The notes below the pieces were generated by a model. The model saw only the letters and a program-made list of their open reading frames with translations, was not told where the DNA came from and did no database searches. DNA of 64,000 nucleotides from an uncultured Gammaproteobacteria bacterium (GTDB taxonomy: Bacteria > Pseudomonadota > Gammaproteobacteria > DRJJ01): positions 282,988 to 346,987 of the forward strand of contig CAMYJU010000003.1 of NCBI GenBank assembly GCA_947258795.1, written 5' to 3'. The translations under genes were made by a program, and so were the position numbers. Position 1 is the first letter of the stretch. The number at the start of each line of letters is the position of its first letter. Shown here one piece after another: positions 1 through 64,000 of the stretch.

Positions 1-142
1 TGCCTTGCCATAAACGCTTCGGAACGACGATCAGGTGATGTATTTTGGCCCCCTTGCAACACATACTGAGCGCCATTTGTTCGGCTGCCAGGGCGCCTTC
101 GGTACCATGGCTTGCCAGTAATACGTGATTAACAGAATTCAT
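1..142 (-). CDS. universal stress protein-like, C-terminus cut by window edge
   Basis: The reading frame begins at an ATG at 142 on the minus strand and runs off the left edge, so only about 47 residues are visible. The start HVLLASHGTEGALAAE resembles the first beta strand and loop of UspA-family proteins (usually a V-L-V-x-x-D/S-G-S/T-E pattern), which bind ATP or act in stress survival. The gene sits downstream of a transporter gene of the YeiH family but is separated from it by a strong terminator, so it is probably its own transcription unit. The family call rests on a short N-terminus only. Confidence 0.5.
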   Translation of the reverse strand, partial: MNSVNHVLLASHGTEGALAAEQMALSMCCKGAKIHHLIVVPKRLWQG

Positions 143-210
143 TGATTTACCAGATTTGTTGCGCTGTTACTGCACTTCCGGGTGTTGTGACGAGTTTCTT
201 CCGTGATTTG

Positions 211-241
211 AAAAACCGGTGCCCACCAGGGCGGGCACCGG
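211..241 (-). terminator. rho-independent terminator after the 43-residue microprotein gene
   Basis: On the minus strand a nine-pair GC-rich stem (CCGGTGCCC with GGGCACCGG, eight-base loop) is followed directly by five T. It lies 19 bases past the stop of the small gene, so it should end the yeiH-microprotein transcript. Confidence 0.85.
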
Positions 242-259
242 GACTGCTTTTACGATCTA

Positions 260-391
260 TCAATTTGTTACATAGACCCAGAACGCAAGGAGCAAGGCGA
301 ATACCAGTGCCATAAAGTCTTCCCTGCGGTCACTGCCAAAGATTGACAGGGCTGAGCCGCGATCGAATTTTGGAGCTTCTTCTTCACTCAT
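260..391 (-). CDS. 43-residue single-span membrane microprotein
   Basis: A short open frame of 43 codons starts with ATG at 391, 15 bases after the stop of the YeiH-like transporter gene, with a good ribosome site (AGAGGA, 7 bases upstream), and is followed by a terminator. The protein has an acidic start (MSEEEAPKFDRGSA), a short basic stretch (GSDRRED) and one hydrophobic helix at the C-terminus (about residues 27-42, MALVFALLLAFWVYV). The layout fits a small accessory subunit of the transporter encoded just before it. I do not recognise the family. The coupling, ribosome site and terminator make it a real gene in my view; its function is inferred from position alone. Confidence 0.7.
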   Translation of the reverse strand: MSEEEAPKFDRGSALSIFGSDRREDFMALVFALLLAFWVYVTN

Positions 392-406
392 GTTTCTATC
401 CTCTCT

Positions 407-1987
407 TTATATCGTTTCTCGGACCAGCATCAGCACAACCGCAAGCGATAGTACCGCCTTGGTCAGACCGACCACCCCACCGATCACAGCGGGCTGTCCA
501 CCTGCCTGTTTCATCGAGCCGACGGTGATCTGCATACCCAGTCCGACCAGACCGAATGCGAACAGCCAGGTGATCCATTTACGGAATGCCTTGATCTTCT
601 TGGCCGTGTGTCGAACAGACTTATGAGCCTTCTTCAGGATCTTGTTGTTGTCTTTCGACAACACCTTCGCGTTGATCAGGCCGCGGATTGCAGTGTCATC
701 CTCGATCGACATGATCTTGCGATTCTCGAGCAGGCGACCCAGGGCATCCTTACGGGCGGCAATCGTAACCTTGCCGGCTTCTGCTGTCAGGGAGGCGATC
801 TGCTCATCCTTCAACAGGTTCTTTTCCTTGAAGCCCGATTCAGCTGAATTGCCGAAGTACTTGCCCTTGTAGTGGTTGGCCGGGGCAAAGATACCGGTAG
901 TAGACAGCGCAAACAGCAGGATGAAGCCGAGTACGAATACCGGGAATTTGGCGAAGATCACATGACCGACATTGACCTTGGTCGCATGCTCTTCACGTTT
1001 CACATACCACATGGCCAGCCATAGTACGATGATCGGCAGTACCAGTACGCGGGTGATATTGAAGATCTCGGCCACCTTCAGGGTTTCGATGCCATCAGGC
1101 TGATAAGCCAGTGCCGCACCGGCCACCTGTGCCGAGTTCAGAATACCGGTACCGGCCCAGGCGCCGAACTGTACATAGCTCATATCCAGGGACTGACCGA
1201 TGATCGGGAATATGAACATACAACCGACACCCCAGAGCAGGATGGTACCAATGGTATATGCAATCTCGACCGACTTGGCCTGTACCACTGGTGACGCGGC
1301 CACGGTTGCCGATACACCACAAACCCCCATACCGGCAGAAAGTACGCCGCCCATGGAGTTCGGGATGTTACGTCTGGAACCCATCCATAACACCATACCG
1401 ACGGAACCGAGTACGAAGAAGCCGATCATGACGATGGACAGTCCACCCAGGTTCTTTAATTCGGCCGCACTATACAGGGTGCCAAGCAGAATCACGCCAG
1501 TCTTCAGGCCAAGACGTGACAGGCGTACACCGTTTTGTGCCCACTCCGGAACCTTGAACAGGTTAACGATGATGATGCCGGTAACAATACCCATTACCAC
1601 GTAGTTCAGCCCTAGTAGTTTATGGATATATTTACCGGTATCGCCGACCTTACCCATGGCCATACTGGCAACCGCAACTTCCGGTGCAATAAACCAGCGC
1701 ACCAGCATCGCAATCAGCAGAATGAACATCCCTCCTGCGATGGTTGATGAATAATAATCCCAGTGACCTTCCGTATGTGAGCCAAGCCACTGCCATAGCC
1801 CGATCAGGGCAGCAATGACGCCGAAATACAATGGTATGGTGGTTAATTCAGATAAGTACTTATATTTTTTGCCTGCTGCAAGATGCTCTATGTATGGTGC
1901 CATGATACCGCTATCTGCGAGATACCAGATAGCGAGCATGATCACACCGATTATAAAAAGCGCAGAGCTCTTTTTGGTATAAACCAT
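407..1987 (-). CDS. YeiH-family putative sulfate exporter, enlarged form
   Basis: A 526-residue multi-span inner-membrane protein. The middle carries the YeiH (Cons_hypoth698, UPF0324) hallmarks: a GMGVCGVSA segment near residue 220 and GTGILNSAQVAGAALAY near residue 280, with about ten hydrophobic helices. Usual family members have about 340-350 residues. This one has about 100 extra residues at the N-terminus with additional helices, and a basic, soluble insert of about 100 residues (roughly 370-470, rich in Lys/Ala) before the last two helices. The family is annotated as putative sulfate exporters on weak experimental grounds, so the substrate is uncertain. It is followed by a 43-residue membrane microprotein and a terminator, which together form a two-gene unit. 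Confidence 0.75.
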   Translation of the reverse strand: MVYTKKSSALFIIGVIMLAIWYLADSGIMAPYIEHLAAGKKYKYLSELTTIPLYFGVIAALIGLWQWLGSHTEGHWDYYSSTIAGGMFILLIAMLVRWFIAPEVAVASMAMGKVGDTGKYIHKLLGLNYVVMGIVTGIIIVNLFKVPEWAQNGVRLSRLGLKTGVILLGTLYSAAELKNLGGLSIVMIGFFVLGSVGMVLWMGSRRNIPNSMGGVLSAGMGVCGVSATVAASPVVQAKSVEIAYTIGTILLWGVGCMFIFPIIGQSLDMSYVQFGAWAGTGILNSAQVAGAALAYQPDGIETLKVAEIFNITRVLVLPIIVLWLAMWYVKREEHATKVNVGHVIFAKFPVFVLGFILLFALSTTGIFAPANHYKGKYFGNSAESGFKEKNLLKDEQIASLTAEAGKVTIAARKDALGRLLENRKIMSIEDDTAIRGLINAKVLSKDNNKILKKAHKSVRHTAKKIKAFRKWITWLFAFGLVGLGMQITVGSMKQAGGQPAVIGGVVGLTKAVLSLAVVLMLVRETI

Positions 1988-2281
1988 GGTAATCCCCTTC
2001 TAGGTCGAGCTAGTTATCGTTGTGGTCATAATTTTTTTAATAATGGGTTAAACTTGGCTTCCTGCCTTATACATTCATTAATTTCCTTGATTGATTGTGA
2101 ATACATTCTCGGGAAGATACAACAAGGATTAGGTAATATAATAATGTATCGAATTTATTATCTATCACCGATCTATTGCTTGAACCAGACAGTTCTGGTA
2201 AGCGATTTAACGTGATAAAACACACACGGATAGATATCGACTGGCAGACGGCTCATCGGTAGCTTGTGCGGGTGGCTGTGA
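1988..2281. other. intergenic region upstream of the YeiH-type gene
   Basis: An AT-rich stretch of 294 bases between the end of the LRV-repeat gene and the start of the YeiH-type gene. It should hold the leftward promoter of the transporter unit. I see no convincing gene or strong hairpin in it. Confidence 0.4.
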
Positions 2282-2788
2282 TTACTGGTTCAGCTGGGTG
2301 TTGGCGGTGTTTCTGACTTCGTCGAACGGGTCCTGACTTAGCAGCTTCAGGGTTTCACGATCGGCATTCGGGTTACGGGCCACTTCCAGCCGTATTTCCG
2401 CTTCCTTGTCTTGCGCCAGTATGTTCAGCGCCGATGAAGGTACGTATTCAAAGCGTGCAACCACGCTACGGACATGCCGGCTGCGATCGGTTGCCAGCAA
2501 GCGATGTGTTTTTTCAGTTGTCGAGAGATTGGTCGCTACTGCGATACGTACGGCTTGATCCGGATCGGAGGCCAGCAGGTGCAGGGTGTCCGCCGGGGTT
2601 TTGCGATTGGTCGCGACAGTCAGTCGTACTTGCTGTTCAGGGTCCCGGGCAAGCTGATGTAGTTGATCAACGCTGGTTCCGGGATGGTCTGCCAGGCGTA
2701 TACGTTCAGACAATTCATTGGCACTGGCAGTTTGCAGGACCAGGCCCAGCAGGATGACAGGTATCAGCTTGTGGATGGTCAGTTGCAT
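2282..2788 (-). CDS. exported LRV (HEAT-like) repeat protein
   Basis: About 168 residues from the second possible Met, which gives a clean signal peptide (MQLTIHKLIPVILLGL, cleavage after TASA). The mature protein is almost entirely five tandem units of about 26 residues, each with the pattern LxxLAxDPxxxVRxxVAxN (for example LHLLASDPDQAVRIAVATN). This is the leucine-rich repeat variant (LRV) type of alpha solenoid, a protein-binding scaffold. No Fe-S cluster cysteines are present, unlike some LRV proteins. It probably acts in the periplasm. It lies 49 bases downstream of the HU-like gene and in the same direction, so they may be co-transcribed. Partner unknown. Confidence 0.7.
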   Translation of the reverse strand: MQLTIHKLIPVILLGLVLQTASANELSERIRLADHPGTSVDQLHQLARDPEQQVRLTVATNRKTPADTLHLLASDPDQAVRIAVATNLSTTEKTHRLLATDRSRHVRSVVARFEYVPSSALNILAQDKEAEIRLEVARNPNADRETLKLLSQDPFDEVRNTANTQLNQ

Positions 2789-2837
2789 AGCGGCCGGCAA
2801 GATAACCGGGGCAGGGAGGCTGCCCCGGTTACAGGCT

Positions 2838-3197
2838 TCAGATCATGTCTTTCAGACCCTTGAGGGCAAGGATCTTGGCGACGTTGCGGGCAGGCTTTGC
2901 CTTGAACATCATTTCTTCGCCAGTGAACGGATTAACGCCTTTACGTGCGCGGGTGGCCGGCTTGCGAACGACCTTGATCTTGCACAGGCCTGGCACAGTG
3001 AATACACCCGGACCACTTTTCTTGAGGTCACGTTTGATCATCGTACCCATGGCTTCAAAAACAGCAGCGACGTCTTTTTTGGTCAGGTCTGTTTTTTCAG
3101 AGATGAATGTCAGGATTTCGGATTTGGTTGATGGTTTTTTTACAGCTGCTTTTTTGGCAGCGGATTTCTTGGCAGCAGCTTTTTTCTTTACAGCCAT
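2838..3197 (-). CDS. HU/IHF-family DNA-binding protein with Lys/Ala-rich tail
   Basis: A 119-residue protein with two parts. Residues 1-25 are a Lys/Ala-rich tail (MAVKKKAAAKKSAAKKAAVKK) like eukaryotic histone H1 tails. Residues 25-119 are an HU-family fold with the typical DNA-arm region around GVNPFTGEEMMFKAKPAR. Ordinary HU is about 90 residues, so the tail is an addition. Such tailed HU proteins (compare AlgP and H1-like proteins) compact the nucleoid or act as regulators. A strong ribosome site (AAGGAG) precedes the ATG at 3197. The gene has its own upstream region facing the SafE-like gene. Confidence 0.88.
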   Translation of the reverse strand: MAVKKKAAAKKSAAKKAAVKKPSTKSEILTFISEKTDLTKKDVAAVFEAMGTMIKRDLKKSGPGVFTVPGLCKIKVVRKPATRARKGVNPFTGEEMMFKAKPARNVAKILALKGLKDMI

Positions 3198-3383
3198 AGA
3201 ATAACTCCTTGAGTGTTACTTAGTGTTAACGTAAATGAACGTCCGCAACCATAGCAAATAAGCGCGAACTTTGCGACCATAAAAACAGATTTATTCTATA
3301 TCCATAGGGTAAAATGTAAATTGATGGTATATCCGATCATTTTTTAACGTGCTTTACAAATAACGGCTAATAATGTAGACGAA

Positions 3384-4058
3384 ATGCTGGTTGATGCAAC
3401 GATATTTTCAGCGTTCCTGGTCGGCTTGCTGGGCGGCGTCCATTGTGTGGGTATGTGTGGTGGTATCGTCGGCGCCCTGGGGATGCAATTATCAAACCGG
3501 GGCTATGCTGACGGCAGACAGACACAGGTCGCCTGGTTGCTGTATCACGGTGGACGCTTGTCCAGCTATACGCTGGCCGGGGTCCTGGCAGGCGGCCTGG
3601 GCGACCTGTTTCTGCGTTCCGAGATCGCTTATGCACAGCATGTCTTGCTGGTACTGGCCGGCCTGATGATGATTGCGCTAGGGCTGTACCTGGCCGGCTG
3701 GTGGTTCGGGCTGGAAGTTATCGAGCGTGGCGGCGGCCTGCTATGGAAACGGATACAACCTGTCGCCGCGCGTTTGACACCGGCCCTGACCCCGCTGCGC
3801 ATGTTGCTGGTCGGTATACTATGGGGTTGGCTGCCCTGTGGCCTGGTGTATTCGGTGTTGATCTGGTCGTTATCGACCGGTGATATGCTGGAAGGCGGAC
3901 TGCTGATGCTGGCCTTCGGGCTGGGGACCTTGCCGTTGATGCTGACCATCAGTCTGTCAGCCACGCACTGGTTCAGGCGTCTCCAGCAACCGGCCGTACG
4001 TAAAGTAGCCGGTGTGCTGGTGATGATTTACGGAATTTACATGCTAACTAGTGTGTAA
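3384..4058 (+). CDS. SafE/DsbD_2-type membrane protein
   Basis: A 224-residue protein with about six membrane helices. The start FLVGLLGGVHCVGMCGG holds the His-Cys-x-Gly-Met-Cys-Gly-Gly motif of the DsbD_2 family often labelled sulfite exporter TauE/SafE or urease-accessory UreH-like. A second conserved element, GWLPCGLVYSVL, lies near residue 150. In Proteobacteria this family is often found with cbb3 oxidase assembly genes, where a role in copper or thiol handling is suspected; no such genes are near here. The 3' end overlaps the convergent DUF4426 gene by 11 bases. Confidence 0.8.
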   Translation: MLVDATIFSAFLVGLLGGVHCVGMCGGIVGALGMQLSNRGYADGRQTQVAWLLYHGGRLSSYTLAGVLAGGLGDLFLRSEIAYAQHVLLVLAGLMMIALGLYLAGWWFGLEVIERGGGLLWKRIQPVAARLTPALTPLRMLLVGILWGWLPCGLVYSVLIWSLSTGDMLEGGLLMLAFGLGTLPLMLTISLSATHWFRRLQQPAVRKVAGVLVMIYGIYMLTSV

Positions 4059-4500
4059 AGAACTTTTGGCGGAAGCTGAACGCGATCTGTTCCCTGGAAT
4101 TGGCCGGTGTGATTTTCACTTTGAAGTTGAGTGTTTCTCCGTGTGCGATACCCAGCTCACCGATATAGTAGACCACATCACGGTCGTGGATAGGTCTCAT
4201 GCTGATAGTCTTGAGCTGGCCAGTCAGGTTGGTTGCGGTGACGTTGACACTGGCAATCACGGGTGTGGTCTGATCGGGTCCTGTCTTTTCCTGTACGGCG
4301 ATATTGAGCATGATGCGGTTGCGACTGCGACCAATGCCATAGTCATGACTGACTTTCGGGCTCAGAAAGTTGGTCTGGATAGCGCTGTAATGAACACGGA
4401 ATTTGCCAAAATCTTTTGCCTGTTCGGCCCGGGCACTGAACGGTAACAGCATGGCCAGGATAAGCATAATGGAAAACCAGTTAAGCGCAGTATTTTTCAT
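4048..4500 (-). CDS. DUF4426 periplasmic protein
   Basis: A 150-residue protein starting at an ATG 9 bases after AAGGAG; the longer upstream frame lacks a ribosome site. A signal peptide (residues 1-25, ending FSARAEQ) is followed by a beta-rich domain with the DUF4426 pattern, including FGKFRVHYSAIQTNFLSP and YYIGELGIAHGE. The family has no known function. In Pseudomonas and relatives the gene also follows metX-metW, as it does here (115 bases after metW), so the association is conserved although the reason is unclear. Confidence 0.82.
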   Translation of the reverse strand: MKNTALNWFSIMLILAMLLPFSARAEQAKDFGKFRVHYSAIQTNFLSPKVSHDYGIGRSRNRIMLNIAVQEKTGPDQTTPVIASVNVTATNLTGQLKTISMRPIHDRDVVYYIGELGIAHGETLNFKVKITPANSREQIAFSFRQKFFTH

Positions 4501-4615
4501 AGACAAACTCCTTAATGTTGCCGTCTCATGTTGACCATCATTATTTTGTTGGTGTACCTGTAGGGAAAAGCCCATGTATAAACTATAGCAGGTTGGCGTG
4601 TGGACGAAAGAGCAA

Positions 4616-5221
4616 TCAGTCCTGGCGCTCAAAACGGTACAATGCAATTTCGCCCAGTATTCCCGGCAACAGACGGATACCGGCGGTGCTGCGATGGGCG
4701 TGATTGACCACGCTACGTTGTAATATCCTTATATTCCGATCTTTGCACAATGATTCGAAATCCTTCAGCGTGCACAGATGGATGTTGGGTGTGTTGTACC
4801 ATTCGTTCGGCAGGGTACGGCTAACCGGCATATGCCCACCCAGCGCCAATTGAAAGCGTGCAGACCAGTGGCCAAAGTTCGGGAAGGTCACAATGCCCTG
4901 GCGACCGACACGCAGCATTTCTTCCAGCAACAGGTCAGGGCGTTTGATGGCCTGCAGGGTCTGGGTCATGATCACATAATCAAAGGCACCATCCTTGAAG
5001 TCATGCAGACCGGCATTCAGGTCGTACTGGATGACATTGACGCCAGCCTGTATACAGCGGGTGATATTCTCAGGTTCGATTTCCAGGCCATACCCCTGCA
5101 CGTCCAGGTGATCGGCCAGCTGTTTCAGTAGGGTGCCATCACCACATCCCAGGTCCAGCACGCTGCTACCCGGCTTGATCCAGCCCTGAATGATATCGAG
5201 ATCGATGCGAAAACCGGACAT
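4616..5221 (-). CDS. metW: methionine biosynthesis protein MetW
   Basis: A 201-residue SAM-dependent methyltransferase-like protein. The SAM motif VLDLGCGDGTLL lies at residues 20-31 and the strand FDYVIMTQTLQA at about 80-91. MetW is encoded with MetX in most bacteria that have this pair and is thought to form a complex with it or to be needed for its activity. The gene starts one base after the metX stop, so translation is probably coupled. Confidence 0.93.
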   Translation of the reverse strand: MSGFRIDLDIIQGWIKPGSSVLDLGCGDGTLLKQLADHLDVQGYGLEIEPENITRCIQAGVNVIQYDLNAGLHDFKDGAFDYVIMTQTLQAIKRPDLLLEEMLRVGRQGIVTFPNFGHWSARFQLALGGHMPVSRTLPNEWYNTPNIHLCTLKDFESLCKDRNIRILQRSVVNHAHRSTAGIRLLPGILGEIALYRFERQD

Positions 5222-5222
5222 G

Positions 5223-6365
5223 TCACAATTTCCCTGCTACACGAAGCAGGTAATGCTTCATGACATCGTGATAGGCCGGTGTCGGTACCAGGAAGGCGTC
5301 ATGCCCCAATGTGGCAACCACCTCGCTGTAACTAACCTGTTTATGGGATTTCAGCAACGCGTTCACGATTTCACGTGACCGTCCCGGAGAAAAACGCCAG
5401 TCACCGGTAAACGATACGATCAGGAAGCGGCACGTGCAGTGTTTCAGGGTGGCCGCCAGGTCGTGATTGTGCTCCCCGGCCGGGTCAAAATAGTCCAGGG
5501 CCTTGGTCATCAGCAAATAGGTGTTCGCGTCAAAACGATCGACAAAGGACTTGCCCTGGTAGCGCAGGTAACTTTCCACCTGGAATTCGACATTAAAGCC
5601 GTAGTTGAGTTTGCCTTCACGCAGTTCGCGTCCGAATTTCTCGCGCATCGCGTCATCGGACAGGTAGGTGATATGGCCGAGCATGCGCGCCAGCATCAGG
5701 CCGCGTCGCGGGATCGTGTCATGCTCGTAAAACCGACCTTCATGAAAGTCCGGGTCAGACATGATGGCCTGGCGCGCGACCTCGTTAAAGGCGATGTTTT
5801 GTGCCGACAGTTTCGGTGCCGCTGCGATGATAATGGCGTGTTTCAGGCGGTCCGGGTAATCGATGGCCCATTGCATGACCTGCATGCCACCGAGGCTGCC
5901 GCCGATCACTGCGCACCAGACATCGATACCAAGCATGTCTGCGAGCAGTTTCTGGCTGTTTACCCAGTCACGCACCGTGATGATAGGGAAGTCGGGGCCA
6001 TAGGCCTTGCCGGTTTCAGGATTAATGGCTGTCGGACCGGTTGAACCCTTGCAGCCGCCCAGATTATTACTGCTTACAACAAAGAAATAATTGGTATCGA
6101 TCGGCTTGCCGGGGCCGATAAAGTTGTCCCACCAGCCGGGCTTGCGGTCTTCCATGCTGTGATAACCGGCGGCATGGTGGTCACCTGACAATGCATGTTC
6201 TATGAGTATGGCATTGCTGCGGTCCTCATTCAGCGTGCCATAGGTCTCATAGACGATTTCATATTGATTGAGCTGTTGACCGCAATCGAGTGCAAGTGGC
6301 TGATCGAAGTGCAGGGTTTCAGCTTGAACCAGGCCGACTGAATCGGCCGGCAGCGTATCGGGCAT
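5223..6365 (-). CDS. metX: homoserine O-acyltransferase MetX
   Basis: A 380-residue alpha/beta-hydrolase that acylates homoserine, the first committed step to methionine. The nucleophile elbow GGSLGGMQ (Ser near residue 155), the MetX signature [13 protein letters not shown], the catalytic Asp in [10 protein letters not shown] and the His in LGHDAFL are all present. MetX enzymes that travel with MetW can use succinyl-CoA rather than acetyl-CoA, so the acyl donor cannot be fixed from this reading. The ATG at 6365 matches the usual family N-terminus, but I see no ribosome site; instead a perfect eight-pair inverted repeat lies just upstream. Confidence 0.93.
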
Positions 6366-6372
6366 TGGACTT

Positions 6373-6400
6373 GTGATCTGTTAGTAGTAAACCAGATCAC
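6373..6400 (-). promoter_or_regulatory. inverted repeat at the metX start, possible operator or translational hairpin
   Basis: GTGATCTG and CAGATCAC form a perfect eight-base inverted repeat with a 12-base spacer. It ends seven bases before the metX start codon, where the ribosome site would be expected. It could be a repressor operator at the transcription start or an RNA hairpin that controls translation. Confidence 0.45.
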
Positions 6401-6463
6401 AGTCTAATAACAGCGTTGGGTTTTGGCAAGACAGGGGCGGGTCTGCTCCTGTCTATGCGTGTT

Positions 6464-8446
6464 TCAGGCAGCCTGCGGACCGGGATCTTCCGGATCGGTA
6501 GTGTCCGGTACCGGCTGATAGATCTGCTCGGTAATCGATTGCAGGGTGGCAAGTTGCTTGCGGATGGAATCGAGCTCGATATCCAGTTCACTCAACTTTG
6601 ACTCCAGCGTGTCACGTGACTCGTTGATCTTGCGCAGGGTGGCAAGACGTTTTTCCATCAGTTTCTTGTGTTCCTTGATCTGGTTGACCAGCGGCTTCAG
6701 GACTTCCTTGAACCAGGCGTCGGCTTCCTGGTTGGCCTTGAAGAACATGCCGCGTGCCTGGCTGGCGAGGTTGATAAAGAATTTCTTGATCACGAAGCCC
6801 TGTTCAGTCATGGCGGTGACCGGGTTCTTGCGGAACAGCTCGGCTTCTTCTTTCAGTAATTCGAACTGCTCATTGAATTTCTTCATACTGAAGATGCGCG
6901 GGGTCAGTGCCGGCAGACCATGTTCGGTATGGAACTTCTTGTAGATCGCCAGGATCAGCCTGCGCGCTTGCTCGGTGTTGTCATTGACCTCGTCAACCGT
7001 CTGTTGAACACCATCAAAGAATATCCTCATACCCTTTTTAAGGCCTGAGGTGGTCCAGCTGCCGGACATCGACTTGCGGGTGTCATCGAGCAGCCTGTCC
7101 ATCGCCTCCAGGCTCAGGGACTGCATGGTTTGCTGTGCCTGTTTTTTCAGCAGGCCGTGGCTGGACTGGAAACTCTCGACATTACGGTTGTAGGCGGTCT
7201 GCTCGGTACGTGTCTTTTTCATCAGGTGATCGATCACGTCGGTGTTCTTGCCACGCAGGTTTTCCAGTTCATGGCGATGCTTGGTGATGGTCTGCAGACG
7301 GTTTTCCAGTTGCGAGCGTTTTTCACCGACCATGTTGCCGAGGTCGCTGATCACGCTTTCACGCAGGATGCTTTCACGTTGCGGGATAACCTCGTTGCAG
7401 AGGTAGTCTTCCAGTACGTGGAGTCGGCTTTTCTTGAGCAGTTCTTCCTCGTCACGGATCTTGGACAACAGGCCTTTCTGGGCCGAAACCGGGAAGATGT
7501 AGCGTTTGTCCACGCCCAGCAGGTTGGCCGTCTTGCTGATCTGCCTGTCGATGGTGGCCTGGGTGGCGTGCGCACCACGTAATTCATCCCACAGGGTGTC
7601 GATCTTGTTCAGGACGACAGCCACGCCCTTGTTTTGACGGCAGCGTCGTGCGCCATCGATATGATACTGCCAGATATCCAGGTCACTGCGGGTGACGCCG
7701 GTATCAGCGGCCAGGATAAACAGTACCGCTTGTGCCGACGGCAGCATGTTCATGGTCAATTCCGGTTCATTGCCCAGTGCATTCAGCCCCGGAGTATCCA
7801 GTACCACCAGTCCCTGTTTCAGCATCGGGTGCGGGTAGCTGATCAGGGCATGTCGCCACTTCGGAATCTCGACCTGCTCGGCCTTGCGGTCACTGTGCTT
7901 GTGCTGTGGGAACATCTCCTCGCTATACAGACCCAGTTCAATCGCGCGATTGACACTGACGGTCTTGTGACCCATGACCTCACTGAGGGCATGCTCCATC
8001 TGATCCGGATTTCTAGTGTCCAGCTTGATCGTGGTCCAGTGGATAGGCTCGCCACGAAAGTCTGCAATGCTGCGTTCGTCAGATCGGGTTTCAATCGGCA
8101 ACAGACGGATATAGGCCTCGTCAGCCTCGTTATCATAGAACAGTTCGGTCGGACACATGGTGGTGCGACCGGCATCAGACGGTAACAGGCGGCGTTTATG
8201 GTCGGCAAAGAAAATTGCGTTAATCAGTTCGGTTTTGCCACGTGAGAATTCGGCCGCAAACGCGATTTTGAGTTTGTCCGAGCGCAGCGCTTCCATGGTT
8301 TCGAAGATGCGCAGGCTGTTTTCACTATTACTGGCCAGGTCCTGCTCGTCCAGCCAGTCCTGGAATGTCTGAATCGCATTGATCAGACTGGTTTTCCAGT
8401 GGTCGTAAGCCTGAATGTGACGTTGTAAGTGATTTTCAGCCATCAT
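6464..8446 (-). CDS. bacterial dynamin-like GTPase
   Basis: A protein of about 660 residues. All GTPase motifs can be seen: P-loop AEFSRGKTEL (about residues 65-74), switch 2 in VVLDTPGLNALG, the base-recognition motif VVLNKIDTLW and the G5-like VSAQKG. Long charged helices follow from about residue 340 to the end, as expected for the stalk of dynamins, with a final coiled coil (about 590-640). I chose the ATG at 8446 because GGGGA stands 8 bases upstream; a TTG 15 bases earlier is possible. Bacterial dynamins remodel or protect membranes. A seven-pair hairpin (6429-6454) lies downstream, before metX. The gene is an addition to the metX-yggT order known from Pseudomonas. Confidence 0.85.
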   Translation of the reverse strand: MMAENHLQRHIQAYDHWKTSLINAIQTFQDWLDEQDLASNSENSLRIFETMEALRSDKLKIAFAAEFSRGKTELINAIFFADHKRRLLPSDAGRTTMCPTELFYDNEADEAYIRLLPIETRSDERSIADFRGEPIHWTTIKLDTRNPDQMEHALSEVMGHKTVSVNRAIELGLYSEEMFPQHKHSDRKAEQVEIPKWRHALISYPHPMLKQGLVVLDTPGLNALGNEPELTMNMLPSAQAVLFILAADTGVTRSDLDIWQYHIDGARRCRQNKGVAVVLNKIDTLWDELRGAHATQATIDRQISKTANLLGVDKRYIFPVSAQKGLLSKIRDEEELLKKSRLHVLEDYLCNEVIPQRESILRESVISDLGNMVGEKRSQLENRLQTITKHRHELENLRGKNTDVIDHLMKKTRTEQTAYNRNVESFQSSHGLLKKQAQQTMQSLSLEAMDRLLDDTRKSMSGSWTTSGLKKGMRIFFDGVQQTVDEVNDNTEQARRLILAIYKKFHTEHGLPALTPRIFSMKKFNEQFELLKEEAELFRKNPVTAMTEQGFVIKKFFINLASQARGMFFKANQEADAWFKEVLKPLVNQIKEHKKLMEKRLATLRKINESRDTLESKLSELDIELDSIRKQLATLQSITEQIYQPVPDTTDPEDPGPQAA

Positions 8447-8825
8447 GTTGCTATTCCCCAAACATTTTGTCTCTCAAACCCTGAACCTGCCACGTATCTG
8501 GTGTTGTGACCGGTTCAACGCTCTCCGCCGTGATAAAGCGCACAATATTTTCGAAGTTAACGGCAGCTGGCGGGAAAACTTAACCCTGATTTAATAAGAT
8601 TTATTAGTATGATTACCTTGTTATTCAAGTACATCCATGCGCTTTTTATCTCAGAAACAGGCGCTAGTCTGACTTTAGCGCCGAACGGGTTTTCCAAACC
8701 GTGACCCATTTAACGTTTTGGGTCAATTCTAATGGATTTACTCCGGTTTTAACCGGTCCGGTATCTGTGCTGTCACGATGGCTGGCCACGTTCCGCTGCG
8801 CTGCCGTCAGATTCGTGTTACAGGG
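8447..8825. other. 379-base intergenic region with two hairpins
   Basis: No gene seen. The part next to yggT has two inverted repeats: TGACCCA with TGGGTCA (near 8701-8724), and CCGGTT with AACCGG (near 8742-8755). Either may mark the end of the yggS-proC-yggT transcript, although neither has a run of T. The AT-rich part near 8580-8650 probably holds the promoter of the dynamin-like gene. Confidence 0.4.
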
Positions 8826-9398
8826 CTACATTAACGAGATCAGTGCGGCGCGCAGATGCGGGATGGCCATGATCAGCAGGTTCAGGATGATCAGTACCAC
8901 CAGTGGCGACAGGTCCAGCCCTGAAATCGGCGGTATGCGACGCTGTAGCGGGCGCATCACCGGTGCGGTGAGCTGATTGATCAGGCTCAATACCGGGTTG
9001 TGGCCATGGGGTGCAATCCAGCTGACGATGACCTGGATGATGATCGCGATCAAGTATACATACAGCAGCAGTTTAAGCAGTTCGGTCAGTGCCACGACAA
9101 ACAGCACCCAGGGATGCATGCTGGCACCACCAATCCAGGCTAACAGCAGCAGTTCAATGACTTGTAGCGCCAGCATCAGTACCACGGCGGCCATATCCAG
9201 CCCGGCGATGCCCGGGATCAGGCGGCGCAATGGCCTGAGCGGCGGATTGGTCAGCTTGACCAGAAACTGCGACAGCGGGTTATAGAAATCGGCGCGTGCG
9301 GCCTGTAGCAGGAAGCGCAGCATGACCGTGAGGATGTAAAATCCGAAGATGACGCCGACCAGAAACTGGCCGGCATTACTGAAGTAGCCGCCACTCAT
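8826..9398 (-). CDS. yggT: YggT-family membrane protein
   Basis: A 190-residue inner-membrane protein built from two copies of the YggT unit. Each has hydrophobic helices followed by an NPLSQFLVKLTNPPLRPLRR or NPVLSLINQLTAPVMRPLQR type segment (near residues 38-57 and 125-144). The family has been linked to osmotic stress tolerance and cell-shape functions but has no firm biochemical role. It follows proC with a four-base overlap, the order seen in many gammaproteobacteria. Confidence 0.93.
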   Translation of the reverse strand: MSGGYFSNAGQFLVGVIFGFYILTVMLRFLLQAARADFYNPLSQFLVKLTNPPLRPLRRLIPGIAGLDMAAVVLMLALQVIELLLLAWIGGASMHPWVLFVVALTELLKLLLYVYLIAIIIQVIVSWIAPHGHNPVLSLINQLTAPVMRPLQRRIPPISGLDLSPLVVLIILNLLIMAIPHLRAALISLM

Positions 9399-10225
9399 GC
9401 GTCCTGCCCCAGTATCTCTGCCAGTTCTGTGGCACGATCACGTGCGGCGGTCATCGCCTGTTCGATCAGGGTTTCATAACCGCCGTCCTGCAGTGAGGCA
9501 ATGGCACGTTCGGTGGTGCCGCCCGGCGAGGTGACGCGTTGACGAAGTTCAGCCGTGTCCTGTTCACTTTCCAGTGCCATTTTCGCTGCGCCCAGCGCGG
9601 TCTGTATGGTTAGTAGTTTAGCCTGTTGGGGCGCCAGGCCCAGTTTGGTTGCGGCCGCCTGCATCGCCTCCATCATCAGGAAGAAATAGGCCGGGCCGCT
9701 GCCGGACAGTGCGGTCACGGTATCCAGCAGGGACTCGTCTTCCAGCCACAGGGTCAGGCCGACGGCGCGCAGAATGGTCTCGGCGGTTTGTTTTTGTTCG
9801 CTGGTGACGCGGGGGTTGGCATATAACGCGGTGGCGCCGGTTTGCAGCAGTGCCGGGGTGTTGGGCATGCTGCGTACGATAGACAGGTTGCCACCCAGCC
9901 AGCGCTCGATGTCCTGCAGACGGACCCCGGCGGCTACCGACAGCACCAGTGGTTTGGTCTTTTGTACCGGCCCGGCCAGGCTGGTGCAGACTTGCTGCAG
10001 TACCTGTGGCTTGACCGCCAGTACCATGACTTCGGACTGCTCGGCGGTCTCGTCAAATGTCGCACTGGTGTGTATGCCGTAGCGGGCTTGCAGGGCTGAG
10101 CGGCGGGCGTCATCCGGTTCGACTACGTGGATTTGGTCGCCGGGCCATTCATCGGCAATCAGGCCGCCGACCAGGCTGACGCACATGTTGCCGCCACCGA
10201 TAAACGTGATACTGGCTTGTTGCAT
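9395..10225 (-). CDS. proC: pyrroline-5-carboxylate reductase
   Basis: A 276-residue NADPH-dependent enzyme of the last step of proline synthesis. The nucleotide-binding start ITFIGGGNMCVSLVGGL, the segment VRSMPNTPAL near residue 115 and the C-terminal signature with SGSGPAYFFLMMEAM and VTSPGGTTERAI are clear. It lies 95 bases after yggS and overlaps yggT by four bases. Confidence 0.96.
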   Translation of the reverse strand: MQQASITFIGGGNMCVSLVGGLIADEWPGDQIHVVEPDDARRSALQARYGIHTSATFDETAEQSEVMVLAVKPQVLQQVCTSLAGPVQKTKPLVLSVAAGVRLQDIERWLGGNLSIVRSMPNTPALLQTGATALYANPRVTSEQKQTAETILRAVGLTLWLEDESLLDTVTALSGSGPAYFFLMMEAMQAAATKLGLAPQQAKLLTIQTALGAAKMALESEQDTAELRQRVTSPGGTTERAIASLQDGGYETLIEQAMTAARDRATELAEILGQDA

Positions 10226-10320
10226 AGGTCTTCCACTCTTGATTTTACTGATAGCTATAGTGTGTCATGGCCGTGGCCGAGGTTCCAGACCCGTGTCGTG
10301 TCCAGGCTGCGTGAATCGCA

Positions 10321-11031
10321 TCAGGCGTTTGCACGCGCTGCCCGGGGACCGAAGATCGCCGAGCCGATGCGTAGGTGGGTGGCACCTTCCTGTATCGCGG
10401 CCTCGAGGTCATTGCTCATGCCCATGGACAGGCTGTCCATCGATGGATAGTCGTTTTTCAGCTGTATATATAGCTCGCGCAGTTGCCGGAAGGCCTGGCA
10501 CTGTTCCGACTGTAGCCCGCTAGCGGCCGGTACGGCCATCAGTCCACGCAGTTGCAGATGCTCCAGTTCGCTGACCGCGGCGGCCAGCTGCGGGAGCTGT
10601 TCCGGGGTGCAGCCGGACTTGGCGGCCTCGCCACTGACATTGACCTGCAGGCAGACGTTCAGTGGGGGCAGGGCTGGCGGGCGCTGGCGGTCCAGTCGCT
10701 GGGCGATGTCGATGCGGCTGACGCTGTGTACCCAATCGAAGGATTCAGCGATACGACGCGTCTTGTTGGACTGGATTGGCCCGATAAAGTGCCATTCCAG
10801 TGTATATGCCTGTAGCGCTGCGATTTTAACCAGTGCTTCCTGCAGGTAACTCTCGCCAAATCGGGTCTGTCCGGCGGCCTGTGCGGCGATCAAGTCTTCG
10901 GCCGGGCGGGTCTTGCTGACCGCAATCAGCCTGATTTCATCAATATCGCGTCCCGCGGCGCGAGCGGCATCGGCAATGCGCTGTTGAACCCTGTTTAGCC
11001 GGGACGTGACGGATTCAATGGTGTCAGACAT
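10321..11031 (-). CDS. yggS: YggS-family PLP homeostasis protein
   Basis: A 236-residue member of the PLPBP family, a single-domain alanine-racemase-like barrel that binds pyridoxal phosphate and keeps its level balanced. The PLP lysine lies in RLIAVSKTRP (about residue 40), with GESYLQEA, WHFIGPIQSNK and the C-terminal LSMGMSNDLEAAIQEG phosphate-binding segment. It starts the yggS-proC-yggT run and is divergent from pilT, with a 249-base shared upstream region. Confidence 0.95.
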   Translation of the reverse strand: MSDTIESVTSRLNRVQQRIADAARAAGRDIDEIRLIAVSKTRPAEDLIAAQAAGQTRFGESYLQEALVKIAALQAYTLEWHFIGPIQSNKTRRIAESFDWVHSVSRIDIAQRLDRQRPPALPPLNVCLQVNVSGEAAKSGCTPEQLPQLAAAVSELEHLQLRGLMAVPAASGLQSEQCQAFRQLRELYIQLKNDYPSMDSLSMGMSNDLEAAIQEGATHLRIGSAIFGPRAARANA

Positions 11032-11280
11032 TGTGACAGACTATACTCATTGTAAACATTTTGTTATAAACAACTGATTCTCATATTGTAAATTAAGATG
11101 GTCAGTATGAGACTCGGTTGCAGACCGGTAAATTTCCAGGACCGGGTGGTTTTCCGGAGCTATCATACTCCGCGTGCCGGTATTCTGGAATCGATCTTTA
11201 AAGTAATTGTGCCCGGTTCCGATAATCTGATGAGATGATGAATTCATTAGTATAATAATATTCAAGGTCAGGGGAGATAT

Positions 11281-12318
11281 ATGGATATAGCTGAATTACT
11301 CGCATTTTCTGTCAAGAACAATGCTTCAGACTTGCACCTGTCATCCGGCTTGCCACCGATGATCAGGGTGGATGGTGACATTCGGCGCATCAATGTACCG
11401 GCGATGGATGATAAAACCGTGCACAGCCTGATCTACGACATCATGAGTGACAAGCAGCGCAAGGATTTTGAGGAATTCCTGGAAACCGATTTCTCGTTCG
11501 AAATCCCTGGCCTGGCGCGTTTTCGTGTCAATGTGTTCAATCACAATCGCGGCCCGGCGGCGGTATTTCGTACCATTCCATCCAACATCCTGACTCTCGA
11601 GGACCTTGGTTGCCCGAAGGTGTTTGAAAATGTGTCAGATAACCTGCGTGGCCTGGTGCTGGTGACCGGACCGACTGGTTCGGGCAAGTCCACCACGCTG
11701 GCGGCGATGGTTAATTACCGCAATGAAAACGATTTTGCGCATATACTGACCATTGAGGATCCGATCGAGTTTGTGCACCAGAGCAAGAAATGCCTGGTTA
11801 ACCAGCGCGAAGTCAACCGCGATACACTGGGTTTCAGCGAGGCCCTGCGTTCGGCCCTGCGTGAAGACCCCGATATCATTCTGGTGGGTGAGTTGCGTGA
11901 CCTGGAGACCATCCGTCTGGCACTGACCGCGGCCGAGACCGGGCATCTGGTGTTCGGTACCCTGCATACCAGCTCGGCGGCGAAGACCATCGACCGTGTG
12001 ATCGACGTGTTCCCGGCCGGTGAAAAGGCGATGGTCCGTTCGATGTTGTCCGAGTCCCTGCGTGCGGTAATTGCCCAGACCCTGCTGAAAAAAACCGGTG
12101 GTGGACGTACCGCGGCCTGGGAGATCATGATCGGCACACCGGCGATCCGAAACCTGATTCGTGAGGACAAGGTCGCGCAGATGTATTCCGCGATCCAGAC
12201 CGGTCAATCGCTGGGCATGCAGACACTCGATCAGCACCTGCAGGACCTGGTTGCGCGTGGCCTGATCAGTCGGCAGGATGCGCAGGCCAAGGCGGTCAAC
12301 AAGGACCTGTTCAAATAA
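11281..12318 (+). CDS. pilT: type IV pilus retraction ATPase PilT
   Basis: A 345-residue hexameric ATPase that depolymerises type IV pili and drives twitching motility from the inner face of the membrane. Walker A GPTGSGKST (near residue 130), Asp box, Walker B DIILVGELRD, His box GHLVFGTLHT and the PilT-specific motif AIRNLIRED near residue 285 are intact. A ribosome site (GGGGAG) precedes the ATG. pilU follows after 51 bases. Confidence 0.97.
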   Translation: MDIAELLAFSVKNNASDLHLSSGLPPMIRVDGDIRRINVPAMDDKTVHSLIYDIMSDKQRKDFEEFLETDFSFEIPGLARFRVNVFNHNRGPAAVFRTIPSNILTLEDLGCPKVFENVSDNLRGLVLVTGPTGSGKSTTLAAMVNYRNENDFAHILTIEDPIEFVHQSKKCLVNQREVNRDTLGFSEALRSALREDPDIILVGELRDLETIRLALTAAETGHLVFGTLHTSSAAKTIDRVIDVFPAGEKAMVRSMLSESLRAVIAQTLLKKTGGGRTAAWEIMIGTPAIRNLIREDKVAQMYSAIQTGQSLGMQTLDQHLQDLVARGLISRQDAQAKAVNKDLFK

Positions 12319-12369
12319 GGGAGACGGGTATTAACGGGTCGTTGTTGTTACGACCCCGGAGATAGATTT

Positions 12370-13509
12370 ATGGAATTTAATGCACTGTTAAAACTGATGG
12401 TGAACAAGAGAGCGTCGGACCTGTTTATTACCGCCGGCGTGGCACCATCAATGAAAATCAATGGCCGGATCTCGCCGGTGTCGCAATCCACGCTTACACC
12501 GGAACAGGCCAGGGATATGGTCTGGAGTGTGATGAACGATAAACAGCGAAATGATTTCAAGGAGCATAATGAATGTAATTTCGCGATCTCCGCCTCGGGC
12601 ATCGGACGTTTCCGTGTCAGCGCATTTTTGCAACGCAACTTCGCCGGTATGGTATTGCGTCGTATCGAGACCAAGATCCCGAAAATCGAGGACCTGCACC
12701 TGCCGCCGGTGATCAAGAGCCTGGCCATGGTCAAACGTGGCATGGTGATCTTTGTTGGTGCGACCGGTACCGGTAAATCCACCTCGCTGGCGGCGATGCT
12801 GGGTTATCGCAACCACAACAGTACCGGTCATATCATTACCATTGAGGACCCGATCGAATTTATCCATAACCACGAAGGCTGCATCGTCACCCAGCGCGAA
12901 GTCGGCATCGATACCGATTCATTCGAGGTGGCACTGAAAAACACCTTGCGTCAGGCGCCGGACGTGATCCTGATCGGTGAGGTTCGTACCCGCGAGACCA
13001 TGGATTACGCGATTGCATTCGCCGAAACCGGTCACTTGTGTCTGTGTACCCTGCATGCCAATAACGCGAACCAGGCGCTGGACCGTATTATCAACTTCTT
13101 CCCGGAAGACCGTCGCAGCCAGCTGTTAATGGACCTGTCACTGAACCTGAAGGCCATCGTTGCCCAGCAGCTGTTACCAACGCCGGATGGCAAGGGTCGC
13201 CGCGCGGCGATCGAGGTGATGATTAATACACCGCTTGCGTCTGACATGATACGTAAGGGCGAGGTGCACAAGCTCAAGGACCTGATGAAGAAATCCGGTC
13301 AGCAGGGCATGAAGACCTTTGACCAGGCCCTGTACGATCTCTACAAGGCCAACGAGATTACCTATGATGACGCGATCCACTATGCCGACTCCGCCAACGA
13401 GGTACGCCTGTTGATCAAACTGGGCGAGACCAATCCCGAGCAAATGGGTGAGAGTATGGACGGGATATCGCTGCTCGAGGAAGAGGAAGACTCCGGGGTT
13501 ACTTACTAG
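12370..13509 (+). CDS. pilU: PilT-like ATPase PilU
   Basis: A 379-residue paralogue of PilT that assists forceful pilus retraction. Walker A GATGTGKST, Walker B DVILIGEVRT and the His box GHLCLCTLHANN are present, and a longer acidic C-terminus (DGISLLEEEEDSG) sets it apart from PilT. The last four bases overlap the convergent pyrK-like gene. Confidence 0.95.
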   Translation: MEFNALLKLMVNKRASDLFITAGVAPSMKINGRISPVSQSTLTPEQARDMVWSVMNDKQRNDFKEHNECNFAISASGIGRFRVSAFLQRNFAGMVLRRIETKIPKIEDLHLPPVIKSLAMVKRGMVIFVGATGTGKSTSLAAMLGYRNHNSTGHIITIEDPIEFIHNHEGCIVTQREVGIDTDSFEVALKNTLRQAPDVILIGEVRTRETMDYAIAFAETGHLCLCTLHANNANQALDRIINFFPEDRRSQLLMDLSLNLKAIVAQQLLPTPDGKGRRAAIEVMINTPLASDMIRKGEVHKLKDLMKKSGQQGMKTFDQALYDLYKANEITYDDAIHYADSANEVRLLIKLGETNPEQMGESMDGISLLEEEEDSGVTY

Positions 13510-14390
13510 AAGAACACCTCGCGGGCATCAAACACCGGTCCATCCACGCACACGCGTTTCATCGCGGTGCTGTTATCCTGCTGTTTCACCTCGACCACGC
13601 AGCCGGCGCAGCCACCGACTGCGCAGGCCATGAATTCCTCCAGTGACACCTGGCAGGGCAGGTCATAGCGCCCGGCCATGGCAGCGACCGCTGCCAGCAT
13701 CGGGTGTGGCCCGCAGGCATAGACGCACACCTGCCGGCGTTCTGCATTCGTCAGTGTATCCAGCCAGGCCGAGGCCAACTCGGTGACATAGCCGTTGAAT
13801 GTGCCGGGATAGCCTTGTTGGCTGGCCAGGCGGCTGGCGATGTCCCATTGTTCCAGCAGCGACATGGCGGCCTGGCAATCCTCGGGCAGGCCGTTGACTG
13901 GTAGTGCTGAATCAAGCTGCTCGAACGGGAACGGGATCTCCGAGCCCATGATCACCAACGGCTGACAGTCAGCGTTATTGAGGTGCAGATGCTCGGCCAG
14001 AAAGATCATTGGCGGGATACCCACACCGCCGCCGATCAGCAACGGCCGTTTGTACTGAGGGTCGCTACGGAAAGGCTGTCCGATCGGACCCAGGACGCTT
14101 ATGGTCTCACCGGCTTGTCGCTGTGACAACAGGGTGGTGCCCTGGCCTTCGACCTTGTACAGCAGCTCGACCCAGCCCTGCTGCGGGTCGACACGCATGA
14201 TTGACAGTGGCCGGCGCATCGGCAGTTGCGGGTCGCACTGTATATGCACGAAGCTGCCGGGTTTCGCGCAGGCGGCGCAGGCCGGTGCGTCGAGACGTAG
14301 AATATACTGCCTGCCCGGCCAGGCCTGGTGTGACAGGATGCGCGCCTGTTCCAGTTTGATGCTGCCGCGATGGGCCGGATGTGAGCTCAT
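13506..14390 (-). CDS. pyrK: PyrK-like dihydroorotate dehydrogenase electron-transfer subunit
   Basis: A 294-residue ferredoxin-reductase-type protein. The FAD region (about residues 25-100, with MRRPLSIMRV), the NAD-binding segment PLLIGGGVGIPPMIFLA and a C-terminal [2Fe-2S] cluster (Cys residues in EFMACAVGGCAGCVVEV and the later Cys of RVCVDGPVFD) follow the PyrK order. PyrK pairs with class 1B PyrD to pass electrons from dihydroorotate to NAD. Most gammaproteobacteria instead use the quinone-linked class 2 enzyme, so its place in the pyr operon is notable. It overlaps pyrC' by four bases. No pyrD is in this window. Confidence 0.85.
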   Translation of the reverse strand: MSSHPAHRGSIKLEQARILSHQAWPGRQYILRLDAPACAACAKPGSFVHIQCDPQLPMRRPLSIMRVDPQQGWVELLYKVEGQGTTLLSQRQAGETISVLGPIGQPFRSDPQYKRPLLIGGGVGIPPMIFLAEHLHLNNADCQPLVIMGSEIPFPFEQLDSALPVNGLPEDCQAAMSLLEQWDIASRLASQQGYPGTFNGYVTELASAWLDTLTNAERRQVCVYACGPHPMLAAVAAMAGRYDLPCQVSLEEFMACAVGGCAGCVVEVKQQDNSTAMKRVCVDGPVFDAREVFF

Positions 14391-15688
14391 AGCGTGTTGC
14401 CTGTCAGTGCCGGCTCCAGGGTATTGTAGACCGGCTGCCCGGCGAGCAGGGTAAGTTTTACGCGGCCCCTGAATTCCCAGTCGTGACAGGGGGCGTTGTT
14501 GCCGCTGCTGAGCATGTGCTCACGCCGGAAGGTCCAGACCTCGTCCGGATCGATCAGGCACAGGTCGGCCAGTTTGCCGATGCTGAGGTTGCCGATATCC
14601 TGGCCGAGCACTGCGGCTGGTCCGCTGGTCAGGCGTGCGATCGCGTCACTGCGTGACAGGACGCCTTCGTCAACCAGGCGCAGCGTCAGTGGTAGTAACA
14701 GTTCCATGCTGGACATGCCGATTTCGGTTGCACTGAACGGCGCCAGTTTGGCGTCGTCGTCATGGGGCTGGTGATCCGAGCAGATTGCGCTGATCGCACC
14801 CTGCGCGATGCCATCACGTAGCCCGTTACGATCGTTCTGGGTACGCAACGGTGGTGAGACATGATAGGTGGCATCGTAGTCCTCGACATCCATGTCGGTG
14901 AAGAACAGATTGGCGATCGCAACATCCGCACTGACCCGGATGCCGTCAAAACGGGCACGGGCTACCATGCGCACGGCGTGCGCGGTGGACAGGCGTGCGA
15001 AATGGATACGTGCGCCGGTCTGTTCGGCCAGCGCGATATCTCGTGCCACAGCCGCGGTTTCGGCCGCCTCCGGGATGCCGGGCAGTCCCAGCCGGGTAGC
15101 AATGGCGCCTTCGTGTGCCGAACCTTCATGGCTGAGGTAATGGTCATAGGGTGGCAGGAACACGGTCAGGTCATGGGTGGCGGCATACAACATCGCATTA
15201 CGCAGAATCGCGGTGTTGGTAATCGGCTGGGTACTTTGTACCGCCGGGCAGCCGGCGGCCTTCAGCGCGGCCATTTCGCTGAGCTGCAGGTTTTGCAGTG
15301 ACTGGGTCAAAGCCCCCAGCGGCAGTATCCGGGCATGGCCTGCCAGCTCCGCGCGTTGCCGGATCAGCCGTGCGACCGCCGGGGTATCGATAATCGGATG
15401 GGTATCCGGAGGACAGCACAGGGTGGTGATGCCCTGTGTTGCAGCGGCACGGGTTTCGGAGGCGATAGTGGCCTTGTGTTCCAGGCCCGGTTCGCGCGGT
15501 CTTGCGCTGAGGTCGATCAGCCCCGGGCACAGCAGCAGGCCGTTCGCGTCAATTTCATGGTCGGCCTGGAAACCCTCGGGTGCCCGGCCCAGGGCGACGA
15601 TACGGCCCGCATCGATGTACAGGTTGCCGATATCGTCTGTCTGATTGGCCGGATCGATCACATGCGCGTTGACGATCGCCAGCCTCAT
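14387..15688 (-). CDS. pyrC': dihydroorotase-like protein PyrC', probably non-catalytic
   Basis: A 433-residue amidohydrolase homologous to dihydroorotase. The metal site that reads D-x-H-x-H in active enzymes (usually GLIDLHVHLREPG) is [13 protein letters not shown] here: Ser61 and Arg63 replace both histidines. The later Asp of SDHQPH is kept. In Pseudomonas the gene beside pyrB is likewise an inactive dihydroorotase that is needed structurally for aspartate transcarbamoylase; the same role is expected here, with a true PyrC elsewhere. It overlaps pyrB and pyrK by four bases each, which supports fixed stoichiometry. Confidence 0.88.
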
Positions 15689-16650
15689 GCCTCGTCCTCC
15701 GAGGCCTGGCTGCGCATGGCCATGGACATCACCGCCATGCGGATGGCGATGCCATGCGAGACCTGCTGCAACACCACCGAACGCGGACCGTCGGCGACGC
15801 GTGAGTCCATTTCAACACCGCGATTGATCGGCCCCGGGTGCATCACGATCGCATCCGGGTGGGCTACCGACAGCTTCTGTTCGGTCAGCCCGTATTGCTG
15901 GAAATATTCGTGCTCACTGGGCAGCAATGCATTTTGCATGCGTTCCTTTTGCAGGCGCAGCATGATCACCACGTCGACATTGCGCAGGCCTTCCTGCAGG
16001 TTGGTGTAAGCGTGCACACCCAGGCTGTCGAGCCGGGTTGGCAGCAGGCTCAGTGGGGCGACCACACGTACCTCGGCCGCGCCAAGCAGGTTCAGCGCCA
16101 TGATTTGTGAACGGGCAACGCGTGAATGCAGGATGTCGCCGACGATCGCCACGCGCAGCTTTTTGAAATCCGGTTTGTGGCGGCGGATGGTAAACATGTC
16201 CAGCATGGCCTGGGTCGGATGGGCGTGACGCCCGTCACCGGCATTGATCACGCTGACATGCGGCTGCACGTGCCTGGCGACAAAGTGAGCGGCACCGCTG
16301 TTGCAGTGGCGTACCACAAACATGTCGACGTGCATGGCCTCGAGATTACGCAGGGTGTCGAGCAGGCTCTCACCCTTGACCGCCGCAGAGGTGCTGATGT
16401 TGATGTTGAGTACGTCGGCCGACAGGCGTTTGGCGGCCAGTTCGAAGGTGGTGCGGGTACGGGTGCTGGCCTCGAAAAACAGGTTAACAATGGTCTTGCC
16501 GCGTAACAGCGGGACCTTCTTGACACTTTGTTCAGGGACACTGGCGAAGGATTCGCCGGTATTGAGAATATCTGTCAGGATCTGTTCGGACAGACCGTCT
16601 ATCGAGAGAAAATGTTTGAGCCTGCCGCTCTTGTCGATCTGCAGGTTCAT
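15685..16650 (-). CDS. pyrB: aspartate carbamoyltransferase catalytic subunit
   Basis: A 321-residue enzyme that joins carbamoyl phosphate and aspartate, the first committed step of pyrimidine synthesis. The carbamoyl-phosphate site [13 protein letters not shown] (near residue 55), [12 protein letters not shown] and the [10 protein letters not shown] segment near the C-terminus are present. No pyrI regulatory subunit is adjacent; the PyrC'-like protein is probably its partner. A good promoter lies 33 bases upstream. Confidence 0.96.
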
Positions 16651-16682
16651 AGTGCTTCTTTTCCTGACATATGTTGCTGAGC

Positions 16683-16710
16683 ATTATACACGCTGGCCCG
16701 GCAGACTCAA
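16683..16710 (-). promoter_or_regulatory. sigma-70 type promoter for pyrB-pyrC'-pyrK
   Basis: On the minus strand TTGAGT (-35) and a perfect TATAAT (-10) are 16 bases apart, and the start of pyrB is 33 bases beyond. The element lies in the 82-base gap after pyrR, the only sizeable gap in this run, so pyrBC'K can be transcribed apart from the upstream genes. Confidence 0.65.
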
Positions 16711-16732
16711 TGTGATGCAGGTCAGGCGTGGT

Positions 16733-17236
16733 TTATGTTCCTGTTTGTACGACACTGAACTGCAACGGCACGGGACCGCTGAGTTTGACCTGTTCACTAT
16801 TGTCCAGGTCCAGGCTTGCGCCGGTCACGTCCGCGCAAACTGGCAGTTCGCGGCCACCGCGGTCGATCAGGATGGCCAGGATAATCGAGGACGGCCGACC
16901 ATAATCGAACAGTTCGTTCATCGCCGCGCGGATGGTGCGGCCGGTGTACAGCACGTCGTCGACCAGGATGATGTGTTCGTTGTCGACACTGAACGGCAGC
17001 TGGGTCGGACTGACCTGCGGATTCAGTCCGGCGCGGGTAAAATCATCGCGGTAAAAAGAGATATTGAGTTCGCCCAGTGGTCGGCTTAAGGCCAGTTTCT
17101 GATGCAGTCGTTGTGCGACCCAGGTGCCACCGGTATGGATACCAACCAGCAACGGATCGGTGATACCCTGTTGCTGCAGCAGTTCCTGCAGCTTGTCGGT
17201 CATTTGATCGATCAGGCTGTCTACTTCACTAGTCAT
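16733..17236 (-). CDS. pyrR: PyrR bifunctional pyrimidine regulator / uracil phosphoribosyltransferase
   Basis: A 167-residue type I phosphoribosyltransferase. The PRPP-binding loop IILVDDVLYTGRTIRAA (about residues 85-101) is clear and PRPs of the PyrR type carry the preceding GELNISFYRDDF segment. In Gram-positives PyrR is an RNA-binding attenuator; in this gammaproteobacterial setting it may act only as an enzyme or regulate otherwise. Its start overlaps the end of ruvX by eight bases. Confidence 0.93.
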   Translation of the reverse strand: MTSEVDSLIDQMTDKLQELLQQQGITDPLLVGIHTGGTWVAQRLHQKLALSRPLGELNISFYRDDFTRAGLNPQVSPTQLPFSVDNEHIILVDDVLYTGRTIRAAMNELFDYGRPSSIILAILIDRGGRELPVCADVTGASLDLDNSEQVKLSGPVPLQFSVVQTGT

Positions 17237-17684
17237 GATCCGTATCCCTGTGATGTGTCATCCAGTTCTCCAGTATAATGGCGGCAGCAATGCTGTCGGT
17301 TTGCCCTTTCGTGGCGCGTTTGCCACCTGCCTGGCGCTTGTTGCGCTGATATTGTTCTGCCTCGATAGAGCTCAGGCGCTCGTCCATTTCGTAGACCGGG
17401 CAGTGAAAACGCTGATGCAATTGGTTGCCGAATTTCCGCGCGGAGATAGTCATGTCACTCTGCTCGCCATCTATATGATACGGGACACCGATCACTAATG
17501 CATCCGGCTGCCATTGTCGTATCAGTTTCTCGATTGCGTCCCAGTCTGTTTTTCCCTGTCTGTTCTGCAGGGTGCAAAGCGGGCTGGCGGTACCGGTGAT
17601 CTCCTGTCCCGAGGCCACGCCGATACGTTGCAGGCCATAATCGAACGATAACAGGCGACGACTGCCGGTACCGGTGTCAGGCAT
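17229..17684 (-). CDS. ruvX: RuvX/YqgF putative Holliday junction resolvase or pre-16S rRNA nuclease
   Basis: A 151-residue RNase-H-fold nuclease. Catalytic Asp15 is in SFDYGLQRIGVA, then LVIGVPYHIDGE near residue 70 and the acidic YEMDERLSS near residue 100. It is essential in E. coli, where it matures the 5' end of 16S rRNA. It sits between yqgE and pyrR with eight-base overlaps on both sides, the usual gene order. Confidence 0.95.
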   Translation of the reverse strand: MPDTGTGSRRLLSFDYGLQRIGVASGQEITGTASPLCTLQNRQGKTDWDAIEKLIRQWQPDALVIGVPYHIDGEQSDMTISARKFGNQLHQRFHCPVYEMDERLSSIEAEQYQRNKRQAGGKRATKGQTDSIAAAIILENWMTHHRDTDHD

Positions 17685-18240
17685 GCCCGGACTGGCTGCT
17701 GATCAGGTTCAGGTCGATACCGAGCAGGGCGGCGGCGGCCTCCCAGCGTTGTGCCACAGCGGTGGTGAACAGGATGTTAGTTTGCGCCGGTCCGTTTAAC
17801 CAGGCGTTGTCCACAATCTCCTGTTCCAGCTGGCCACTGCCCCAGCCGGCATAACCCAGTGCGATCAGGTAGTGTTCCGGGCCCTGGTGGCAGGCAATGG
17901 CCTCGAGTATGTCGCGTGAGCTGGTGATCGCGATCTGTTCGGTTACCGCCTGGCTGGCCTCCCAGTGACCGGTAGGCTGGTGCAGTACAAAACCGCGCTC
18001 CTGTTCAACCGGGCCGCCCATGTATACCGGGACATCGCCGAACTCGTCGTTTTCAACCGGGATGGACATCTGCTCAAAGATATCGCCCAGTGTGATCTCC
18101 ACCGGCCGATTAATGATCAGGCCCATAGCGCCCGCTTCCGAGTGCTCACACAGGTAGGTGACGGTGTGATAGAAATTCGGGTCACCCAGATGCGGCATCG
18201 CGATCAGGAGGTGGTTGTTGAGGCTGGTATGCTCGCTCAT
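17677..18240 (-). CDS. yqgE: YqgE/AlgH-family protein
   Basis: A 187-residue protein from the ATG at 18240; a GTG 33 bases earlier is also possible and neither has a strong ribosome site. Family marks are HLLIAMPHLGDPNFYHTVTY at the N-terminus, GLIINRPVEITLGDIF, VYMGGPVEQERGFVLH and GYAGWGSGQLEQEI. The function is unknown; the gene is nearly always next to ruvX, as here. Confidence 0.95.
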   Translation of the reverse strand: MSEHTSLNNHLLIAMPHLGDPNFYHTVTYLCEHSEAGAMGLIINRPVEITLGDIFEQMSIPVENDEFGDVPVYMGGPVEQERGFVLHQPTGHWEASQAVTEQIAITSSRDILEAIACHQGPEHYLIALGYAGWGSGQLEQEIVDNAWLNGPAQTNILFTTAVAQRWEAAAALLGIDLNLISSQSGHA

Positions 18241-18287
18241 ACAGCAAGTATCTGTCAGCCGCTGCGCGGACACAAGTGCCAGTTTTT

Positions 18288-19169
18288 TTACTTACTGAAC
18301 AAGCGGTTCTTGTTGGTAAACACCCAGGTTCGGACGATGCGCAGCTCATTACGTCCTTCCAGAACCGCGTCAGGAACCCTGGCGAACGGCGCGGCCAGCT
18401 TGACGATACGCACTGCGGCGTCGTCCAGCACTTTCTTGCCGGATGACTTGAGCAGGCGAATACTGGACAGCTTGCCGTCCGGGTGCAGGTTGACCTCAAT
18501 CAGCAGGCTGCCGGTCAGTTTCTTCTTGCGCGCCTTTTCCGGGTAATTGAGATTGCCGATTTTCTCGACCCGCTGCGTCCAGTAACGGATATAGGCGGCA
18601 TCAACGCTTTTCTGGGTGCTGGCATACAGGTATTTGGGGTCTGGCCGTTTGGCATAGGCCTGCCTGTCCGCGGCCTGCTGGGCCTCCAGCCGGGCGATCA
18701 CACGGCTGCGCTTGAGCAGTGCATCGACATCGATTTTTTTGACGGTCTGTTTCTTCGCTACCTGTTTTTCCACGGCCTGCTCGGATTCGGTACTGGTCAG
18801 GACCTCGGTACGCCCACTGCGGGTCTTGCTGGCGGAGGTCGGTGGCGGCGCTGCGCTTTGCTGGCCGGGCAGCTTGCTATCACCGGTCTTGTCGGTTTTT
18901 TCGCGGACATGTTCGGTCGTGGTGCCGCCACCGCGCTGGTGATCCTCAGCCAGATAATCGGCCTGCTCCGGTTTTTCCGGCGATTTTTGTTGCACCAGGG
19001 TGATATCCAGTGTCGGCAGGCTGCTGTCCGGGTCGGCCTGGTCGGCGCTGAAGCTGATCCCGAGTATGATCAGCGCGTGCAGTGCTGCGGCCAGCAGCAG
19101 GGTCAGGGCCAGGCGGTCATTGGTGCTGACCGGGATGCGTGCGGGTGTTGGTGCAGATATCTGTGCCAT
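18288..19169 (-). CDS. tonB: TonB-family energy transducer
   Basis: A 293-residue protein with an N-terminal anchor (about residues 20-42, ALTLLLAAALHALIILGISF), a long low-complexity periplasmic part, and a C-terminal TonB domain (about 195-290) with VEKIGNLNYPEKARKK and GSLLIEVNLHPDG. It carries proton-motive energy from ExbB-ExbD to outer-membrane receptors. The gene between gshB and yqgE is also a TonB homologue in Pseudomonas. No exbBD is adjacent. The TonB-like protein at 53-54 kb is a different type. Confidence 0.9.
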   Translation of the reverse strand: MAQISAPTPARIPVSTNDRLALTLLLAAALHALIILGISFSADQADPDSSLPTLDITLVQQKSPEKPEQADYLAEDHQRGGGTTTEHVREKTDKTGDSKLPGQQSAAPPPTSASKTRSGRTEVLTSTESEQAVEKQVAKKQTVKKIDVDALLKRSRVIARLEAQQAADRQAYAKRPDPKYLYASTQKSVDAAYIRYWTQRVEKIGNLNYPEKARKKKLTGSLLIEVNLHPDGKLSSIRLLKSSGKKVLDDAAVRIVKLAAPFARVPDAVLEGRNELRIVRTWVFTNKNRLFSK

Positions 19170-19183
19170 CTTTGTTGCGGGGT

Positions 19184-20224
19184 CTAGCTTAGCGGTTTAC
19201 TGATCATAATACGGGCTGACTGCGAGTTTGCAATGCTGATGCGTTCCGCCATGGCCGGATTCATATGGATACTGCCGTCTTCTGCGATCAGCATCACAAA
19301 GCGTATATCCATTTGTTGTGCAATACGATGCCAGTCCCCGGGGCCTGCGATAAACAGGGCGGTTGCCGCAGCATCCGCGGTGGTCGCGTCGGAGTGGATG
19401 ACGGTGACGGACATGGTGCCGCGTGCCGGGTAACCGGTGCGCGGGTCAAGAATGTGATGGTAGCGCTTGCCCTGATACACGAAATAACGCTCGTAGTCGC
19501 CAGAGGTGAACACGCTCTCGTTACCCGCTATTTCCAGCGATGCGATGACATCATCCTGGCGCGGGTGACGAATGCCGATCCGCCAGGGGCGGTTGCCGGG
19601 CCTGCCGATTGCGTGCAGGTCACCGCCAGCATTGACCAGGGCATTGTCCAGGCCCATTTCCTTTAACTTTTTGATCGCCCGGTCGATGCCATAACCCTTG
19701 CCGAAAGCACCAAAATTCAGCATCAAGTCCGGATTCTGACTGCGCATCAGGATACCGTTGAATTCAATGTCTGACATTTTTGGCTGGCTCAGGGTCAGTT
19801 GATCTATGCGCTCCTGTTCCGGCGGTCTCTGGCCGGTATCGGCATTGCCGGAAATATTCCACAGCCTGATCAGCTTGCCGATGGCCGGGTTAAACAACTG
19901 CTCACTCTGTTCCGCCAGCGGTATCGCAGACTTGAGCAGCGGGCTAATGGATGGTGCGGCCGAAAACCATTCAGTGGTCGCCAACAGCTGGTTGACGCGT
20001 GACAGCGCGTTGCGTTGATACGAGCTCCAGGTCTTTTGCATCCAGCTGAAATCCCGTTCCAACGCATCCAGTGCCGCTTCGGCCTTGTTGCCGTCAGGAT
20101 CGGCGATACTGATATCGATCAGGGTGCCAAAGGCCAGGATGGAACGGTTGTGTATGGCTGCGGGCTGGCTGCAGCCGAGCACCAGCGCCAGTAGCAGGCT
20201 GCCACTGAGTAGCGTTCTGGTCAT
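19184..20224 (-). CDS. apbE: ApbE-type FAD:protein FMN transferase, lipoprotein
   Basis: A 346-residue protein with a lipoprotein signal (LALVLGC, Cys18). It has the ApbE marks: NFGAFGKGYGIDRA, NAGGDLHAIG, SGDYERYFV, HHILDPRTGYPA and the metal-binding DATTADAAATALF. ApbE moves FMN from FAD onto a Thr of target proteins such as NqrB/C or RnfG/D on the periplasmic side. Its target is not in this window. It overlaps gshB by four bases and stands between gshB and tonB, a place where Pseudomonas has no such gene. Confidence 0.93.
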   Translation of the reverse strand: MTRTLLSGSLLLALVLGCSQPAAIHNRSILAFGTLIDISIADPDGNKAEAALDALERDFSWMQKTWSSYQRNALSRVNQLLATTEWFSAAPSISPLLKSAIPLAEQSEQLFNPAIGKLIRLWNISGNADTGQRPPEQERIDQLTLSQPKMSDIEFNGILMRSQNPDLMLNFGAFGKGYGIDRAIKKLKEMGLDNALVNAGGDLHAIGRPGNRPWRIGIRHPRQDDVIASLEIAGNESVFTSGDYERYFVYQGKRYHHILDPRTGYPARGTMSVTVIHSDATTADAAATALFIAGPGDWHRIAQQMDIRFVMLIAEDGSIHMNPAMAERISIANSQSARIMISKPLS

Positions 20225-21165
20225 GACAGCATGCCCTGGATACAGCCCATTAGCTGGCCGGCGATGTCGAGTTGAAATAACTGGTCCAGTTCGCGGATAC
20301 AGGTCGGACTGGTCACGTTGATTTCGGTCAGATAGTCGCCGATTACATCGATACCGACAAAGATCAGGCCCATCTCGCGCAGACGCGGGCCGAGCTGAGA
20401 GCAGATCCAGCGGTCGCGTTCATTCAGCTCAATACCCTCGCCGCGACCACCGACAGCCAGGTTGCCACGGGTTTCACCGGCTGCCGGGATACGTGCCAGT
20501 GCATACGGCACCGGCTCGCCATTGATTAATAGTATGCGCTTGTCACCCGCACTTATTTCCGGAATCATCTTTTGTGCCATTGCATAGCGCTGGCCGTGGT
20601 CCGTCAGGGTCTCGATAATCACATTGGTGTTCGGATCACCCTCGCGTACCCTGAATATCGAGGTTCCACCCATGCCCTCCAGCGGTTTCAGGATCAGGTC
20701 CCGGTGCTGGTCCAGGAAGGCCAGATACTCCTCCGCCCGACGTGAAACCAGGGTTGGCACGGTGCATTGCGGAAACCAGGCCGCAGACAGCTTTTCATTG
20801 GCATTGCGCAGGCTGTCTGGCCGATTGACCACCAGAGTGCCGGAATCGTGCGCAAACTGCAGTAAATAGGTGGCATAGACGTATTCCATATTATAAGGAG
20901 GGTCTTTGCGCATCAAGATGGCGTCCAGCTCGCTCAGCGGCAGTGTGCGCGCGCTTTCCAGCTCATACCAGTCGTGGTCGCGGTCGTGTACCCGCAGGCT
21001 GCGCATGTTGCCATAGGCGACACTGTCAATCAGGGACAAGTCGTTCATTTCCATATAGAAAATTTGCCAATCGCGGGCCTGAGCGGCGAGCAGCATCGCA
21101 AAACTGCTATCCTTGTAGGTTTTAATGGAGCCTATCGGGTCCATAATAATGCCGAGTTTTACCAT
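20221..21165 (-). CDS. gshB: glutathione synthetase
   Basis: A protein of about 314 residues from the ATG giving MVKLGIIMDPIGSI, the usual family start. It has an ATP-grasp fold: MRKDPPYNMEYVYATYLL, LILKPLEGMGGTSIFR (ATP binding), and FVGIDVIGDYLTEINVTSPT near the end (metal binding). It joins gamma-glutamylcysteine and glycine. It heads a leftward run gshB-apbE-tonB-yqgE-ruvX-pyrR. Confidence 0.96.
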   Translation of the reverse strand: MVKLGIIMDPIGSIKTYKDSSFAMLLAAQARDWQIFYMEMNDLSLIDSVAYGNMRSLRVHDRDHDWYELESARTLPLSELDAILMRKDPPYNMEYVYATYLLQFAHDSGTLVVNRPDSLRNANEKLSAAWFPQCTVPTLVSRRAEEYLAFLDQHRDLILKPLEGMGGTSIFRVREGDPNTNVIIETLTDHGQRYAMAQKMIPEISAGDKRILLINGEPVPYALARIPAAGETRGNLAVGGRGEGIELNERDRWICSQLGPRLREMGLIFVGIDVIGDYLTEINVTSPTCIRELDQLFQLDIAGQLMGCIQGMLS

Positions 21166-21619
21166 GATGCACACGGTAAGGCTTCAATTCGCATCAGGCA
21201 AGTCGTATATTTAGGCATGGTCGGCCTGGATCGCCGCGCCAGGATGGGTTGCTAGACAGAGAAATTATAAAAAAATATAAATAACAAAGGGATGCGTGTT
21301 TTTCAGCGCATAACATGATACTCGCAGCAGCTATCGTGAAACCGTCAGGTCTGCATACCGGGCAAGCTAAAAAAAGTGAGCTGACAGGTAAAGATTGTGC
21401 CGGCGGTGGCCGATAAACTATGAACCGGTTCGCAATTTTGTTACCGGAGAGGTTTAAATCGGATTCTGGATTTGCTGTTTGTTGTATCGCTGACCATGAA
21501 AAATCGAGTTGTAACGCAATAACTTATAGATAAAAGTTAATATTTGTGTTAAATATTCAGGGTAGTGCATACAATAAATAGAAATCATTCTGAGATTAAA
21601 CTAGCTAGAAGTTATCGAG
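21166..21619. other. 454-base divergent leader between gshB and pilG
   Basis: No open frame of note. The right half is AT-rich and must hold the promoter of the Pil-Chp cluster. The middle (about 21350-21450) is GC-rich and can fold. It contains GGGCAAGC, a short AGCT/AGCT stem followed by GACAGGTAAAG, and GTTACCGG, which faintly recalls the conserved blocks of c-di-GMP-I riboswitches (GGGCAAACC, GACGCAAAGC, GUUACCG), but spacing and several fixed bases do not fit. I would call it an unclassified leader. Confidence 0.35.
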
Positions 21620-22039
21620 GTGAGCGCAGTGAACAGCGATAGTTATTCAGGATTGAGCGGTATGAAGGTGATGGTTGTTGATGACAGCAAGACCATCCGT
21701 CGTACGGCTGAAACGCTGCTTAAAAAAGAAGGTTGTGATGTGGTTACGGCAACAGATGGTTTTGAGGCACTGTCAAAGATTACCGATCAGAATCCGGATA
21801 TTATTTTTGTCGATATCATGATGCCGCGCCTGGATGGTTACCAGACCTGCGCGCTGATCAAGAACAACAGTGTATACAAAAGCACGCCGGTGATTATGTT
21901 GTCGAGTAAGGATGGTCTGTTCGACAAGGCACGCGGGCGTATCGTAGGGTCCGAACAGTACCTGACCAAACCCTTTACAAAAGAAGAATTGCTTGGCGCT
22001 ATTAAAAAGCATGTGAAGGATGTACCTATGGCAAGTTAG
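21620..22039 (+). CDS. pilG: twitching motility response regulator PilG
   Basis: A 139-residue single-domain CheY-like receiver. The acidic pair is in VMVVDDSKTIRR, the phosphorylated residue is Asp65 in FVDIMMPRLDG, and the conserved Lys is in YLTKPFTKEE. PilG receives phosphate from ChpA and promotes pilus extension. The start is GTG at 21620 (another GTG lies nine bases on). First gene of the Pil-Chp cluster. Confidence 0.93.
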   Translation: MSAVNSDSYSGLSGMKVMVVDDSKTIRRTAETLLKKEGCDVVTATDGFEALSKITDQNPDIIFVDIMMPRLDGYQTCALIKNNSVYKSTPVIMLSSKDGLFDKARGRIVGSEQYLTKPFTKEELLGAIKKHVKDVPMAS

Positions 22040-22140
22040 CAGGCCGGATTATACGAAGGTTGATGGAGCCAATCGTGCGTGTGTATCGCGCATTTTATTG
22101 AATAAATATTTTTGAAAGTTTTATGTAGGGAGAGTTTTTT

Positions 22141-22460
22141 ATGGCGCAGATTCTGATTGTCGATGATTCACCGACAGAGATTCACGTCCTCAAGACCATG
22201 CTGGAAAAAAACGGGTTTCAGACTATTTCGGCGACCAGCGGTGAAGAAGGTGTCGAGGTGGCTACCAAGGAGAAGCCGTCAAGGCGACCCGTCTTATTTC
22301 CAAGAATGCCGAGACGGCGAATATTCCGATTATAATAGTCACCACCAAAGACCAGGAGACTGATCGTGTCTGGGGTATGCGTCAGGGTGCGATGGATTAT
22401 GTTACCAAGCCCGCCCAGGAAAGCGAGCTGATGGGTAAAATCAACGCAGCGCTGAGTTAA
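22141..22460 (+). pseudogene. pilH: PilH response regulator, broken by an internal out-of-frame deletion
   Basis: The first 46 codons read as PilH (MAQILIVDDSPTEIHVLKTM and on to ATKEKP). After 22278 the frame is wrong and ends at 22335. From 22278 in the next frame the rest of PilH resumes (VKATRLISKNAETANIP, then VTTKDQETDRVWG and TKPAQESEL) up to TAA at 22458-22460. The missing part is the segment that carries the phosphorylated Asp (usually VLMDIVMPGLNG). Restoring 43-46 bases would give 120-121 residues, the normal PilH length. PilH acts with PilG in pilus control, and the resulting truncated product cannot be phosphorylated. A small-deletion assembly artefact is the alternative. Confidence 0.85.
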
Positions 22461-22485
22461 AGAACCAGCCAGAGTTCGTTAGCGC

Positions 22486-23031
22486 ATGGCAAATAATAAG
22501 CATAAATCACCGATTACTATCCTGCAGGATATCGAGCAGCGTAGCCGAAGTAATGCCTTCAGTCTGCCTCAGCAGACAGCCATCAGAAGTGAGTGGATAG
22601 GCATCGGCTTTCGTCTTGGTAATCAGCGCATGGTGGTACCGCTGGATGAAGTGACAGAGATATTGACCTCGTTCAGTATGTCCAGGGTACCGGGTGCGAA
22701 GTCCTGGGTGCTGGGGATTGCCAATGTTCGTGGCAACCTGCTACCGATTATGGACCTGGCGGGCTATTTACGAGGTGAGCGTACCAAGTTACGCAAGACA
22801 TCCCGCGTACTGGTTGTTGATCACGAAGATATCAATGCCGGACTGCTGGTAGATGAGGTACTGGGCCTGAGGCACTTCCCGGAAGAAAATAGATTGCCGG
22901 GTATGATCGAGACCGATATCAGTGTATCGCCCTATCTCGATTGTGCATACAGGATAGACGAAGAGGAATGGCCGGTATTCAGCATGTATAAACTTGCGCG
23001 TAGTCCGTTGTTTATGCAGGTGGCCGTCTAG
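22486..23031 (+). CDS. pilI: CheW-like adaptor PilI
   Basis: A 181-residue CheW-domain protein. Core strands include GIGFRLGNQRMVVPLDEVTEI, VLGIANVRGNLLPIMDL near residue 80, and VLVVDHEDINAGLLVDEVLG. It should couple the receptor PilJ to the kinase ChpA. The order pilG-pilH-pilI-pilJ is that of Pseudomonas. It begins 25 bases after the pilH stop. Confidence 0.92.
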   Translation: MANNKHKSPITILQDIEQRSRSNAFSLPQQTAIRSEWIGIGFRLGNQRMVVPLDEVTEILTSFSMSRVPGAKSWVLGIANVRGNLLPIMDLAGYLRGERTKLRKTSRVLVVDHEDINAGLLVDEVLGLRHFPEENRLPGMIETDISVSPYLDCAYRIDEEEWPVFSMYKLARSPLFMQVAV

Positions 23032-23149
23032 TTGGGTTGGCAGTTGATGCGGCTGTCAGCAAATAGATGTATAGCTGAAAATAAAAACCTGAAAGAGGAT
23101 TTGTGGCGGGATATCGAGAGAACCCGTCTCTTGTAGGAGAAAATATAGA

Positions 23150-25183
23150 ATGAGTATTTCCACTGGATCAATTAAAGAGCTGGGTAGTAATCGCAAGTTT
23201 CTGACCCTTATAGTACTACTGGTTATTTCGGTTGTGCTGATGGCAATCACCTTTGCCCTGGTTGCGACTAATGCCAGGCATGACAAGGAATACATCAGTC
23301 TTGCTGGTGATCAGCGTGTATTGTCCCAGCAGATTGCGAAATACGCGTTATCCGCTGCATCAGGTGACCGTGACTCATTCTCGATCCTGAAGAAATATCG
23401 TGACAGCTTCCAGCAGAAGATGAACTTCCTCAAGGAAGGCAACCCTGACCCGGAAATGAAATTACCGGCTTCGGGAGAAGAGGTTAAAGAGGAGCTGACG
23501 GCAGTAGAAGGCCAATGGAACGAATTCCGCAAGCAGGTTGACGTGATCCTGAATGGTAAGGAGCCTATTCTGGCTGTACGGGATAACGCCAGCGCAATTA
23601 ACGAAACTATCCCGCAGTTGCTGGCGGATTCTGACGAGGTGGTCAGTATTCTGGTTGAAGGCAGAGCGCCACAGGAACAGATCTACAAGGCCAGTGTGCA
23701 GCTGATGTTAAACCAGCGTATTGCGAATAACGTCAACAAGGTTCTGGTAGGTGGTGAAGGTACCGTTACCGCCGCAGACCGCCTGGGTCGTGACGCGACT
23801 ATTTTCCGTGGCGTGATCCAGGGGATGCTGAAAGGTGACCGGGCACGTGGTATCGCCAGGATCAAGGATTCCGATGCCCGCGAGATTCTCGAAGATATCA
23901 ACAAGAAGTTTAATACAGTCAGTGGTATGGTCGGCGCCATCCTGGAGCAGACGCCGGTACTGTTTGACGTACAGGAAGCGAGCCGTGCGATTACCAAGAT
24001 TTCGGACAGCCTGATCGAAGACACAGCCTCCCTGATCCAGTCCTATGTCGCTGCGGCCGGTGGTCGTGTGATCAGCCCGTACCTGGCGTTCGCGTTCGGT
24101 GGTATCGCGCTGGCATTACTGATTGCCCTGGGTGCGCAGCTGGTACGTGACTCTGCCGCGCGCACACGTCTTGCTGAGGAAACCAACCGCAATAACCAGG
24201 AGGCGATTCTGCGCCTGCTGGACGGAATTCAGGGTCTTTCTGAGGGCGACCTGTCCGGTAACGCGGAGGTGACGGAAGACTTTACCGGCGCGATTGCGGA
24301 TGCATTCAACAGTGCGACGGACGAATTGCGCGGGCTGGTAACCACGATTAACGAAACCTCGGTGCAGGTATCATCGGCTGCCCAGGAAACCCAGGCGACG
24401 GCGATGCATTTGGCCGAGGCCAGTGATCATCAGGCCCAGCAGATTACGGCCGCGAGTACCGCGGTGAATGAAATGGCCGTGTCGATTGAAGAGGTATCGA
24501 AAAACGCGGTTGAATCTTCCGACGTGGCGAAACACTCGGTAGAGGTAGCCAGCAAGGGTGCCGAGACAGTGCGAAGCACCATTCATGGTATGGACACCAT
24601 TCGTGAGCAGATTCAGGAAACCTCCAAGCGTATCAAGCGACTGGGTGAATCGACCCAGGAAATTGGTGATATCGTTGAATTGATTAACGATATTGCCGAC
24701 CAGACCAACGTACTGGCGTTGAACGCAGCGATCCAGGCGGCCATGGCCGGTGAGGCGGGACGTGGTTTCGCGGTGGTAGCCGACGAAGTACAGCGACTTG
24801 CTGAGCGTTCCGGTAATGCGACCAAGCAGATTGAGGCGCTGGTGAAAACCATTCAGACCGATACCAATGAAGCGGTAATCTCGATGGAGCAGAGTACCTC
24901 CGGGGTGGTCAGTGGGGCCAGACTGGCCGAGGACGCGGGTGAGGCGCTGTCCGAAATTGAATCGGTGTCCAATCGTCTTGCAGAACTGATTGAAGCGATC
25001 TCCGGTAATGCGACCCAGCAGTCCAAGGCCGCAACCAATATTTCTGACACCATGAACGTGATTCAGGAAATTACCACGCAAACCTCTGCCGGTACCAATG
25101 AGACAGCTGCCTCTATTGGTAACCTTGCCGAGCTGGCGAGTGATTTGCGTAAATCGGTTTCCGGCTTCCAGCTGCCTGAATAA
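23150..25183 (+). CDS. pilJ: methyl-accepting chemotaxis protein PilJ
   Basis: A 677-residue receptor. A membrane helix at about residues 18-42 is followed by a periplasmic PilJ-type sensor region (about 43-300) with [17 protein letters not shown] near its start, a second helix near 303-328, then the cytoplasmic signalling rod. The hairpin tip has [17 protein letters not shown] and [18 protein letters not shown]. In Pseudomonas PilJ senses the pilus state and feeds ChpA. A four-residue-spaced Glu/Gln pattern for methylation is present in the rod. Confidence 0.95.
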
Positions 25184-25203
25184 GCAACAGGGATCATCAA
25201 GTC

Positions 25204-26094
25204 TTGTCGGTTGTGACAAACAAGAAGGTGGAAAGCACCGCGTTTACCGGTATCGAGCTGATACCGGATATGACTGATGCGCAATTCGTGCAATGGGTGG
25301 AGTTGCTTGAATCGCGTATTGGCATGGTGTTGCCACCCGAGCGGCGTTCCTTTCTGACTACCAATCTTGGCCTGCGCATGCGCGAAATCGGTGTCCCGGG
25401 CTATGACGAATACTACGATTTGTTAACTGGTACACAGGATGGTGTGCGTGAATGGCAGATACTGGTAGACAGGGTTACTGTGCATGAAACGCGGTTTTAC
25501 AGGCATCCCAGCTCTCTGCAACTGATAGACGAGTATATCCGTAACAAGCCGGTCGCCCCGGCAAGTGGCCGGGTAAACATAGAAATCTGGTCGACAGCCT
25601 GTGCGACGGGTGAAGAGGCCTATACACTGGCCATGTGTGCGGACCAGGCCCTGTCCGCAAGAGAAGAAAGCGGCTATTTCAGCGTGGTGGCGACTGACAT
25701 CAGTCAGTCCTCATTACGGGACGGGCGCAGCGCCATCTATGGCAAGCGACGCATGAGTGACCTGCCACCGGAACAGGTGGAGAGCTATTTTGAGTCGCTT
25801 GGAAACGGACAATACCAGGTTATCGACAGTCTGCGCCGCCGGGTCTGCTTCAGCTGTGTCAATATCATGGATATGGACAGGACCCCGATGGGTGGTATGG
25901 ATATTATCTATTGCCAGAATCTGTTGATCTATTTTGATCGTCCACGGCGGGAAAAGATTGTCAACAGGCTGGTTGAGTATTTGTTGCCAGGTGGATTACT
26001 CATTCTGGGCTCGGGTGAGATTATCAGCTGGCAAAACAGTAAAGTCAGAAAATTGAGCGACTCGCATACCCTGGCATACCAGCGGTTGAGTTGA
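25204..26094 (+). CDS. pilK: CheR-type receptor methyltransferase PilK
   Basis: A 296-residue protein-glutamate O-methyltransferase. The N-terminal helical part (FVQWVELLESRIGMVLPPER) and the SAM-binding core with IEIWSTACATGEEAYTLAM, VVATDISQSSL and MDIIYCQNLLIYF match CheR. It should methylate PilJ. The start is TTG at 25204 (GTG nine bases on is possible), about 10 bases after AGGGA. It is 20 bases after pilJ. Confidence 0.92.
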   Translation: MSVVTNKKVESTAFTGIELIPDMTDAQFVQWVELLESRIGMVLPPERRSFLTTNLGLRMREIGVPGYDEYYDLLTGTQDGVREWQILVDRVTVHETRFYRHPSSLQLIDEYIRNKPVAPASGRVNIEIWSTACATGEEAYTLAMCADQALSAREESGYFSVVATDISQSSLRDGRSAIYGKRRMSDLPPEQVESYFESLGNGQYQVIDSLRRRVCFSCVNIMDMDRTPMGGMDIIYCQNLLIYFDRPRREKIVNRLVEYLLPGGLLILGSGEIISWQNSKVRKLSDSHTLAYQRLS

Positions 26095-26103
26095 GACACG
26101 GTT

Positions 26104-29100
26104 ATGGCGAAGAACAACGATTACAGCACACTGGCATGGGTCAAGCACGAGATAGACGAAACGCTGGGCCATGCCCGCCAGGCGCTGGAAGAGTATGTCG
26201 AAAATCCGGATGATGTGGCACAGCTGCGATTCTGTACGACTTACCTGCACCAGGTGGCCGGCACCCTGCAGATGGTTGAACTCTATGGCGCCTCATTAAT
26301 CGCCGAAGAAATGGAGAAACTGGGCAATGGCCTGCTGAATAACGAGGTCCCGCAGAAACAGGACGCGTATGAGCTGTTGATGCGCTCCATATTGCAGTTA
26401 CCGGATTACCTTGAAAAGATACTGACCGGATACAAGGATGACCCCTTGCTGGTCATGCCGCTGCTGAATGACCTGCGCGCCTCCCGCGGCGAACCCCTGC
26501 TGTCCGAAAACGCCCTGTTCCGGCCTGACCTGTCCAGCGCCAATGATATCGTTGTGTCCAAACACAAGAAGGTCAGCAACGTCAGTCAGGTTGCTCGCAA
26601 GTTGCGCCATGTCTACCAGGTAGGCCTGTTGGGCTGGTATCGAAAACAGAATCCCCAGACCAGCCTGCACAAGCTGACCACAGTACTCACCGAACTGGAA
26701 CAGATTTGTGGACAGCGTGAGACGATACGCCTGTGGTGGGTAGCCAATGGCCTGGTTGAGGCATTGATCGACCAGGGTCTGGAATCCGGTGTTGCCCTGA
26801 ACAAGCTACTCGGTCATGTTGACCGTGAAATCAAGTCGCTGATAGATTATGGCGAGCAGGGTATGGGTGATAGCAAGGACCTGCTCAAGAACCTGCTTTA
26901 TTATATTGCCCAGTCAACATCCAGCGGTGGTCGTGTTAACGCCATCAAGACAACATTCAGCCTGGAAGGTGCGCTGCCTTCCGACGAAGAAAGACAGGTA
27001 GCCCGTGATTCGATCAGCGGTCCCAACCGGGAGCTGATGGAAACGGTCGGGAATGCAATACGTGAAGACATGGTAGAGGTCAAGGAAGTACTTGATCTGT
27101 ATTTACGCAACCCGGGTGAAAACCTGTCTGACCTGAAAGAGCAGGCTGATGTATTGCGCAAGACCGCTGATACGCTGGGTATGCTGGGACTTGGTGTACC
27201 CAGGCGTATGGTCCAGGACCAGGTTAATGTCATTAACCAGATGGTCGATGGCGAGGCCGAACTCAGTGAGAGCAACCTGATGGCCATCGCTAGTGCCTTG
27301 CTGTTTGTAGAGTCTTCACTGACCGAATTGACTGACAAGCGCAAGGTCAAGCCGGGAGCAGAGGAAACTGAAGCTCCGGTAGCAGAAGAAGTGGCGGCAC
27401 ATACCCTTCCTGAAATTGAATTAAAACAGATACAGGAGTCGGTGCTCAGGGAAGTCTGCAAGGAAATGTCTATCGCAAAAGAATCGATAGTCTCGTTCAT
27501 TGACTCTCCGTGGGATCATTCCCTGCTAGTCAGCGTACCTCACCAGTTTAACCAGGCGCGTGGGGCGATCATGGTCGTCGGCCTGAAAGAGCCTGCCAGG
27601 TTGCTGCAGATTATCAATGACTACCTGGTAAACGAGATTCTCGGTCCCAAGGTGCAGCCGGAATACGAGGTACTGGATGTCTTTGCCGATGCGATAGCCA
27701 GTGTCGAATATTATCTCGAATCACTGCTTGAGCACCGGCCAAATATCGACTTCCTTCTGAATGTAGCCAAGGAAAGCCTGGCCAAGCTTGGCTATGAAGA
27801 AATAGCGGAACCGGAAGTTGAAGTGGAACCGGCGCCTGCGATCAGTAGCGAGGAAGACTCGCTGGAAATGGCACTGAGTGGCGAACAGGTCCAGCAGCTC
27901 GAACAAGGGCCTGCCGTTGTTGAGGAAACCGGCGAATTTGAGATGCTGGACCTGGATATGGTCGGTGAACAGGCTGCTGAAGACGAGCATGAATTCGACG
28001 CCGAGGCGGCCGGCTTCTTTGATGTTTCCGGCACCGAGCTGGAGCAGATTGACGATAGCGATAATGTAGAAGAATTTGATCTTGGTGACCTGGGCGGTGA
28101 TGAAACCGCCGTGCAGGAAACTACCGGGTTTGACCAGGAATCCAGTGGCATCTTTGACCTGAATGAAATCGAGCCCGGGGCTCCCGCTGAAGTGCCGGTG
28201 GAGGCAGCTGCGGAGGAACCGACTGAGGTCGTGGAGCTGCCTGTAGAGGAGCCGGCAACGGCAGAAGAACCGAAAACACCAGCGCTGATGGACGAAATCG
28301 ATGAGGATATTATCGATATCTTTATTGAAGAGGCCGAAGAAGAGCTGGCTGTTCTGCAGGAAATGCTGCCGCAGTGGGTACAGGATACGGACAACCATGA
28401 AGTACTGTCCCGTATGCGTCGATCCTTCCATACCCTGAAGGGTAGTGGTCGTATGGTTGGTGCGCTGGTCATTGGTGAGCTGGCCTGGTCGATAGAGAAC
28501 ATGCTGAATCGCGTGCTGGAACAGACGATCCCGATGGCGCCGGAAATTTCACAACTGGTGGAAGAGGTCGTTGGGGTTTTGCCGGAGCTGATTGAACATC
28601 TGAAGGGAGAAGCTGATGCGCCCGGTGCAGATCTGGATGAAATCGGCAAGCGTGCCTTTGACCTGGTTGATGCCGGCAAGGAAAAGACCAGACCCCAGTA
28701 CGAGGCGATAGAAGAAGAATACGAAAAGATAGAGCCCATTGCAGATCAAGCTGAACAAGAGCCGACCCAGGTTATCATGACCGGGGAGCTTACAGCGGAA
28801 GCCGCAGCGACGGATGTCATGGACCCAGTGTTGTACGAGATCTTCAGTAATGAATCTGAAGGTCATCTTGCCGTAGTCGACGAGTTTGTCAAAACCGGCA
28901 AGGAACAGCCGGGTGACAAACTGGTCTCTGAAGACCTGGTGCGGGCGCTGCATACACTGCATGGTAGTGCGCGTATGGCCAGGGTGGACCACATAGCCGA
29001 ACTGGCCGGGGCGCTGGAAAAATACACTAAGGCGGTGATGGGTAACGAGTCACCGCTGCCACCGGAGGGCTTTGTCGTACTGGTCCAGGGTTCTGAAGAA

Positions 29101-31662
29101 ATACGTACCATGCTGGGTCAGATCAATGAGCCGGGTGCAGAGCCCAAAGACCAGATCGAGTTAATGGGCAGGATCAGGACCCTGTTGTCTGTTGAGCTTG
29201 CCCGCGAGGAAGAGCGGCTGCGTGATCAGCAGTTGGCGGCCCAGGCCGAAGCGGAACAACAGCCGGAAGTGGCAGAGGTTAAATACGATGATGAGATCGT
29301 GGAGGTATTCCTTGAAGAGGGTGCCGAAATACTCGCGTCGACCGAATCTGCACTGAATGGCTGGCTGGAAGCACCGGATGACCAGCAATATGTCGATCAG
29401 CTTCAGCGTGACCTGCATACCTTGAAAGGTGGCTCGCGCATGGCAAAAATACAGCCGATTGCGGAGCTCAGTCATGCAACGGAGACCTTGCTCACCGATA
29501 TTGTTGAAGGAGAGCGAGAAAACAGCCCCGAGGTAATGACACTATTGCAACGCACGCTGGATCGCTTGTTCCAGATGCTCGAGGATGCACAGAACAGGCA
29601 GCCTATTGCAGCGGCCAACGAACTGGTAGCGCTACTCGATAACGCCCACAAAGGCGCAGAAATTGAGTTGGCCGAAGAACAACCGACCGAGGCTGCGCCC
29701 ACTGAAGAAGTGGCCGAAGCGGAGCCGCAGAAAAAGAAAAAAGCGCTTGCTGATCTGATGGAGCATCAGGCCCAGGTTATCCCGCTGGCAAAACGGGTCG
29801 AGCAGGTAGAGGAGGCTCCAAAACCTTCAGCCGCCCAGACATCAGGCGAGATGATCAAATTGCCCGCGGTGGTGCTGGATGATCTGGTGAATAATGCCGG
29901 TGAGGCGAGTATCTATCGCGCCCGACTTGAGCAGCAAATGGGTGAATTCAAGTTTAACCTGACTGAGCTGGAACAGACGGTAACCCGTTTGCGTGGTCAG
30001 TTACGAAATATGGAGATTGAGACCGAGGCGCAGGTGCTGTCCCGATACGAGCGGGAAGGCCATTACGATGCCGAATTCGACCCTCTGGAAATGGACCAGT
30101 ATTCACGGATGCAGGAGCTGGCGAGGGCACTGGTAGAAACCACCTCGGACGTATCCAGTATTCAGGCCTTGCTGGAAAACCTGGTACGTGAGTCAGAGAC
30201 ATTGCTGGTACAGCAGGCACGTGTAAATACCGATCTGCAGGAAGGCCTGATGCGTACGCGCATGGTCTCGTTCAAAGGCCTGGTCCCGAGGATGAAACGT
30301 ATCGTGCGTCAGACCGCAGACGAATTGGGCAAGAAGGCCGAGCTGTTTGTGATTGGTGAACACGGCGAAATGGATCGTAGCTTGCTCGAACGTGTAACCG
30401 CTCCGCTGGAACATATGCTGCGTAACGCACTGTCTCACGGTATCGAGTCACCCGAGGAGCGCAGCAAACTGGATAAGCCCGAAATGGGCAATATCACACT
30501 GACCATACAGCGTGAAGGTTCCGATGTACTGGTCACCGTGGCGGATGACGGCAAGGGCCTGGACCTGGCTGCATTACGCCTGAAGGCTGAAGAGCGCGGG
30601 CTGCTGGAAACTGGTAGTCATATTACAGATCATGACCTGATGCAGTTTATTCTGGAGTCCGGTTTCAGTACCGCACAGGATATTACGTCTATCTCGGGCC
30701 GTGGTGTCGGTATGGACGTGGTGAATAGCCAGGTCAAGCAGCTTGGTGGCAGTCTTGAAATATCCTCCAAGGAAGGCAGCGGAACAACGTTTGTGATGCG
30801 CCTGCCATTCACACTGGCCGTAAACCATGCCCTGCTGGTGGATGTCGGTGAAGAGAACTATGCGATACCACTATCCAGTATCGAGGGTATTGTGCGCATG
30901 ACTCGTGACGATCTGGTGGATTACCTGATCAAGCCGGACTCTGTATTTGAATACGCAGGAGAAAACTACTCGGTCATGAGTATGAATGACCTGCTTAGCT
31001 CGGGACATAATCCTGAGGGCGAAAGTCAGACCGGCAGGTTGTATCCGGTGCTGTTGGTGCGTACCGGTGATCACCGTACAGCAGTACAGGTGGACGGACT
31101 GCGTGGCAGCCGCGAGGTTGTGGTCAAGTCAGTCGGGCCGCAGCTCAGTACCGTGCGTGGTATCTCCGGTGCAACCATACTGGGTGATGGCAGCGTCGTA
31201 CTGATTCTTGATATGGGCGCACTGGTGCGTGCCGGCAGCGTATTGCGTACCCTGCATATTGAACAGGCTGCCAAGCCTGAGGAATTCAGTGGCATCCGGA
31301 CGGTGATGGTGGTTGATGACTCAATCACAGTACGCAAGGTTACAAGCCGTTTGCTGGAACGCAACGGTTTTGAGGTAATCACTGCGAAGGATGGTGTGGA
31401 TGCGATTGCAGTATTGCAGGAACATATCCCGGATGTGATGCTGCTTGATATCGAGATGCCACGTATGGATGGTTTTGAACTGGCTACACATATGCGCAAT
31501 GAAGACAGACTAAAAAATATTCCGATTATTATGATTACATCACGAACAGGTGAAAAACACAGAGAGCGGGCAGATGTGATAGGTATTGACTACTATATGG
31601 GCAAACCATATCAGGAAGCAGACCTGCTGGAAAATATTGAACAACTGGTGGAGTCACGTTGA
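26104..31662 (+). CDS. chpA: hybrid histidine kinase ChpA with several phosphotransfer domains
   Basis: A 1852-residue CheA-type kinase. Three clear Hpt domains have their His at about 776 (SFHTLKGSGRM), 950 (ALHTLHGSARM) and 1105 (DLHTLKGGSRM). An N-terminal Hpt-like helix bundle has TYLHQVAG (His 49), and two more bundles (about 300-400 and 445-560) look degenerate. An acidic, low-complexity linker (about 580-745) follows. The kinase core has HMLRNALSHGIE (N box, near 1437), VADDGKGLD and SGRGVGMDVV, then a CheW-like domain and a C-terminal receiver with Asp near 1782 (LLDIEMPRMDG). Pseudomonas ChpA is longer (about 2470) with more phosphotransfer sites. It is the hub of the Pil-Chp pathway. 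Confidence 0.95.
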   Translation: MAKNNDYSTLAWVKHEIDETLGHARQALEEYVENPDDVAQLRFCTTYLHQVAGTLQMVELYGASLIAEEMEKLGNGLLNNEVPQKQDAYELLMRSILQLPDYLEKILTGYKDDPLLVMPLLNDLRASRGEPLLSENALFRPDLSSANDIVVSKHKKVSNVSQVARKLRHVYQVGLLGWYRKQNPQTSLHKLTTVLTELEQICGQRETIRLWWVANGLVEALIDQGLESGVALNKLLGHVDREIKSLIDYGEQGMGDSKDLLKNLLYYIAQSTSSGGRVNAIKTTFSLEGALPSDEERQVARDSISGPNRELMETVGNAIREDMVEVKEVLDLYLRNPGENLSDLKEQADVLRKTADTLGMLGLGVPRRMVQDQVNVINQMVDGEAELSESNLMAIASALLFVESSLTELTDKRKVKPGAEETEAPVAEEVAAHTLPEIELKQIQESVLREVCKEMSIAKESIVSFIDSPWDHSLLVSVPHQFNQARGAIMVVGLKEPARLLQIINDYLVNEILGPKVQPEYEVLDVFADAIASVEYYLESLLEHRPNIDFLLNVAKESLAKLGYEEIAEPEVEVEPAPAISSEEDSLEMALSGEQVQQLEQGPAVVEETGEFEMLDLDMVGEQAAEDEHEFDAEAAGFFDVSGTELEQIDDSDNVEEFDLGDLGGDETAVQETTGFDQESSGIFDLNEIEPGAPAEVPVEAAAEEPTEVVELPVEEPATAEEPKTPALMDEIDEDIIDIFIEEAEEELAVLQEMLPQWVQDTDNHEVLSRMRRSFHTLKGSGRMVGALVIGELAWSIENMLNRVLEQTIPMAPEISQLVEEVVGVLPELIEHLKGEADAPGADLDEIGKRAFDLVDAGKEKTRPQYEAIEEEYEKIEPIADQAEQEPTQVIMTGELTAEAAATDVMDPVLYEIFSNESEGHLAVVDEFVKTGKEQPGDKLVSEDLVRALHTLHGSARMARVDHIAELAGALEKYTKAVMGNESPLPPEGFVVLVQGSEEIRTMLGQINEPGAEPKDQIELMGRIRTLLSVELAREEERLRDQQLAAQAEAEQQPEVAEVKYDDEIVEVFLEEGAEILASTESALNGWLEAPDDQQYVDQLQRDLHTLKGGSRMAKIQPIAELSHATETLLTDIVEGERENSPEVMTLLQRTLDRLFQMLEDAQNRQPIAAANELVALLDNAHKGAEIELAEEQPTEAAPTEEVAEAEPQKKKKALADLMEHQAQVIPLAKRVEQVEEAPKPSAAQTSGEMIKLPAVVLDDLVNNAGEASIYRARLEQQMGEFKFNLTELEQTVTRLRGQLRNMEIETEAQVLSRYEREGHYDAEFDPLEMDQYSRMQELARALVETTSDVSSIQALLENLVRESETLLVQQARVNTDLQEGLMRTRMVSFKGLVPRMKRIVRQTADELGKKAELFVIGEHGEMDRSLLERVTAPLEHMLRNALSHGIESPEERSKLDKPEMGNITLTIQREGSDVLVTVADDGKGLDLAALRLKAEERGLLETGSHITDHDLMQFILESGFSTAQDITSISGRGVGMDVVNSQVKQLGGSLEISSKEGSGTTFVMRLPFTLAVNHALLVDVGEENYAIPLSSIEGIVRMTRDDLVDYLIKPDSVFEYAGENYSVMSMNDLLSSGHNPEGESQTGRLYPVLLVRTGDHRTAVQVDGLRGSREVVVKSVGPQLSTVRGISGATILGDGSVVLILDMGALVRAGSVLRTLHIEQAAKPEEFSGIRTVMVVDDSITVRKVTSRLLERNGFEVITAKDGVDAIAVLQEHIPDVMLLDIEMPRMDGFELATHMRNEDRLKNIPIIMITSRTGEKHRERADVIGIDYYMGKPYQEADLLENIEQLVESR

Positions 31663-31663
31663 C

Positions 31664-33178
31664 ATGGGTATGCCTAATCCGGACACAGGTGGAATTCGCG
31701 TTCTCATTGTTTCTCGATCCGAAAAGCAGTGGGAAACCCTGAAGTCGATATGCGAAGAGAATGAACTGATCGCCGTGCCTCGCCAATCAGACCAAACTGC
31801 GCAACTGGACAAGCAGTCAGCAGACGTGCTGCTGGTTAACCTGGATGAGAGTGAGGATGATGATTTTGATGCTCTGATCCATACCACCGACCTGCCGGTC
31901 CTGTTCAATGACAGTGCCACCATACGCAAACCGACGACCATTAGCGGACGGGCGTGGGGAAGGCGCCTGTGTGAAAAGCTGTCCGATCTGGTTCTTGAAT
32001 TCAAGGCGCCGGAGGTCGAACAGCCTGCCCAGACTGAAGAGCCGGATCTGCGCGTCGTCGAGTCCGCTGTGCCGTCAACAGCTGCAGACGACGACACGGG
32101 CCTGTCTGCAGATATGGCAGAGACCGCAGCAGACGATGACCGCGGCTTTTATGTGGCACCAGCCATGGATCTCGAGATCGATCTGCAAATGCTGGATGGA
32201 TTTGAAATGGAATCCGAGAATAAAAACACTGGCGCTGATGCACGGCCGGAATCTGTTCAGCACGCAGAACGACAGTCAGATCCGATCGCGGAACAGATAC
32301 CCGAAATAGACAGTGATCTGGAGCTGGATCTGGAAATGGATCTTGAGCTGGAGTTTGGACCTGGCTCAGGCCAGGAATCCGGTTCCTTACCCGCGCAGGC
32401 GGCCGAAGTCAGCCATGATGATCTGGGCTTGGAGCTGTTTGAGACAGATCAAACAGAAGATGCACCGCCGGGTCTGGATGAGCAGACCGGTACTGAACCT
32501 GCGATTGAGGTACATGAACAGAATCCTGCTGCACAGGCTGACACCGGTATTCAGAAGTCCGTTGAGTCAGGCTATACGGGCAGCGGTATGGAAGATTCAG
32601 GGATTGCAAACCTGGCCAGTGAAGTCTGGGTGCTGGGTGCATCGATCGGTGGGCCACAGGCGGTCAAGTCGTTTTTACGCAGCCTGCCAGCCAATTTCCC
32701 GGCCGGATTCATCCTGGCACAGCATATCGGTGTCGGTTTTGTATCCTTGCTGGCAGAACAGTTAAGACAGGTTACAGATCTTGAGGTGCTCACCGCCGAG
32801 CCTGGCAAGCGCCTGTTATGTGGACAGTTGCTGGTCGCGCCGGTAGAAAAGCGCCTGGTATTCGACGAGTATGGTTATATCCAGTTTGCACCCATTACCC
32901 AGCGCACCATCTACAGCCCGTCCATTGACGACGTGATTACCGAGACATCCAAAAAGTATGGTCAGAACACCCGTGCCATTATTTTCAGCGGCATGGGTAG
33001 CGACGGTACCAGGGGCTGCCAGAACGTGGTTGCCAATGGCGGTACAGTCTGGGCACAGGAGGCCAGTAGCTGCGTGATTAGCAGTATGGCTGATTCGGTA
33101 CGTGACACCGGTATCGTCAGTGCAACTGGCAAGCCTGAAGAATTGGCTGCATCCCTGATTGAGAAGTACGTGAAATAA
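31664..33178 (+). CDS. chpB: CheB-type methylesterase ChpB
   Basis: A 505-codon frame starting with ATG one base after the chpA stop. The C-terminal esterase domain (about residues 315-504) has the triad: Ser in LGASIGGPQ, His in LAQHIGVGF and Asp in GMGSDGTRG. The N-terminus (about 10-110) looks like a receiver fold (IRVLIVSRSEKQWETLKS) but lacks the acidic pair and shows no usable phosphorylation site. A 200-residue acidic, low-complexity linker joins the two. It should remove methyl groups from PilJ, opposing PilK. Confidence 0.88.
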   Translation: MGMPNPDTGGIRVLIVSRSEKQWETLKSICEENELIAVPRQSDQTAQLDKQSADVLLVNLDESEDDDFDALIHTTDLPVLFNDSATIRKPTTISGRAWGRRLCEKLSDLVLEFKAPEVEQPAQTEEPDLRVVESAVPSTAADDDTGLSADMAETAADDDRGFYVAPAMDLEIDLQMLDGFEMESENKNTGADARPESVQHAERQSDPIAEQIPEIDSDLELDLEMDLELEFGPGSGQESGSLPAQAAEVSHDDLGLELFETDQTEDAPPGLDEQTGTEPAIEVHEQNPAAQADTGIQKSVESGYTGSGMEDSGIANLASEVWVLGASIGGPQAVKSFLRSLPANFPAGFILAQHIGVGFVSLLAEQLRQVTDLEVLTAEPGKRLLCGQLLVAPVEKRLVFDEYGYIQFAPITQRTIYSPSIDDVITETSKKYGQNTRAIIFSGMGSDGTRGCQNVVANGGTVWAQEASSCVISSMADSVRDTGIVSATGKPEELAASLIEKYVK

Positions 33179-33195
33179 GACAAGGCAGATAGCTG

Positions 33196-33666
33196 ATGGA
33201 ATCCGTATTACAAAATGTACATGGCTTGTTGATTCCTATGGCTGGCGATCCGTTGCTGTTGCCAAACGCCGCGGTTGCAGAAATTTCCGCTTACCGGCCG
33301 GCCGAAACAGTCGATGGCGGACCGGACTGGTTGGCTGGGCTATATGAGTGGCGAGGCCTCAAAATACCGTTAGTCACTTTTGAAACCATGTGTGGCGGGC
33401 AGGAAGTGCCGAAAAAATTTGAACGTGTGGCTGTTTTTAACAATCTGAACGGCAACGAGCGCATGCCGTTCTTCGCTATTGCCACACAAGGTATACCCAG
33501 GTTAACACAGGTTAATAGCAGCATCCTTACCGCAACGCCAAGCGAGGAGGTTGAACAGGGTCCGATCAAGGAAAGCGTTCTGTTGAATGGTGAGCCGGCC
33601 AGGATCCCGGACCTGGATGAGATGGAAAAAAGCCTGCTTGGCATCGAAGCGCTGGTGAGTGAATAA
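33196..33666 (+). CDS. chpC: CheW-like protein ChpC
   Basis: A 156-residue CheW-domain protein: LIPMAGDPLLLPNAAVAEI at the start, WLAGLYEWRGLKIPLVTFE and FFAIATQGIPRLTQV further on. In Pseudomonas ChpC is the second adaptor of the Chp system. It starts 17 bases after chpB and overlaps the next gene by eight bases. Confidence 0.88.
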   Translation: MESVLQNVHGLLIPMAGDPLLLPNAAVAEISAYRPAETVDGGPDWLAGLYEWRGLKIPLVTFETMCGGQEVPKKFERVAVFNNLNGNERMPFFAIATQGIPRLTQVNSSILTATPSEEVEQGPIKESVLLNGEPARIPDLDEMEKSLLGIEALVSE

Positions 33667-34444
33667 CAGCAAGCCCTCTGTCTTCACCCGTAAGGAACTG
33701 CTTTTAATACTGGTTGTCAGTGTTGCTGTACTTGTGGCATGGCTGTTTCCAAAAATCCCCCAAGACCCGGCTTACCATCTGTTTGTCGACCAGCGTATCC
33801 TGCTGTCTATCCCCAATTTCTGGAATGTGCTGAGTAATGCACCGTTTGTGCTGGTTGGACTTGCCGGTCTGTTCAGGGCTGGCAGGCAATCGCACACGAT
33901 TGATTCCGGTACGCGCCATCTCTACATCCTGTTTTTTGCCGGGATTACTGCAGTGACACTGGGCTCTTCGTATTACCACCTTTGGCCGGGTAACCAGACA
34001 CTGGTCTGGGACAGGTTACCAATGACGATAGCATTCATGTCCCTGCTTTCGATCATTGTTGCGGAATTTATCTCGTTAAAGGCGGGGCGTTTGATGTTGT
34101 TTCCGTTGTTAGGCCTGGGTGTCGGTTCGGTGTTCTACTGGATCTGGACAGAAACGCAGCATGCAGGAGATTTGCGTCTGTATGGTCTGGTGCAGTTTTT
34201 GCCTATGCTGCTGATCCCGATGATATTATTGATGTACCGTTCCCGGTACACGCATGCCGGACTCTACTGGCTGTTGCTGGCCCTTTATGGTCTGGCAAAA
34301 CTGGCGGAACTGGGTGATGTCTACCTGTTTGAACTGACTGGACTCAGCGGACATTCATTCAAGCATTTGTTTGCCGCGTCATCGGCAGCTGTGTTGTATC
34401 TGGCGCTGGGAAGGCGCAGCATCCATCCCGGGCATCCTAGCTAA
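33659..34444 (+). CDS. ceramidase-like (CREST family) integral membrane hydrolase
   Basis: A 261-residue protein with about seven membrane helices, starting with GTG inside the end of chpC. Conserved polar motifs of the alkaline ceramidase/CREST superfamily are visible: SSYYHLWPGN with a following WDRLPMTIAFMS (near residues 105-130), and the C-terminal GHSFKHLFAASSA with two His of the likely metal site. Known members hydrolyse amides of lipids; bacterial members are mostly uncharacterised. The overlap suggests co-transcription with the Chp genes. It ends eight bases inside the convergent rsmE. Confidence 0.75.
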   Translation: MNNSKPSVFTRKELLLILVVSVAVLVAWLFPKIPQDPAYHLFVDQRILLSIPNFWNVLSNAPFVLVGLAGLFRAGRQSHTIDSGTRHLYILFFAGITAVTLGSSYYHLWPGNQTLVWDRLPMTIAFMSLLSIIVAEFISLKAGRLMLFPLLGLGVGSVFYWIWTETQHAGDLRLYGLVQFLPMLLIPMILLMYRSRYTHAGLYWLLLALYGLAKLAELGDVYLFELTGLSGHSFKHLFAASSAAVLYLALGRRSIHPGHPS

Positions 34445-35168
34445 AATCACCCCATAGCGTTTGCACTGCGGTGATTATGGCCAGTGCTGCCGTTTCGGTC
34501 CGCAACACCCTGGGCCCCAGTCTGACTCGGGTAAATCCTTTTGCAAGAGCGTCATCGATCTCCTGTTCCGACAGGCCACCCTCAGGGCCAACCAGTAAAC
34601 TGATCCTATCCTGTGGGTCCAGTGCCTTGCAGGTCTGTTCGGTCAATGGATCAAGTATCAGTCCGCTATCGGCTATTTTTCTGGCGGCAATCCATGCCTG
34701 GAAATCGAGTGGCTGGTGGAGTTCCGGTAGGCTGGTACGCCCGCATTGCTCACAGGCGCTGATGATAATTTTGTGCCAGTGCTGGTGTTTTTTAATCAGG
34801 CGTTCGCCGGCGAGTTTGACATTACAGCGGCTGGTGAACAGGGGTTGGATACTGCCGACGCCCAGCTCTACGGCCTTCTGGATAGTGATATCCATGCGGT
34901 CACCACGCGAGATGGCCTGTACCAGCTCGATATCGAGACCGGATTCAATATCGCGATCATTGAATCCTTCCAGCTGCACGCTTACTGTGTGTTTATCCAC
35001 CTGGGTCAGTCGTGCGTCATACTCACCGCCCTGGCCATTGAACAAAACAATGCGGTCACCCGGATTCATGCGTAGTACACGTGCGACATGTCGTGCAGCT
35101 TCTTCATCCAGTGCAAGCCTGGTCTGGTTTTGCAGAAGCTGGCTGGTGTAGATCCGGGTTTTACGCAT
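34437..35168 (-). CDS. rsmE: 16S rRNA (uracil1498-N3)-methyltransferase
   Basis: A 243-residue SPOUT methyltransferase from the ATG at 35168 (MRKTRIYTSQLL). The C-terminal knot has LLVGPEGGLSEQEID and RLGPRVLRTETAALAII, both RsmE marks; the N-terminal PUA-like part has HVARVLRMNPGDRIVLFNG. The start overlaps the end of bioA by eight bases. Confidence 0.95.
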   Translation of the reverse strand: MRKTRIYTSQLLQNQTRLALDEEAARHVARVLRMNPGDRIVLFNGQGGEYDARLTQVDKHTVSVQLEGFNDRDIESGLDIELVQAISRGDRMDITIQKAVELGVGSIQPLFTSRCNVKLAGERLIKKHQHWHKIIISACEQCGRTSLPELHQPLDFQAWIAARKIADSGLILDPLTEQTCKALDPQDRISLLVGPEGGLSEQEIDDALAKGFTRVRLGPRVLRTETAALAIITAVQTLWGDFS

Positions 35169-36516
35169 TGACGCTTGTTGCCAGCCCGATTCCGTCAATC
35201 GCGACTCTGGCCATCAGCTCAATTTCTTCCGGTGTTATGACATACGGTGGCATGAAATAAATCACATTGCCGAGCGGTCGTAACAGGACGGAATTTTTCA
35301 GCGCATGCTGATAAACCTTCAGGCCGCGACGTTCCTGCCAGGGATATGCCTTTTTCCCAGCTTTGTCCTGGACCATTTCGATCGCGAGTATCATACCGGT
35401 TTGGCGAATGTCACCGACGTGTGGATGGTCGTGCAGTTCTTCAACGGCAGCCGCCATGTGCGCAGCCAGTTTATGGTTATTTGCGATGACGTCGTTTTGT
35501 TCAAAGATATCCAGAGTGGCCAGCGCCGCGCTGCACCCCAGCGGGTTGCCGGTATAGCTGTGCGAATGCAGAAAGGCACGCAGGTTCTGGTAATCATCAT
35601 AGAAGGCGCTGTAGATATCCTCGCTGGTCAGCACCGCGGACAGCGGCAGGTAACCGCCGGTCAGTCCCTTGGACAGGCACAGGAAATCGGGTGATATACC
35701 ACCCTGCTCCGACGCAAACAGGGTGCCGGTGCGTCCGAATCCGACTGCAATTTCATCGGCGATCAGGTGTATGTTATAGCGATCACAGGCGTCCCTCAGC
35801 AGCTTCAGGTACACCGGGTGATACATGCGCATGTTACCGGCACATTGCACCAGGGGTTCTAAAATGACTGCGCAGGTCTCGTCGGCGTACCGTGCCAGTG
35901 TCTGTTCCATGTGCTGGAACATCACACGACTGTGTTCCTCGCAGGAAACACCAGGCTCCCGCTCGAAGCAGTCCGGTGAGGGCACGGATATGGTGTCCAG
36001 CAAGAGCGGCTTGTAAGTATCCGTGTATAGTTCGACGTCGCCGACCGACAAGGCGCCCAGTGTCTCGCCGTGATAGCTGTTGGTCAGCTTGATAAAACGG
36101 GTGCGCCTGTTGTGTCCCAGGTTATGCCAGTAGTGAAAGCTCATTTTCAATGCGACTTCAACCGCCGATGAGCCGTTATCGGCATAAAACACCCTGGACA
36201 GGCCGTCAGGGGTGATGCGAACCAGTCTTTCCGCCAGTTCTATGGCTGGTTCATGGCTAAAGCCGGCCAGAAGGACGTGTTCCAGTGACTGCATCTGCTC
36301 ATACAGGGCCTGGTTGATGGCCGGGTTGGCGTGACCAAACAGGTTCACCCACCATGAACTGATTGCATCCAGATAGCGGTTGCCTTCGAAATCCTCCAGC
36401 CACACACCATGGCCTTTTTTTACCGGGACTACAGGCAGCCATTCGTGGTCCTTCATCTGGGTGCAGGGATGCCAGAGTACGGACAGGTCGCGATTGATCA
36501 GCTGGTCATTGTTCAT
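35161..36516 (-). CDS. bioA: adenosylmethionine-8-amino-7-oxononanoate aminotransferase
   Basis: A 451-residue class III aminotransferase of biotin synthesis that uses SAM as amino donor. The PLP lysine is in LCLSKGLTGGYLPLSAV, with the N-terminal LWHPCTQMKDHEWLP, SSWWVNLFGHANP and LIADEIAVGFGRTGTLF segments of BioA. I chose the ATG at 36516 over the GTG two codons before. A perfect palindrome GTAGCAC-TT-GTGCTAC (36550-36565) lies upstream. No other bio genes are nearby. Confidence 0.95.
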   Translation of the reverse strand: MNNDQLINRDLSVLWHPCTQMKDHEWLPVVPVKKGHGVWLEDFEGNRYLDAISSWWVNLFGHANPAINQALYEQMQSLEHVLLAGFSHEPAIELAERLVRITPDGLSRVFYADNGSSAVEVALKMSFHYWHNLGHNRRTRFIKLTNSYHGETLGALSVGDVELYTDTYKPLLLDTISVPSPDCFEREPGVSCEEHSRVMFQHMEQTLARYADETCAVILEPLVQCAGNMRMYHPVYLKLLRDACDRYNIHLIADEIAVGFGRTGTLFASEQGGISPDFLCLSKGLTGGYLPLSAVLTSEDIYSAFYDDYQNLRAFLHSHSYTGNPLGCSAALATLDIFEQNDVIANNHKLAAHMAAAVEELHDHPHVGDIRQTGMILAIEMVQDKAGKKAYPWQERRGLKVYQHALKNSVLLRPLGNVIYFMPPYVITPEEIELMARVAIDGIGLATSVNA

Positions 36517-36614
36517 GGTCACTAGTTTATGCGTAAATTAGCGAATAGGGTAGCACTTGTGCTACACAAGGGCTTCGTTGTCCATCAACACGATAGACAT
36601 TCATACAGATTCGT

Positions 36615-37466
36615 TTATGTTTTGATGGACAGATTTTCCCAGATAGCCAGACTGGCCTGCGCCTGGTTCATGGTATAAAGATGCAGCCCGGGCGCGCCTT
36701 GGTCCAGCAGGGCCTGGCACATACTGCTGACGACATCTGTACCAAAAGTCCGGATTGACACCAGGTCATCTCCATACCCTTCCAGGCGCTTTCGGATCCA
36801 GCGGGGTATTTCCGCGCCACACATGTCCGAAAAGCGTGCCAGTTGTTTGTAGTTGGTGATAGGCATGATGCCGGGTACTATCGGAACATCGATGTCCAGC
36901 TTTTCACATTCATCGACAAACCGGTAGTATGCGTCCGGGTTAAAGAAGTATTGGGTAATCGCGCTGTTTGCACCGGCATCTATCTTGCGTTTGAAGTTTT
37001 GCAGGTCATCCTGCGCGGATGTGGCCTGCGGGTGAAACTCCGGATAGGCCGCCACTTCGATATGGAAGTGGTCACCGGTCTGTTCGCGGATATATGCAAC
37101 CAGTTCATTGGCATGCCGGAATGCACCGGCCTCGTGCATGCCTGATGGCATGTCACCGCGTAAGGCGACGATACGCTTGATATCCCTGTCGATATAGGTA
37201 TTTAGTAGTTGCTCGATATTCTCGCGTGTTGAACCGATACAAGACAGGTGTGGGCAGGCCTCGTAGCCTGATTTCTGAATCTCAAATACCGTTTCCATGG
37301 TGCCAGACTGCGTACTGCCGCCAGCACCGAAAGTCACCGAAAAATACCGCGGTTTCAGCCCACCCAGTTGCCGGACCACCCCTTTGAGTTTTTCGGCGCC
37401 TTCAGGTGTCTTGGGTGGATAAAATTCAAAACTGTATTGTGGCGTATATTGTTTATGTATGTCCAT
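36615..37466 (-). CDS. metF: methylenetetrahydrofolate reductase
   Basis: A 283-residue TIM-barrel flavoprotein that makes 5-methyl-THF for methionine synthesis. It has YSFEFYPPKTPEGAEKL at the start, FSVTFGAGGSTQ, IVALRGDMP and ITQYFFNPDAYYRFVDEC. The ATG at 37466 gives the usual length; another ATG 39 bases upstream has a GGGAGG 14 bases before it and cannot be ruled out. It is the third gene of metK-ahcY-metF. Confidence 0.95.
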   Translation of the reverse strand: MDIHKQYTPQYSFEFYPPKTPEGAEKLKGVVRQLGGLKPRYFSVTFGAGGSTQSGTMETVFEIQKSGYEACPHLSCIGSTRENIEQLLNTYIDRDIKRIVALRGDMPSGMHEAGAFRHANELVAYIREQTGDHFHIEVAAYPEFHPQATSAQDDLQNFKRKIDAGANSAITQYFFNPDAYYRFVDECEKLDIDVPIVPGIMPITNYKQLARFSDMCGAEIPRWIRKRLEGYGDDLVSIRTFGTDVVSSMCQALLDQGAPGLHLYTMNQAQASLAIWENLSIKT

Positions 37467-37577
37467 GAGTGCAGTCGTTATATTAGCTGGAAAAACATCC
37501 GGCATTTACCTGCCGGCCACCTCCCTGTAGCCGTCTCCCGTTTAGGGACAGGTTAATTGTCTGAATGCCCGAACTGA

Positions 37578-38996
37578 TCAGTAGCGGTAATGACCCGGCT
37601 TGTACGGGCCTTCAACCGGTACGCTGATGTAGTCCGCCTGTTCCTGGCTCAATGGTGTCAGGTCGGCACCGATCTTTTCGAGATGCAGGCGCGCTACCTT
37701 TTCATCCAGCAGTTTCGGCAGTACATAGACTTCGTTATTGTAACTGTCGGTGTTGGTGAAGAATTCGATCTGGGCCATGACCTGGTTGGTAAACGAGGCC
37801 GACATCACGAAGCTCGGATGGCCGGTGGCGCAGCCCAGGTTGACCAGACGGCCCTTGGCCAGAATGATAATCTTCTTGCCATCCGGGAACATAACATGAT
37901 CGACCTGCGGCTTGATTTCTTCCCATTCGTACTTGTCGAGTGAGGCAATATCGATCTCTGAGTCGAAGTGGCCGATATTGCAGACAATGGCTTCGTTCTT
38001 CATGGAGGCCATGTGGTCATGGTTGATCACGCTAACGTTACCGGTCGTGGTCACGAAGATATCACCATGCGAGCAGGCGTCATTCATGTTAACAACACGA
38101 TAACCTTCCATTGCTGCCTGAAGCGCGCAGATTGGATCGATCTCTGTTATCCAGACGGTTGCACCCATGCCCTTGAAAGCCTGCGCGCAGCCTTTACCGA
38201 CGTCACCATAACCCAGCACCACGGCGATCTTGCCGGCAACCATGACGTCCGTCGCGCGTTTGATACCGTCGAGCAGGGATTCGCGGCAGCCGTAGAGATT
38301 GTCGAATTTCGATTTGGTGACCGAGTCATTTACATTCATGGCCGGGAAAAGCAACTCACCGTTTTTCTGCATTTCATACAGACGGTGAACACCGGTGGTG
38401 GTTTCCTCGGTGACGCCCTTGATGCTTTCGGCGATTTTCTGCCACTTGCTGTTGTCTTTTTCGAGGTTACGGCGCAGTACATCAAGAATCGCGACCCACT
38501 CTTCATTGTCACCCTGTTTGGCTTCCGGTACGGCGCCGGCCTTTTCAAATTCGACGCCCTTGTGTACCAACAGTGTGGCGTCGCCACCATCATCAAGGAT
38601 CATGTTTGGCAGCTGTCCGTCCGGCCAGTTGAAGGCCTGTTCGGTACACCACCAGTATTCCTCAATGGACTCACCTTTCCAGGCGTATACCGGGATACCC
38701 TGTGCAGCAATGGCTGCCGCGGCATGGTCCTGTGTAGAGAAAATGTTGCATGATACCCAGCGTACTTCGGCACCCAGTGCTACCAATGTTTCGATCAGTA
38801 CCGCGGTCTGGATGGTCATGTGCAGGCTGCCCATGATACGGGCACCCTTGAGTGGTTGCTGGTCCTTGTATTCTTCGCGGATGGCGACCAGGCCAGGCAT
38901 TTCCACCTCGGCAATGGCAATTTCCCTGCGCCCCCAGTCAGCCAGGCTGATATCGGCAACTTTGTAATCAGTAAATGATTCAGGTACAGCGTTCAT
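37578..38996 (-). CDS. ahcY: adenosylhomocysteinase
   Basis: A 472-residue NAD-containing enzyme that splits S-adenosylhomocysteine into adenosine and homocysteine. The NAD motif [18 protein letters not shown] (near residue 260), [12 protein letters not shown], and the terminal [10 protein letters not shown] are typical, and the length includes the insert of bacterial and plant forms. It is preceded by an SAH riboswitch, so its own substrate should raise its expression. GGGGAG lies upstream of the ATG. Confidence 0.97.
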
Positions 38997-39021
38997 AACG
39001 ATTTCTCCCCGTAATGTTCAA

Positions 39022-39095
39022 GGGCGAGCGCCGTTATGAAAAAATGTGCATCCCTGAGCCTGACGGAGGAACCGCTGCAGCGCTCCTCAGGGATG
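39022..39095 (-). promoter_or_regulatory. S-adenosylhomocysteine (SAH) riboswitch
   Basis: On the minus strand, 26 bases before ahcY: CATCCCTGAG (39095-39086) pairs with CTCAGGGATG (39058-39049). The conserved GAGGAGCGCTGCAGC follows the first arm, and GAGCGC (39085-39080) can form a pseudoknot with GCGCTC (39031-39026) in AACGGCGCTC. These are the P1 stem, core and pseudoknot of the SAH riboswitch class (Rfam RF01057), which turns on ahcY when SAH builds up. Confidence 0.93.
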
Positions 39096-39153
39096 GTTGG
39101 TATGTATCAGTCTATTTTAGTCTCTAAACTTTGAAGTTGAACAAACCCCCGAT

Positions 39154-40323
39154 TCAGATTCCGGCCGCGTCGCGCAGTGCTGCTGCCTTGTCGGTGCGTT
39201 CCCATGAGAATTCCGGTTCTTCGCGTCCGAAATGACCATAGGCGGCAGTCTTGCGATAGATCGGTCTGACCAGGTCCAGCATCTGGTTGATACCATACGG
39301 GCGCAGGTCAAAGTGCTCGCGTACCAGTTCCGCAATGCGGTCTTCAGAGATATTGGCGGTGCCAAAGGTCTCGATCGAGATCGAGGTCGGTTCAGCCACG
39401 CCAATCGCATACGAGACCTGGATCTCACAGCGGCCTGCCAGTCCTGCGGCGACGATATTTTTTGCGACATAGCGGCCAGCGTATGCGGCTGAACGGTCCA
39501 CCTTGGACGGGTCTTTGCCGGAGAAGGCGCCACCACCATGGCGGGCCATGCCGCCATAGGTATCGACGATAATCTTGCGGCCGGTCAGGCCACAATCGCC
39601 TACCGGCCCACCAATCACGAACTTGCCGGTCGGGTTGATATGAAACTGGGTATCCTGGCTCAGCCACTCGGCAGGCAGTACCGGTTTGATGATGTTCTCC
39701 ATCACCGCCTCCTGCAGATGAGACAATTCGATGTCCGGGTCATGCTGGGTGGACAGTACGACCGCATCAATGCCGGCGACCTTGCCGTCCTCGTAGCGGA
39801 AGCTGACCTGGCTTTTGGCATCGGGGCGCAGCCAGGGCAGTATCTTTTCCTTGCGCATTTCAGACTGGCGCTGCACCAGTCGGTGTGAATAGGTGATTGG
39901 GGCGGGCATCAGCACATCGGTTTCGTTGGTTGCATAACCGAACATCAGGCCCTGGTCCCCGGCGCCCTGTTCTTCAGGGCTGGTCCGGTCTACACCCTGG
40001 GCAATATGGGCAGATTGTTTACCGATCAGTGACATGACCGCACAGGTACTGCCGTCAAAGCCGACATCCGAGCTGGTATAGCCGATATCACAGACGACCT
40101 CGCGCACCAGGTCATCCAGGTCTATCCAGGCCTCGGTGGAGATTTCCCCGGCGACGATGACCGCCCCGGTCTTGATCATGGTCTCGCAGGCAACACGTGC
40201 GGTTTCCGGGTTGGGGTCCTGTGCCAGGATCGCATCCAGTACGGCATCGGAAATCTGGTCGGCAACCTTGTCCGGGTGTCCCTCTGAAACCGATTCAGAG
40301 GTAAATACAAATGCGTCTGTCAT
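39154..40323 (-). CDS. metK: methionine adenosyltransferase
   Basis: A 389-residue enzyme that makes SAM from methionine and ATP. It has [19 protein letters not shown] at the N-terminus, the loop [13 protein letters not shown] near residue 115, and [19 protein letters not shown]. The ATG at 40323 is chosen over a TTG three codons before because of the normal family start. First gene of the methyl cycle run; a separate SAH riboswitch sits between it and ahcY. Confidence 0.97.
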
Positions 40324-40443
40324 ATCTGTCAAAATCCTTTGGCTTATGCGCTTGTGTATTCTATATCGATGGCGCAGGGTGTCCCGATTGTACCGGGTTT
40401 GCCCATATAGTCCAAATTTCCCACCCGGGTTGTGAGCAGGGTG

Positions 40444-40474
40444 TTGACAGATGCCTGTATGCCTGCGGTATGCT
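40444..40474 (+). promoter_or_regulatory. possible sigma-70 promoter for the thioredoxin-family gene
   Basis: A perfect TTGACA is followed 19 bases later by TATGCT, 41 bases before the start codon at 40516. The spacer is two bases longer than ideal, so this is tentative. Confidence 0.4.
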
Positions 40475-40515
40475 GCGTAGCCCCCGGCTACTTACTTAAT
40501 ATATAGGAGAAGAAT

Positions 40516-41073
40516 ATGGTCAGTCTGCAGCCCCCTGTTTGCGAATTTGGTTTGCCCGCACTGGATTTCGATCTGCCCGGTGTCGACGGTAAACGATGGA
40601 CGCTGGCCGATTGCGCAGGTGAAAAAGGTCTGCTGGTCATGTTTATCTGTAATCACTGCCCGTATGTGAAGGCGATACTGGACCGGCTGGTGCGTGACAC
40701 AAATGAGCTGCACGAGCTGGGCATCAACAGTGTGGCGATTATGTCTAACGACCCCAGTGAATATGAGGAAGATTCCTTTGATAATATGAAGCGGGTTAGT
40801 GAGGAAAACGGCTTCTGTTTCCCGTATTTGTTCGATGAGACGCAGGAGATTGCAAAGGCTTATGGCGCCGTCTGTACCCCGGACTTTTTTGGCTACAACG
40901 CCGACCTGGAGCTGCAGTACCGGGGCCGACTGGATGAGAGCCGCAAAACGGCGGCCGATCCGAATGTTCGCCGGGACCTGTTCGAGGGCATGAAGCAGGT
41001 GGCTGAAACCGGTGCCGGGCCGGAGGATCAACTGGCCAGTATGGGCTGCTCGATCAAATGGCTGGAAGAATAA
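40516..41073 (+). CDS. thioredoxin-fold (AhpC/TSA-like) protein
   Basis: A 185-residue cytosolic protein (no signal peptide). The active site VMFICNHCPYVKAIL holds a Cys-x-x-Cys pair near residues 46-49, and TPDFFGYNADLELQYRGRLD is the typical cis-Pro region and following strand. Members of this subfamily are predicted thiol peroxidases or disulfide reductases. GGAG lies 8 bases before the ATG. It is divergent from metK and probably alone in its unit. Confidence 0.88.
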   Translation: MVSLQPPVCEFGLPALDFDLPGVDGKRWTLADCAGEKGLLVMFICNHCPYVKAILDRLVRDTNELHELGINSVAIMSNDPSEYEEDSFDNMKRVSEENGFCFPYLFDETQEIAKAYGAVCTPDFFGYNADLELQYRGRLDESRKTAADPNVRRDLFEGMKQVAETGAGPEDQLASMGCSIKWLEE

Positions 41074-41435
41074 TTATATAAATCATCTTGATATAGCAAC
41101 CTCTAGAGTTTTCTCCTGAGGTGGTGATAACCCTCATTGGTGTCCCTATAGACAGGATTTATCCAACTCAGCGGGGTGTAGTATTGCCCATTGAGGTCAA
41201 GTAGGGGAGAATACCGGTTCCTTCGCGGGGGGTCGCGAGCACCTCACACTACGTTAGCGGTGTCACACCTGGTCATCTGACCACAAGGTGAGGGAGGTTG
41301 TATACCCTGAAATGACGCCAGGCTGGGTGAAGCCGCGAACACAGTTACCGGGCTTGTGATTGATTCATGAGTCTGTCTGCGCCGATCAGGAAACGCAGAC
41401 CAAACAGTTTTGAAAACTAGACAGGAGAAATCATT
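41074..41435 (+). ncRNA. highly structured 362-base leader or small RNA upstream of tkt
   Basis: No open frame, but many inverted repeats in one strand. Examples: GTCTGCG/CGCAGAC (41375-41381 with 41394-41400, seven pairs, 35 bases before tkt), CCTCAC/GTGAGG (41242-41247 with 41288-41293) enclosing TGGTCA/TGACCA (41270-41283), CGCG/CGCG around a G run near 41224-41237, and TGAGG/CCTCA near 41118. The density of stems points to a structured RNA, either the 5' leader of tkt or a separate transcript. It does not match TPP riboswitch, 6S, tmRNA, RNase P or SRP RNA patterns that I know. Confidence 0.4.
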
Positions 41436-43409
41436 ATGGCAAAGCGTAGAGAACTCGCCAATGCCATCCGTGCGTTGAGCATGGACGCAGTTCAGAAAGC
41501 CAAGTCAGGGCACCCGGGTGCACCGATGGGTATGGCTGATATTGCCGAAGTACTGTGGAATGACCACATGGCCCACAACCCGGCCAATCCGAATTGGGCC
41601 AACCGTGATCGTTTCGTGCTGTCGAATGGTCATGGCTCCATGCTGATTTATTCACTGCTGCACCTGACCGGCTATGACCTGAGTATGGATGACCTGAAAA
41701 ATTTCCGTCAGTTGCATTCCAGGACGCCGGGACATCCAGAATACGGTTACGCACCAGGTGTGGAAACCACCACCGGTCCACTGGGCCAGGGTATTACCAA
41801 TGCCGTTGGTATGGCGATTGCCGAAAAATCACTAGCTGGCCAGTTTAACCAGAAAAATCACAATATCGTTGATCACCATACCTATGTGTTCCTGGGTGAT
41901 GGTTGCCTGATGGAAGGTATTTCCCACGAGTCCTGTTCACTAGCCGGTACCCTGGGCCTGGGCAAGCTGATTGCATTCTGGGATGATAACGGTATTTCTA
42001 TCGACGGCCATGTAGAAGGCTGGTTCACTGACAACACACCAGGCCGTTTCGAATCTTATGGCTGGCACGTGATTGCGGATGTCGATGGGCATGACCCTGA
42101 AGCGATTCAGAAGGCTGTTGAGACGGCCAAGTCCATGACTGACAAGCCGACCCTGATCTGTTGCAAGACCACCATTGGTTTCGGCTCTCCGAACAAGGCC
42201 GGTTCACATGCATGTCATGGTGCGCCGCTGGGTGAAGAGGAAATTAACCTGACCAAGGCAGCCCTGGGTTGGGATCACGGAGCCTTCGAAGTTCCACGTG
42301 ATATTTATCATGGCTGGGATGCGAAGGAAAAAGGCGCCGATGCCGAAGCAGCCTGGAATGACAGGTTCGCGGCCTACAAGGCCGAGCATCCGGAATTGGC
42401 AGCGGAATTTGAACGCCGCATGAACGGTGACCTGCCTGCCGATTGGGCTGAAAAGTCTGCTGCCTATATTGCAAGTGTTAACGAAAAGGCGGACAGTCCG
42501 GCAACACGTAAGGCATCACTGAATTCTATCGAGGCTTACTCACCAGAAGTACCCGAGCTGTTTGGCGGATCTGCAGACCTGGGTTGTTCCAACCTGACCG
42601 AATGGTCCGGTTACAAGCCGATGGATGCCAACGAAGTGCCTAACTACGTTCGTTACGGTGTACGCGAATTCGGTATGTCTGCGATAATGAATGGAATTGC
42701 GCTGCACGGCGGACTGATACCATTCGGTGCGACCTTCCTGATGTTTTCTGAATACGCGCGTAATGCACTGCGTATGGCGGCGCTGATGAAGATACAGAGC
42801 ATTTTTGTTTATACCCATGACTCAATTGGTCTGGGTGAAGACGGTCCGACCCATCAGCCGATCGAGCAGATCCCAACTTTACGCATGATTCCGAACATGG
42901 CGGTATGGCGTCCCTGTGATGCGGTTGAATCGGCCGTTGCCTGGGCATCTGCGATCGAACGTAATGGTGGACCGAGCTGTCTGATCTTCTCGCGCCAGGG
43001 TCTGCCGCATCAGACGCGTTCTGACGATCAGATCGCGTCTATCCGCCAGGGTGGTTATATCCTTAAAGACTGCGACGGTACACCGGATGCGATCATCATC
43101 GGTACCGGCTCAGAGGTTCAGCTGGCTATGGGTGCTGCTGAAGCAATATCAGGCAAGAACATTCGTGTTGTTTCCATGCCCTCTGTTGATGCCTTTGAAG
43201 CACAGGATGATGCCTACCGTGCATCCGTGCTGCCCAAGGATGTCCCAACTGTTGCCGTTGAGGCAGCTGTGGCGGGTGGCTGGTACAAGTATGCTGATGC
43301 AGTACATGGTATCGACCGCTTCGGCGAGTCTGCCCCGGATAAGGATTTGTTTAAGGAATTTGGCTTCACCGTTGAAGATGTCGTGAAGACCGTTGAATCA
43401 GTTTTGTAA
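41436..43409 (+). CDS. tkt: transketolase
   Basis: A 657-residue thiamine-diphosphate enzyme of the pentose phosphate or Calvin cycle. It has [18 protein letters not shown] at the N-terminus, the TPP motif [22 protein letters not shown], and the pyrimidine-domain segment [16 protein letters not shown]. It begins the same-direction run tkt-gap-pgk-pyk-fba. AGGAGA precedes the ATG. Confidence 0.97.
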
Positions 43410-43447
43410 ATCTATTGAAGTAACAGAAGACTTAGGAGAGTAATCAC

Positions 43448-44452
43448 ATGGCTATTAAAGTCGGTATTAATGGTTTCGGCCGTATCGGTCGTATGGTATT
43501 CCGCGCCGTATATAACGAATTCAAGGATATTGAAATCGTCGGTATCAACGATCTGCTGGACGCTGATTACCTGGCATACATGTTGAAGTATGACTCAGTA
43601 CACGGTCGTTTTGGTGGTACGGTTGAAGCTGGCGACGGCTGCATGATCGTTGATGGCAAGAAAATTCGCCTGACTGCAGAACGCGATCCTTCAGACCTGA
43701 AATGGGGTGACGTAGACGCAGATATCGTTATCGACTGTACCGGTTTCTTCCTGACCGAAGAAAGCTGCCAGAAGCATATCGACGCCGGCGCCAAGAAGGT
43801 TGTTCAGTCGGCACCTTCTAAAGACGGCACGCCCATGTTTGTATACGGTGTTAACCACGATACCTATGCAGGTCAGAAAATCGTTTCCGCCGCTTCCTGT
43901 ACAACTAACTGTCTGGCACCGATTGCCAAGGTTCTGAACGACAAGTGGGGCATCAAGCGTGGTCTGATGACTACTGTTCACGCAGCTACTGCAACTCAGA
44001 AGACTGTAGATGGTCCTTCACAGAAAGACTGGCGCGGTGGTCGCGGCATCCTGGAAAACATCATTCCGTCATCCACAGGCGCAGCCAAGGCGGTTGGTGT
44101 GGTTCTGCCTGAGCTGAATGGCAAATTGACCGGTATGGCTTTCCGTATCCCGGCTTCTGATGTTTCGGTTGTTGACCTGACCTGTGAGCTGGATAAGGAA
44201 GCATCATACGAAGAAATCTGTGCGGCAATGAAAGAGGCTTCCGAGTCTGGTGACATGAGCAAGACCCTGGGCTACACAGACGAGAAGGTTGTTTCTACCG
44301 ACTTCCGTGGCGTAGGTTTCTCATCAGTTTTTGATGCTGAGGCCGGTATCGCACTGGACGGTACTTTCGTGAAGCTGGTTAGTTGGTATGACAACGAATA
44401 CGGTTATACCTGTAACATGATGAGGTTCGTAGAACACGTCGCAGCTAATTAA
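43448..44452 (+). CDS. gap: glyceraldehyde-3-phosphate dehydrogenase, type I
   Basis: A 334-residue enzyme with the NAD fold [15 protein letters not shown] and the catalytic Cys in [12 protein letters not shown] (near residue 152). It is 38 bases after tkt with AGGAG before the ATG. A 126-base near-palindrome begins at the base after its stop codon. Confidence 0.97.
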
Positions 44453-44578
44453 TTTAAGCGGAAATTTTTGTACGCTGAGGGTGTAGCGGTACGAGTTTAA
44501 ATTGCCCGCGTATTATTTATACGCACCGCATTTAAACCCGCACCGCGCCTACTCAGCGCACAAAATCTCTCGCTTAAA
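44453..44578. repeat. 126-base near-perfect palindrome between gap and pgk
   Basis: Two arms of about 60 bases mirror each other around the loop TTATTTA (44513-44519). Matching blocks from outside in: TTTAAGCG (44453-44460) with CGCTTAAA (44571-44578); TTTTTGTACGCTGAG with CTCAGCGCACAAAA; GTTTAAA with TTTAAAC; GCGTA with TACGC. The blocks between are of equal or nearly equal length. As RNA it makes one long hairpin; as DNA it looks like a miniature inverted-repeat element. I saw no second copy in the window. Confidence 0.8.
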
Positions 44579-44599
44579 TACGCGGTATGTTTTGGAGTG

Positions 44600-44628
44600 A
44601 AGCCCGGTCTGTTTTTCAGGCCGGGCTT
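44600..44628 (+). terminator. hairpin that may attenuate or end the gap transcript
   Basis: AAGCCCGG and CCGGGCTT (eight pairs) flank an inner CTG-TTTTT-CAG. Only three T follow the stem, so it would be a weak terminator or a processing and stability element between gap and pgk. Confidence 0.5.
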
Positions 44629-44734
44629 TGGTCCAACAAAAAAATTGTTTGTTAAGCCAAAGCACGCGTTATAAATCGGGTTACAAAGATTTAACAAACA
44701 GTTTTTATAATTTTGAGTTCTTTAGGAGTGTTAC

Positions 44735-45913
44735 ATGTCTTTTATCAAGCTGACTGATCTGGATCTGTCTGGCAAGCGCGTCTTGATCCGTGCCGACCTG
44801 AACGTGCCTGTCAAAGATGGCAAGGTTACTTCCGATGCCCGTATCACAGCCTCCATGCCGACGATCGAGCACTGCATGAAGGCCGGTGCTTCAGTAATGG
44901 TGATGTCGCACCGTGGCCGTCCGGAAGAGGGCAAGGTGGATGAGGAAAATTCCATGGCGCCGATTGCAGCGGATATGTCTGCCAAGCTGGGCAAGGAAGT
45001 GCTCCTGGTTAAGGATTACCTCGATGGTGGTTTTGATGTGGCTGCTGGTGAATGCGTATTGCTTGAAAACGTGCGTTTCAATGCGGGTGAAAAGAAAGAC
45101 AACGAAGAACTGGCGAAGAAGTACGCGGCGCTGTGTGACGTGTTTGTGATGGACGCCTTTGGAACGGCCCATCGCGCCCAGGCCTCGACCCATGGTGCCG
45201 GCAAGTTTGCACCGACCGCCTGTGCCGGTCTGCTGTTGGCCGATGAGCTGGATAACCTGGCCAAGGCGCTGGCCAACCCGGCGCGCCCAATGGTCGCGAT
45301 TGTTGGTGGTTCCAAGGTCTCTACCAAGCTGACCGTGCTGGAGGCCCTGTCCGAGAAGGTTGACCAGCTGGTGGTTGGTGGTGGTATTGCCAATACTTTC
45401 CTGAAAGCCATGGGTAACAACGTAGGCAAGTCGCTGTGTGAAAACGACCTGGTTGATACGGCCAAAGCGCTGGTTGAAAAAATGAAGGCGCATGGTGCGA
45501 ATATTCCTATCGCAACCGATGTGGTTTGTGGCAAGGAGTTCTCAGAAACAGCTGAAGCCACCCTTAAAGCAGCTGGGGATGTTGAGGATGACGATATGAT
45601 TTTCGACATCGGCCCGGACAGTGCAAATGAACTTGCTGAGATCATCAGCAATGCCGGCACAATCGTCTGGAATGGTCCGGTTGGGGTATTTGAGTTTGAT
45701 CAGTTTGGTGAAGGTACCAAGACGGTATCCATGGCGATTGCCAATGCCGATGGCTTCAGCCTCGCAGGTGGTGGCGATACGATTGCGGCGATCCAGAAAT
45801 ATGATATCTACGACAAGGTTTCGTATATCTCGACAGCGGGTGGTGCATTCCTCGAGTACCTCGAGGGCAAGACATTGCCAGCCGTTGCGATGCTGGAAGA
45901 ACGCGCTAAATAA
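44735..45913 (+). CDS. pgk: phosphoglycerate kinase
   Basis: A 392-residue kinase of glycolysis and the Calvin cycle: [13 protein letters not shown] at the N-terminus, [37 protein letters not shown], and the C-terminal GGGDTIAAI. It starts 282 bases after gap, beyond the palindrome and hairpin, so it may have its own promoter in the AT-rich stretch near 44660-44715. TAGGAG lies before the ATG. Confidence 0.97.
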
Positions 45914-45961
45914 ATATATCAGGTCCGGCAGATACGCCGGGTCGTACAGACAAGAGGCAGT

Positions 45962-47413
45962 ATGCTGCGCAGAACTAAAATCATAGCCACGCTGGGGCCG
46001 GCTACGGATGATCCGCAAATGCTCGATCAGATTATCGAGGCCGGTGTGGATGTTGTTCGTCTTAATTTTTCTCACGGGACACCCGAACAGCACAAGGCGC
46101 GTGCCGAGCAGATCCGCAATCGAGCACGCGCACACGGCCGCCAGGTCGGGGTGCTGGTAGATCTGCAAGGACCCAAGATCCGCATCGAAAAGTTTGTTGA
46201 AGGCAAGGTCAGACTGACACCGGGCGAGGCGTTAATTCTTGATGCCGGGCTGGACGAGAACGCCGGTACAGCAGAACGCGTCGGCATATCCTATAAACAA
46301 CTGGTTAATGACGTAAAGCGTGGCGACACCCTGTTGCTGGACGACGGCCGTGTGGTATTACGAGTCGATGACATTAGCGGGAACGAAGTTGTCTGCAAGG
46401 TAATCGTTGGCGAGGAATTATCCGATCGCAAGGGGATCAATCGCCAGGGCGGTGGTCTTACCGCACCGGCACTGACGGAAAAGGACCGCGCCGATATCAT
46501 TGATGCGGCAGAAATACAGGCCGACTATGTGGCCGTCTCATTTGTTCGAAATGCTGATGATGTGAACGAAGCGCGCAGCCTGCTACGTGACGCAGGCGGT
46601 CATGGCGGGATCGTTGCCAAGATCGAACGCGCCGATGCGCTGGAGCGTATCGAGGAGATCATAGATGCCTCGGATGTGATTATGGTGGCTCGTGGTGACC
46701 TGGGTGTGGAGATTGGTGACGCCAGTCTGCCACCGGTGCAGAAACACCTGATCCACCTTGGCCGCACCCACAACCGCGTGGTGATCACCGCGACCCAGAT
46801 GATGGAGTCGATGATTACCAGTCATATACCTACCCGGGCAGAGGTCTTTGATGTGGCCAACTCGGTACTGGATGGCACCGATGCGGTAATGCTGTCGGCC
46901 GAGACTGCGACCGGCAAATATCCACACATGGCGATCGCCGCGATGGACCGTATCTGTCTTGAGGCGGAAAAGCAGCGCCTGGCCTCGAAATCGGATCACC
47001 GTATCGATACCCGCTTTGAGCGTATCGATGAATCGATTGCAATGGCTACCATGTATACGGCCAACCATCTTCAGGTCAAGGCGATAGCTGCATTGACAGA
47101 GTCTGGTTCAACCACTTTGTGGATGTCACGCATCAGCTCGGGTATCCCGATCTATGCGCTGACCAAGCACGTGGAAACCCGTCGCAAGGTTACTCTGTTT
47201 CGTGGTGTCTACCCGGTCAGTTTTGAGCCGGAGTCGACCACCCACGCGTCGATCAATCATGAGGTGATCGATGAGCTGGTGCGTCGCGGGACCGTGCGCG
47301 ATGGTGACCTGGTGATTATCACCAAGGGTGACCTGATGGGGGTTATGGGCGGTACCAATGCCATGAAAATAGTACGGGTTGGCAGTATGCCGACTGACGA
47401 CGATATTGGCTAA
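45962..47413 (+). CDS. pyk: pyruvate kinase
   Basis: A 483-residue enzyme making pyruvate and ATP from phosphoenolpyruvate: RRTKIIATLGPATDDPQML, RLNFSHGTPEQH, VAKIERADAL, the loop MVARGDLGVEIG and TATQMMESM. It starts 48 bases after pgk. Its place between pgk and fba, also seen in several autotrophic and related gammaproteobacteria, links lower glycolysis to the Calvin-cycle enzymes. Confidence 0.97.
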   Translation: MLRRTKIIATLGPATDDPQMLDQIIEAGVDVVRLNFSHGTPEQHKARAEQIRNRARAHGRQVGVLVDLQGPKIRIEKFVEGKVRLTPGEALILDAGLDENAGTAERVGISYKQLVNDVKRGDTLLLDDGRVVLRVDDISGNEVVCKVIVGEELSDRKGINRQGGGLTAPALTEKDRADIIDAAEIQADYVAVSFVRNADDVNEARSLLRDAGGHGGIVAKIERADALERIEEIIDASDVIMVARGDLGVEIGDASLPPVQKHLIHLGRTHNRVVITATQMMESMITSHIPTRAEVFDVANSVLDGTDAVMLSAETATGKYPHMAIAAMDRICLEAEKQRLASKSDHRIDTRFERIDESIAMATMYTANHLQVKAIAALTESGSTTLWMSRISSGIPIYALTKHVETRRKVTLFRGVYPVSFEPESTTHASINHEVIDELVRRGTVRDGDLVIITKGDLMGVMGGTNAMKIVRVGSMPTDDDIG

Positions 47414-47504
47414 TCCTGACTATACGTGTATGGTATCAGGACTAAAAACTGGTCGATTTTTTAACAGCAACAAACTTATTGGAACTTAACAAGAGGACAT
47501 CAAC

Positions 47505-48569
47505 ATGGCACTGATATCCATGCGTCAATTACTGGATCATGCCGCCGAGAATGGTTACGGCATGCCTGCGTTCAACGTTAACAATATGGAGCAGGTTCAT
47601 GCAATTATGCAAGCCGCAGAGGAAACCGACAGCCCGGTGATCATGCAGGGTTCTGCCGGTGCGCGCTCCTATGCCGGTGAGGCGTTTTTACGTCACCTGA
47701 TTCTTGCGGCGATCGAACAATATCCCCACATCCCTATTGTGATGCACCAGGACCATGGTTCCGAGCCAGCGGTTTGCCTGCGTTCCATCCAGTCCGGTTT
47801 CTCTTCTGTGATGATGGACGGCTCGTTGATGTCTGATATGAAAACACCGGCCTCGTTCGATTACAACGTAGACGTTACTCGCAAGGTAGTCGAAATTGCC
47901 CATGCAGGCGGTGTATCAGTCGAAGGCGAACTGGGTTGCCTGGGTTCTCTGGAAACCGGTGAAATGGGTGAAGAAGACGGTCACGGCGCGGAAGGCAAGC
48001 TGGATATGGATCAGCTGCTGACTGACCCGGACGAAGCGGCCGATTTTGTGAAAAAGACCGGTGTTGATGCGCTGGCTATCGCGATCGGTACCAGCCACGG
48101 TGCTTACAAGTTCACCCGTCCGCCGACAGGTGACATTCTGGCAATTAGCCGCATCAAGGAAATTCACCAGCGCCTGCCTAACACTCACCTGGTGATGCAT
48201 GGTTCTTCATCTGTACCACAGGACTGGCTGAAGATCATCAATGATTTCGGCGGTGACATGGGTGAGACCTATGGTGTACCGGTAGAAGAGATTCAGGAAG
48301 GCATCAAGAACGGTGTACGCAAGGTGAATATCGACACTGACCTGCGCATGGCGTCTACCGGTGCAGTTCGTAAGCACCTGAGTGAGAATGCATCCAACTT
48401 TGATCCACGTAAATTCCTGAAGGCATCTACTGCGGCCATGAAGGATATCTGCAAGGCACGCTACGAGGCATTCGGCGCGGCTGGTATGGCATCAAAGATC
48501 AAGGTTATCTCCCTTGAGGCAATGGTTGATCGTTATGCCAGCGGTGAACTGGATCCACGCGTAAGCTGA
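47505..48569 (+). CDS. fba: class II fructose-bisphosphate aldolase, CbbA-like
   Basis: A 354-residue metal-dependent aldolase. The start [19 protein letters not shown] is typical of the Calvin-cycle type. Metal and substrate residues lie in [33 protein letters not shown] and NIDTDLRMA. It is the last gene of the run and is followed by a strong terminator. Confidence 0.96.
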
Positions 48570-48593
48570 TCCGGATCTGCAAAGATCACCAGG

Positions 48594-48625
48594 AAAGGGG
48601 CAAGCTTCGGCTTGCCCCTTTTTTT
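48594..48625 (+). terminator. rho-independent terminator after fba
   Basis: GGGGCAAGC and GCTTGCCCC form nine pairs around a TTCG loop, followed by seven T. It ends the central-carbon transcript. Confidence 0.95.
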
Positions 48626-48741
48626 CTCGACCCACCACCCCGGGTTGGGGCAACAGCGTACCTAAGAAAATTAGATATGACATTTTCTGTAGTCAGGATA
48701 TGAGGCTATGATTGAAGCAGGACTAACAGGATTCATGTTTC

Positions 48742-49140
48742 ATGATCTATGAGATAGCAGAAAAATACCCATGTCCCTGTTGTGGCTATAAGGTGCATCA
48801 GTGGCCACCCGGGTATAACCAGATTTGTCCGATCTGCCTGTGGGAGGATGACCTGGCACAGTTACGATTTGTGGATATGCCGGGCAGTGCCAATCAGGTC
48901 TCGCTGATCAGTGCCCAGGAGAACTATATCGACTGTGGTTCGGCTGAGAAGCGAAAGTCCGGGCAGGCAAGGAACCCGCTACCAGACGAGAGTCGCGATG
49001 ATCACTGGCGGGTCGTTAACCCCGGCAGGGACAACATCGAGATGCCCCATGCGGGTGAAGACTATGCGACCAGCTACCCGCACGACACCACTGTATTGTA
49101 CTACTGGCGAGAGACCTACTGGCGGCGTGTCGTGGGCTAG
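48742..49140 (+). CDS. CPCC-family cysteine-rich protein
   Basis: A 132-residue cytosolic protein. The N-terminus YPCPCCGYKV and a second Cys pair in QICPICLWEDD form a likely zinc ribbon, which is the signature of the CPCC (Cys_rich_CPCC) family. The rest is charged and rich in aromatic residues near the end. The family is scattered in bacteria, often near toxin-immunity loci, but none is seen here. Function unknown. Confidence 0.8.
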   Translation: MIYEIAEKYPCPCCGYKVHQWPPGYNQICPICLWEDDLAQLRFVDMPGSANQVSLISAQENYIDCGSAEKRKSGQARNPLPDESRDDHWRVVNPGRDNIEMPHAGEDYATSYPHDTTVLYYWRETYWRRVVG

Positions 49141-49152
49141 CTGGTGGATAGC

Positions 49153-50037
49153 CTAATCGGTCAGACGGGTCTGTGCCTCATGATATTTTTCCGAGGTTTT
49201 CCGGATCACATCCTCAGGTAGACGCGGGCCGGGCTCCTTCTTGTTCCAGTCCAGGGTCTCCAGATAATCACGGACATACTGTTTGTCGAAGCTGTCAGGG
49301 CTGGTACCGGGCTGGTAGGTATCGGCTGGCCAGAAGCGTGACGAATCCGGTGTCAGGACTTCATCGATCAATACCAGCTGGTCGTTTTCATCCAGGCCAA
49401 ACTCAAACTTGGTGTCAGCAATAATGATACCGCGCTCCAGCGCAAACGCGGCGGCTTCATTATAGAGCTGCAGACTGACATCGCGCACCTGTTCTGCGCG
49501 CTCACGTCCGAGCAGGTCGACGGTCTTGTTAAAATCGATATTCTCGTCATGTTCGCCAATATCCGCCTTGGTTGATGGCGTGTAGATGGCTTGCGGGAGC
49601 TTGTCGGCCATTTGCAGCCCGGCTGGTAAGTCGATACCGCACACGGCACCGGTCTTCTGGTAGTCCTTCCAGCCGGATCCGATCAGGTAGCCGCGTACGA
49701 TGGCCTCCACCGGTAACGGGCGCAGTTTATTGACCACGATCGCATGCCGGGCGACCTGCTGCCGCTCATCAGCGTCTGTGAGTACATCGGCCAGCTTCAG
49801 GTCGGAAAGGTGGTTGGGTACGATGTGAGCCAGCTTATCAAACCAGAAATTAGCGACACTGGTCAAAACGGCACCCTTGTCGGGGATCGGGTCAGGTAAT
49901 ACCACATCAAAGGCTGACAGCCGATCAGTGGTGACGATCAGCATGTGTTTGTCGTCAATACCATAGATATCCCGAACTTTTCCGCGTTGTATCAGCGGCA
50001 GGCTTTTCAGGTTCGATTCAAACAAGGCCCCGGTCAT
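49153..50037 (-). CDS. purC: phosphoribosylaminoimidazole-succinocarboxamide synthase
   Basis: A 294-residue SAICAR synthetase of purine synthesis, of the longer form: [63 protein letters not shown] and [13 protein letters not shown]. It is convergent with the CPCC gene, 12 bases apart, and seems to be a single-gene unit. Confidence 0.97.
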
Positions 50038-50226
50038 GTTATTTCTCCAGCTATAGACTAAAGAGCAGGATTATACCGATAGTTGCCGCCTGAATCAGCC
50101 CTGATTGGCCATGGCGATAGACGGGGCGGGCGAGCTGCTGCGATAACCTTATTACTAATATTGATAATATGGCAAACAGACGATTCATCGGGCCGCGATT
50201 CTGTTCCGAACGGCATCTGCCAGGCT

Positions 50227-50835
50227 TCAGCCTGATTCAGGACAGCTTGATTGATTGTGATACTGCAACAGCGTGCGTTGCCCGCTATGAACGATCCGGG
50301 TCATACCGGCGTTTGCAACGTTGATCCGGTACATCGCATCAGCACTGCCACCCAGGGTATAGCTGACCAGCGAGCGTATGACTCCCGCATGGGCGACGAT
50401 CAGTATATGCCTCCCCTGATAATTGCGTATGGCTTCATCCAGGGCCTGGCTGGTGCGCAGCATGAACCGATCAAGGGCCTCGGCACCCTGCGGGCGACTA
50501 TTGACCGGATCACGATAGAAATCATTATATTCTGACTGGCTGCGGGCTTGAACCTGCTGTTTGGTCAGGCCTTCCCAGTCACCAAATCCGACCTCCCGAA
50601 AGCGCTCGTCCACTTGTACCGGCAGGCCCAGTTTCTTTGCCAGCGCATCTGCAAACGCCTGGCAGCGCTGCAAGGGTGAGGTGATAATCTGTTGCCATGG
50701 TGATGCACTACCGATAGCTGCCCACATCTGGGCCCAGCCTTTTTCACTCAATGGATCGTCGATACGATGACCGCGATAACGCGCGCCGCCCTGCGGTTCG
50801 CCATGGCGGATCAGGTCGATAATTGTGTTCTTCAT
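50227..50835 (-). CDS. histidine phosphatase (phosphoglycerate-mutase-like)
   Basis: A 202-residue protein with the family catalytic motif LIRHGEP (His near residue 11) and the second His in LIVAHAGVIRSL (near 150). DPLSEKGWAQM and EVGFGDWEGLT are the substrate-pocket regions. It looks closest to CobC-type alpha-ribazole phosphatases, but no cobalamin genes are here, so the substrate is open. Confidence 0.85.
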   Translation of the reverse strand: MKNTIIDLIRHGEPQGGARYRGHRIDDPLSEKGWAQMWAAIGSASPWQQIITSPLQRCQAFADALAKKLGLPVQVDERFREVGFGDWEGLTKQQVQARSQSEYNDFYRDPVNSRPQGAEALDRFMLRTSQALDEAIRNYQGRHILIVAHAGVIRSLVSYTLGGSADAMYRINVANAGMTRIVHSGQRTLLQYHNQSSCPESG

Positions 50836-51028
50836 GTTACCCCTGCTAGTCTGGTCTGACGTTCGCTACCAGCCTGATTTCCGCCGCCGGGGGAAACCAG
50901 GGAATATCTGCTTGATTAAGCGGCTGTCAGGGATACAATAGCAAACCTGGTCGGGCACCGGCTACACCGGCCTGTTGCAGGCATATTGCCGGGTATCCCG
51001 CTTACCTACTTATGGAGCAAATCAGATT

Positions 51029-51418
51029 ATGTACGGTTTTAATGTGAAGGTTAACGACGATTTTGATGCTGCAGTTGAACGTGTCACCGAGGAGTTGCAG
51101 AAAGAAGGATTCGGAGTATTGACCGAGATTGATGTTGCCGCAACCCTGAAAAAGAAACTGGATATCGACAAGCGCCCCTACAAGATACTCGGCGCCTGTA
51201 ACCCGGTACTGGCCAATCAGGCCCTGGATGCCGAGCCAGACATCGGTCTGCTACTGCCTTGTAATGTCGTCGTGCGCGAAGATGAAGACGGCAGTGTGAT
51301 TGTCGGTTTTATGGACCCTGCTTCTGTACTGGGGCTGGTTCAGCGTGAAGAACTGAAAGAGCTGGGCGGAGATGTCCGTTCGCGCCTGCAGCGTGTCAGT
51401 GAGGCGATGAAAGGCTAG
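51029..51418 (+). CDS. DUF302 protein
   Basis: A 129-residue protein from the ATG that gives MYGFNVKVNDDFDAAVERV. The DUF302 pattern is visible: GFGVLTEIDVAATLKKKL, YKILGACNPVLANQAL, LLLPCNVVVRED. No signal peptide. The family is widespread, often linked with sulfur or heme metabolism genes, and has no firm function. The upstream in-frame extension lacks a ribosome site; GGAG lies 10 bases before this ATG. Confidence 0.9.
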   Translation: MYGFNVKVNDDFDAAVERVTEELQKEGFGVLTEIDVAATLKKKLDIDKRPYKILGACNPVLANQALDAEPDIGLLLPCNVVVREDEDGSVIVGFMDPASVLGLVQREELKELGGDVRSRLQRVSEAMKG

Positions 51419-51433
51419 AACGCGGGCGGTTGC

Positions 51434-52303
51434 TCAGGCTGCCAGTAGCTGCGGAAACAGGGTGGCCTGCATTTCTCTATACAGTTGATCGGCTTTTTCC
51501 ATTACCGTGTCGATGACATCCGGTTGCAGGTCCAGGGTATGCCAGGATTCCGGGTCCAGCGGGGTAATATCACTGGCATATAGGCTGTCCTCAGTATCCA
51601 TGGAATGGGCAATGAAGTTGGCGACATGCACAATCGTGGCGTCTACCTGGTAGTTTCTGGTATGCACGGGCTCATGATGGAAACGTATGGCATTGACCAG
51701 GTTGGCGGGTAAATGCCATTGTTCAGCCAGTAGTGCACCGACTTCGGCATGGGTATACGACAGGTATTCCTGCTCCAGCAGGTAGGGGACAGCGCCTTCA
51801 CTGACTGCGTGATGGTGTATCTGGTTACATAGTTTGGGCATGCTCATATATAGAAGCAACTTGCCTATATCATGCAGCAGGCCGCTGACAAAATAGCATT
51901 CGGTGCGGGAGTGCTGGCACTGTTCGGCCAGCAGCTTGGCGCACAAGCCGGTATACAGGCTATGTTGCTGGAACTGACGCATATCAGGTAGTCGCTGGTC
52001 GAGGCCGTTGAAGGTCTCGGCGGTAGCGGTTGCCAGGGCCAGATCGCGAAGTTCATAGGTCCCGATCAGGCTGATAGCCCGCGATACGGTATCAATGCTG
52101 GATTCGAACGCATAATACGAGCTGTTTACCAGTTTGAGCAGGCGTATGGTCAGGGACGGGTCGGTCTCAATCAGGCGGGCGATGTCCTTGATCGAACTCA
52201 CCGGGTCATTGACCATCTGGTTCAGCTTGATAAAAACTTCAGGCAGGGAGATCAGCTCTGGCGCATTCTTGACGATTTCGTTCAGGCTATAACTAGTTGT
52301 CAT
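51434..52303 (-). CDS. HDOD-domain signalling protein
   Basis: About 289 residues from the ATG at 52303 (AAGGA lies 8 bases before it). The HDOD domain covers residues 10-210: LPEVFIKLNQMVNDP, LIETDPSLTIRLLKLVNSSYY and the family-typical LLHDIGKLLLYM with HAEVGALLAEQWHLP. HDOD proteins are regulatory relatives of HD phosphohydrolases and act in signalling or motility pathways. It stands alone, convergent with the DUF302 gene. Confidence 0.9.
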   Translation of the reverse strand: MTTSYSLNEIVKNAPELISLPEVFIKLNQMVNDPVSSIKDIARLIETDPSLTIRLLKLVNSSYYAFESSIDTVSRAISLIGTYELRDLALATATAETFNGLDQRLPDMRQFQQHSLYTGLCAKLLAEQCQHSRTECYFVSGLLHDIGKLLLYMSMPKLCNQIHHHAVSEGAVPYLLEQEYLSYTHAEVGALLAEQWHLPANLVNAIRFHHEPVHTRNYQVDATIVHVANFIAHSMDTEDSLYASDITPLDPESWHTLDLQPDVIDTVMEKADQLYREMQATLFPQLLAA

Positions 52304-52714
52304 CCGTGGCATCCTTATCAGAGCAGGGCAGGACATTTCCATTTCTTTTGTATGGCTAAAGGCATGCAGGTCATGCTATATTAGCGATACTGGATATAAT
52401 TATAAGGATTCCAGTATTTTAGACAGTTCTTTTATAGTCAATTACGGGTTATAAGTCCAGTATTTTCAAAGGTCTTTGGCGGGCGTGTCGCTATTAAGAG
52501 CTGTTTATTGAGGCAATAAAGATATTTATAGGATAATCAGTAGCTTGGGTTTACAATACGATTTCGGTGCTTGAGCTGGCTGATACTGTCCGCTCTCTAC
52601 TGATAACGAATTATAAATGGCTGGTTCAGCTTTCGTTCAGCTACCAGCCTGTATAACATGAATACACATTGGCTTTTATAAGTATTTAAACTTAGCAATC
52701 ACAGGAGTATACAA
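52304..52714. promoter_or_regulatory. 411-base divergent intergenic region with a repeated motif
   Basis: No gene seen. TCCAGTATTTT occurs twice on the plus strand (52410-52420 and 52456-52466), and its inverse ATACTGGA lies at 52387-52394, so the first copy makes an eight-base inverted repeat with a 15-base spacer. This is a plausible operator near the HDOD promoter. A second hairpin, GGCTGGT/ACCAGCC (52619-52649), precedes the cytochrome c gene by 65 bases. Confidence 0.45.
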
Positions 52715-53023
52715 ATGCGTAAGACTACAGCAATAATCTTGTCCTTGGGTCTGGCTGCAACTGCGGGTATGGCGCAGGCAGGTGGAGATGCGGCAGCGGG
52801 TAAAGCCAAGGCGGCAAGCTGTGCAGGTTGTCACGGTGCAAACGGCGTAAGTAACAATCCTTTGTGGCCGAACCTGGCCGGTCAGAAAGATGCCTACCTG
52901 GTTAAGCAGATGAAGGCATTCAAGGATGGCTCTCGCAAGGACCCGATGATGTCTCCAATGGCCAAGCCATTGAGCGATGCTGATATCGACAACCTGGCGG
53001 CGTACTACAGCACTATGAAGTAA
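52715..53023 (+). CDS. small periplasmic class I cytochrome c
   Basis: A 102-residue protein with a signal peptide (residues 1-22, ending AQA), the heme site CAGCH at 36-40 and a likely axial Met82 in SPMAKPLSD. The mature size of about 80 residues and the [10 protein letters not shown] start are typical of cytochrome c553/c4-like monoheme electron carriers. GGAG is 7 bases before the ATG, and a terminator follows, so it is a single-gene unit. Confidence 0.93.
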
Positions 53024-53049
53024 CCACAGGCTGGTTTGTCGACACGAAG

Positions 53050-53076
53050 AAGCCGCCCTTCAGGGCGGCTTTTTTA
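53050..53076 (+). terminator. rho-independent terminator after the cytochrome c gene
   Basis: GCCGCCC and GGGCGGC form seven pairs around a TTCA loop, followed by six T, 27 bases past the cytochrome c stop. Confidence 0.93.
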
Positions 53077-53202
53077 TTCATGGATGTTTTTATGCCGATT
53101 ATTGCATCCTACAGCTTTGCTGCGTTATAGCTGACATGCTGTTTGCAGACCGTCGACAGCAGTGACGTTGCCCTGCTCCATCATAGCGATGGGTGAAAAC
53201 AA

Positions 53203-54141
53203 TCACGAAGGCAGGAACTCAATCGGGTAGGTAACCACCATGGTTTCCACTTTCTTGGCACCGAAGCTAAACCCGCGTACCTTGGCCTTCAGTTTCCGGT
53301 TCAGGGTCTTGGAATCCAGCTCACTGGACACGATCCTGACCTTGGTGACCTTGCCGGACGGGGCGATGGTCAGCTCCAGAACCACCTTGCCTTGCAGGGT
53401 GGGGTCCTTGCGTAGCTCACGGTTGTATATCGAGTAGATTGAACCCTTGTGACGATCGAATACCAGTGCGATTTCTTCGATCGTACGCGAGGCCTTACGG
53501 CTCTTGCTGCCACGCTTGACGGTGCCGGAACGCGCCTTGCCCAGTGTGCTTTTGACCCGCGTGGTATCGCGATCGGCGAGGTCGCCGGCTCCACCGGTAT
53601 TTCGGCTGAACTTGGCCGTATTGATCCCGCCACTGGCCTGGGTCACGTTAGAGGTAATCAGTGAGCGTGTGGTCTTCTTGTCCTTGCCGATCGCGGCACC
53701 GGTGGCTGATTTCAGCTTGTCGGTGCTGACCGAGTCATCGCGCATATCCTCGAGCAGGTCCTTGAACGCCATCACGCCTGCCTTTTCAGCCTTTTCCCTG
53801 GCCGTCTGCTTGGGCTTGGGTTTGGGTTTGGTCTTCACCACCTTTTTCTTTGGCTTTTTGACGTCCTTTTTTACCGGCTTCTTTTTCGCCTTGGGCTTGG
53901 GTTTTGCCTTCGGCGGTGGAGGCGGCGGCAGCTTTTTCTTTTCAATGATCAGCTGCGCCAGGCGCGGTGGTACCTCTTCCAGCTTTTTACGCTCAACCTT
54001 GGGGGTTGGTAAAAAAGGGATGGCAATCGACAGGGCAATGGTCAGGCTCATCACAACAATCAGAACGCGCCTGAAGCGTTGACGTTCGTCCGGGTGTATG
54101 GACCATGGCAGATCGGACATGCTGATACTGGTCATATACAT
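53203..54141 (-). CDS. TonB-like AgmX/PglI-type energy transducer
   Basis: A 312-residue protein with a short cytoplasmic start, one membrane anchor (about residues 25-46, VLIVVMSLTIALSIAIPFL), a Pro/Lys-rich rod (about 65-115, beginning KKLPPPPPPKAKPKPK), a flexible middle and a C-terminal domain (about 220-312) with IYSIYNRELRKDP and GKVVLELTIAPSGKVTKVRI. That ending is the AgmX/PglI C-terminal type, a cousin of TonB. It follows the two ExbD genes and should be their transducer towards the outer membrane. Last gene of the leftward cluster. Partner receptor unknown. Confidence 0.85.
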   Translation of the reverse strand: MYMTSISMSDLPWSIHPDERQRFRRVLIVVMSLTIALSIAIPFLPTPKVERKKLEEVPPRLAQLIIEKKKLPPPPPPKAKPKPKAKKKPVKKDVKKPKKKVVKTKPKPKPKQTAREKAEKAGVMAFKDLLEDMRDDSVSTDKLKSATGAAIGKDKKTTRSLITSNVTQASGGINTAKFSRNTGGAGDLADRDTTRVKSTLGKARSGTVKRGSKSRKASRTIEEIALVFDRHKGSIYSIYNRELRKDPTLQGKVVLELTIAPSGKVTKVRIVSSELDSKTLNRKLKAKVRGFSFGAKKVETMVVTYPIEFLPS

Positions 54142-54143
54142 AC

Positions 54144-54653
54144 TTAGCTGCCTTCACCCGCTTTTCTGGTAACTGCCAGCGAGATACGTCCGTAATTCGC
54201 ACGGGCACAGGTAAGCATGATCTTCTTGAGCAGACGGTAGGGGATCTCCTTGTCGCCCATAATCGTGATTTCCTGGTTCTTGCCTTCTTCAAACAGGAAA
54301 CCCGAGGCCTTGAGTTTTTCGGTCTGGTATTCCAGCTCTTTCTTCAGCGGCTCAATGACATCCGTATCACTATTGATGATGTCGGCAACATCGGCAATCT
54401 TGCGATTACGCAGCAGGATGTCCTTGCTGTTGACCATGACGACCATGGTTTCCTGGGGTCGGCGTTCGGCTATGGACTCAGGCAGGGTGATGGATTTCTG
54501 GTTTTGCAGTACTTCTACCTGGGCTGAATTGACCAGCAGGAAAAATACCAGGATGGTAAAGATATCCATTAGCGATACCATGTTAAAACCCACGACGCTC
54601 TTCTTGCGCTTGTGGTGACGCTCCATACGGCGTGCTTTGCGAGACATCTTCAT
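54144..54653 (-). CDS. ExbD-family subunit with the proton-carrying Asp
   Basis: A 169-residue protein: basic cytoplasmic start, one membrane helix (about residues 24-42) and a periplasmic domain. The helix carries Asp30 in FNMVSLMDIFTILVFFLL, aligned with the essential Asp25 of E. coli ExbD. It ends two bases before the AgmX-type gene and starts eight bases after the other ExbD. It is expected to form a heterodimer with that protein in an ExbB ring. Confidence 0.88.
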   Translation of the reverse strand: MKMSRKARRMERHHKRKKSVVGFNMVSLMDIFTILVFFLLVNSAQVEVLQNQKSITLPESIAERRPQETMVVMVNSKDILLRNRKIADVADIINSDTDVIEPLKKELEYQTEKLKASGFLFEEGKNQEITIMGDKEIPYRLLKKIMLTCARANYGRISLAVTRKAGEGS

Positions 54654-54661
54654 TCGTAAAC

Positions 54662-55180
54662 CTACTTCTTTTTGCCCGAACGCAACGGGGGTGCATCGCC
54701 AATCGCAATCGCCGGGAACAGTTCTGCAAATCCAGGTTCATCTTCACTGGCCTGCTCAAGCTTGATAATGCGCACGCTGTCCATGATCTGTACCAGGCTG
54801 TTATATTCCACATCCGGATCCAGTAACAGGGTGATGTTTTTCGTTTCCGGAGAGCGCGCCTTGACCTGTTTCAGTACGGTTACCAGCATTTCCAGGTCAT
54901 AGCCCTGTTTGGCCGGAATAGCGCGGATGCGGCCGACCTTGCGGTCTGCGACAATCAGGCTTTGATCCTTGCGGATTATCAGTTCGAGTTGCAGTTTTTC
55001 CTTGTTGTTCTTGTCCGGCGCGCCACTCATCTGCGGTGGCAGGTTGAGTTGCAGGGTTGTGATCTGTGAAAACACCGCCGTAATCAACAGGAACGGCACC
55101 AGAACCACCATCAGGTTCATAAATGCCGTGATGTTGATTTCCGCGTCTTCCTGGATGCGGTGGCGTCTGCGTGATTTCAT
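54662..55180 (-). CDS. ExbD-family subunit lacking the proton-carrying Asp
   Basis: A 172-residue ExbD homologue whose helix reads INITAFMNLMVVLVPFLL. Against E. coli INVTPFIDVMLVLL, the essential Asp25 is Asn22 here, while neighbouring positions align without gaps. The periplasmic domain (about residues 60-155) has KLQLELIIRKDQSLIVADRK and ITLLLDPDVEYNSLVQIMD. The start overlaps the ExbB gene by four bases. It may be a structural partner in a motor with only one proton path. Confidence 0.88.
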   Translation of the reverse strand: MKSRRRHRIQEDAEINITAFMNLMVVLVPFLLITAVFSQITTLQLNLPPQMSGAPDKNNKEKLQLELIIRKDQSLIVADRKVGRIRAIPAKQGYDLEMLVTVLKQVKARSPETKNITLLLDPDVEYNSLVQIMDSVRIIKLEQASEDEPGFAELFPAIAIGDAPPLRSGKKK

Positions 55181-55833
55181 TTAGACTGAGCCTGGGTGGC
55201 CGGTTTCTGGTCGTGGATGGTGTTGACGAACTTGACGGTCGCCATTTCCAGGCTGTCGACGATCTCAGTGGTCTTGGCCTGAATGACCGAATAGACCAGC
55301 AGCAGCGGAATCGCGACGATCAGACCAAACGCGGTGGTGTTCATCGCTACCGAAATACTGGATGACAGCAGGTCGGCCTTGACCGAAGGATCGGCAGCAG
55401 CGACCGCGGTAAAGGCCTTGATCAGACCCATAATGGTGCCCAGCAGGCCCAGTAGCGTGGCCAGGTTCGCAAAGGTGGCCAGATACGGGGTACGTTTCTC
55501 CAGTCGCGGCATAACCTCCATTAACCCTTCTTCCATTGCGGTTTCGAGGTCATCACGCCGATGCGCTCGGGTCAGTCGTGCCAGACCATAGGACACGATG
55601 CGACTCAACGCGGACTTGGACTTGCTGATCATTTGCTGTGCCTCACGCAGACGCCCGTCGCGCAGCAACGGCATCAGCTGGTTCCAGAGTCGGCGATTGG
55701 TCGAACGCATAATGGTCAGGTAAACGTAGCGCTCAATGGCTATTACCAGCCCCATGCCAAAGATGATGGCAATGGGAATCATGAAGAAGCCGCCCTTTTG
55801 AAAAAAAGTGACGATTGTTGAATACATATCCAT
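55177..55833 (-). CDS. MotA/TolQ/ExbB-family proton channel
   Basis: A 218-residue protein from the ATG at 55833, which has GAGGAG ten bases upstream. Three membrane helices are seen (about residues 10-32, 120-142, 160-185). The last two hold the family channel residues in FANLATLLGLLGTIMGLIKAF and NTTAFGLIVAIPLLLVYS. It should make the pentameric ring for the two ExbD proteins encoded next. A 211-base gap precedes it, so an internal promoter is possible. Confidence 0.92.
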   Translation of the reverse strand: MDMYSTIVTFFQKGGFFMIPIAIIFGMGLVIAIERYVYLTIMRSTNRRLWNQLMPLLRDGRLREAQQMISKSKSALSRIVSYGLARLTRAHRRDDLETAMEEGLMEVMPRLEKRTPYLATFANLATLLGLLGTIMGLIKAFTAVAAADPSVKADLLSSSISVAMNTTAFGLIVAIPLLLVYSVIQAKTTEIVDSLEMATVKFVNTIHDQKPATQAQSK

Positions 55834-56044
55834 GGCTTGTTGGCTCCTCGCTATCAAAATCTGGAGTTAAAGTGTGGCAAATTGGGATCAGTGTAAAATG
55901 CACTACCCTCAAAAACTGCCAACCAATTAACAGTTTGGCCGGGTAAAACATGCCCAGCCCGGTTAAATTGCCAGGTATCCGGGTGTGTTGAAACCCGTCC
56001 CTAAGTCGTTGTCTGTACCAATGACGTTCCCTCGTAACCCGTTT

Positions 56045-56317
56045 CTAGCGTTTACCGTTAAAACTGTCGAAATAATATAATTCGCGCTGATATACGTCCC
56101 GGTCCAGTGGGGTGATTTCTTCGGATAACAGGGTGGAACGTGGTGCATCCAGGTTGGACAGCTCTGGTGGTTTCCAGGGGGCAATATAAAGGATTTTGGG
56201 CAACTCGCGGTTACCGATAATCGAGGTGCCTTCCAGGTCCAGGCGGTCCTCGCCAAATGCGACCATGTGGCTGCCTATAAGTATAGTCAGGACGATTATT
56301 CTGCCAGCTCTGATCAT
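56045..56317 (-). CDS. small exported protein of unknown family
   Basis: A 90-residue protein from the ATG preceded by GGGG. It has a signal peptide (about residues 1-21, MIRAGRIIVLTILIGSHMVA) and a mature part of about 68 residues with ELPKILYIAPWKPPEL and an aromatic, charged end (VYQRELYYFDSFNGKR). No Cys, no helix for a membrane. I do not recognise it. It lies between the TPR lipoprotein and ExbB and is probably a periplasmic part of the same system. Confidence 0.65.
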   Translation of the reverse strand: MIRAGRIIVLTILIGSHMVAFGEDRLDLEGTSIIGNRELPKILYIAPWKPPELSNLDAPRSTLLSEEITPLDRDVYQRELYYFDSFNGKR

Positions 56318-56328
56318 GACATATCCCC

Positions 56329-56979
56329 TTATTTCCCTGCCTTGACCCGACGTTCCAGGTCTATTATCCACTTGTTGACCGCTTTATCGGCCGATCCACC
56401 TAATATTTGATACTCACGATAGTGAGCCAGCGCACGTTCCGGTTGATGCAGGTAAAGATCATACAGGATGCCGATATTCAAATGTACCAGCGCATAATCC
56501 GGATTGGCCTGCAGGGCACGCGCGTAGGCAGCCTCTGCCTGCTGGAACTGCCCGGCATCGCGCGCCATGTAGCCCAGGTAGTTATGGGCGGCGGCCAGTC
56601 CCGGGTCGATCCGGAGCGCGCTGTTGAATGCGTCACGGGCGCTATCTGGTTGTTTTAAATGGTAATAGGCAATGCCCATATTGACCCAGATACCGCTGTA
56701 GTCAGGGTGTGACTGCGATAATGGCGTGAGCAGGTCTATCGCGCCCTGTGGATCGTTGCTGCGCAGCGCGGAAACGGCCTCGCTGAAAGGCTTTTTGACC
56801 GCTGCATCGATTTTGACCGGTTTGGCGGTGGTGGCAGCTTTGGCAGTGGTGACGCCGCTATCTGCCGGTGTGACCTCTGTATCTTCCTTGGGCTGTTGTC
56901 TGGCGCAGCCAACCAGAGACAAGCCCAGGACCAGTAACAGTACGAGCGTATACCGGTTATCGCGCTTAACGGATGACAT
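56329..56979 (-). CDS. TPR lipoprotein
   Basis: About 216 residues from the second ATG, set by GGAGG nine bases upstream. A lipoprotein signal (LGLSLVGC) leads to a Thr/Ala-rich linker and at least four TPR units (about residues 75-195), with YSGIWVNMGIAYYHLKQPDS, AAHNYLGYMARDAGQFQQAE and ALVHLNIGILYDLYLHQPER. The start overlaps the end of the large TPR gene by 14 bases. It should be an outer-membrane-anchored scaffold on the periplasmic side. Confidence 0.85.
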   Translation of the reverse strand: MSSVKRDNRYTLVLLLVLGLSLVGCARQQPKEDTEVTPADSGVTTAKAATTAKPVKIDAAVKKPFSEAVSALRSNDPQGAIDLLTPLSQSHPDYSGIWVNMGIAYYHLKQPDSARDAFNSALRIDPGLAAAHNYLGYMARDAGQFQQAEAAYARALQANPDYALVHLNIGILYDLYLHQPERALAHYREYQILGGSADKAVNKWIIDLERRVKAGK

Positions 56980-59797
56980 TGACATACTCCTCCAGTTTTT
57001 CACGACGGTCATAGCGTGCCGGTACCAGTTTCCTCAGGCTGTCATAACTCTTGCGTACCCAGCTGTCGTAGACACCATCTGTGGTGCGCTTGATATTGAC
57101 CAGATGGAAGTCGATCGCCTTTTCCTCGAACGGAAAGGCCTGCTCCTCGAGTAACAGGTCGTATTCTTCCAGTTCGTCGCCTTTCAGATTGCGCGGACGC
57201 TGGGAGGCCATCAGGTCCTTGCTGAAGCGCAGGTAGATGTCGGCAATATGCCAGGTCGCCTGCGTGGCGATATCGGAGAAGCCGTAGGCGGCGGCCTTTT
57301 CATATGCCTTGAGCGCTTTTTTCATACCCCTTCTTTTCTTGCGCAGACTCTTCTTCAGCGGTATGCGCAGTTTGATCTTGCGATAGGTCTGGTTAACCGG
57401 GCGCGCCAGTTCCAGTGTTGCCTGCGCAGCCAGATAACGGGTACGCTTGGTGCGGCCGGCGCCACCCTTGGCATCTGCGTTGATAATCTGTTGTTGCCAG
57501 TAACGTAGCTTGTCAGGCTTGCCCTGTTCACGATACATATCCATCAGGGTCTTGCGCATCTCCACGGCCTTTTCCAGTGGTCGGGGATATTTTTTAATAT
57601 ATTGCTGGTAGGCGGTAATGGCCTTGTTTTTGTCACCGGCCTTGCGGTACAGGTCGGCGCTCTGTTCCAGGGCCTCACGCCGGACAGCCGGGTTCTTGCT
57701 TTTTGCCGCAATACGGCTGAATTCGGATGCGGCCGATTTTGGCTGATTGATTTTCAGATAGGCGACCGCCAGCTTGCTGGTTACATCGGCGGCCAGCTTG
57801 TGTGTCGGATAGGTCTTGCGGAATTTTTCCAGCACACCGATCGCCTGGCGCCATTGCTGGGCACTGATCAGGCTGGCTGCGGCATCGTATTCCGCGGTAG
57901 CACGCAGTTTTGATTTAGGTACGGCCTCACCGACACGCAGGAAGTGTGCTGCCGCGGTTTGATGATCGTTCGCTGCGCGTGCCAGTTCACCCTGTTTGTA
58001 GATAGAGGCCGCCAGTCTGTCGGTCAATTCCACACGTGACTTGTCATTCGCGGGGACCAGTCTCAGCAGCTGCCGGTAGCTGCCTTCTGCATCCAGATAG
58101 GATTTCAGTTCAAACTGGGAATGCGACTTCACGGTCCAGGCGATACGCTGCAGTTTGCGTTCGATCACCGGCTGGCGCCTGATCAGGATATCGGCTGCAC
58201 TGATGGCCTGGTCATACTTCTTCTCCTTGAACAGGTCTTCAGCTGCGCGTGTCAGGACACGGGGCATGCGTTTGTCATCCGGGAATTCGCTGGCAAAACG
58301 CACCGCGCTATTGGTGACGCGCGGATGGAAGGCCTTGCGCGCGCCGGCCGGCAAGGATTTTTCATGGGCCTGGTAGGCCAGTAGCGACGCATAACCGGCC
58401 TCGGCCGACTGCTTGTGCCTGGGATAGTTATAGGCAGTCTGCTCGTACTGATCAGCCGCTGCGAGATACTGTTTCGATTCAAATAGCGACTCGGCCAGCA
58501 GGAAGTGCATCGAAGGTGCTTTCGGGTCTTCCGGGAAGCTGTTCAGGAAGCGCTGGTACCAGTTGGCTGCTTCCCGGAAATCTGCACGTTTTTTACTTTT
58601 CTGCGCCACGGCATGATAATGCTGTGCCAGCTCGGTCAGGTTGGTTTTCAGGTGACCGACGATACGTTCACGCGCCTGTTCGTCATGCTTTTGCCAATAA
58701 CGGCTGTCCTTACCATAGCGGATCACGAAATCACGTTTGGCCTGCAGGGTTTGTGAAGGGAAACCGCCTTTCTTGTAGGTTTCGATTACCTGCAGATGCA
58801 GGAAGGGCGCCAGTTCGTGTTCAGGGTGATGCTTGGAAAAGGCGTTCAGACTTTCGGCGGCATCGCGAATACGTTCCTGTTTCAGGTAAAGCCGACCCAG
58901 GCGCATATACAGCAGGTGGACGTAGTGCCGCTCGCCCTTGCGTTTTTCCAGCTTGACCAGTGTCCTGGATCCATCCAGGTAGGACAGCGTGATACTGGTG
59001 ATACGCAGTGTATCGCTCAGCAGTTCCTTGTCACCGCGAGACAGTCCCTTTATCTCCGCAACGGCAGGTCCGACCTCACGATCAGCCAGCATGGTATCCA
59101 TCACGGCGATGAAGTTATTCAGTGACTGGGTATACTTGTTTTGCTTGAACCGCGCCCATCCGAGTTTGAACTGCGCCTTGAGCTGGAAGGGTGATTCGCT
59201 TCCGGTCGCCAGTACCGACTTGTAGGCCACTTCCGACTTGCGGTACTGACGCTGTGAAAACAGCATTTCACCACGACGGAATTGTGATTCCTCGTAATAG
59301 GCGGAATCGGTATTGCCGGCCACCAGCTTGTCAAAGCTGTTCAATGCCTTTTCGGATTCGCCGCTCAGTTCATAGGCGCGTGCGAGCTGGTAGAGGATGC
59401 GATCATTGCCCTTTTTGCCCGGGTTCTGTTGCAACAGATCTTCATACAGACGGATGGCATGCTGGTAGTTTGCCTTTTCGGCCTCACTGAGCCCCCGCTC
59501 CTGCTCCAGTGCCAGGTTCTGTTGATCCTCGACCCGCTCCAGTTCCAGGTCAGCCAGTCGGCGTTGTGCCTCCGGTCTCAGTGGCGACTTTTTAGTTGAT
59601 TCAAGGTAGGCACGATAGTTTTTCATTGCGGCCTGGCGGCTGGTATCGAGCGCATCGCCTTCGATGATGCTGATCTCGCGCTTCTCCAGTTCCTTGATGG
59701 TCGGGGGTTCCGGTTGTTTGTCATCACGCAGCCACGAGCAGGCGCTCAGACTGATGATGCAGGGCAGGATCAGCAGGACATGGATAGGTCGCATCAT
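56966..59797 (-). CDS. large TPR-repeat outer-membrane lipoprotein
   Basis: A 943-residue protein with a lipobox (LSACSW, Cys20) and many TPR-like units from about residue 110 to 720, for example ILYQLARAYELSGESEKALN, AQFKLGWARFKQNKYTQSLN and LLAESLFESKQYLAAADQYE. The layout is like YbgF/BamD-type repeat proteins but far longer. The C-terminal 180 residues are helical, with a basic stretch (LKKSLRKKRRGMKKAL). It overlaps the next upstream gene by four bases. Likely a scaffold of the envelope machine. Confidence 0.85.
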   Translation of the reverse strand: MMRPIHVLLILPCIISLSACSWLRDDKQPEPPTIKELEKREISIIEGDALDTSRQAAMKNYRAYLESTKKSPLRPEAQRRLADLELERVEDQQNLALEQERGLSEAEKANYQHAIRLYEDLLQQNPGKKGNDRILYQLARAYELSGESEKALNSFDKLVAGNTDSAYYEESQFRRGEMLFSQRQYRKSEVAYKSVLATGSESPFQLKAQFKLGWARFKQNKYTQSLNNFIAVMDTMLADREVGPAVAEIKGLSRGDKELLSDTLRITSITLSYLDGSRTLVKLEKRKGERHYVHLLYMRLGRLYLKQERIRDAAESLNAFSKHHPEHELAPFLHLQVIETYKKGGFPSQTLQAKRDFVIRYGKDSRYWQKHDEQARERIVGHLKTNLTELAQHYHAVAQKSKKRADFREAANWYQRFLNSFPEDPKAPSMHFLLAESLFESKQYLAAADQYEQTAYNYPRHKQSAEAGYASLLAYQAHEKSLPAGARKAFHPRVTNSAVRFASEFPDDKRMPRVLTRAAEDLFKEKKYDQAISAADILIRRQPVIERKLQRIAWTVKSHSQFELKSYLDAEGSYRQLLRLVPANDKSRVELTDRLAASIYKQGELARAANDHQTAAAHFLRVGEAVPKSKLRATAEYDAAASLISAQQWRQAIGVLEKFRKTYPTHKLAADVTSKLAVAYLKINQPKSAASEFSRIAAKSKNPAVRREALEQSADLYRKAGDKNKAITAYQQYIKKYPRPLEKAVEMRKTLMDMYREQGKPDKLRYWQQQIINADAKGGAGRTKRTRYLAAQATLELARPVNQTYRKIKLRIPLKKSLRKKRRGMKKALKAYEKAAAYGFSDIATQATWHIADIYLRFSKDLMASQRPRNLKGDELEEYDLLLEEQAFPFEEKAIDFHLVNIKRTTDGVYDSWVRKSYDSLRKLVPARYDRREKLEEYVNVIR

Positions 59798-61761
59798 TTC
59801 GTGCCCTCCTTGTTACCGCTATCCTTCCCGGTTTCGGTGTTTTTATCCACGTTCTTTTGCTCAATTCCCTGCGCGCTGTCTTCCTCCTTGCGATGGCTGG
59901 CGCGGTCATGTATCTGTGCGATCGCGAAGCGTGCCTGTGCCAGGTAACTGTGCAGGCGGTTCTGTTGCTTGCGCAGCGTGTCTGCACCCATTCTGCGTAA
60001 CTCGATCGACTGCTCTCCAAGCAGTGCCTTGATGCGTTCGAGCAACAATTGCAGTCGTGCGCGCATATCGGTGATCTTGATCGCATAGCCGGTAAACATC
60101 AGTGGTGCATCACGTTGTGCGCGTTTCAGGGCTGCCATTTGTTCCTGTGTTTTATCCAGCGCTTTGCTGATTTCATCCAGCGCTTGCTGGTGTGACCAGT
60201 TGCGTGCCGGCAGGTCGGTGGACAGTTGCCAGTGCAGCTGTCCGCGCAACAGGCGGTAGTGTCTGCGCGCGCGTTCTGTATCATGGCGTCCCTCCAGCTT
60301 ATTCAGGTTCTGCTCGATACGGTCGAGCCGCTTGATCAGTTTCAGCTCACGGTTGTTGGCCAGAATCATAGGCCGGTCTTCTGTGGTCGCACGCTGCAGT
60401 TCATTTTGATGATCCGTCATTCTTGCAGCAAGCTGGTTCTGTTCCGCCTGCGTCAGTTTCGCCTCGACCACAGGCAGTTGTTTTTCGTAAGCCAGCTTAC
60501 GTGTTTCGAGCATGGTGTCGAACGCTTCCAGGTCCGACAACCAGCTGCTCAGGTTGCGGTGCATGAAGTGCAGGTCGCGGAAACTCTTGAATGCCTCCTG
60601 GAAGTGATGACTGGCAAGCAAGTGGTATAGATCAGATGCCTCGGGGGACTCGACCAGTGAGCCGGGATTCCAGTACCAGCCTTCTTCACCCAGCGGTGAC
60701 TGTTCAATCATCCTGTTCAGTAGTGTGCCGCTTCTGACCGACACGATAACCTCTTCGAGCCGGTCGATCTCTGACTGGAACAGTTCGCTGGCGTCTTCGT
60801 AGTGTTTCAGTGACTGGGCTTCCGCGCCCAGTTTGCCGAGACTGTATGCCGTACCCAGCAGGGATTCCTGTACCGCCGGGTCCAGCAGGCTGCGATTATG
60901 CAGCTCCAGCCATGGGGTCAGCGCCTTACGGTATTCATTTAGTGAGGAATAGGACCAGCCCAGCCCGAGCAGGGCCTTGTTGGAATGCGGACCATTCAGG
61001 CGGATGCGCTGCAGGCGGGGGATGGCCTCACTGGCCTGATCGGCCTGTAAGTACGCATAAGCCAGCACCAGGTTGCCGCGGTCGCGCAGGCTGCGTTGTT
61101 CCTCGGACCAGACTGGTGATGTACCAAGCTTGTCCAGCTGGGATGCGGCGTCAGCCAGACGATCGGCGCGTATCAGTGCAATACCGAGGTTGTAGCGTGC
61201 ATATCGGCCCCAGGCCGATTCGACAGGGATGGTCTCTAGTATTTTCAGTGCTTCGTCATAGCGCAGCAGACGGATCATCAGGTTTGCGCGCATCTGCAGT
61301 CTTTCATCCTGAAGACTCACGGATAAAGGTGCCTTGATCTGGTCCAGTGCGATCAAGGCCGCTTCATTTTCATTGCGGTTGTAATGGATCTTGGCCAGGT
61401 AGTACCAGGACTGGTCGCGTTCCGAGGGTGTGATCTGCGACATCGGCATGTTACGGAAAAGTGCTGATGCCTCATCCGGCATACCATAGGACATATACAG
61501 GCCACCGAGTAATAACAGGGCGTTGTCTTCATCATGGCGGCTTTCGATGCGTCCGCGGTTCAGTGCGGCCAATGTATGCACAATCGAGGTGAAATATTTT
61601 CCCTGAAAAAACTGGAACAGGATTTCACCAAAATCCGGATCATGCACCAGGCCCCAGGAACCGTTATTTTCGGCGCGTGACAGACCGGTAGATACTGCAA
61701 GCAGGGCTGCCAGCAGTATCGCCGCTAATTTATGGCGAACTTTGGTAGAGGCAAGCGTCAT
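59794..61761 (-). CDS. exported TPR-like and coiled-coil protein
   Basis: A 655-residue protein with a signal peptide (about residues 1-30, LAAILLAALLAVSTGLSRAE), TPR-like helices over about 45-330 (DQSWYYLAKIHYNRNENEAA, WGRYARYNLGIALIRADRLA) and long charged coiled coils (about 395-620). The last 35 residues are charged and Gly/Lys-rich. I do not recognise the family. It starts six bases after the 202-residue protein and overlaps the large TPR gene by four bases, so these are made together. Confidence 0.75.
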   Translation of the reverse strand: MTLASTKVRHKLAAILLAALLAVSTGLSRAENNGSWGLVHDPDFGEILFQFFQGKYFTSIVHTLAALNRGRIESRHDEDNALLLLGGLYMSYGMPDEASALFRNMPMSQITPSERDQSWYYLAKIHYNRNENEAALIALDQIKAPLSVSLQDERLQMRANLMIRLLRYDEALKILETIPVESAWGRYARYNLGIALIRADRLADAASQLDKLGTSPVWSEEQRSLRDRGNLVLAYAYLQADQASEAIPRLQRIRLNGPHSNKALLGLGWSYSSLNEYRKALTPWLELHNRSLLDPAVQESLLGTAYSLGKLGAEAQSLKHYEDASELFQSEIDRLEEVIVSVRSGTLLNRMIEQSPLGEEGWYWNPGSLVESPEASDLYHLLASHHFQEAFKSFRDLHFMHRNLSSWLSDLEAFDTMLETRKLAYEKQLPVVEAKLTQAEQNQLAARMTDHQNELQRATTEDRPMILANNRELKLIKRLDRIEQNLNKLEGRHDTERARRHYRLLRGQLHWQLSTDLPARNWSHQQALDEISKALDKTQEQMAALKRAQRDAPLMFTGYAIKITDMRARLQLLLERIKALLGEQSIELRRMGADTLRKQQNRLHSYLAQARFAIAQIHDRASHRKEEDSAQGIEQKNVDKNTETGKDSGNKEGTK

Positions 61762-61767
61762 GCCATG

Positions 61768-62376
61768 CTATTCCCACTGCTTGATAGCGAATTCCGGTTG
61801 CTGTTTGACTTCTGAATCAACGATTTGCAGCTCCAGGTACAGAGCCCCGGTTTTCTTTTCGAATACGGTGGTCGCGCCGCGGCGATAATCACGGTTATGC
61901 GGACCCTTGCCGGTGAATACGGCAACCATTTCGTGCTTGCCGGTACGAATATTGCCCAGATGCAGTTTTTGTACGCCGCCCTTGAACAGCGCGCGGCTTT
62001 CCCTTTCTGTATAAAGGTGGTGACTGACTACCTTGTCATCGATCTTGAGCTTGACCGAATCCAGTCTGAAGAATTCGCCGATATCCATGGACAGGAACAC
62101 GGCGATTTGTGAGGTCGCCGGGAACAGTAGTTCCTCTTCGAGGATGAACAGGTCACGGTTCAGCTCCAGGACTTCTTTCTTCAGGCTCTGGATTTTTTCA
62201 TCCAGGCTCTTGCGTTCTGTTTGTGGGGCGATGAACTGTCCGGCCGGTTTGTCTGCGGTGCCCGCTGCCGGCGTGTCAGGTGCTGATGTAGCCGCTGCTG
62301 GTTCAGCAGCCAGGCTGTAGCTGCTTAAGGTCAGCATCAGCAGTGTCATTCCCAGATAACGGAATAGTGGCTTCAC
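61768..62376 (-). CDS. exported protein of unknown family
   Basis: A 202-residue protein starting at GTG 62376, chosen because GGGAGA is seven bases upstream and because the result, KPLFRYLGMTLLMLTLSSYS, is a normal signal peptide; the upstream ATG would give an overlong start. A Pro/Ala-rich linker, a short coiled coil (about 65-85, EKIQSLKKEVLELNRDLF) and a beta-rich domain (about 90-190) follow. It contains SVKLKIDDKVVSHHLYTE and IRTGKHEMVAVFTGKGPH, which look like a beta sandwich. Not recognised. Confidence 0.65.
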   Translation of the reverse strand: MKPLFRYLGMTLLMLTLSSYSLAAEPAAATSAPDTPAAGTADKPAGQFIAPQTERKSLDEKIQSLKKEVLELNRDLFILEEELLFPATSQIAVFLSMDIGEFFRLDSVKLKIDDKVVSHHLYTERESRALFKGGVQKLHLGNIRTGKHEMVAVFTGKGPHNRDYRRGATTVFEKKTGALYLELQIVDSEVKQQPEFAIKQWE

Positions 62377-62509
62377 GATGTTCTCCCGGGTTGGACGGTT
62401 CAGATGATAACGCTTGTCTGTTGGTTTTTTCATAACTGACTATACCAATAGGCTGATAAAGGGTTTGATAACCCGGTCAGATAGCAGGGATGTCGTTACG
62501 GGCCGCATG

Positions 62510-63652
62510 TCAATACCATACCGAGACAAACAGCCGGTAAACGATGGCCTCGAAGCTGTACAGTGGTTCCGTGCCCGGTATCAGCACATCGACGCGTGCA
62601 TCCCTGAAGTTGTTGTAATCAAAGCTGATGAAGTCCACGGCTGCGTTGAGCGTGCCTTTTTCAAGAAACTTCGTACCATGTTCGAAAAAGGTCCAGGTGG
62701 CACCCAGGCCAAAGGTGTGGCTGACATGGTCGCTGAGCTCCTTGTCGCGAGCCATGAAGTTCTGAGCATTAACACGAGGAAACAGGTCGCTGTAAAAGTC
62801 GGCCTGGGTCTGGGTGTAATAGCGGTACTTGGCTTCGAACAGCCAGTCACGCCACGGATGCACATAGTTGACCTCGAAGGTATGCGCGGCAATATCCCAG
62901 TCATCGGCAAAAAAACGATAGTTACCACCCAATACGGCACGGTAGGGCAGGTAATACTTGCCTGTCACTGAAACGGCGGTACTGGTACGTGTATTAGGAT
63001 AGATTTCCGGCTGGTAGCTGTAGCCTCTTGGAGTGGAATCCAGGAAACGGACACTGCGATACGGGTTGTTCAGGAAGCCCTCGTCGGTTATGACCTCGAG
63101 GTCGGCGCCCATGATGAAGTCCTTGGTGATAATCTGCGACAGGCCGACATGGAAGGTCTGGCGGTCGACATCCCTGGAAAAGTCCGGTCTGGTGTTGTCC
63201 ATCACGGTATCTGAACCCAGTGCATAACCAATACTGATATTGGTCAGGTCGCCTAGCAGGTCCTGGCTGATCGAGAAACTCGCGGTTTTACCTTCATAGT
63301 CGTTCTCGGTGCTGTTGGTAAAGGCTGCGCTGATAATAGCCTTGCCGTGCAGGTAGTCGGCACCGACCGAGTACTGCGTGCGTTCCTCGGTGTATTCACT
63401 GGCGCCGGTCGCGATCACGTCGATCGAGGCACTGGTCACGCTATCGGTATAATAGTTCGCGGAGAACGACAGATTAGGTGTAAACGACTTGCGTACCAGT
63501 ATCGAAGGACCGGTGACCTCCACATCCCCGCCATCATAGCCATGATACAGCGCGTCGGCACGGTCTTCAGGCAGCACCGCGGCAGCGGCGGTGGCCTGGT
63601 ACAGCACGCCCAGCGTTAACAGGCAGGCAGTTTTAATAAAGCTCCGTTTCAA
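62510..63652 (-). CDS. DUF3570 outer-membrane beta-barrel protein
   Basis: A 380-residue protein with a signal peptide (about 1-24) and alternating aromatic and polar strands to a C-terminal aromatic end (YRLFVSVWY), as in outer-membrane barrels. The DUF3570 start is seen in PSILVRKSFTPNLSFSANYY. The start codon is TTG, with no other candidate that keeps the signal. In other bacteria DUF3570 is often found with a DUF4266 lipoprotein and a TlpA-like protein, as here. A porin-like or assembly role is possible. Confidence 0.88.
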   Translation of the reverse strand: MKRSFIKTACLLTLGVLYQATAAAAVLPEDRADALYHGYDGGDVEVTGPSILVRKSFTPNLSFSANYYTDSVTSASIDVIATGASEYTEERTQYSVGADYLHGKAIISAAFTNSTENDYEGKTASFSISQDLLGDLTNISIGYALGSDTVMDNTRPDFSRDVDRQTFHVGLSQIITKDFIMGADLEVITDEGFLNNPYRSVRFLDSTPRGYSYQPEIYPNTRTSTAVSVTGKYYLPYRAVLGGNYRFFADDWDIAAHTFEVNYVHPWRDWLFEAKYRYYTQTQADFYSDLFPRVNAQNFMARDKELSDHVSHTFGLGATWTFFEHGTKFLEKGTLNAAVDFISFDYNNFRDARVDVLIPGTEPLYSFEAIVYRLFVSVWY

Positions 63653-63676
63653 TGGTCTGTCCAGTCAGCTTGTGAT

Positions 63677-63892
63677 TCAGTTGCAGCCGCAGCCGCCACC
63701 AGACGCGCCTTCGGCGCCACGGGCGGCCTCACGGGCCTCATGTACGTGTTGCAAGTAGGCATCGGCAACCGGGTCACGGCTGAAGCTCATGATCGGGTCG
63801 GCGATATGGGCGCGTTCGTAGGGCTTGACCCAGGGCTCGATGTTGCAGGCCGTCAACAGGGTCGTGATGATGAGCAGTAATGAAGCTCTCAT
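63677..63892 (-). CDS. DUF4266 small lipoprotein
   Basis: A 71-residue protein with a lipobox (LLTAC, Cys16) followed by IEPWVKPYERAHIADPIM, the DUF4266 signature, and a Gly/Cys-rich tail (GGGCGCN). It starts five bases after the stop of the TlpA-like gene. The mature protein is only about 55 residues. The two tail Cys could bind metal or join by a disulfide with the neighbouring thioredoxin-like protein. Function unknown. Confidence 0.9.
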   Translation of the reverse strand: MRASLLLIITTLLTACNIEPWVKPYERAHIADPIMSFSRDPVADAYLQHVHEAREAARGAEGASGGGCGCN

Positions 63893-63896
63893 GGTA

Positions 63897-64000
63897 TTAC
63901 TCCCTGATCAGCTCACTGATCTGTTTGGCGTAGGCATCCTCGTAACCGGATTGATAGCCCTTGTGTAAATAGCGTTGCTGGCCATTGCGGTCGACGATGA
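63897..64000 (-). CDS. TlpA/redoxin-like protein, N-terminus cut by window edge
   Basis: Only the last 33 codons are visible. IVDRNGQQRYLHKGY matches the end strands of TlpA-family periplasmic thioredoxin-like proteins (usual form LIDRDGKIRYVHKGY), and a short helix (ISELIRE) ends the protein. The active site is outside the window. It is the first visible gene of the DUF4266-DUF3570 cluster. Confidence 0.6.
   Translation of the reverse strand, partial: IVDRNGQQRYLHKGYQSGYEDAYAKQISELIRE

Follow-up and report, generated by a model that had tools for sequence, protein, structure and literature searches.

The window, a 64,000-nt stretch of gammaproteobacterial DNA, carries a long palindrome directly behind gap, and the question is whether this sequence is a mobile element, a structured RNA between gap and pgk, or both. 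The gap gene, encoding type I glyceraldehyde-3-phosphate dehydrogenase (43448–44452, plus strand; NCBIfam TIGR01534, 440 bits), lies in a cluster of plus-strand reading frames whose other members, in part following the first-pass annotation, we provisionally name as tkt (41436–43409), the phosphoglycerate kinase gene pgk (44735–45913), pyk (45962–47413), and fba (47505–48569); gap alone is named by NCBIfam. The sole NCBIfam match of the pgk frame is NF010569, a bifunctional pgk/tpi model, at 438.9 bits and under its cut-off of 883. With 282 bases, the gap-pgk spacer is the widest within the tkt-gap-pgk-pyk-fba cluster.

Structure of the palindrome and its surroundings

The stop codon of gap (TAA) occupies 44450–44452, and the 126-nt palindrome (44453–44578, plus strand, same orientation as gap) opens at the very next base. 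The minimum free energy of 44440–44660 is −91.4 kcal/mol, compared with −57.8 ± 4.2 kcal/mol for 200 dinucleotide shuffles (z = −7.9), none of which was as stable. In this fold, 44453–44578 forms a single imperfect hairpin of about 120 nt. Its outer arms, 44452–44479 and 44552–44579, are 82% complementary by repeat search, and since the first of them begins at 44452, pairing extends one base into the gap stop codon. The first-pass annotation had described arms of about 60 bases directly after this stop around a 7-base loop; the start holds, but the apical loop has 5 bases in the minimum free energy fold and the stem is much interrupted by bulges and internal loops.

Based on the alignment of gap-site copies, the element can be divided into several parts, all given on the plus strand. 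The terminal arms TAAGCG (44455–44460) and CGCTTA (44571–44576) are conserved among these copies and place TA at the start and the end, respectively. Inside them, the 5′ box TTTTTGT (44465–44471; family TCTTTTGT) pairs with the 3′ box ACAAAATC (44560–44567), with columns 14–16 paired in all 40 copies. Additionally, a left conserved motif GGGTGTAG (44479–44486; family GCGGCGTTG) and a right conserved motif CGCCTAC (44546–44552; family CGCCTTGC) flank the apical hairpin GCCCGCGTATT..TATACGCACCGC (44504–44529; family TGCTCACGTACT..TGTACGCTCCGC), which, by comparison with the ERIC repeat, is the most ERIC-like portion of the element.

The consensus scan of 44300–44800 found no terminator-like or promoter-like site. 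An ordinary terminator was rejected on this ground. Behind the element, the supposed eight-pair hairpin is in fact a GC-rich stem of 14 pairs (44600–44629) in the fold, which the terminator scan does not accept either. A third palindrome, TTGTTTGTTAA..TTAACAAACAGTTTTT (44640–44706; 16-nt arms, 94% complementary), directly precedes pgk and is a possible pgk leader element. A pgk-proximal hairpin also occurs in the other 13 of 14 spacers folded, often with TTTGTTAA/TTAACAAA, and is present in some spacers that lack the element. Furthermore, no Rfam family came near its gathering score in 601 window bases and tRNA was the only match across 12 further loci, so a curated structured RNA was set aside.

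Relatives of the palindrome across Gammaproteobacteria

The first-pass annotation had held that a lack of other copies in the genome, together with a conserved hairpin in relatives, would argue for a local RNA element and against a mobile one. By BLAST, the genome of the window (3.36 Mb, 42 contigs) holds only the gap copy, the next matches being chance hits of 14–22 bases, nor did any of the remaining 55 genomes sampled as relatives yield a copy at E ≤ 0.001. Hairpins behind gap were found nearby nonetheless: the congener G001 has one, and L007 (JAQICG01), whose gap is 92% identical, has two of the same build in tandem. The ends of these hairpins and that of the window agree (TAAGCGGATCTTTT .. 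AAAATCTCTCGCTTA), and their stems covary. Because BLAST misses diverged members, covariance models were used. R1 was built from four sequences (the window, the two L007 copies, and G001), and R2 is a broader model; both include gap-site copies. Since R1 derives from gap copies, a control model, R3, was trained exclusively on 20 copies from outside gap. The window copy scores 118.4 bits with R1, which was trained on it, and 80.3 bits (E = 5e-21) with R3, which contains no gap-site copies.

The class-wide R1 search, run with stricter filters, matched 110 of 369 genomes at E ≤ 0.01, a rough count because scoring was limited to nine candidates in each genome. Outside the genus, each of the eight top-scoring loci (L125–L132, from eight families, 128 to 87 bits) is found where a gap gene ends, and so are the lower-scoring L135 and L138, but not L133 and L134 between them. 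Weaker R1 loci are dispersed elements with the same motifs and different outer arms. Across 35 copies (14 at gap, 21 elsewhere), both sides changed in 24 of 26 predicted pairs. The motifs GCGGCGTTG, TGCTCA.GTACT..TGTA..CTCCGC, and CGCCTTGC are fixed in the family, while the stems between them vary freely yet remain paired. At E ≤ 0.1, R2 found 72 matches in G164, 26 in G332, and 22 in G099. In the genome of the window it found three, namely the gap copy (102.7 bits), a second member at G000:C11:36052–36179 (88.0 bits), and a weak match at G000:C3:59843–59947 (30.4 bits). The genome is therefore single-copy at the BLAST level and holds diverged relatives at the covariance-model level, so that only half of the pattern said to argue against mobility was found. 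In addition, the apical part of the copy at L364:1501–1677 (G416) is longer by about 50 bases.

Many of the dispersed copies lie near gene ends. The C11 copy (L122) stands directly behind the stop of an nrdJ-like gene (B12-dependent ribonucleotide reductase, by likeness of the gene end). Similarly, L140 and L149, from two other families, begin directly after a gene that is nrdJ-like by C-terminal sequence, and L137 and L147, from one family, lie at the end of a like gene, typed in L137 as an nrdJ barrel. Other typed upstream genes encode ribose-phosphate pyrophosphokinase (prs), malate synthase G, HPPD, ribosomal protein L1 (rplA), RpoC, NlpB/BamC, and Fe-S subunits. Based on mechanical ORFs of at least 70 aa, 14 of 23 non-gap copies begin −5 to +18 nt from an upstream same-strand stop; in 5 of 23, the end of the copy is no more than 20 nt from a downstream opposite-strand stop, with one copy in both counts. 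The corresponding figures for G332, G164, and G099 together are 13 of 40 copies for same-strand stops (15-nt limit) and 9 of 40 for opposite-strand stops (20-nt limit).

To assess movement, we compared a 19.5-kb stretch of G332 with three copies (L386) with five genomes of its family by HSP coordinates. The spacer of copy 1 is 147–149 nt shorter in three of five relatives, the other two differing by +7 and −21 nt; that of copy 2 is 165–166 nt shorter in all five; and that of copy 3 is 135–145 nt shorter in all four comparable relatives, the fifth not being comparable. Thus, 12 of 14 comparable spacers are shorter by about one element (135–166 nt), and since these lack the insert of about 150 nt, the family moves. 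This insertion polymorphism is shown for the G332 branch, which has longer arms, (TA)GGGCACCTC..GAGGTGCCC, than the gap-type branch. Among the matches listed, element copies elsewhere in G332 and its relatives are 91–95% identical. Empty sites were found, but their flanks are approximately 73% identical and the palindromic ends mask a TA duplication, so that a target-site duplication cannot be read. Two further repeats of about 140–150 nt, L386:5128–5266 and L386:6692–6847, also occur in many copies in G332 and its relatives.

To our knowledge, ERIC repeats have been known since about 1990, with their origin, mover, and function left open. As reference we used two E. coli copies next to ybhJ, at the same place in two strains. 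These align in register with the family, at 9.1 and 7.9 bits with R1 and 16.5–19.7 bits over the R2 and R3 searches (17–18 in one R2 search, 18.7–19.7 with R3); in the 514 kb that were scanned with R2, the one sequence to outscore ERIC is L031, which is a gap-site copy too. In a four-motif profile, ERIC scores 38.1 and 40.5, within the family range of 32–67, whereas 1000 hairpin-keeping shuffles reach at most 16.5. A sequence-only nhmmer profile, in contrast, reported no ERIC hit, and the family is filed as ERIC-like rather than ERIC. Like ERIC (also IRU or RU-1; 127 bp), the present elements are intergenic, 118–127 nt long (118–126 nt in the 40 gap copies), and fold into one long imperfect hairpin. 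They share, in register, the apical motif TCAC.TACT..ATGTA.GCTCC and CGCCTT. TA stands at both termini of the window copy and within the first and last 6 nt of 26 of 40 gap copies and 11 of 20 dispersed copies, although model boundaries are not always true ends. In contrast to these likenesses, sequence similarity to ERIC is distant, and the present family occurs in many other gammaproteobacterial families with a recurrent site at gap. Collectively, these comparisons suggest that the family is a probable distant relative of ERIC, and the gap palindrome very likely belongs to it.

Other known systems were set beside the family. Integron attC sites likewise follow stop codons directly, as imperfect palindromes of comparable length; they recombine through the folded bottom strand and have the core sites RYYYAAC and GTTRRRY. 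Both core sites occur together in none of 60 copies (0 of 40 at gap, 0 of 20 dispersed), and attC was rejected. Published reports place ERIC in Enterobacteriaceae and Vibrionaceae (PMC10969869), among them E. coli, Y. pestis, and V. cholerae (PMC2267715), and describe an orientation-dependent effect of ERIC on the stability of upstream mRNA in Yersinia (PMC2229807, PMC10969869). One of these reports also describes Correia/NEMIS elements of Neisseria, small TA-ended palindromes whose hairpins in the RNA have been tied to cleavage by RNase III (PMC2229807); by this description, they resemble our family in build and differ in lineage. QMITE2 of Coxiella burnetii measures 150–190 bp and lies mainly in 3′ untranslated regions at positions conserved between strains (PMC5896051). 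Compared by description, it shares 3′-UTR placement and conserved position with the present elements but differs in its 7–11-nt direct repeats and REP core. Overall, the family is a widespread one of palindromic insertion elements, very probably of the ERIC kind, about 120–150 nt long, with probable TA ends, no gene, and one long imperfect hairpin. Short length, inverted repeats, and presence in several places also agree with bacterial MITEs, and the earlier reading as a miniature inverted-repeat element is upheld by this dispersed family inserted at many loci.

Occupation of the gap site and its possible inheritance

A gap gene of the window type (E ≤ 1e-100) occurs in 151 of 369 class genomes, and 130 loci (L155–L284) were examined. 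By R1, 11 of them carry the element at the stop of gap; R3 recovers the same 11 and adds L262 (58.3 bits) and a partial copy, L267 (19.9 bits), all at the gap stop, with nothing further in the 130 loci at E ≤ 10. Further gap-site copies are L125, where gap is cut by the contig end, and L031 (31.2 bits). Among 80 named gap loci, R1 matches L007 only, and R2 adds L031 at 23.9 bits. We found no paper on such an element at gap in the literature searched.

Occupation is densest in f137, the single family (54 genomes, including that of L007) that makes up the order of G142. R1 matches 33 of the 54 genomes at E ≤ 1e-12; of 29 loci read, 24 lie at gap (with pgk behind in 23) and the remaining five all lie behind one Fe-S subunit gene. 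Among the 37 gap genes of the window type whose 3′ end is present, 29 have the element; counting the gap fragment of G392 makes this 30 of 38. Those without it are G411, G382, G423, G254, G404, G401, G405, and G406, the last carrying a shortened derivative at gap. In the order of G062, a full copy is found in one of eight genomes; of the congeners of its carrier, G198 retains a remnant of 26 nt in this position and G303 nothing. The patchiness, with most class-wide gap loci and 8 of 37 in f137 lacking the element, indicates that it is dispensable and weighs against a role in the mRNA. The comparison of gap-pgk spacers suggested by the first-pass annotation finds the hairpin in many families but not at most class-wide gap loci. 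All 40 aligned gap copies share one orientation, whereas high-copy families lie both ways at stop codons. The element recurs at this one gap-pgk spot in many gammaproteobacteria that are only distantly related, as though retained for a function in the mRNA.

The gap copies are strongly conserved in structure. In their alignment (A4, 40 rows; L356, a gap-site copy of 119 nt, was omitted, and L347 was dropped as identical in location to L007 copy 1), 93.2% of cells are paired and double changes occur in 25 of 34 pairs. Covariation is 0.387, compared with 0.162 ± 0.008 after shuffling (none of 500 as high) and 0.056–0.115 for slid partners. From alignment A5, L145 was omitted as a near copy of L142. 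This conserved, covarying hairpin agrees with the structural part of the earlier reading as a large RNA hairpin. Moreover, in 12 f137 genomes with full-length gap (66 pairs), fourfold sites are 53.3% identical, motif columns 93.6%, and inner stems 60.3%, with 11–13 of 13 inner-stem pairs kept. If the copies were inherited, this pattern would be that of structure-bearing sequence under selection.

Signs of exchange are also present. A gap protein tree was drawn with 168 rows, of which 39 carry the element. On it, the distribution of the element requires 18 changes against a shuffled mean of 35.3 (none of 500 as low), and at least eight changes are forced by well-supported branches; labels follow the earlier matches, which leaves L262 and L267, detected afterwards with R3, among the rows lacking it. 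The window gap protein is 94% identical to that of another family (L156) and 84% to that of the congener G001, which suggests a xenologous replacement of gap; the two genes lie in different parts of the tree, and both genomes of the genus carry the element. Furthermore, the elements of G001 and L007 copy 1 are 94% identical while their gap DNA is 78% identical; the closest relative of L007 copy 2 is the G345 element (89%), compared with just 76% for its tandem partner, copy 1; and the G418 element resembles a fusion of the two L007 copies. These chimeric and mismatched copies indicate that some shuffling or re-insertion occurred.

Origin, possible role and alternatives

The palindrome is real and more than an ordinary terminator: it is an insertion element resembling ERIC, and the site that it occupies between gap and pgk is recurrent and structurally conserved; its function is inferred. 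Both earlier readings fit in part, the first for a mobile origin and the second for a structured spacer with a putative role in the mRNA. On balance, we lean towards the whole explanation, an ERIC-like mobile element by origin that is kept at gap as a cis-acting RNA. Transcription of gap within the cluster would run into the element and produce a stem of about 120 nt behind gap. This stem would cap the tkt-gap message and protect it from 3′-to-5′ decay, or serve as a processing site, or both. The tkt-gap and pgk-pyk-fba messages might thereby have separate fates, with gap expressed apart from, and probably more strongly than, pgk. That the element is kept at gap by selection rather than passively is more likely than not; that mRNA stability or processing is the reason is a tentative proposal that could fall either way.

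The passive alternative is an insertion hot spot, in which the family inserts at TA in or by stop codons and gap 3′ ends are re-hit because insertion there is harmless. The clustering of non-gap copies at stops would suit it, as would the changes forced on the gap tree and the two adjoining yet unlike copies of L007; stem types recurring across genera would also allow for replacement by re-insertion or conversion. However, the gap clade around L357–L369 is occupied without a break and with clade-specific ends, motif columns are far more conserved than fourfold sites, and the uniform orientation at gap departs from the high-copy families, so that we regard a mere hot spot as rather unlikely. 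A purely local, conserved gap-pgk spacer RNA without any link to mobile elements would account for the single BLAST-level copy and the strong covariation at gap, but it is largely refuted by the R3 score of the window copy, obtained with a model trained on copies elsewhere. The dispersed copies behind nrdJ, rpoC, rplA, prs, malate synthase, HPPD, bamC, and other genes, as well as the insertions in f113, leave it very improbable.

The relevant strand might also be the other one, as transposition DNA or antisense RNA, with the sense hairpin a by-product. In 37 of 40 gap copies it is the antisense strand that gives the more stable fold (mean −61.2 vs −50.9 kcal/mol), as it does in 20 of 21 dispersed copies, and at otherwise Watson-Crick pairs the sense strand of the gap copies in A4 has 47 A-C against 14 G-U combinations; both lie in the wrong direction for selection on a sense RNA. 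Against this, a T-G wobble (columns 33–101) stands in the sense strand of all 40 copies, attC core sites are absent from the ends, the energy gap may stem from fixed unpaired motifs, and the alignment cells are non-independent. The asymmetry may come from such motifs or from selection on the bottom strand, and a primary role of that strand appears improbable to us.

Returning to the ERIC-like element kept at gap as a cis-acting RNA, a bolder and more doubtful extension is that ERIC is the enterobacterial branch of an old class-wide superfamily, whose members were repeatedly captured at the stop of gap, as well as behind nrdJ, where they serve as cis-acting RNA regulators of central metabolism and were kept even when gap was replaced by a foreign gene. 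Should the family prove as broad as proposed, with a fixed, covarying copy in an essential operon, ERIC would have relatives outside enterobacteria and vibrios, and the uncoupling of gap and pgk in these operons would also be explained. The occupied, doubled, chimeric, shortened, and empty gap sites of close relatives form a natural series for testing host function and mobility.
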